Shown here in pieces: positions 1 to 30,244 of a stretch of DNA of 30,244 bases. The position numbers and the translations under genes were made by a program. The notes under the pieces were generated by a model, which saw only the letters and a program-made list of their open reading frames with translations, had not been told where the DNA came from and did not search any database. The stretch covers positions 38,960 through 69,203 of the forward strand of contig NW_003144293.1 in NCBI RefSeq assembly GCF_000003605.2. The letters are read 5' to 3'. Position 1 is the stretch's first letter; each line of letters opens with the position of its first letter. The DNA comes from Saccoglossus kowalevskii (taxonomy: Eukaryota > Hemichordata > Enteropneusta > Harrimaniidae).

Positions 1-1376
1 ATCTATTTCTTTCAAAAGTGTTGCGCCAGGTTAATGTTGTCGGCGTTTCTCTTTAAACCTAGTCATTTTTTTCATGGACGAGGACAGTTTTTCCAAAAAA
101 AAAAAACTGAGGTTAAGTGGCTTTCGTCCACTGATGTCGCACTTTCGGATCGATTAGAAACGTGTGAATACTTACACTATGACTATACGTTTCACTGCAA
201 CTGCCCATAACACAACATCTAAAAACTCTCTCTCAAAAAAAAATAAATATAATAGACAAAAAAAAAAGAAAAAAAAAACGCCGACCGAAAAATGTACCGT
301 ATATCGTTTAAAAGTATACTGAATGACCAGTGTTAATTATTACGGCTCAGAGGTATGACTTCCTCTCACATTTTGGCATTTGGTGGCGCACTTTCGGCGA
401 GAGTCGGAAATCCAGAAACAGTCGACCGTTTCAGGATAGGTGGGCATGGCTACAACACGAGAAATATCCCAAATTTACTTGGATATGAGTAATCATTTTC
501 AGCAAAAAAATCAATATTTGCCCATTTCAGCGGGACACAGATCTAAAATGGGAAACGTGAAGGTGGGCATTGCACAGGCACTTTAAACATGCTAATTCTA
601 AAAGATGATAGCTCATATTGAATTAGTGAAACTATCATAAACAAAACTTAATATTTAGGAAAACAATTTGTAGCTGTGAAAATGTTACTGTGGTTCTTAT
701 AAGAGACCAATGTGCTCTGATTACAGCAAGTCTCAAATATATTGGGGCAGTCAGTTTGCAAACTCTCCAGCAAATTGGCTAACTGCTTTGGGTTTTGACC
801 GAACAGGTGCCTGTTGAATCTCGCTGGTGCTGATTTATAGGAGACATAGAATGCATTTACGTAGCCTGTCTCCTTTCATAGATGATTTGCTGTATTATGC
901 GAGACGTGATAATGTAAAAATAGTTTACTATTACCAAATTTGTAGCCAAGTGTGACTAACCTGTTTTTCAATTTCCTACAAATCAGGAGGGAAATAACAA
1001 ACGATTCATTGAGGTAAAATTCTAACCCCACTAAAATTCAACCACATTCATTGTTTTTGCATAGAAAATCCCTTGCGTACGAACACCTCATTTAACAAAA
1101 AACATTGAACACTTTCCCGCTGGTTAGCTCTTGAAAGTGTGACGGCCGTCCCTTCACAGTTTTCATAATGGGGCTGAAAAGAGGCGATTTCGCTCAGCGT
1201 AGGAACTTTCCAGCAAGTCGTTAAAATTTAGTTGTTTTTCAGTGTAACCCTAGCTGTCAAACCCCCCTCTTTACAAGGCCTGGGGTGTAGGACAATACAT
1301 TGTATAAAATACGGGGCGTCCATTTTATACTTTCAATCTTAGAATGTTCAAATAATTTGAAAAAAACAAAACGGAA

Positions 1377-1575
1377 TGAGTTCCTTAAGGCCTCCCACCC
1401 CTAAACTAAACCCTAACACTCCCCAAGCCCCCAATGTAACTGTATATGCCTCCCCAGATAACTATACGTGGCATTTAGAAGGGCATATACAATTATAATT
1501 GGGGAGTGGTGCTGGCGGGGCAAAGTTAGGATTAGAGTTATGTTTGTTAGTTGTGGGGCCCTGAGAAACACTTAC
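1377..1575. repeat. Imperfect fold-back repeat, copy 1
   Basis: The left arm begins GAGTTCCTTAAGGCCTCCC, contains AAACCCTAACACTCC and ends near TGTATATGCCTCCCC. The right arm (about 1478-1575) reads back as an imperfect inverted copy: GCATATACA, GGGGAGTGG, TTAGGATTAGAGTTATG, GGGGCCCTGAGAAACA. A related copy is at 26515-26825. It resembles a non-autonomous fold-back or MITE family; I saw no target duplication. Confidence 0.55.
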
Positions 1576-1838
1576 GAGGTAATACAAATGGTTTACCAGA
1601 TCATTAATTTATATTCCACTAAATAAAATTATTGTATGACCCCTACTGTAATATTATAGATTCATCGGCGTTTTTCTAGTATTACATGTTTTTTACCTTC
1701 AATTGCCAGACTTGCTTGCTGTTTCCACGACTAAACTTCTTGGAACATCTAATGTATTCTGTGATGCTATTGGTCAGAATGAGTTTGATTGACACTTACA
1801 AAAATGTATACTACATGTGTACCTGTAGTATTCAATTA

Positions 1839-2027
1839 CTGTAAAATACTTTATATTTGCTTGGAATTAATTTTCGCCGAAGAAATGATTCAGTAAAAAT
1901 AAAATACAGCAAATATACCATTTTTCCTATATTTTACTTGTCAAAAATCATAAATAAATTCCATACAAAACACCCAAAAAGTCTTTTCAGCGAAAATTAA
2001 TTCCAGCTAAAATAAATTATTTTACAG
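1839..2027 (+). mobile_element. TA-flanked palindromic MITE, copy 1 (189 bp)
   Basis: The ends are CTGTAAAATACTTTATATTT and its near-inverse ending ATTATTTTACAG, flanked by TA on both sides (1837-1838 and 2028-2029). Inner arms carry GGAATTAATTTTCGC and GCGAAAATTAATTCC. TA flanks with CTGT...ACAG ends suggest a Tc1/mariner-mobilised MITE. It is in the same orientation as the 9762 copy and opposite to the 4039 copy. Confidence 0.8.
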
Positions 2028-2129
2028 TACATGCATACCTGTATATACCCGGTAGATATAAAAGTTGTAGACTCATTACACGGTACCAATATACATCTTA
2101 TAGTTTATCGTTTCTTCTGTATCTGTTAG

Positions 2130-2258
2130 GCAGCAGGTTGTTATATTGACTTTATACAATCTTGGTTTGAGGAGTAGTGGAAGGATGGGATACTTTCGGT
2201 GGAAAGAGGATATTTGTTCTTTTATTGATAAAAACTGGCATACATTTTTTGGTGCTAG
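2130..2258 (+). CDS. KAT14: KAT14 exon: conserved N-terminal GYFRWKEDI block
   Basis: Acceptor is ctgttag and donor is AG|gtaagt. The exon begins with the last base of a codon and then reads QQVVILTLYNLGLRSSGRMG followed by YFRWKEDICSFIDKNW. This matches the KAT14 region just after the Cys-rich domain. It ends with two bases of an Arg codon completed by the next exon. It is the most 5' exon I can recognise. Confidence 0.93.
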
Positions 2259-5200
2259 GTAAGTATAGTTAAAAGCCCAATATTCAATCTCCTGGATCTC
2301 TTTTAAATTTGAATTGTTCCTGAATTATAGCAACAACAAATGCCACAACAACAGCAAATGTCACATGTGTTTTATGAATCTACAAAACTTGTGCACTCAT
2401 ATATTGCTTTTTTTTTCTTTTCTCAGACTTGAAGCATTCTGCTTCTGCTAATGTGTCATTGTTGAATCAGGATGCTACAAAGTACATGTACATGTACATT
2501 ATTCAGAGTTAACATACATGGTAGGATCAAAAATCAACATGGCAACTTTGTGAATCCAAAATTTCCTCACTTAAAAACTGGTTTGTTTGACATAATTTGC
2601 TTAAAATTTATGAACTGACAGAACCCACTATTGCCTTTTGCAAAAAATAAAAAGGATATAGTGAAATATAGTGCACAAAATAAAATTTTCTGCTCTTCAG
2701 TGTTGGATTTTACAGGGATGTTGAGCTGCCATGTTTTGTTTAACTGAATAGTGGAAATGTAGTAAAGTGACAGCTTTTACATTAAAAAGAAATTTATAAT
2801 TAAAAACTTGTGTTTTGACCTTTGTGCGTCAGTATCTTAGACTTGCCTGGACCAATCACAATCAAACTTTAGACATACATCACACATAATATGACGGTAT
2901 ACATATGCAGATCACAATCAAGCATTTAAGGATGGATTTTGTGGACATTATGGGACCATGATGCACGTCATTTTATTTTTCAGATTCAAAATGGCTGACT
3001 GGCGACCATTTTGTTTAAATGAATGCGCTTCTAGAGCCATATCTCTGATATGCTTTGACTGATTATGTTCAAATTTTATATATTCGTTTTACATCATGTT
3101 ATAGATGTGTAGATGTATTCAAAATGGCTGACTGGTTGCCATTTTGTTTTAATTAATGCTGTTCCAGAGCAATATTTCTCAATATGGACAAGTACTCATT
3201 TGATGATCAGATACAAGATGTCAATCATTTTAATGTTAAAAATCATCATAATCTAGCATCATCTTCTGGATCCATACTTCTGACATGTTTATGTTCCAAC
3301 TATATTACTATAAACAAAACTATATATCTTAAATTTGGTAACTAATGGGGTCTGTGCCATGCATGGCTTGTTTATTTATACAAGTAATTGACAAGGTTAA
3401 TCACAGTAATGCCTAGCATCATCTTCTGGATCCATACTTCTGACATGTTTATGTTCCAACTATATTACTATAAACAAAACTATATATCTTAAATTTGGTA
3501 ACTAATGGGGTCTGTGCCATGCATGGCTTGTTTATTTATACAAGTAATTGACAAGGTTAATCACAGTAATGCCTTTTTCTTGAAAAATTACGAAAACATG
3601 ATTTGAACACAAAATTTATGGTAAACCCTCTTGTGATGGAAGTGAATAAACTTTTTTCTTTACAAAAAACTTGGAAAGTGTCAATTGAGGGGATTCCTGT
3701 TATTTTTAGCTGCCATAACTAGAGTACAAAATGTTGTAATGATCACATTTTTTATTTTGACACAAATCTATGCAAATTATTTGGATAACTGACATAGCTC
3801 ACACCAAAGCACTTTTTAGAATTTCTAATTAAAGGGCTGTGGTCATTGCACCACATCATGTTTGATATCCACTCATAGCAACATACATGTACAGAACGTG
3901 AGTAAATACATTGTTTGTTTACAAGGAATTCAAATAGTTGCTGCGTGTCGACATTCACCCTTTACATATGGGATGAAGCAATGTTACTGCAATATGCTGT
4001 AGATATGGGACTATATATAAAGTGTCTATATCAGTATACTGTGGAATACTTTATTTTCGCTGGATTTAATTTTCGCTGAAAAGGCTTTTTAGGCATTTTG
4101 TATGGAATTTATTTTCACTGATTTTTGATGAGTTTAATGTGAAATACAGGAAAAAAAAGTATATTCGCTGGATTTTATTTTCACGGAATCATCCCTTCAG
4201 CAAAAATAGCGAAAATAAATTCCAAGCGAAAATAAAGTATTCTACAGTACATTGAAATTGGCTAATGTAACTAACCATTGGTTATTGATACAATTTCAGA
4301 GTGAGAACATCTACTTTTCATGGAACAGTAGCGGGAGTCTTATCAACTGGTAACAAAGTACATTTCAAATCTGGCGCTCATGAATTTGGAGAAGCTGGAT
4401 GGTGGGCCTTGGTAGAAAACAGACCTCCTCTCAAACCTGATACTAACGGTAAGCTGGATGGTGGGCCTTGGTGGAAAACAGACCTCCTCTCAAACCTGAT
4501 GCTAACAGTAAGTTGGATGGTGGGCCTTGGTGGAAAACAGACCTCCTCTCAAACCTGATACTAACGGTAAGTTGCATGGTGGGCCTTGGTGGAAAACAGA
4601 CCTCCTCTCAAACCTGATGCTAACAGTAAGTTGGATGGTGGGCCTTGGTGTAAAACAGACCTCCTCTCAAACCTGATACTAACGGTAAGTTGCATGGTGG
4701 GCCTTGGTGGAAAACAGACCTCCTCTCAAACCTGATGCTAACAGTAAGCTGGATGGTGGGCCTTAGTGGAAAACGGACCTCCTCTCAAACCTGATACTAA
4801 CGGTAAGCTGAATGGTGGGCCTTGGTGGAAAACAGACCTCCTCTCAAACTTGATACTAACGGTAAAGTTGGATGGTGGGCCTTAGTGGAAAACGGACCTC
4901 CTCTCAAACCTGATACTAACAGTAAGCTGGATGGTGGGCCTTAGTGGAAAACGGACCTCCTCTCAAACCTGATACTAACAATATGTTGCATGGTGGGCCT
5001 TGGATCGAAACAGACCTCCTCTCAAACCTGATATCAGTGAATACTAAATACACATACTACTTCCCATTTAAATCTGTAATAATGCAAATCAATATTATTT
5101 TATGACATAGCACCAACAGGTCACAAAATGTCTGCTTTAAAAAGACAAAGAATTCCATTTGAACCAACAATAAAAGTAGAAGGCTTGCGGACAAGAAAAA

Positions 5201-8200
5201 GAGCAACATCAGTTGAATCAGCAATTGAGTTGAAAGAAAAAAGATCAAGAACACAGGTATAAACTTTATTTAACCCCAAATAATAAAAAAAAATAGGCAA
5301 AATATTGCACCAAAAAAAAGTTAAATGATTTTTAATTACGGAGGTTTGGCAATACTTGTTTGTAACTTATAAGTACCAAATAGGATATTATAATTTTGCA
5401 CATTTTTATGTTCTTTGCAATTTCTGTTAATTTTGGACAATACATTGTCATGATTTTTAATTGACTACTGGACTTGCCATGCAGGTCTGCATTATGATAC
5501 CGGTAGGTGATATTAGTCTTATAAAAGGAACCCCATATTTATTTTTCGAGAATTACACATTCCGTCATATTGAAAAAAAAATTTAGTTGATACACTCATT
5601 TAGAGAAAAAATACCATAACTCAAATTTTTATCTTGAAACTTTGATGAGATAATAATTTTATTCCTACTATTTTAGGAAGCCAAGGACATCAGGAAAGCC
5701 AAACAAGTGGAACCAAAGAGACAGGAAGATTCCAAAGAATGTGTCGAGAATTTACAACAACGATCAGGGGTACGCTCAATAAATAATAATGAAGCTTCGA
5801 GCTGATTCAGTGTGCTTACTAGTAAATTATAGTACAGATGTGCACACACATTTCGTAACATAAATATTTGCATATTATTTTGACATGATATCCCTGGACC
5901 TGTTTTCTCTTTACAACCTGTATGTATGTGTGTGTTTGTCTTCTTAGGCATCTACTCCAACAGTTCCTGATTCTCCATCTGTGCTTAGTTTACTTGGAGC
6001 TGAGGACAGTTCAGATTCTATAGTATCCAGTATGCTATCAGAGAGTGACCTCACACCAGAAGGTAAGGAACATGCCACACGATGTCACGAGTCAACTATC
6101 TGTCTGATTCCCAGTAGCAATATTCCTTTGTTGACATACATGTATCTTGAAACAGGCATGATCACATATGCCATACTTGTCCAAACAAGCTACATAATAA
6201 TAATAATGTTTATTCAACATTTGTATCGACAGCATGAAAACAGTAATACATATCTTTGAATTACATTCATCAATTCTTTTCTATATTGTCATAAATCAGG
6301 TACATATATCGTAAGCTAATGAGGTATTTTCCACATTCTTATTTATGTTCATAGTGTATCACCAAAAAGGGAATTGAACCTATAATTCAACCCCCTGAAA
6401 GAAAACTATTCATTAATGATGAAGATTCAACATTGCTTCTCAGTGAGATTTCTAACGTTAAATAAAACTAATTTCTAATATGATTAGATGACCTACAAAG
6501 ATAGAGAAAGTGGTAAATGTCTTCTTTGCCCTGATTGCAGACTCCACAAATTCCATTACCTCTGTAATTTTTCCATCCCATTTTGTTACCTTCAAGATCT
6601 AAAGAGTTTGACCTAATTTTAAAGACAAGGGAGATTCTGTGATGATCATAATGATATATTATGTAATTTTCTTTTTTAATGTTTCTTTTAATCCAACAGT
6701 AGTGTTTTAAAGATTTCATCTTCTCTAAATTTTTTGTAAACATGTTTATTTCATTTTCTTATATATATACTGATTTTGTTAAAACGTCTTATATGTACTT
6801 CTAGATTGAGGACCAGACCACAGTCAGCCAGCATGTTTTTTGTCATCGCATGTCATCACAGATGTTCACCCTTTCAACTTTTGGTTATAGGAAAGATATC
6901 CACTGATTTGCTATATCAAAACTATTTATGATAATTAGTGTTAAAAATTAGCATCAATAATCTAATAGAGTATAAGTAGACAAAAGTTTAGAATTTGTAT
7001 TATGAATATTACAATAAACATGTTGTGAATATTATATTTTCTTTTCTCTTAGCAACATTACCAGCCATTCTGATGACAGGAGATGTTGAACCAGATGATG
7101 ATGACCTTGATCTTGATCTAGGAACAGGCTTAGTGACATCGTCAATTGCTGGGGTAACCACCACTATGTCCTCCACTCTGCAAGATCTGCAAAAAAGAGT
7201 TGACGATGCGAAGGCTGCTGCTACCATGAAGTCAGCCGAGAGAGAAGATATCGTTAAAAATGAGGAAGATGAAGATGATGAAAGTTCTGGTGAGGAAACA
7301 ATTTCTGAAAAAATAGTAGAGAAGAAAAAAGAGCCAAGTAGACCAAGAAGAGTAAAACATTCTGAATTGCCAAGTAAAGAAGAAGTCCCAAGGTAGGAAA
7401 GTTTATTGCACTACTGCACTGTTGTATGAATCTCTTGTGTGTGTCTATAATCACTTGTAATGTTATGCATGTCAATCCAGATTATAATTGGTCAAAGCTT
7501 CACCTTGTAATGTAAAAGTAAAAAAAATCTATAAGTTTACTTTATACATTTCTGGAAGAATAAGAAAAAATATAGAATTTTGATTGGTAAATGCAAATTA
7601 TTTCTGAAAAGTATTTTGCTCTGAATGCAATAATGGGAATAATAGTAATAATAATAATAATAACTTGATTGCATCCCTAGAAATACTTCTAATGTTTCTC
7701 TGTTAATAGCAATAACGATTAGTTGTAATAATGAGTATGTTTAAAAGAGACTTGGTAGTGAACAATAGGTTCTGTTATAATTTACTGAAAAATAAAAATG
7801 AAAATGAAAACCAAGTTATGAAATGAATGCATATACAGTACAAGATTCTATAGCAATGACACAATTTATTATCTCAACATTCTGTATATTGACATTGGGT
7901 TTAAAGCAGACAGGGTACTTACATATGTGAGAAATGACAGCATTGACACAACCACAGTCACTCAGTCACAGCCCCACTTGTGTCTGTCATATATATTGGG
8001 AAATGTGTGTAGCCTGCTGGACAGACTGAATAGAACAGACCAGAACAGTTTTATTTTTTGTTTAGTTTAATTTAATTTAGTTTTATTTTGATAGAATAGA
8101 ATAGAAATGGGAAGGGAAGGGAAGGGAAACGGGACGGGAACGGAAACGGAAACGAAAACGGAAACAAGGCTGTCTTTTTACAAATAATGTAATACTTTCC

Positions 8201-11200
8201 TCTCCCCTTTCAATTAGGATTTTACCAATGAGTCTGTACGAGGAAAAGCAGTTGTTGAAGAAATTAGAATCTTGTTCAGATGCGGTTGCAAAAAATCCTC
8301 AAGTGAGAACACTTAGAAGAAAACTACTCATTAGACAGGTATGGAAAGCACATATTTTAAATCTTACAGCGGGTGCAAGATATTTATGTACACCTAACTC
8401 TGTCACCTGGTAGGCAATTACCGAGGGATTTCTCAACATCCCCTGACACATTCCTAGACACTCCAGTGACCATTGTATTAGGGGCGTTTTTGAATAATTG
8501 TATCAACGAGGTTTATTATTTTCAGGAAACGTTCAATGTAGAATTTATTAAATGAACCAGCATATGTACGCATGAAATAATAAATATCAAAAATAAGAAA
8601 AACATGATTGTTTGATAATTGTTTGACTTGACGCTTACATGTTGTAATAGTTGAACCCGTCAGAAACCTTGGGCCGTTGTTTTGACTAACTGCCCTCCTT
8701 TAACTACTTTCTGAATTGTGTGAATCAACAGATTCAGTAATGAAGCTGTCTCAAGTGACATGCCACTTATTTCCTACTTTATAGCCATAATTTGGTGAGC
8801 GATAACTGCCCGAAATGTCATTAAAATTAAGGATTTGATGAGAATAATTGTCATCTCCAATGTATATTTGATATTGTTTGTTTAGGAGAAACGTGCAAGG
8901 GGTTTACCAATATTTGATTTGGATGATTTTATGATGAAGAGTATGCAGAAAGTCTGTAATGTGTCCACAGCTAATAGATCGTACAATATCACGTCTTTGT
9001 TGTCGTCATACAATATCACGTCTTTGAATCCATACAATATCTCAATGAGACATGCCGGGGACTTCAGGGTCCTAGACAGATTTCAGGTATGTGGCCAGGG
9101 TATTCATTTTGTTTGAGACCTCATGGGTCTTAGACAGATTTTAGGTATGTGGCCAGAGTATTCATTTTGTTACTACTGGTGCTACTACTGGTAAAAAGTG
9201 AAATGTTTTGACTTGATTAGAAACACTTACCTTTTGTCTCTTCATATATCAACTGATTTAGTTTTCACCCCAATGTCTTCTCAAGCATGACACTTTTATG
9301 AAAATTTTTGAACTTTGTAGAAATCTTCAAATCAAAGCTTCATACCCAAAATTTGAGAAATATTAAAATTGATAATTCCACAAAAAACAGGGATTTAGAA
9401 ATGCACCTCTGTGTGTAAATCTCAAATATATTTAGACCAGTTATGTTCAAATTTTTCACTCACATCATAGAATATGTCACCTTTATGTGTTCATTTCACA
9501 GTCCAATTCAGGATACCGAATGATTAAAAATGCATGAAAATCAAGCAATTCTTTCATTCTGGAACCAGATCATGGTCTAACCAGATGGATGGATTTCATT
9601 CAAATGTAATACATATCAGTGGATTGTTGTCAAGAATTGCTTAAAATGCACCATGGTGCATATTTGTGATAATATCTTGCACATAGCTGGTCAATGTATT
9701 TAGTTATGCATTTACTGAATTTAATTTGAGCTCAGTATCACGTACATCATATTGGTAAATACTGTCGAATACTTTATTTTCGCTTGGAACTAATTTTAGC
9801 TATTTTTGTTGAAGGGAATGATTCAGTGAAAATAAAATCTTGCGAATATACCTTTTTTCCTATAGTTTACATTCAACTCGTCAGAAATCGGTGAAAATAA
9901 ATACCCTACAAAATACCCAAAAAGTTTTTTCAGCGAAAATTAATTCCAGCTAAAATAAAGTATTTTACAGTATGAACATTTGTAAAAAAAACCCAGCTCA
10001 TATGCTTCTTTAAAATATTTTTTGCAGGTTTCACAGCACACAGTGAAAGCGCATCAAGTACATTATTCATCTTTCAGGGCCAGGCTCATAGGAAGCGAAG
10101 TGGAGTCTAATTTGCAAAGTATATGTAGTCCATATACAGCCAGGTAACATGTAATATGAAGTTGTTTTAAGATCATATATGTCTGACAGCAGGTATTTGC
10201 TTGAGGTGTCATAGTATTTTGAAAATAATATACGTTTATACCATACATTTGTTTCTATATCATGGATTTAGTCAATAGTGGTTTTCAGCACAGATATCCA
10301 TGTACAATAATATGTACACACATTTGATCAGTACTTCTAGAAAGCTTATCTTGTGATTATTTCACAATTCACGTGATTTCAAATTATGTTTTTATAGAAT
10401 TCATGTATGTCATAACAGATTAAACCATTATCTTATAAATCATTGAATATATGTGGATAGATACAATGATTTTTTTGTATATTGAAACGATGTAATGCTC
10501 ACACACCCCTCACTCCCATACATGTATAACTATAATGTGTGACTCTTCATTATTCAGAGTATTAAAACCGTTTATAAGAAGAGATTTTGAGTCCAGACCA
10601 TTGAAAATGGTGTTAATGCAGGAAATCTGGAACTACAGAACCAGGATTGAACCTGGATATGATCTACCGTCACCGGCACCCATCGACTATTGTTACGTTA
10701 GACCACATCATGTACCATCAGTTAATGTAATGTGCAGGGAATTCTTCTGGCCCGGTATTGACTGTAAGTGAACTGTGATTTTATTCTGCTATGAGATTCT
10801 CTGCCTGATATTCTAGGGAAACAGAATATTTATTAACTTTATCTTCGCAACCTTATTGCATGTCTGTTTTACTTTAGTATCACAAACCATGGAGGAAAAC
10901 GCGAATTAGACGCAATTTTCTTTCATACAAAAATTTCATTGCGTTAAAATTCCCCGTCCCACAATATGTTTACTTGATAACTTGTTGTTTGTTGCTAGAT
11001 TAACGAGCAAACATTATAATCACTGAGTAAACGGCGGAAGTGATCATGGAACCTTTGATCTTAAACCAGTTGTGACTGTTTATACCTCCATGCACAAACA
11101 ATGTTAAGGTAGTTTGCTACCATTAAAAACACATACTCAGAAATCCTTGAAATCCAGCAAGAGGGGTTGAGTTACTATATTGTTTAAAATTCTGAAATAA

Positions 11201-13158
11201 AAATAAAGTTTTCCACAAAATGACCTCGAAAATTTATCAAAAATGTGTGTTTTAAAATAGTGTATAGTTCGCTCCTATGGCAGAAACACTCCATCATATC
11301 TCAAAATTTTGTTCAGTGATCTATGCTATAAAAATGATATGTAGCGTACGAGGGCTATGCTGTGTTTTGTATAAATGCTTTAAGTAGAATAATGTTTTTA
11401 TGATCGAAATAATTGAAAGTATGGTACCTTATGGGTGCACTATTTTTTTAAGATGATGAGATTGTTCATATACCGGGAGGTGATTATTCATCGTTGTTCG
11501 CCCGTCACCTGTCAACAATTACATTTTCGATTTTTTCTTGAAAACCACTAGCTTAATTGCTTTGATTCTTGGTATGATACCTTGCATGAACCTCTGTCAG
11601 ATTTGTTCATTTCATGACGATATCTTCAATTCTCTATTTTTGGCGAATATGATTGTCATTATTGGTAAAAAATGCTATTTTTGATGTCTTCTTGAAAACT
11701 ACCAGTTCAATTGCTTTGATACTTTGTATGTACCGGTACTGGTAGTTACCTTGAGTGGACCTCTGCCTGATTTGTTCATTTCATGCCGATATAATTTTTG
11801 TAATTTTTAGTAAAAAAAATAATTTTCGATGTCTTTTTGAAAGTTACCAGCTCAGTTGCTTTTGATACTTACCTGTAGTATGTATTTACCTTTATTGGAC
11901 CTCTGCCAGATTTGTTCTTTTCGTTGTGATATCTTTAATTCTCTATTTTTGTAATTTTTTGTGAAAAATTATATTTTTAAATCTTTCTTGAACGCTAACA
12001 ACTCAATTGATTTAATATCTGTGGTGTATATTATTTTTATGAAAAATTTGTTTGATAAAGTTAAAATGACATGTGTTCAACAGCCAGAACCAAACTACTT
12101 TTTTCTGGGTTTTGTTTTGCATTGCTCGACTTGGCTACCACAATGTTATTTTAGGACAGCAGAGCCTTTTTTGATCGTCAGGTTGCTTGTACTAAGCACT
12201 ACTAGATATTTTAACTAGCGTGGATGGGTAAACTCGGTTTCGACAGTGAGCTGTTATCATCATTAAAAGCCTGAAATGTCTGTTGTATAACAATAATACT
12301 AAAGCAGCATTTAATTTCATTTCATTTAGTATCGGAAACCCTCCAGTATCCAGATTTCAGTGTGGTGGCCCTGTACCGTAAGGTTGTGATAGGCTTTGGA
12401 TTCATGGTGCCAGACGTTAAGTATAATGAGGCGTATATATCATTTTTGTTAGTGCACCCAGAGTGGAGGAATGCTGGCATTGGTACATTTATGGTGTATC
12501 ATCTAATACAGGTTAGTAAACTCACATTCTATTGTATTGCTATGCAACTTTTAAAAAGCAGCACTGTTAGAAAAATTGAAATAAAGCATTTTTTATTTTT
12601 TTTCAATGTATTTTATAAACATTTTTGGAATCGTTTCCCCATGATTACCCTTCTTTTAACTACCAGTATATTTTCTCACCCTGTGTTATTGAACAAAATT
12701 TTGAGACATGACAAAACCATTTCATCACCATGGCAACCAATGGTAAACAGCTCACAAATCACAATTTTAATGGATGTTGAATACATTTTTTTGTGTGCAA
12801 ACCAGACATGTCTTTTTGTTTTGTCAACAGCAGCATAAAATATGGCGCATGTGATATATCTAGTAATATGTTTTAATGGTAGCCTTCTAAAGTTGTAATG
12901 AATATCACTCAAGTTTCATGTGAGGTTTTCACAAAAAGAGTTAAAATTGATAATTTTTACAGTATGTCTAATGATTTCTTGCAGACGTGTATGGGTAAAG
13001 ACTTGACCTTGCATGTATCAGCTACCAACCCCGCCATGCTGCTCTATCAGAAATTTGGATTCAAACCAGAAGAATTTATTTTGGACTTTTATGATAAATA
13101 TTATGAAGAGGACAGCAAAGAGTGTAAACATTCTTTCTTTTTGAGATTACGAAGATGA
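2130..13158 (+). CDS. KAT14: KAT14 (CSRP2BP/ATAC2) histone acetyltransferase, 12 exons, 5' incomplete
   Basis: KAT14 is the GNAT-type acetyltransferase subunit of the nuclear ATAC complex, which acetylates histones. The exons seen are 2130-2258, 4300-4448, 5120-5256, 5677-5769, 5948-6062, 7053-7392, 8218-8338, 8886-9086, 10028-10143, 10558-10763, 12330-12511 and 12985-13158. They total 1963 bases and encode 653 residues; all junctions are GT-AG and phase-compatible. Conserved blocks in order are GYFRWKEDICSFIDKNW, EFGEAGWW, VEGLRTRKRA/ELKEKRSRTQEAKDIR, SLYEEKQLLKKLESC, SPYTARVLKPFIRRDFE, DYCYVRPHHVPSVN, EFFWPGIDL, and the GNAT core VPDVKYNEAYISFLLVHPEW with acetyl-CoA loop RNAGIG. The C-terminus is HAFFLRLRR-like (HSFFLRLRR). 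The match to vertebrate KAT14 is from memory but spans the whole length. The N-terminal Cys-rich part (about 110 residues in human) is missing, and I found no suitable exon in 1-2129, so it should lie upstream of the window. A low-complexity acidic stretch sits mid-protein, and introns are rich in repeats. Confidence 0.96.
2830..3200. repeat. Diverged ATGGC-type interspersed repeat
   Basis: Two units carry TTCAAAATGGCTGACTGG followed by CCATTTTGTTT, near 2987 and 3119. They are related to the larger array at 13.8-14.7 kb. The core forms a short hairpin (AATGGC...GCCATT type). The repeat lies in a KAT14 intron and has no coding capacity. Confidence 0.5.
3253..3574. repeat. Perfect 160-bp tandem duplication
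   Basis: Bases 3253-3412 are repeated at 3413-3572 with no difference that I can see, starting CTAGCATCATCTTCTGGATC and ending ACAGTAATGC; identity runs two bases further. It lies in a KAT14 intron. Perfect identity means either a very recent duplication or an assembly artefact. Confidence 0.9.
4039..4247 (-). mobile_element. TA-flanked palindromic MITE, copy 2 (209 bp)
   Basis: The ends are CTGTGGAATACTTTATTTTC and TAAAGTATTCTACAG with TA on both sides (4037-4038, 4248-4249). Its reverse complement aligns with the copies at 1839 and 9762 through the whole interior, for example GAAGGGATGATTC. It is therefore the same family in inverted orientation, and it ends 52 bases before a KAT14 exon. 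Confidence 0.85.
4300..4448 (+). CDS. KAT14: KAT14 exon: TVAGVLSTG / SGAHEFGEAGWW block
   Basis: Acceptor is caatttcag and donor is AACG|gtaagc. It encodes RTSTFHGTVAGVLSTG, then FKSGAHEFGEAGWWALVEN and RPPLKPDTN, as in KAT14. The last about 55 bases of this exon plus the donor are the founder unit of the 59-bp minisatellite that fills the start of the next intron. Only the first donor (after 4448) gives the conserved protein; reading through meets a stop at 4556-4558. Confidence 0.93.
4394..5035 (+). repeat. 59-bp minisatellite spanning a KAT14 5' splice site, about 11 units
   Basis: The unit reads GCTGGATGGTGGGCCTTGG, then GGAAAACAGACCTCCTCTC, then AAACCTGATACTAACGGTAA. Units start at 4394 (exonic), 4453, 4512, 4571, 4630, 4689, 4748, 4807, 4867, 4926 and 4985. 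All spacings are 59 except one of 60. The exon-intron boundary falls inside the unit, so the 5' splice site recurs after 4507, 4566, 4625, 4684, 4743, 4802, 4861 (gtaaag) and 4921, and is lost in the last unit (atatgt). Confidence 0.95.
5120..5256 (+). CDS. KAT14: KAT14 exon: VEGLRTRKRA / ELKEKRSRTQ block
   Basis: Acceptor is accaacag and donor is ACACAG|gtataa. It reads GHKMSALKRQRIPFEPTI, KVEGLRTRKRATSVESAIEL and KEKRSRTQ. It is closely similar to the human KAT14 stretch around VEGLRKRASRNPVESAMELK. It enters in phase 1 and leaves in phase 0. Confidence 0.93.
5677..5769 (+). CDS. KAT14: KAT14 exon: EAKDIRKAK block
   Basis: Acceptor is attttag and the donor is gtacgc after CAGGG. It encodes EAKDIRKAKQVEPKRQEDSK and then ECVENLQQRSG, 31 codons in phase 0/0. 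The start continues the conserved RTQEAKDIR motif across the intron; the rest is lineage-variable. Confidence 0.88.
5948..6062 (+). CDS. KAT14: KAT14 exon: Ser-rich linker
   Basis: Acceptor is ttcttag and donor is GAAG|gtaagg. It encodes ASTPTVPDSPSVLSLLGAED and then SSDSIVSSMLSESDLTPE. The end corresponds to the SLLSEADLIPD stretch of human KAT14. This is a low-complexity linker whose phase fits its neighbours. Confidence 0.85.
6194..6760 (-). mobile_element. LINE 3' fragment (RT C-terminal, zinc-knuckle-like) with TAA tail
   Basis: On the minus strand, 6743-6468 encodes IRSNSLDLEGNKMGWKNYRG and GICGVCNQGKEDIYHFLYLC. The C-x2-C-x7-H-x4-C spacing is typical of the segment after the reverse transcriptase in many non-LTR elements. 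The 3' end is a (TTA)n tail at 6194-6207 on the element strand. The catalytic RT is not present. It is inserted antisense in a KAT14 intron. Confidence 0.7.
7053..7392 (+). CDS. KAT14: KAT14 exon: acidic and basic low-complexity linker
   Basis: Acceptor is ttctcttag and donor is CCAAG|gtagga. It encodes ATLPAILMTGDVEPDDDDLD, then Ser/Thr-rich sequence, a KNEEDEDDESSGEE acidic run, and Lys/Arg-rich sequence ending KEEVPR. The composition matches the disordered middle of KAT14 but the sequence is poorly conserved. The assignment rests on position, phase and open frame. Confidence 0.85.
7640..7780 (-). mobile_element. LINE 3' end remnant with ATT tail
   Basis: Plus-strand (TAA)n near 7645-7664 is followed by TTGATTGCATCCCTAGAAAT. 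This resembles the end of the LINE at 24.92 kb (TTATTGCATCCTTAGAAATA), so the two are probably one family. Only the 3'UTR and tail remain, antisense to KAT14. Confidence 0.5.
8090..8166. repeat. Purine-rich GAATA/GGGAA/GGAAAC tract
   Basis: The plus strand is almost all purine: AATAGAATAGAAATGGGAAGG, repeats of GGGAA, then repeats of ACGGAA. It ends about 50 bases before the acceptor of the KAT14 exon at 8218. Such tracts can form intramolecular triplex DNA, but no function is shown. Confidence 0.7.
8218..8338 (+). CDS. KAT14: KAT14 exon: SLYEEKQLLKKLESC block
   Basis: Acceptor is ttcaattag and donor is AGACAG|gtatgg. It encodes ILPMSLYEEKQLLKKLESCS and then DAVAKNPQVRTLRRKLLIRQ, matching the SIYEEKLLLKRLEAC region of human KAT14. 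A purine-rich (GGGAA)n-like tract ends about 50 bases upstream. Confidence 0.93.
8886..9086 (+). CDS. KAT14: KAT14 exon: EKRARGLPIFDLDD block with internal YNIT repeats
   Basis: Acceptor is ttgtttag and donor is TTTCAG|gtatgt, 67 codons. It encodes EKRARGLPIFDLDDFMMKSM and ends with HAGDFRVLDRFQ (human QDFRILDRYQ). The middle carries three near-copies of YNIT/S at 24-27 base spacing (8982, 9009, 9033), which I do not recall from vertebrate KAT14. The exon end and donor are duplicated just downstream. Confidence 0.92.
9060..9171 (+). repeat. Tandem duplication of exon end plus 5' splice site
   Basis: Bases 9060-9113 (GACTTCAGGGTCCTAGACAG, the donor CAG|GTATGT and 27 intron bases) recur at 9117-9171 with a few substitutions and one inserted base. 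The second donor reads TTTTAG|GTATGT. Read-through from the first donor meets TGA at 9114-9116, so use of the second donor would truncate KAT14. Confidence 0.9.
9762..9970 (+). mobile_element. TA-flanked palindromic MITE, copy 3 (209 bp)
   Basis: The ends are CTGTCGAATACTTTATTTTC and TAAAGTATTTTACAG with TA on both sides (9760-9761, 9971-9972). The interior matches the 1839 copy and the reverse complement of the 4039 copy. It ends 57 bases before a KAT14 exon. Confidence 0.85.
10028..10143 (+). CDS. KAT14: KAT14 exon: FRARLIGSE / SPYTAR block
   Basis: Acceptor is ttttgcag and donor is CCAG|gtaaca. It encodes VSQHTVKAHQVHYSSFRARL, IGSEVESNLQSICSPYTA and part of R. It matches the KFLYRLVGSED...SPYTSR region of human KAT14. 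Confidence 0.92.
10558..10763 (+). CDS. KAT14: KAT14 exon: VLKPFIRRDFE to EFFWPGID, start of acetyltransferase domain
   Basis: Acceptor is ttattcag and donor is GACT|gtaagt. It encodes VLKPFIRRDFESRPLKMVLM, then DYCYVRPHHVPSVNVMCREF and FWPGID. These are among the most conserved stretches of KAT14, leading into the GNAT fold. Confidence 0.95.
11515..12030. repeat. Diverged tandem array of about 150-bp units (4 copies)
   Basis: The anchor TTTTCGAT...CTTGAAAACC...CTTTGATAC recurs at about 11538, 11692, 11837 and 11988 (spacing 154, 145, 151). The units also share GACCTCTGCCAGATTTGTTC. The array lies in the largest KAT14 intron (10764-12329), the rest of which shows nothing I recognise. Confidence 0.75.
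12330..12511 (+). CDS. KAT14: KAT14 exon: GNAT core with acetyl-CoA loop RNAGIG
   Basis: Acceptor is tcatttag and donor is ATACAG|gttagt. It encodes SETLQYPDFSVVALYRKVVI, GFGFMVPDVKYNEAYISFLL and VHPEWRNAGIGTFMVYHLIQ. RNAGIG is the R-x-x-G-x-G/A acetyl-CoA pyrophosphate loop of GNAT enzymes, so the catalytic core looks intact. Confidence 0.96.
12985..13158 (+). CDS. KAT14: KAT14 last coding exon
   Basis: Acceptor is ttcttgcag and the stop is TGA at 13156-13158. It encodes TCMGKDLTLHVSATNPAMLL, YQKFGFKPEEFILDFYDKYY and ends HSFFLRLRR. This is the C-terminal GNAT motif B region and is nearly identical to human KAT14. The 3'UTR follows directly. Confidence 0.96.
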   Translation, partial: TCMGKDLTLHVSATNPAMLLYQKFGFKPEEFILDFYDKYYEEDSKECKHSFFLRLRR

Positions 13159-13760
13159 GTATTATGGGATGGATTACAGTGAACTGTTTGAAATTGAGGA
13201 GTCATCTGTTGCTAGGAGACCAGTTATGTCGGACACAGAGCATTGTTTGCAATTTATGTGACAGACTGTCTGGAGAGTTTGGTTTGATTATTCAAAACAG
13301 ATTTTTATTTATGTGAAAAAAAAATGAACTGAAATACAAATGTACTGTAAAGAGACATATATCAGAATCAGCTATGCTTGGAAGCAATACTGATTTGTGC
13401 CAGCGAGTGATTTGGATTGTAAACAATCTGTACTGTGCTGTACTAGTAAGTTTGTCTTGAATGTAGAACACTGGGGCCAATGGGCGTTCAATGCAAATCA
13501 TGGCATTTGTATGACACAGTAAAAAGTACACCTAAGGCCAAGAAAAAGTTATGGAGTTTGTTTTCTAAAATTGATTTGCACATGTTTTGGTTTGTCTTAA
13601 AGTTGTCTTAAATTTGTGATTTTTCTAAAATTCTCACAAAAAAAACAACCTGTGACACATATCGTTCTTTTGTGTAAAATATTTTCTCTTTTTTGTTGTA
13701 CTTATCCTATGTATCTTTTTTACATGGAGGCAATAAAGTTATTATATCTACCTGACATGC
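13159..13760 (+). other. KAT14: KAT14 probable 3'UTR
   Basis: About 600 bases follow the stop codon without a recognisable gene. The end is set by AATAAA at 13732-13737; a second AATAAA lies at 13771-13776. The exact cleavage site cannot be seen from sequence alone. Confidence 0.5.
13732..13737 (+). terminator. Polyadenylation signal candidate for KAT14
   Basis: AATAAA lies about 575 bases after the KAT14 stop, with another AATAAA 39 bases on. A T-rich run precedes it. The repeat array starts soon after, which fits the end of the transcribed unique sequence. Confidence 0.45.
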
Positions 13761-13807
13761 ATGATAACCAAATAAATTTTATTAGTCCCTGTTCGGACAA
13801 AGTCTAA

Positions 13808-14720
13808 GTACTTTATGTGGGACATATGCACTTGCAGTGGTTTAGTGATTCGATTCAAAATGGCCGACTGGCAGCCATCTTGTTTTTTGACATGCTTTGT
13901 CAGTTTTCATTCAAACTTGGTACATAGATTATACATGTTAGGATACATGACCATGACGATTTATTTCACAATTGAATCAAAGATGGCCAACTGGCAGTCA
14001 TCTTGTTTTTTGAAAATGTTGTATTTTGGACATGTTTGTCAGTTTTCATTCAAATTTAGTACATAGATCATACATGTTAGGATACATGTCCCTGACCGTC
14101 CGTGAGTTCCTGAGTCTGTCTGTCCGTCTGTGCGTGCGTGCGTCAGTCTGTCCAGAGTCATATTTCAGAATCCTGTGGACCGATTCTGTTCAATCTTTGG
14201 ATGTGTCTAGTACCTTATGTGGGACATATGCACATGCAGTGGTTTAGCGATTCGATTCAAAATGGCCGACTGGCAGCCATCTTGTTTTTTGAAAATGTTG
14301 TATTTTGGACATGCTTTGTCAGTTGTCATTCAAACTTCGTACATAGATTATACATGTTAGGATACATGTCTATTACGATTTATTTCGCAATTGGATCAAA
14401 GATGGTCGACTGGCAGGCATCTTGTTTTGTTTTTTATATATGCGGTATCTTGAACATTCTCTGTCGGTTTTCATTCAAATTTGGCACGTACATGTACTTT
14501 ATACATATTAGGATGCATGTCCATGACAATTTGTTTCAAAATCTGGTCAAGGATGGCCGATTGACAGCCATCTGACTTTTTGGCCTTACTACTATATTTC
14601 CACAATTTATGTACCATTTGTATTTGGCACATACATCATACATATCAGTGTGTTTCATAATCAGTTCAAAGATGGCCAAATAATGGCTGTTTTTATTTTT
14701 GACCATATTACTACTACAGG
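13808..14720. repeat. ATGGC hairpin repeat array (about 402-bp higher unit)
   Basis: TATGTGGGACATATGCAC followed by GATTCGATTCAAAATGGCCG recurs 402 bases apart (13817 and 14219). Inside, the core ATGGCCGACTGGCAGCCAT appears in variant form near 13860, 13983, 14262, 14402, 14553 and 14673, each followed by CATTCAAA-type and ACATGTTAGGATACATG motifs. A GTCTGTCCGTCTGTGCGTGC stretch lies at 14115. ORFs through this block are repeat by-products. Confidence 0.75.
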
Positions 14721-15480
14721 GAACACGTGTTTTGATGTAAATCTGTTGTATATGCCACTCAAGTTTCAAGAACACGCTCGTGACAACCCCTCCACTTTAA
14801 TGTGACGAGCACAAAGAGAACTTTCAAAAATTTAACGGGGACTGTGTCATTTTCAATGATTTGTTTTGTTCTGTAAGTGTCTTTCCTTGTCCATCCATTG
14901 TACTGCACTGGTTGAATTGGCAAAATAACAATTACCGATAGTATTGTAATGTTTACACACAATTCAATATGCTAATTATCAATTATTCATATGCTAATTA
15001 GTTACCAATTTACTGACTGCACCTTAACGTAGGAGGAATGGACAGTTTTTCATTTTTTTGTCTTATACAGATTTTCAGTAATATGATTTTAATGATTTTA
15101 TATTATAAAATAAAACTCATTTGTACAGAGCATATTATAAATAATTTGACACTATTATTGCACTGTGTATTCTGTTTAAACTTATCACATGGGTAAATAT
15201 CTTACATGTGTAATATACAGTGTTTATCCTGTGTGGAAACTTAACAAACACTAATCACATTTTGTCATCCATTTGCCATTTTGGGCTGAAGTCAAAAATC
15301 AAAACCAAGACTGACACTGTCTCCACTCTTGAAAACCCATTTGCCAACTGTAATTTTTGAATACACGTGTTATAACGGGATTAAAAAAAAATAAAAATAT
15401 TATTCTATATCTGTCCATACAGTGAACTGTCCCAGATTGAACTTGAATATTTAAAGTTTGGAATGGGTCAGATAACAAGC
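14721..15480. other. Intergenic, nothing recognised
   Basis: AT-rich sequence with no coding similarity. There is a duplicated ATATGCTAATTA motif near 14969 and 14990 and a few A runs. I can support no gene or named element. Confidence 0.5.
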
Positions 15481-15519
15481 AACCTTGCGATCAGAAACGT
15501 AGGGTTTAGTGATGTTGAT

Positions 15520-15860
15520 TAAGTTTGGCACCATAAAAAAACACCTTGACCTCAACTTGAACATTGCAATGACCTTGACCTGAAATTCAACATTTCAGTT
15601 CAGAACACAATGTGCAAGTACTGAAAAACACCATAGAAAACATTGGCCCACGTATTTCAGTACCCAACACAATGTGTACTGAAAAAAAACTACCTTCCAA
15701 CTGTTACAGTTGTTCTAATAGCAGCAAAACATATAAATGATCTTGACCTGAAATTCAACATTTTCAAAAACATTGGCTCTGATAATTCAGAACCAAACAA
15801 TAAACTTGTCTATCACAGTCCATGCATTATACATGCCCATATACAACATATGGGGAAAGT
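15520..15860. repeat. Diverged CCTTGACCTGAAATTCAACA repeat
   Basis: CTTGACCTGAAATTCAACAT occurs near 15575 and 15743, with an extra CCTTGACCTCAACTTGAAC at 15543. AACATTGGC and ACACAATGTG motifs recur between them. It looks like two to three decayed units of an interspersed repeat; the 77-residue ORF at 15643 is a by-product. Confidence 0.5.
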
Positions 15861-16410
15861 GGGGGGAAAAAAATAAACAACAAAAGTCACAACTTTCACA
15901 AAAAATAGAGATATCTTCACCAAATGAATAAATTTGAAAGATGATCATTCCTGTGTCTACATTATGAATCTGGCAGGCGGCTTTGGAGAAGGAAAAAAAT
16001 GAACAAAAAACCCAAATTCCCTAAAAATAGAGATTTGGAAGTGATTTCATGAAATAAACAATCTGACAGAGGACCACCCCAAGTAGCTGTGCTATAAATA
16101 GCAAGGTGATCTAGCTTATGGTTTTGGAGAAGTCGCTTGAAAAAAAGTTGACAATCGACAGACGACATCAGGTCCAGTCAACCCATGAACTCTGCTAGAT
16201 CATCTTCGATGACAGCAGAGCTAAAAATGTAACTAGTTTAGTTGGAGTAGCACAGAAAATGCATTTAAAACAAGACCACGAACAGACCAAATCAAAGAAA
16301 GCTTAGGGTGAACTGTGTGCTTTCAAACAATAAGCATGGCAACTAATATTTGTCTATTTGAGATGCACAATGTGAAAACAAACTTTAAATTTGTGTATTG
16401 TTCCAGGGCA
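15861..16410. other. Intergenic, nothing recognised
   Basis: The sequence contains weakly repeated AAAATAGAGAT...TTCACCAAATGAATAAA-like phrases (15904, 16023), suggestive of another old interspersed repeat. No gene can be supported. Confidence 0.4.
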
Positions 16411-16414
16411 CATA

Positions 16415-16815
16415 TTGTACCAAGTTTTATTATAGTATGATGATTAATTCTTAAAAAAAATCAGTGGAAAGCCAAAAAGTAAGTTATTATGCAAATTAGG
16501 TAATTATAATTATGGATGTATGTAAACCCCAAACCAATTAGATTGTCTTAGAGTATTTATGTACCAAGATTCATTGAAATAAGGTAAGTACTTGATATAT
16601 TGACGGAAAAGCTAAAAACTGACTAATTATTATGCAAATTAAGTAATTAATATCCACAGATTTAACCTGAAACCTTTGCATTGTTCTATAATTTATTTAC
16701 CAAGTTTCATTGAAATGTGATTAGATGATATCAGTGGCAACGCCAACAATTTCCTAATTATTATGCAAATTAGGTAAAAGGTTCTTTGAACATCAGTGGA
16801 ACAGACACAGACAGA
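16415..16815. repeat. Tandem array of about 135-bp units with ATGCAAAT motif
   Basis: Units share TGTACCAAGTTTCATTGAAA, then AGTGG...AAAGCC, then TTATTATGCAAATTAGGTAA. The ATGCAAATT core recurs near 16489, 16632 and 16763. The array ends with CAGACACAGACAGACTCCC, a phrase common at the end of marine-invertebrate interspersed repeats. Confidence 0.75.
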
Positions 16816-16886
16816 CTCCCATTTTGTTAAATGGGATTAACAAATGCGTAAAGAGTGGTGGTACAATGTAGTTATGGCCACATGTA

Positions 16887-17097
16887 CTGTATTTGCTATA
16901 TTGGAAGCATATTTGCTTACTTGAAAGACGTGTGTCCTTTCATCACGGTTACTAAAAAAAAAATAGTAACCATGCTTTCATGATCCCTTCAACCCTCTCT
17001 CTCCTAGAGGCAGTAAACCATTAACGTAAAACCTTGAAAATTTGCTACAATAAATGCTATTTTTTGTATACATGTGCTTCTAATAAAGCAAATACAG
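16887..17097. mobile_element. TA-flanked MITE of a second family (211 bp)
   Basis: The left end is CTGTATTTGCTATATTGGAA and the right end is the inverse of CTGTATTTGCTTTATTAGAA, about 24 bp of TIR with few mismatches. It is flanked by TA (16885-16886, 17098-17099). The interior has a small hairpin, GGTTACTA...TAGTAACC (about 16949-16974). TIR ends CTGT...ACAG plus TA suggest Tc1/mariner-type mobilisation. Confidence 0.7.
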
Positions 17098-17205
17098 TAT
17101 TTCATGTAACAATATATTTGATACACATGTGAATACTTGCTATATGTGTAGAACCCATGGAGAAATTCCTTCAACAGACATCGAGAAATTATACATGCAC
17201 AGTAA

Positions 17206-17517
17206 ACTGGCCTTTCCATAGAATCCATGTGGCAGTTCATCACAAAACTCAGACAAGCTATTTTGCTATTGCCTGCCTCTAATATTCATACAGAAAATGT
17301 TACATTAATATTTGTGTCTGTGAGAAAGTTTCTTATATCAATTAGCAAGTCAAAACCACTGCAAAATATATTTAGTAAACAGTGTGCAGACTGGTATGCC
17401 TTGTCAGACCATATTCTAAATGAGAAAACACTTGATTGGTTAGAATATGAAGTTGATGATAAAGCTTTATTTAGAAGTTGCAAATTAATGAAAATTTTGT
17501 TATGTAAATGTATGTAG
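17206..17517 (+). CDS. Unassigned ORF, 96 residues from ATG 17227
   Basis: I do not recognise this. The frame is open from 17206; its second half reads KQCADWYALSDHILNEKTLD and WLEYEVDDKALFRSCK, which looks more protein-like than average AT-rich sequence. No splice pairing or promoter was evident. It may be chance or a decayed gene in the gap between KAT14 and TOPORS. Confidence 0.15.
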   Translation, partial: TGLSIESMWQFITKLRQAILLLPASNIHTENVTLIFVSVRKFLISISKSKPLQNIFSKQCADWYALSDHILNEKTLDWLEYEVDDKALFRSCKLMKILLCKCM

Positions 17518-17997
17518 TAACCCAATATATCAATTCTGACTTAAAATGACAGTTTATGTTAAAAAAAAAAAAATCAAAAATATAATCATGAAATTTGAGA
17601 GAACCATATTACATATTAATGTAAACCAACGAGTGGCATTTTTGTATAAAGAATATTAAATAAAACATTATTTGGATCACACAAATGCAGTTATGTTGTT
17701 TACACAAGTACAAACACTACCAATATCAGAAATATGGTGCTGCATTGTGAATAAAAAAGCAAACAGGCCAACACTCTCTAAAAATAGAAATCTGAGATAC
17801 TGTCATGAGATGAACAAATATTAGAACCATCCAAGGTATCTACCAGTACATGTGTATTCGGTAAATACGAAAGCAAGCTTTGTAAGTATTGGAGCATACT
17901 TGATAGGTAAATTGATACAAATTTTAAAAAAAGTTCCCAAAATTTAAAGTTACCTGAGAAAAGCATGCTGGTGGCAGTACTTGTATTATAACCACAT

Positions 17998-18438
17998 GTG
18001 TACAATATATACATATGTATAGCTTTGAAAGTTGGCACCCCACCACACATGGATTTTATTTGGTTTAAACCATTATTCATATGTACAAGTCATCGTCAAT
18101 ACTACCTGTATATCAATAAAACCATGTCGGTTACAGTGATTCCCTGGCATGCAAGTCACAAGCATTTCTGTCAAATTGTTTTCAGCATCAGTTGTAAAGA
18201 CACTGTGATTTTCTCTATTGATGCATGGCTTTTACCCTTTGACCCTTCCCTAATTTACATTAATTTTACTAAAGTTGCCATTCCAATAGAATTTAATTTT
18301 GAGGATGATAGTAGTCTTGCATCCTTTGAATTCTGTACAAACACTATATTTCACACATGGTATATATTGTATGGAACCATATCAAACAATTATTCCAAGG
18401 TGAGCACAATGTTTGATAAGGATTTCTATGTGCCATAA
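17998..18438 (+). CDS. Unassigned ORF, 146 residues, with an internal consensus donor
   Basis: I do not recognise this. It is the longest ORF in the window outside the repeat-driven antisense ORF and the reading frames overlapping TOPORS. It includes SISCKDTVIFSIDAWLLPFD and IPIEFNFEDDSSLASFEF. A good 5' splice site (CCAAG|gtgagc) follows 18399, so part could be an exon, but I could not find a partner exon. Chance is a serious alternative. Confidence 0.18.
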   Translation: MYNIYICIALKVGTPPHMDFIWFKPLFICTSHRQYYLYINKTMSVTVIPWHASHKHFCQIVFSISCKDTVIFSIDAWLLPFDPSLIYINFTKVAIPIEFNFEDDSSLASFEFCTNTIFHTWYILYGTISNNYSKVSTMFDKDFYVP

Positions 18439-19105
18439 ACAATGGTACAAATACAAAAATATACATATACAAAAAAAAGCATAAAATTCAAAAATTGCAC
18501 AGAGTGATCACTTGTTTAACTGTTTCAGGTTTATTCATACATAGAGTAAAATAACCATTACCTGATGACACACATTGCTCGCAAATATCTATTTTTAGAC
18601 TTAAACAAATTTAGAAGATGGTATACTGTGAACTGTTCAATTTTAGATACTGAAAACATTCAAGTGCATTTGCAACTCCATAAATGTTGCAGACTCCCAA
18701 TTTTCAGGACACTAATAATCATCAATCATGTTGGTAAGCAGTTTTTTTGCTTTCTCAATGAAGCTAAATAAAAATAATTTCAAGTAACCTGACTTTGCCT
18801 ACTTTTTGCCTGCCAGCAGTATCATTTTATGACAAAACTGGAAAGTAGGCACTGAACGGTTCTCACTACATATTGAACAAATTCAGCACACACATTTGTC
18901 ATTATAAAAATTTCTTCTGTAAAATGCTCAGCAGCAACTTGTTGACAATTACAAAATAAAATAAAAAGTTGTACATGATTATTATTTTGAAATGCATTAT
19001 TTGATATGACTACTTTAACCATGCTCATGCATTTTGAATTTATACTTTAATTCCACTTTAAGCAAATAAAACATTGTTTCTGGTCACTACACAACTCGGT
19101 GCATT

Positions 19106-19111
19106 TTTATT
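19106..19111 (-). terminator. Polyadenylation signal candidate for TOPORS
   Basis: TTTATT on the plus strand (AATAAA on the minus strand) lies about 690 bases after the TOPORS stop. It is the first exact AATAAA I saw downstream on that strand. It would give a 3'UTR covering 19795 down to about 19090. Confidence 0.4.
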
Positions 19112-19794
19112 TACATTCAAACTCAATAAAAGTACACCCTCTATGGCAAAAATTAGAGCTAAAACATAACAAAATATTGAGGTTACTGATAGATTGTACA
19201 AGAACTGTAATTTCTCATCGAAATCGGTGGATAAACAGTGTGATTCAATCACGCCAAAAATAATTCATTCCTACATCAGTTTTGGAGGGGAAAAAATGAC
19301 CAGAAACATTTGTTTTGGACGCACCACATCTAGATGCGATTGGCCAGTCTGTGACATGTTTACACAATTTTACAGTGTTACGAGGAAACCAGTAGAGTTA
19401 TTGAATGGATTGTTTGTAAACAAGATGTATGCATTCAACTAAGTAGTAGACTACATGATGACTAAGCAATATCTATGAAAGCATTCTATGTCATATTTTG
19501 GCTCCAGTAAGAGTTCATGACAATTAATCTGTACTAAATAAACTAAATTTAACAAATATTACTGCTGTCAACTGATAGAAATTTGATTTCTAAAGATGCA
19601 ATAAATTATTATTTTCTTGGAATTTTTTTCTTTCTTTGTGGTATAACATGTCAGTTCAGATATGGGACCAAGTTCAGATTAGTTTAATTTCTATTTACTT
19701 GCAACTAGTTAAAATTATAAAAAGCAGTTCAGTTTGTTTTCCATGATTCATATGCAACTATACACTGTCTAATCACTGATCAACATCACATACT

Positions 19795-22700
19795 CTAATC
19801 ACTGTCACATGCATCTGATAACAAGTTTGACATTTCCAGCTGTTTGAGTCTTTTTCTCTCCGCCTGCACTAACAAATCAAACGCTGTGACATCTGGGTTG
19901 TGTTCCCCTACTTGGCTGTCCTTTTCAGACTCACAATCACTGTTTGTCCTTGTACTTAAATCTCCTAACAGTTCTGCAATTATATCCTTAGAATGCAGTT
20001 GAATACCATCAGAATTCTGTTGGGACTCTGTGGTAGACAACACATTCATTGACAAATCTTGCTGTGACATTAAGACATCAGATGACATATCAGAGCCAGA
20101 TCCAGCTATACTGGGCTCAGTAATGTTGAAATCTCCTGGTTTATCAGGTAGCTGTTTTCCAGAGTTAAATCCGGATATGCTGGGCACAGCAGTGTTGGTA
20201 TCACCTGGTACATCTGTTATGCTGGGCACAGTAGTGTTGGTATTTCCTGGTTCACCTGGCAGCTGTTCTCCAGAGTTAGATCCTGCTATGCTGAACACAG
20301 CAATGTCGGAATCTCCTGGTTCATCAGCTTTGCTGGACTCAGCAGAGTTGGAATCACCTGGTTCATCTGTTATGCTGGACACAGCAGTGTTTGAATCACC
20401 TGGTTCATCTGTTATGCTGGACTCAGCAGTGTTGGAATTTCCTGGTTCATCTGGTAGCTGTTCTCCAGAGTTAGATCCTGCTATACTAGACACAGCAATG
20501 TCAGAATCTCCTGGTTTGTCAGCTTTGCTGGACTCAGCAGAGTTGGAATCACCTGGTTCATCTGTTATGCTGGACACAGCAGTGTTTGAATCACCTGGTT
20601 CATCTGTTATGCTGGACTCAGCAGTGTTGGTATCTCCTGGTTCATCTGCTATGTTGGACACATTGGCATCACCTGGTTCATCTATTATTCTGGACTCAGC
20701 AGTGTTGGAATCTCCGGGTTCATGTGGTAGCTGTTCTCCATTAGTATCAACTGCACTCCCTACAGATTCATCCTCATGTTGCTCTTCATTGGTCACTTCC
20801 AGTACATCAATTTCAATTTCTTTATTCTTATCTTCCGATGAACTGTTAGGACCAGAAGAACCCACCCTTTCAATTTCTCGTTTGTTCTCACTGTTTGCAG
20901 CTGGCTCTGTTGTATTGCTCTCTGTATCCGAGAGTTTTACTAGACATGTTTCAGCATTCCTATGTCTCTCCTTGTCACGTCTGTGTTTCTTGCTTTTGTG
21001 TTTGTGTTTTCGTTTGTGTTTACCATGTTTTTTTCTTTTCTTACTCTTGTCCTTATAGTGATTCTCTTTTCTTTCATATGTGACTTCAATATCTGAGTCA
21101 CTTGTATATCGAGTGGTATGTCGTTTCTTGTGGTATAAGCTTTTTTGTTTTAATGTGTAAATGTCTTTCAGGGGTTCCTGTCTGCTAAATGAACCCATAA
21201 ACTCAACACTAGAGCTGCGGTGACGATGCTTACGCCTGAAAGACCTGGGAGATCTTGACCGAGAGCGTGAACGCGAACAACCTCTAGTTCTCTGAAAACG
21301 TGAACTTGAATATGATGACATGACGGAGGAATGTGAATGTCGACTGTAAGCAGAGCTATTACTAGAGCGATCTAAATCATGAGCATGATACGATGCTCTA
21401 CCTCTTGATCTGTACTGTCTTTGACTAGTCCAGAGTGGAGACCTTGACCTAGACCTGGACCGACTGTACCTATTATGTGTAGGCCTAAATGATTTACTAG
21501 AAAAGTAATAATTTCTTGATGGCTCATGATCAGAATCAGAATCAGATGAAAAATAAGTGTACGCACCACGAGATCCATGATATCGTACATATTCATAATG
21601 AGGTGCTTCCACATGTTTTGTTTTTCGTTTTCTTTTACCCCCTGGTTTATTTCTGTTGTCAAGGTACCTATTGCGATGTGATTCATCACTGTGGCTACTA
21701 CTTCTATTTCGATTTCTGTCTTGACTGGAACTACAGCTCCTGTATCTATCATAACTCCTATCTCTTTTGCTACGTGTTCTACCTTTCCTACTTTTACTTG
21801 TAGATTTCTCTGAATTTTTTAACTTTTGCTTTGATTTAACTGTCTTTGCGATTTCTCTACTGTTTTTCCCTTCTTTGTCGGAATCAGAGGACAACGTTAT
21901 GATTGCATCTGGAGAGCGTTCGCTAATGGATTTGACAAAACCAACAAACATAACTTCATCAGAGCTATCATTGTCACTTGGAGGCTCCGGATTGTGAGTT
22001 TCTGAAAGTTCGTTTTTCACGGCCATACTTGAAGTAGAAGGTTGGTCGTCTGTGGTAATGGTAGACACGGATGTATGACCTGAATAATCCAAAGCTAGTG
22101 GCATCACACCATCCGAGCTATCACTTGAAACATCAGATAAATCAATGAGTGGCACTGATCTCGAATTAGTTTGGTGTCTGGCAGAGACAGGGCTTTCCGG
22201 TGACTGGTGATTGGAAAGGAAATCATACTGTGTGTGTTGATCATAACCATTCATATCATAGGGCGATCTTGCAAAGTTTACTAGTTCTCGAATGAACTGC
22301 TCAGTTCTGTGATACATAAATGGTCTGAGGTTGTCAAAAAATTCAGGGCCCTCCATGTCCATGACAGGGATGTATGACAAGATTAGGTTTATCATAAACA
22401 TAACAAGGTCTTCATTATTCTGAAACAAGACATTGAGTTCTCTCCTCAACCATGGCACCAATCGATGCAAACAGGCTGCATTCTGCTGAAAAAATGTGCT
22501 AGATATATCCCTGTAACAAGTACGTCTCATAGACGATTCAGTCTGTGCTCGTAAACCAAGAGCATAGACCTGTCTTCGTCTTTCAATAGCAGCTGCCTCA
22601 CGCTGTTCTCTATAAGCACGAGTGTTTGCTCGAGTGGAAGGCAATTGTCGTCTTTGTTGAGCCAGTGCTCTGTCTCGTACAGAAGCAAGAGTTGTACTAT

Positions 22701-23133
22701 ATCTGAAACGCTGCCTGGTAATTTCATCACTGAGTGTATTACTTCTAGATGATGAAAGAAAGTATTGATCATACATCTCATTGGATTTAATGTTATGAAT
22801 AATCGATTTGAAGGATGTTTTGCACAATGGACATGTCGCTTTAACTTTAGACCATTCCATGATGCATACAAAGCAGAACGTGTGAAAACAACCATCGGTA
22901 AACGATTTATTCTCAAACTTTCCAAGACAGATGGAACAGTTATTTTCAGGTGACTTAGATCCATCACTATGAGTTGGTGAGCTAGCCTTGGTGGAAGTCT
23001 TTTTTTTCTCCCTTTTACTGCATGTACTATGCTGTGATTTTGGAGTACTATCAGGCGACATGTCCATTGGTTCCTCCTCTTGAAATTGTGCAGGTTTCTT
23101 TCTGATAGAACGCAACTTCCTTTTAGATGCCAT
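19795..23133 (-). CDS. TOPORS: TOPORS RING E3 ubiquitin/SUMO ligase, 1112 residues
   Basis: TOPORS is a nuclear topoisomerase I- and p53-binding ligase that attaches both ubiquitin and SUMO. The RING is C3HC4 at residues 66-104 (C66, C69, C82, H84, C87, C90, C101, C104). Residues 140-150 are QRFRYSTTLA. The TOPORS-specific block at 207-300 includes YRDISSTFFQQNAACLHRLV, PWLRRELNVLF, NLRPFMYHRTEQFI and NFARSPYDMNGYDQH. SIM-like hydrophobic-acidic motifs occur at 394-400 (VMFVGFV) and 411-419 (IITLSSDSD). RS-rich stretches are at 457-640, a Lys-rich basic tract (likely NLS) at 694-724, and an acidic repeat array at 798-1014. Human TOPORS is about 1045 residues, so the length fits. The start has ACCATGG context 37 bases after a 3' splice site. 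The coding region is one exon, as for most of human TOPORS. It converges with KAT14 and diverges from SMIM27. Confidence 0.97.
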   Translation of the reverse strand: MASKRKLRSIRKKPAQFQEEEPMDMSPDSTPKSQHSTCSKREKKKTSTKASSPTHSDGSKSPENNCSICLGKFENKSFTDGCFHTFCFVCIMEWSKVKATCPLCKTSFKSIIHNIKSNEMYDQYFLSSSRSNTLSDEITRQRFRYSTTLASVRDRALAQQRRQLPSTRANTRAYREQREAAAIERRRQVYALGLRAQTESSMRRTCYRDISSTFFQQNAACLHRLVPWLRRELNVLFQNNEDLVMFMINLILSYIPVMDMEGPEFFDNLRPFMYHRTEQFIRELVNFARSPYDMNGYDQHTQYDFLSNHQSPESPVSARHQTNSRSVPLIDLSDVSSDSSDGVMPLALDYSGHTSVSTITTDDQPSTSSMAVKNELSETHNPEPPSDNDSSDEVMFVGFVKSISERSPDAIITLSSDSDKEGKNSREIAKTVKSKQKLKNSEKSTSKSRKGRTRSKRDRSYDRYRSCSSSQDRNRNRSSSHSDESHRNRYLDNRNKPGGKRKRKTKHVEAPHYEYVRYHGSRGAYTYFSSDSDSDHEPSRNYYFSSKSFRPTHNRYSRSRSRSRSPLWTSQRQYRSRGRASYHAHDLDRSSNSSAYSRHSHSSVMSSYSSSRFQRTRGCSRSRSRSRSPRSFRRKHRHRSSSVEFMGSFSRQEPLKDIYTLKQKSLYHKKRHTTRYTSDSDIEVTYERKENHYKDKSKKRKKHGKHKRKHKHKSKKHRRDKERHRNAETCLVKLSDTESNTTEPAANSENKREIERVGSSGPNSSSEDKNKEIEIDVLEVTNEEQHEDESVGSAVDTNGEQLPHEPGDSNTAESRIIDEPGDANVSNIADEPGDTNTAESSITDEPGDSNTAVSSITDEPGDSNSAESSKADKPGDSDIAVSSIAGSNSGEQLPDEPGNSNTAESSITDEPGDSNTAVSSITDEPGDSNSAESSKADEPGDSDIAVFSIAGSNSGEQLPGEPGNTNTTVPSITDVPGDTNTAVPSISGFNSGKQLPDKPGDFNITEPSIAGSGSDMSSDVLMSQQDLSMNVLSTTESQQNSDGIQLHSKDIIAELLGDLSTRTNSDCESEKDSQVGEHNPDVTAFDLLVQAERKRLKQLEMSNLLSDACDSD
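20092..20742 (-). repeat. In-frame 14-residue repeat array in TOPORS C-terminal region
   Basis: Residues 798-1014 consist of DEPGDSNTAESSIT-type units of 14 residues. Every fourth unit or so is followed by GSNSGEQLP, giving a 65-residue higher-order unit. Residues 830-894 and 895-959 (20646-20452 and 20451-20257, 195 bp each) are almost identical. The array is acidic, Ser-rich and predicted disordered. I do not recall it in vertebrate TOPORS. Confidence 0.93.
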
Positions 23134-23170
23134 GGTGTATAGTCTTTAAGTAGTAGTTCTTTTAATGGAC
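23134..23170 (-). other. TOPORS: TOPORS 5'UTR part of the main exon, with 3' splice site
   Basis: On the minus strand ACTTTAATTTCAG precedes GTCCATTAAAAGAAC at 23170, a plausible acceptor. It is 37 bases before the ATG and implies a spliced 5' leader. Confidence 0.65.
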
Positions 23171-26112
23171 CTGAAATTAAAGTATAAAACATATTAGTTT
23201 TAGGTCAGATATCGTGGTCAAAATGTAGAACTTTCTATTTCTGTAAGGGTTTTACATTTAACATTTTATCTTGGGACAAAACTGGTAGCTGTATGATTAC
23301 GATTGATAGTTTATTACTTAGTTTTGGTAACTGAAGCCATGCACACAATGCAAATACAGTTATAGTATAAGAAGTCATACTTTAATGACCCTTTATAAAT
23401 TAAATTAAATAAAATTCTTGGTTTTATGCACATAATTATGGTTATGCACTTCATATCGAGCAAATACGGTGTGTGTGTTGGGGGAAGGGGTGGTAAATAA
23501 ACCATTGAGTTAGGTATGCTACTTATTACAGACCATCTGGTGTATGCTCTATAAGAGTTGGAAATAGGTTATGAGAAGGAGAGGATGTATGTAAGGGTGC
23601 CTCTGGAGGGTAGTTGCGAGTCGAAAAGGTGAGGCACAATTTTGTCTATATGCCACATGCACATGTACGCAAATCAGCTAGACTTGTGTTCGGGCTTGCA
23701 TATACATGTAGCTTACTAATTACATAAAATATGGAGGTAACAAATATGTTGAAAATACAGCAAAATTCATTGCAGTTCATCAAATGGATAGTGACACCAT
23801 TTGTATTTTTAATTAAAGGAACCAAAATAAAGTAGTGTCTAGACATAACACACACTGACTCAAAGAAAGTCTGAGACAATGTAGCCGATAATTATTATAA
23901 ACATGTATGACATTGATTGCTCTAAATGCAATAAGTCACACTAGTTGTCACGATGTGTTGATAAACATGCACCACCCATTCAATCACAGATCCTAAGTGA
24001 TACAACATTATACCGGCTGTACTACTGATAGGCTTTCAACTTTTATTTGAGTAAATCACCAAATAAAATGTATGTGTATCAAATATGTTGAGAATAAATA
24101 AAATGGATATGAGTGTTGTAATGACCGGCAATAGCCACATATTTATTTGAATTCTGCATTTATTTTAAATAGCAAAAACATTTAAATTTGTTTACAGTGA
24201 AACAATTCTGCGATTGGATCAGACATTCCTACATGTACAATGTACTACCATATGTATACATAGCTGTCATTATAATTTAAAAAATAATCCTTTATAAAAG
24301 ATAAGCATTATAATGGTCCTGTACATCAGAGATAGACACCAATGCCCAACATTTGTCAATGAATACAATCATGCAAAAGTGTGAAAATATTTACGGCTCC
24401 CTTGGTGACCTTGACATTAAAAACAACAGGATTCAACTTCCTAACTTATCTACTGTTATTTCCAATGCACACCGGGCTGGAAAATAATAATAATAGTTTT
24501 AAAAAGTGTCCAGTCTTTCGACTAGCTCTTTCAGTCGAACCAAAGGCGATACATGTAAAAAATTTAATTATCACCGTGAATTTCTGATCACAGTAACGAG
24601 AGTCAGTCACTGAACAGAACATCATTTTCACCTCTTACAAGGACTGCAGACAGCATTTTATAATTATACATGTACATTGTATATAGGTATGAGTCTCCTT
24701 TGATTCAAGCGCTTTTCACACCAATGACTGTTTGATGGCCAAAGCTTGTCAGAGACTACATGTAGCAGAGTCAATTGATAGCGCTCAAAATTGTTGTGCA
24801 TTAACTTGAAAAGTATTACAAAAATTCCACATAATTAGATAAAAAGAAGCCTAATAATTGAGTGGGTCACTGTTTTGGTGAGCGTCTTTTTTTTATTCAT
24901 AAACCAGCCATAAACCAATATAATAATAATATAATAATAATGAATTTATTGCATCCTTAGAAATATTTTCCATTGGTTGACAGCAATAAAATGTTAGTAA
25001 TAAAGTACAATACATATAAAACTAAAGTAAAATGTCAGTTATTGTTATTTCTGATTCCAAATATTTTGTATAAGTATTCACCAACCTGTCTTATTAGTAT
25101 GAGTATTGAACTCATAATATATTTAAATATCTGGTCATCACTTTTCAATTCTTCTGGAATATTGATATTATTAAATAACTTTTGTCTTTCTGTTTGGTAC
25201 CTAAGACATTCCATGAAGAAATTTTCAATTTTGATCTGGAAACATTGCTTACATAGTCTTCTAAGGTATTTTGGGTTGGGTCTGTCTACCATTCTCAATT
25301 TCTAATACATGACTGCTTATTCTGAAACGAGTCATTATGATTTTATGTTTCAGATTACATAAGAGCAAATATGGTTCAAAAGTGTACGAGTCTTTAAACT
25401 TGATATACGTTCTCAGTTTTCTATTATCATTTGTTACACTCAACTTCCAGAACTCTACATACCTTTGTCGGATGTTTTTTCGTAAGTTTTTTATTTTACT
25501 GTGTGGTAATTTTTGAGGTATGACAGACGCGACAAGTTTGTAGTATATTCGGAGACCATATTTTTTACTGATGTAAACCTATTTCAATTTTGTTGTTTTT
25601 GTTCTTCAAAGGCTTGTTTTGTAATATTACAGTCTGGTAAGGCACTAATACGATACCAGTATTTAATGAGATTTTCTGAATATCTACGAGTAATGGAAAT
25701 TTACAAAGTTCAGCTCTGCATGCTGCATTTGAGGAGAATTTACTCACACCCACCCTCAAAATGCGAAACAGTAGTTTGCTGCTGGATTGTTCTACGTGCT
25801 CACATACCTCATATATTTCACACGATCCTTGGGTTATCTATTGAAACACATCTCCGTATTGAGTGTCTTTGTCGCGTTCGAGACCTACATTTTCCCCAGG
25901 TCTGATGTATTCGCCGGATTTTGTGATTGGAAGGAGTCCACCATATTCAGAATGATAGTTCATCTGTTTCCGTAGTACTCATCATGACATTGCAGGAGAA
26001 GTGAGTCATATAAATAAACGAATGATAACGTGACGTGTATAGGCAATGATTTGTTGTCATTTGACTGTGTCTTGCTATATTCCTCAGTTAATTCTCACCG
26101 TTAGACACTCAC
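23171..26112 (-). other. TOPORS first intron (inferred)
   Basis: Bounded by the donor AAG|gtgagt (26112 downward) and the acceptor before 23170. The LINE fragment at 24.9-25.9 kb lies inside it, in the same direction as TOPORS. The remainder (23200-24900) is AT-rich with several TACATGTA palindromes and no gene that I can support. Confidence 0.6.
24919..25900 (-). mobile_element. Decayed LINE, reverse transcriptase C-terminal region plus tail
   Basis: Several minus-strand frames join into a typical non-LTR C-terminal part: ILRVGVSKFSSNAACRAELC, KFPLLVDIQK, then TRFRISSHVLEIENGR, PKIPRRLCKQCFQ-like sequence and ENFFMECLRYQTERQKLF. The HVLxIExGR...C-x2-C...EC pattern is characteristic. Frameshifts separate the pieces, so it is dead. 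The tail is (ATT)n near 24919-24940. The long plus-strand ORF at 25513-25905 is its antisense shadow. Confidence 0.75.
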
Positions 26113-26116
26113 CTTA

Positions 26117-26164
26117 TCATTTAATAATATGATCGTGAACGAACTCATCAACCCAGTCGTCCAT
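26117..26164 (-). CDS. Possible 15-residue upstream ORF in TOPORS leader
   Basis: ATG at 26164 (AAAATGG context: A at -3, G at +4) reads MDDWVDEFVHDHIIK, then TGA at 26119-26117, four bases before the donor. If transcription starts upstream of 26164 it would be a strong-context uORF that could lower TOPORS translation. If transcription starts downstream it is meaningless. Confidence 0.3.
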   Translation of the reverse strand: MDDWVDEFVHDHIIK

Positions 26165-26420
26165 TTTGCCTGACAATACCTGACAAGCGCATGCGCGAAG
26201 GCTAACTCGATATTTGGTTACTTGTAACAATGACTATGATTGGTCGTTTATTGAATTCGTTGACACAATAACCAATCATGATGAGTGTTTTACGGTGTAG
26301 TTAAAAAGACAAGCTCCTTTTTGCCTGTTGGCATAGTTTGTAGCCGTTGGTTATTTATTTGTTATGGTCCATGATTTTTAATACATACTGACATTATCAT
26401 GACTTTGTGACATAGAAACC
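26150..26420. promoter_or_regulatory. Bidirectional TOPORS/SMIM27 promoter
   Basis: A perfect NRF1-type palindrome GCGCATGCGC lies at 26187-26196. CCAAT boxes occur in opposite orientations at 26239-26243 (ATTGG) and 26272-26276 (CCAAT), 33 bases apart. CpG-containing words cluster near 26150-26210 in otherwise CpG-poor DNA, and I saw no TATA box. NRF1 and NF-Y sites are characteristic of divergent housekeeping promoters. About 250 bases separate the two inferred first exons. Confidence 0.7.
26187..26196. promoter_or_regulatory. NRF1-type palindromic site
   Basis: GCGCATGCGC, the exact core of the NRF1 consensus, sits at the start of the inferred TOPORS leader. Binding is inferred from the motif only. 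Confidence 0.6.
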
Positions 26421-26468
26421 ATGGATATTATTGTGAGTAAGAAAGCCACGGAAATCATAGTTGCTTTG
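26421..26468 (+). CDS. SMIM27: SMIM27 exon 1
   Basis: 16 codons, MDIIVSKKATEIIVAL, ending in phase 0 at gtaagt. Short upstream ATGs (26363, 26399) are each closed within a few codons, so this is the first productive start. Confidence 0.8.
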
Positions 26469-27586
26469 GTAAGTGGATGTCAGATGTACTTTAATTAAAA
26501 ACTGTTTTCGCTGTTCCTTGGCTCGAGAGGGATTATACCCCCCCCCCCCTTCGATTGGGGAAAGAGTTCCTTCAGGCCCCCTCACCCATAACCTGAACCC
26601 TAACCCTAACAATCCGACCCCCAAATGTAATTCAATATGCCCCTCCAAATTAAACTTTATTGTATTTTAGTCAAAATCCTATAGCGGATACGATATCAAT
26701 AAAGGTTATTATTATAAATGAAGGAGGGGTAGTGGATGGAGGGGCAGGAATAGGATTAGAGTTGTGCGTGAGGGGACCATAAGGAACTCTTGTCTCAATT
26801 GAAAATCCCTCTACAGAGGCCGCGGCACGAAATTGTGCATGAGGGGACGAGATCTGCTCGGGGGGGGGGGGCATGCTCCCCTTAACAATTTAAAAATCTA
26901 GACCTTCTGAAACGTCATTCCCTGCATTTTGAGAGGTTTCAGCTCTACATTACCCATGAAACAAGTGACAGTGAACAAGACACACAGTCAGAGGAAGTCA
27001 TTTTTTCACAACAGTGACTATGATGTCACACTTTACCAATAATCCTTTGCTGGAGAATCAAGATGCCAGACTACACAATACTAATGAAAAGTTGAATATC
27101 TAAAGAATGAAAAGTATTATAAAAAAAAAAAGTAAATTGCATTTTCCTACATTTGTGGAGCTCTTTCATCTAGGAGCATTACATATATATATATATATAG
27201 TTTGCCAGGACTTTAATTACCAGTCTTGAATATGAGCTGGTACAACCCACACGGCCAAGTTTCTCCAGTTTATGCCCTTGTATTTAATAATACTGTTGAG
27301 GGCAATGTACCAGTAACGACAAAAAAACAAAACAAAAACACTCTGGCTGTCAACATTTGTACTTGCAATCTGCATGCACCCTTGACATTCAATGTCAAAA
27401 GTGTTGCCTATATAATTTTTGTTGAAAAAAAAGTGTCACACCATATTACCAGTTGTTAATATATAAACCTCATCTTCTCAGTTCCTAGCAGCTTTGGTGC
27501 TTTTCGCATGGGGATGTGTGATATATGCTGGTAGGTTTGCCGCATACCAGACGTATCCAGAATTAGCAGAGCCTCCGGAATGGTAA
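26421..27586 (+). CDS. SMIM27: SMIM27-like small integral membrane protein, two exons, 50 residues
   Basis: Exon 1 is 26421-26468 (AACCATGG start context; donor TTG|gtaagt) and exon 2 is 27482-27586 (acceptor cttctcag; stop TAA). The joined protein begins MDIIVSKKATEIIVAL, has a membrane segment FLAALVLFAWGCVIYAG (about residues 12-33) and ends with a polar tail PELAEPPEW. As I recall human SMIM27 (about 55 residues, once called TOPORS-AS1), it has the same SWGCIIYA-type motif at the same position and lies head-to-head with TOPORS. Motif, length and synteny agree, so I call it an orthologue. Its function is not established from sequence; it could be an ER or mitochondrial membrane microprotein. 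Confidence 0.82.
26515..26825. repeat. Imperfect fold-back repeat, copy 2, with telomere-like CCCTAA
   Basis: The left arm has GAGAGGGATTATACCCC, GAGTTCCTTCAGGCCCCCTC, GAACCCTAACCCTAAC and ATATGCCCCTCC. The right arm reads back GAGGGGCAG, TAGGATTAGAGTTGTG, GAGGGGACC, AAGGAACTC and AAAATCCCTCTAC. It is related to the copy at 1377-1575. It lies in the SMIM27 intron, followed at about 26860 by a G run and GCATGCTCCCC. Confidence 0.6.
26860..27200. other. SMIM27 intron: homopolymer and AT microsatellite, no gene
   Basis: A G run of about 12 is at 26859-26870, an A run at 27120 and a (TA)n microsatellite near 27183-27199. The 77-residue ORF that follows (27226-27459) has no recognisable similarity and lies wholly in the intron. 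Confidence 0.6.
27482..27586 (+). CDS. SMIM27: SMIM27 exon 2
   Basis: 34 codons plus TAA. It begins FLAALVLFAWGCVIYAG, continues RFAAYQTYPELAEPPEW, and is preceded by a pyrimidine-rich acceptor (CATCTTCTCAG). It carries most of the membrane segment and the diagnostic WGCVIYA motif. Confidence 0.83.
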   Translation, partial: FLAALVLFAWGCVIYAGRFAAYQTYPELAEPPEW

Positions 27587-28728
27587 AACTATCCACAGAT
27601 ACTGTTGACGATGATGGAACAGCTTATTATTTCTGAGAAAATGGAATTTAAGAGATGAGCTTGGAGATAATGTACAGATTTAGTATCCACTGTGCTGCTG
27701 CTACAATGGGACATACTAAGCCATCATATACGGTGAACACTTGAAACTTACAAATAGTCCACAATATGTCAAGAGATAATCCCTGCATCTGCATCAACCA
27801 CTCATTAATTGGTTATTATATATTACAAAATATGTGAGCTACCAGTTACAACCATATCGGTTTACATTCTGCATAAAGACAGACTATCTAGTGTGGGTCA
27901 TGGAAATAAACACAATCCCATTTACAATGTCACATGACCAAGAGTGGTATAACTGTATTTAAATTCAAGGTGTTCTTAAAAACTTATGAACTACATGTAC
28001 ACCATACATTTTATACCAGTAATGTACCTTTTAATTAACGCCAGAGCATGATAGAGCACAAAAACCTATAATTTTGAATAAGCAAGAGCTCAATTCCTTA
28101 TCAATAAACCCAATACATTATGCAATTCAGTCACAGCCATATTTTTCTTGAAATATATTGCATGTTCTGAATACCAGTATTATTACCAGGTCTTTTCAAA
28201 CTTATATATATGCCTGCATTATGGGAAACAAAATAATAAATTAATAAGGTAATTAATCAATTTACACCTCTTTAATATGTTAATAAGCCACATACTTTAA
28301 TTTGTTGATATTTGAGCACAAATTGCATACGCTATAAGCAACATTTAGAGCCATTGATATGGATTGTGTTAAAGTGTTGGTTTCTAAAATTGGGTAATAT
28401 TTAACTTGACTGTGTTCTTTAGTTGTAGTCTAATTATCAGTAGTTAGATTTGGACACAGATAAAATTTGTACTTTATAGGTGTTCATTCCGTAATTGGAA
28501 CATGATAAGTAGTTGCAATGACAACAGAATGAAAAGGAATATTAAACATGTATTAAGGGTAAAAAAAAGATTTTCTTTTCCATCATCACACACATCATTT
28601 TATTCATGTATATGGTAGATAGGAAAATGTTTTTCTGTTTGGAGAGTGTTTTGTAGACCCAAATCAACCTTTAATACAAGTATTTGAAAGCATTACCAGT
28701 ATGTAATAAATGTTAAACATGAAACATA
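27587..28728 (+). other. SMIM27 3'UTR and intergenic sequence
   Basis: The first AATAAA after the stop is at 27905-27910, giving a 3'UTR of about 330 bases. The remainder to 28728 is AT-rich with no gene or repeat that I recognise. Confidence 0.45.
27905..27910 (+). terminator. Polyadenylation signal candidate for SMIM27
   Basis: AATAAA about 320 bases after the SMIM27 stop codon, the first exact hexamer on the plus strand after the stop. Confidence 0.45.
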
Positions 28729-28730
28729 TA

Positions 28731-29756
28731 CAGTTAAAAACAGAATTATTCATACCCCTACTGAAATGTCAATGTTTCACGTTTTTCTGGAAAACGACAG
28801 GTGGACACAGAATATTTTGGCCGTAATTGGATACCTTTACTTGAAAGGTAAAAATTCTGAATGGGTTTTGTACAACCTCATTTGCATAACAAAAAGAATA
28901 TTACTTTATTTGTATTTTGAATCACTCAAAATTATTCATACCCTTTGTCAATAAAACTGTAAAGGCATTGTTTAATACTGTTTCATTTTACACAAATCTG
29001 AACTGCATAGTCCTAACTGGTATCAGTGTATATAATAAGGTGCAGAAATTAAGCCCTGGAAAAAATTGTACTTCAAAAACATCATTAAGTGCTTCAGAGT
29101 GAAGATTGAAAATAAGTGGCCAGAATGGCCCAGAACCATCTTACTAATTTCCCCCATAGACTACTGTGTAATAAATGCGCTGACAGCATCTTTATTCAGT
29201 GGTGATCTTCAGTCATAGATTTTTAGATAGTGACTGCACCAATTTCAAAACTTTTCTATATTCCTGGCTGTTTATCCTGAACATCATTATACAACATAGA
29301 ACATCAAAGTTCAAAACAGAAATTCCTCCATGATGTTAACTCTTAAAGAGCCACAGAAATTACAGCTCTATAGACATGTGTATTGTGTGGTGCATAAGTG
29401 CAACTTTGGCATGTTCAGAGTTAAACAATGTCTTTAAAAGGCAATATCACAGTCAATAGTCAATTGCAAAGCCTTAAAGTTTGTTCTTGATCACAGCATC
29501 CAGGCAGTTTCTAAAGCTGTTCATGAGAGTTTGGCAGAGCTCCACATGAATTTTGGCCCGCTCTTCCTTGGCTATGATCTCTAGTTCTGTCATGTTGGAG
29601 GGCCTGTGGGTATGCACCCTTTTCTTGAGGGTTTTCCAGAGGTTTTCAATGGGATTCAGGTCTGCGCTCTAGCTTGGCCATTGTAGCACCTCCATACTGT
29701 TATCAAGATGAAGATTTTCTGCAGACTCCCTGTGCTGCTCCTTCTTCATGATGCCT
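28731..29756 (-). mobile_element. Tc1-like DNA transposon, truncated by a LINE
   Basis: The element starts after TA (28729-28730) with CAGTTAAAAACAGAATTATT. The word AATTATTCATACCC occurs at 28743 and again at about 28930. Two direct copies about 190 bp apart inside one end are the IR/DR arrangement of Sleeping Beauty-like Tc1 elements. The transposase C-terminus lies on the minus strand inside. Similarity stops at about 29756 where the TAA tail of a LINE begins; the other end is not in the window. Confidence 0.8.
29474..29753 (-). pseudogene. Tc1-like transposase C-terminal fragment with premature stop
   Basis: The minus strand reads ESAENLHLDNSMEVLQWPS, stop, SADLNPIENLWKTLKKRV, HTHRPSNMTELEIIAKEERA, KIHVELCQTLMNSF, RNCLDAVIKNKL, then TAA at 29476-29474. 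DLNPIENLW is the hallmark around the last catalytic acidic residue of the DDE transposases of Tc1 elements. The usual family reading is WPSQSPDLNPIE, so CAG became TAG. The N-terminal DNA-binding part is absent. Confidence 0.85.
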
Positions 29757-30244
29757 TAATAATAATAATAATAATAATTTTTTTATTAATTGTATAATGG
29801 CCTCCGGCCCATTACAATCATGCAAATTAATTATTGACAAGAAATAAATTTACATTACAAAATATGTATGAAAATATAGATGAAGAGTGTGTCAATACAA
29901 AATATAAGCCCTATATAATAATGTGATGGGGATATTAATATATATATACATACAAGCTTATTAGGTTATTCTCATTTGATCTTTGATTAAAAAACACTTA
30001 TAAATAAATAGAGCCAAAGAGTTAATGATTTGGCTTTGAGAGGAACTTAATAGTTGTACTAGAGTATTCAAATTTGGGGGTTGTGTCTCATTTGGAAGAT
30101 ACTTTTTCCTAATTGTGTCCCATGCAGTGCATTTTAGTAAAAAATGATATTCATCATCAATTTCTTGCAGGCACAAATGACAAATACGGCTCTCCCTAGG
30201 GATATTATTATGTCTGCCTCTTTCTATTTCTAAGGGATGGCACG
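29757..30244 (-). mobile_element. LINE 3' part, continues past the right edge
   Basis: The minus frame is open from the window edge to 29961: PLEIERGRHNNIPRESRICH, LCLQEIDDEYHFLLKCTAWD, then TIRKKYL. The ExGR...R-x-C-x2-C...DEYHFLLKC pattern matches the segment after the reverse transcriptase in non-LTR retrotransposons. A 3'UTR follows, ending in a (TTA)n tail at 29757-29778. It looks intact over this stretch, so it is younger than the other LINE pieces. It is inserted in the Tc1-like element. Confidence 0.8.

Follow-up and report, generated by a model that had tools for sequence, protein, structure and literature searches.

A minisatellite that repeats a 5' splice site in a KAT14-like gene of Saccoglossus kowalevskii

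Why would a gene carry nine consecutive donor sites behind a single coding exon, only one of which can give the protein, and which of them is likely to be spliced? This question is raised by a tandem repeat in the hemichordate Saccoglossus kowalevskii, located in the window analyzed here, the whole stretch of 30,244 nucleotides from contig NW_003144293.1. We examined the identity of the host gene, the structure of the array, the strength of its donors and the consequences of their use, and weighed several explanations for their presence.

A minisatellite across an exon-intron junction

The host gene lies on the + strand. A tblastn search with what we take to be the human KAT14 sequence gave 11 collinear pieces that reach position 13155 and cover query residues 125-782. 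E-values were at most 0.005 in eight of these pieces (best 2e-28) and 0.015, 0.30 and 1.5 in the other three, and the last two pieces showed 84% and 81% identity. No significant piece was obtained for query residues 1-124. One of the five exons scanned against Pfam scored above the cut-off, matching Acetyltransf_1 (GNAT domain) at 12329-12511 with an E-value of 1.9e-8, while a PDB search with one GNAT exon returned nothing significant (best E 0.48 among the 3 matches listed). At the level of sequence similarity, the label "KAT14-like" for the host gene is well supported.

The exon that carries the array occupies 4300-4448 (+ strand; VRTSTFHGTVAGVLSTGNKVHFKSGAHEFGEAGWWALVENRPPLKPDTN; tblastn identity 59%, E 1.4e-13) and matched no Pfam family. 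It joins in frame to both neighbors. The upstream exon at 2130-2258 (QQVVILTLYNLGLRSSGRMGYFRWKEDICSF..., + strand) was placed by tblastn (65% identity, E 6e-14), its borders and its frame, and ends at the donor tag GTAAGT; the downstream exon at 5120-5256 (HKMSALKRQRIPFEPTIKVEGLRTRKRATSVESAIELKEKRSRTQ, + strand, 137 nt) was placed by tblastn (55% identity, 46.6 bits) and frame. The frame stays open across the splice from 4448 to 5120, and the intron between them measures 671 bp.

Tandem Repeats Finder (TRF) reported a 59-bp minisatellite at 4392-5033 on the + strand, with 10.9 copies, 92% matches and a score of 1056, and in a direct-repeat search successive copies began 59 bp apart, except in one case of 60. 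Copy 1 coincides with the final 55 bp of exon 4300-4448, and the exon-intron junction lies inside each unit. An array of 59-bp units spanning the exon-intron junction of a KAT14 exon, as described in the initial annotation of this stretch, was thus confirmed by TRF, by direct repeats and by reading frame. About ten copies at 92% identity are far beyond what chance would produce. A 32-base exact piece of the unit had no match in a collection of prokaryote contigs, where few were to be expected.

Comparison of the copies in a fixed register revealed traces of turnover. No difference separates copies 4 and 6, and copies 3 and 5 match at all but one of 59 positions, which points to a recent two-unit step (118 bp); two variants are common to copies 7, 9 and 10. 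The last copy differs from the ten others at 11-15 of 59 positions, partly through its 3-base-shorter end. Between the exon copy and copies 2-10, 4-7 of 59 positions differ, a count that includes up to 2 differences in the exon bases just before the unit and a copy 9 that is one base out of register. The near-identity of inner copies and the divergence of the last one fit ordinary minisatellite turnover with a worn edge. The sequence before the first unit in the exon reads GGAGAAGCTGG and the junction reads CGGTAAGCTGG; the short AAG(C) common to exon and donor perhaps steered the initial duplication, which would then have rebuilt a good GTAAG.

Several other elements were observed in the window. 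A palindromic element (4028-4258, with TACTGTGGAATACTTTATTTTCGC at one end), which we tentatively class as MITE-like, ends some 40 bp short of the array exon's acceptor; its arms, 4028-4061 and 4225-4258, are 34 nt long and 88% complementary. The intron upstream of the array exon contains a 160-bp tandem duplication with 100% identity (3253-3572), either a recent event or an assembly duplication. Modules with ATGGCYGACTGG...CCATNTTG, mostly 120-150 bp apart, occur within the gene at 2984-3179 and behind it at 13841-14582. On the - strand, positions 19795-23145 hold a 1116-aa stop-to-stop frame that encodes a RING finger (Pfam zf-C3HC4, E 4e-8) as well as an SR-rich region, resembles TOPORS and includes repeats of mostly 42 bp at 20103-20723. 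A fragment at 29474-29668 (- strand) resembles a DDE_3 (Tc1/mariner-like) transposase with an E-value of 1e-4, below the Pfam cut-off.

Strength and consequences of the repeated donors

GTAAG follows positions 4448, 4507, 4566, 4625, 4684, 4743, 4802 and 4921, that is, the authentic donor and seven extra ones, the latter all within 473 bp past it. Eight of the 13 GTAAG motifs in the gene span (2130-13158, used for motif counts and for the ranking of GT dinucleotides) fall in 4394-5035, and each extra donor comes with about 54 bp of near-identical exon-end context. The authentic donor, acg GTAAGC at 4449-4454, has a U1 duplex energy of -8.2 kcal/mol. Among the extra donors, all likewise on the + strand, acg GTAAGT at 4567-4572 and 4685-4690 reaches -9.3 and acg GTAAGC at 4803-4808 equals the authentic site at -8.2; aca GTAAGT at 4508-4513 and 4626-4631 gives -5.6, and aca GTAAGC at 4744-4749 and 4922-4927 gives -4.5. 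An eighth, weakened donor follows 4861 and reads acg GTAAAG (4862-4867, -5.5) because of a 1-bp insertion. With it, all the donor positions listed in the initial annotation were recovered. The junction of copy 10 has lost its GT (aca ATATGT, 4981-4986), and the last junction is degenerate (tca GTGAAT, 5037-5042, -1.9). Because the last copy of a tandem duplication abuts the old intron, this GTGAAT is possibly what remains of the ancestral donor. The damaged junctions, after 4861, 4980 and 5036, all lie in the 3' part of the array, with an intact donor at 4921 between them.

Relative to the authentic donor, two of the eight extra donors therefore pair more strongly with U1 (4566 and 4684), one equally (4802) and five more weakly. 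A donor matrix gave the same order: 4684 and 4566 ranked 3 and 4 among the 616 GT dinucleotides in the gene span and the authentic donor ranked 7, on a matrix that was built on general donor frequencies and whose scores leave out the real donors 6061, 10142 and 10762. The four gtaagt copies had been proposed to be stronger than the authentic gtaagc. This holds for 4566 and 4684, but 4507 and 4625 are weaker because their base at -1 is A. Across the array donors, the base at -1 (G or A) outweighs the C/T difference at +6.

The authentic donor is the sole one in the series that keeps the frame open. Use of any of the eight extra donors (4507-4921) ends in a stop codon, and so does splicing at the degenerate junctions 4980 and 5036. 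With donor 4507 the frame shifts and the stop falls at +18 in the exon that follows, and the seven donors from 4566 to 4921 all sit behind an in-frame TGA at 4556-4558, which is also reached upon full intron retention. The extensions created by donors 4625 (177 nt) and 4802 (354 nt) are multiples of 3, yet they too run past this TGA. The full protein is therefore impossible from any extra donor joined to 5120, and the proposals of a read-through stop at 4556 and of frameshift or truncation from every alternative donor both stand. If the next exon starts at 5677, as assumed for this distance, the stop created by every extra donor is followed, over 50 nt further 3', by an exon junction. In vertebrates, stops this far ahead of a downstream junction predict nonsense-mediated decay, and from the positions of the stops the aberrant transcripts are predicted to be subject to it.

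The reading frame thus points to donor 4448 as the site that is used. Its exclusive use is not obvious, because two extra donors pair better with U1, a third equals it and the exon-end context has been copied along with them. We considered masking of donors 2-9 by RNA folding. The predicted probability that the 9-nt site is unpaired was 0.0124 for the authentic donor, within the range of 0.0040-0.0419 for the eight extra donors. This overlap rules out masking as far as predicted structure goes, since it does not set the first donor apart.

A divergence of 4-7 of 59 positions from the exon copy, together with seven intact extra cores, suggests that the array has persisted for a long time, and such intact cores could be read as retention. 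In copies 2-10, 3 of 12 distinct variants fall in the five GTAAG core columns versus 1.0 expected (binomial probability of 3 or fewer, 0.985), indicating that the cores are not protected. This test has low power, with 12 variants and with the three in the core coming from two copies, one of them by insertion. At that power, the placement of variants does not support selection keeping the extra donors.

A second donor duplication and the explanations weighed

Beyond the features described in the initial annotation, we found a second unproductive donor duplication in the same gene. A 58-bp tandem duplication at 9060-9171 (+ strand, 1.9 copies, 94% identity over 47 nt) spans another donor of the KAT14-like gene, so that cag GTATGT (after 9086) recurs as tag GTATGT (after 9144). 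The copied donor pairs more weakly with U1 than the original (-7.8 versus -9.4), and its use would add a 58-nt extension with an in-frame stop inside. In the exon before donor 9086, we also observed a 27-bp tandem duplication (8979-9041); the protein contains SYNITSL two times.

The window is rich in local tandem duplications, with 16 TRF rows (overlaps included) and 17 direct-repeat families. We compared splice sites with background positions, defining a near copy as 24 or more of 30 matches in 30-nt windows, which tolerate that donor 5768 is approximate and that junctions 10555, 10761 and 12981 are placed within 2-3 bases. Two of the 11 donors and none of the 12 acceptors had a near copy within 300 bp, against 2.3% of 992 positions when three arrays were left out and 10.9% of 1103 positions when they were kept in. 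A general excess of duplications at splice sites was rejected on these counts. The chance probability that two tandem units would both contain a donor was 0.002-0.028 (2 to 6 arrays counted, 10 donors), a post hoc estimate. Two donor-spanning duplications in one gene hint at a mutational bias, although they are too few to claim one, and the suggestion that donor position may matter goes no further than a hint.

The array is probably a nearly neutral expansion, tolerated within the intron, with the first donor (4448) normally used and perhaps some unproductive splicing. As to how the array expanded, whether splicing uses 4448 and whether the expansion is neutral, we infer the following course. 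A tandem duplication over the 3' end of the KAT14-like exon and its donor would have placed a second donor in the intron, and unequal exchange or slippage, partly in two-unit steps of 118 bp, would have produced the minisatellite. Donor 4448, which alone preserves the protein, would normally be spliced; the extra donors would be tolerated because the first is kept, and some of the 3' ones would have decayed. Some transcripts might use extra donors, yielding truncated products or nonsense-mediated decay without a selected function. Neutral, tolerated expansion was the third option offered by the initial annotation, and it fits best; the interpretation given there is, overall, partly supported.

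A splicing rheostat, in which extra donors compete with 4448, copy number sets the fraction of transcripts degraded and array length tunes KAT14 dosage, appears unlikely. Every extra donor leads to a stop (TGA 4556 for seven of eight, +18 of the next exon for 4507) that by the 50-nt rule would make the transcript eligible for decay, and donors 4684 and 4566 are stronger than the authentic one by U1 pairing and by matrix score alike. However, five of the eight are clearly weaker than the authentic donor and the GTAAG cores show no excess conservation. The decoy or tuning device suggested in the initial annotation likewise found no positive evidence in core conservation or in predicted accessibility, which does not favor the first donor. 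A heritable form, in which a variable decoy array diverts transcripts to decay with each 59-bp unit and 9060-9171 represents an early stage of such an array, is to our minds quite unlikely. The array might instead serve as a landing site for U1, on the principle that multiple U1 sites act in exon definition and telescripting: clustered sites would define the exon or suppress premature intronic polyadenylation, with cutting at 4448. The seven intact extra cores within 473 bp are in favor of this, but the intron is only 671 bp long and the cores lack extra conservation, so that we regard it as highly improbable.

An artefact of the assembly, or an allele that is rare but present in the animal sequenced, would be compatible with an array known from one sequence, and we hold it to be improbable. 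The copies carry mixed diagnostic variants (A/G at -1, C/T at +6, a 1-bp junction insertion and a degenerate last copy), which makes stuttering errors hardly the source, although the copy number could still be wrong. Incipient creation of introns or exons, in which a tandem duplication leads to intron gain and array copies also act as acceptors, has very little to commend it. Some copies do have a short pyrimidine stretch before an AG (ctcaaacctgatgctaacag, 12/20 pyrimidines), and because pyrimidines are few at the real acceptors 4299 and 5119 too (11/20 and 10/20), the AGs in the array are not clearly worse than these two. On the other hand, the 14 AGs in 4449-5118 with at least 10/20 pyrimidines range from 10 to 14, compared with at least 14 for six of the eight acceptors in a comparison that leaves out 8218, 8886, 10556 and 12982. 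No more than a few bases separate the TACTAAC-like motif from the AG of ctcaaacctgatgctaacag, and a branch point needs more distance than this. In addition, the AGGT required by Rogers-type intron gain is absent from the unit consensus, the junctions reading ACGGTAAG or ACAGTAAG.

Comparison with known repeated splice sites

The locus amounts to a natural experiment with a duplicated splice site: nine donors in nearly the same exon-side context, spaced in steps of 59-60 bp, of which one gives protein. The A/G variants at -1 and C/T variants at +6 form a built-in series of strengths, in which junction counts would weigh position against U1 pairing. Should individuals differ in array length, this would moreover offer a natural series of doses of a chromatin gene.

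Intron gain by tandem duplication, proposed in the Rogers 1989 model and illustrated by the potato RdRp case, with multi-copy arrays reported as well (PMC4974935), resembles our array in that a tandem duplication occurs at a splice signal inside a gene. As outlined in that source, which also cites 24-bp AGGT arrays in fission yeast, what intron gain duplicates is either a stretch of exon that contains AGGT or a structure of intron and exon, and the outcome is a new intron. In the KAT14-like array, by contrast, an exon-donor junction has been copied into an existing intron. Intron 1 of an earthworm metallothionein gene contains tandem minisatellite monomers whose function is given as unknown (PMC12783039), and is similar as a minisatellite in an intron of an invertebrate gene. 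Where that report treats the monomers, it does not present them as copied exon-intron junctions, which the KAT14-like units are.

Among the titles listed in literature searches whose terms did not include KAT14, only citations of human IFI6 (6-16, G1P3) concerned a minisatellite of splice donors. This minisatellite is cited as providing multiple splice donor sites (Turri, Cuin and Porter 1995, cited in PMC2572611 and PMC4526556), and two downstream repeat units are stated to act as donor sites, giving three mRNA species (PMC4526556). The IFI6 units are thus described in these citing articles as used donors, whereas those of the KAT14-like array are predicted ones. Both share a tandem unit that holds a 5' splice site, and the KAT14-like array also starts at the end of an authentic exon (4300-4448, in frame). 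The IFI6 unit is reportedly 12 bp long and in frame, so that its isoforms stay coding. In the KAT14-like gene, all eight extra donors instead lead to stops, a difference that is perhaps not defining, and the unit measures 59 bp, which is not divisible by 3, and combines about 54 bp of exon end with the donor. Going by these citations, the human IFI6 minisatellite is the closest precedent of the KAT14-like array.
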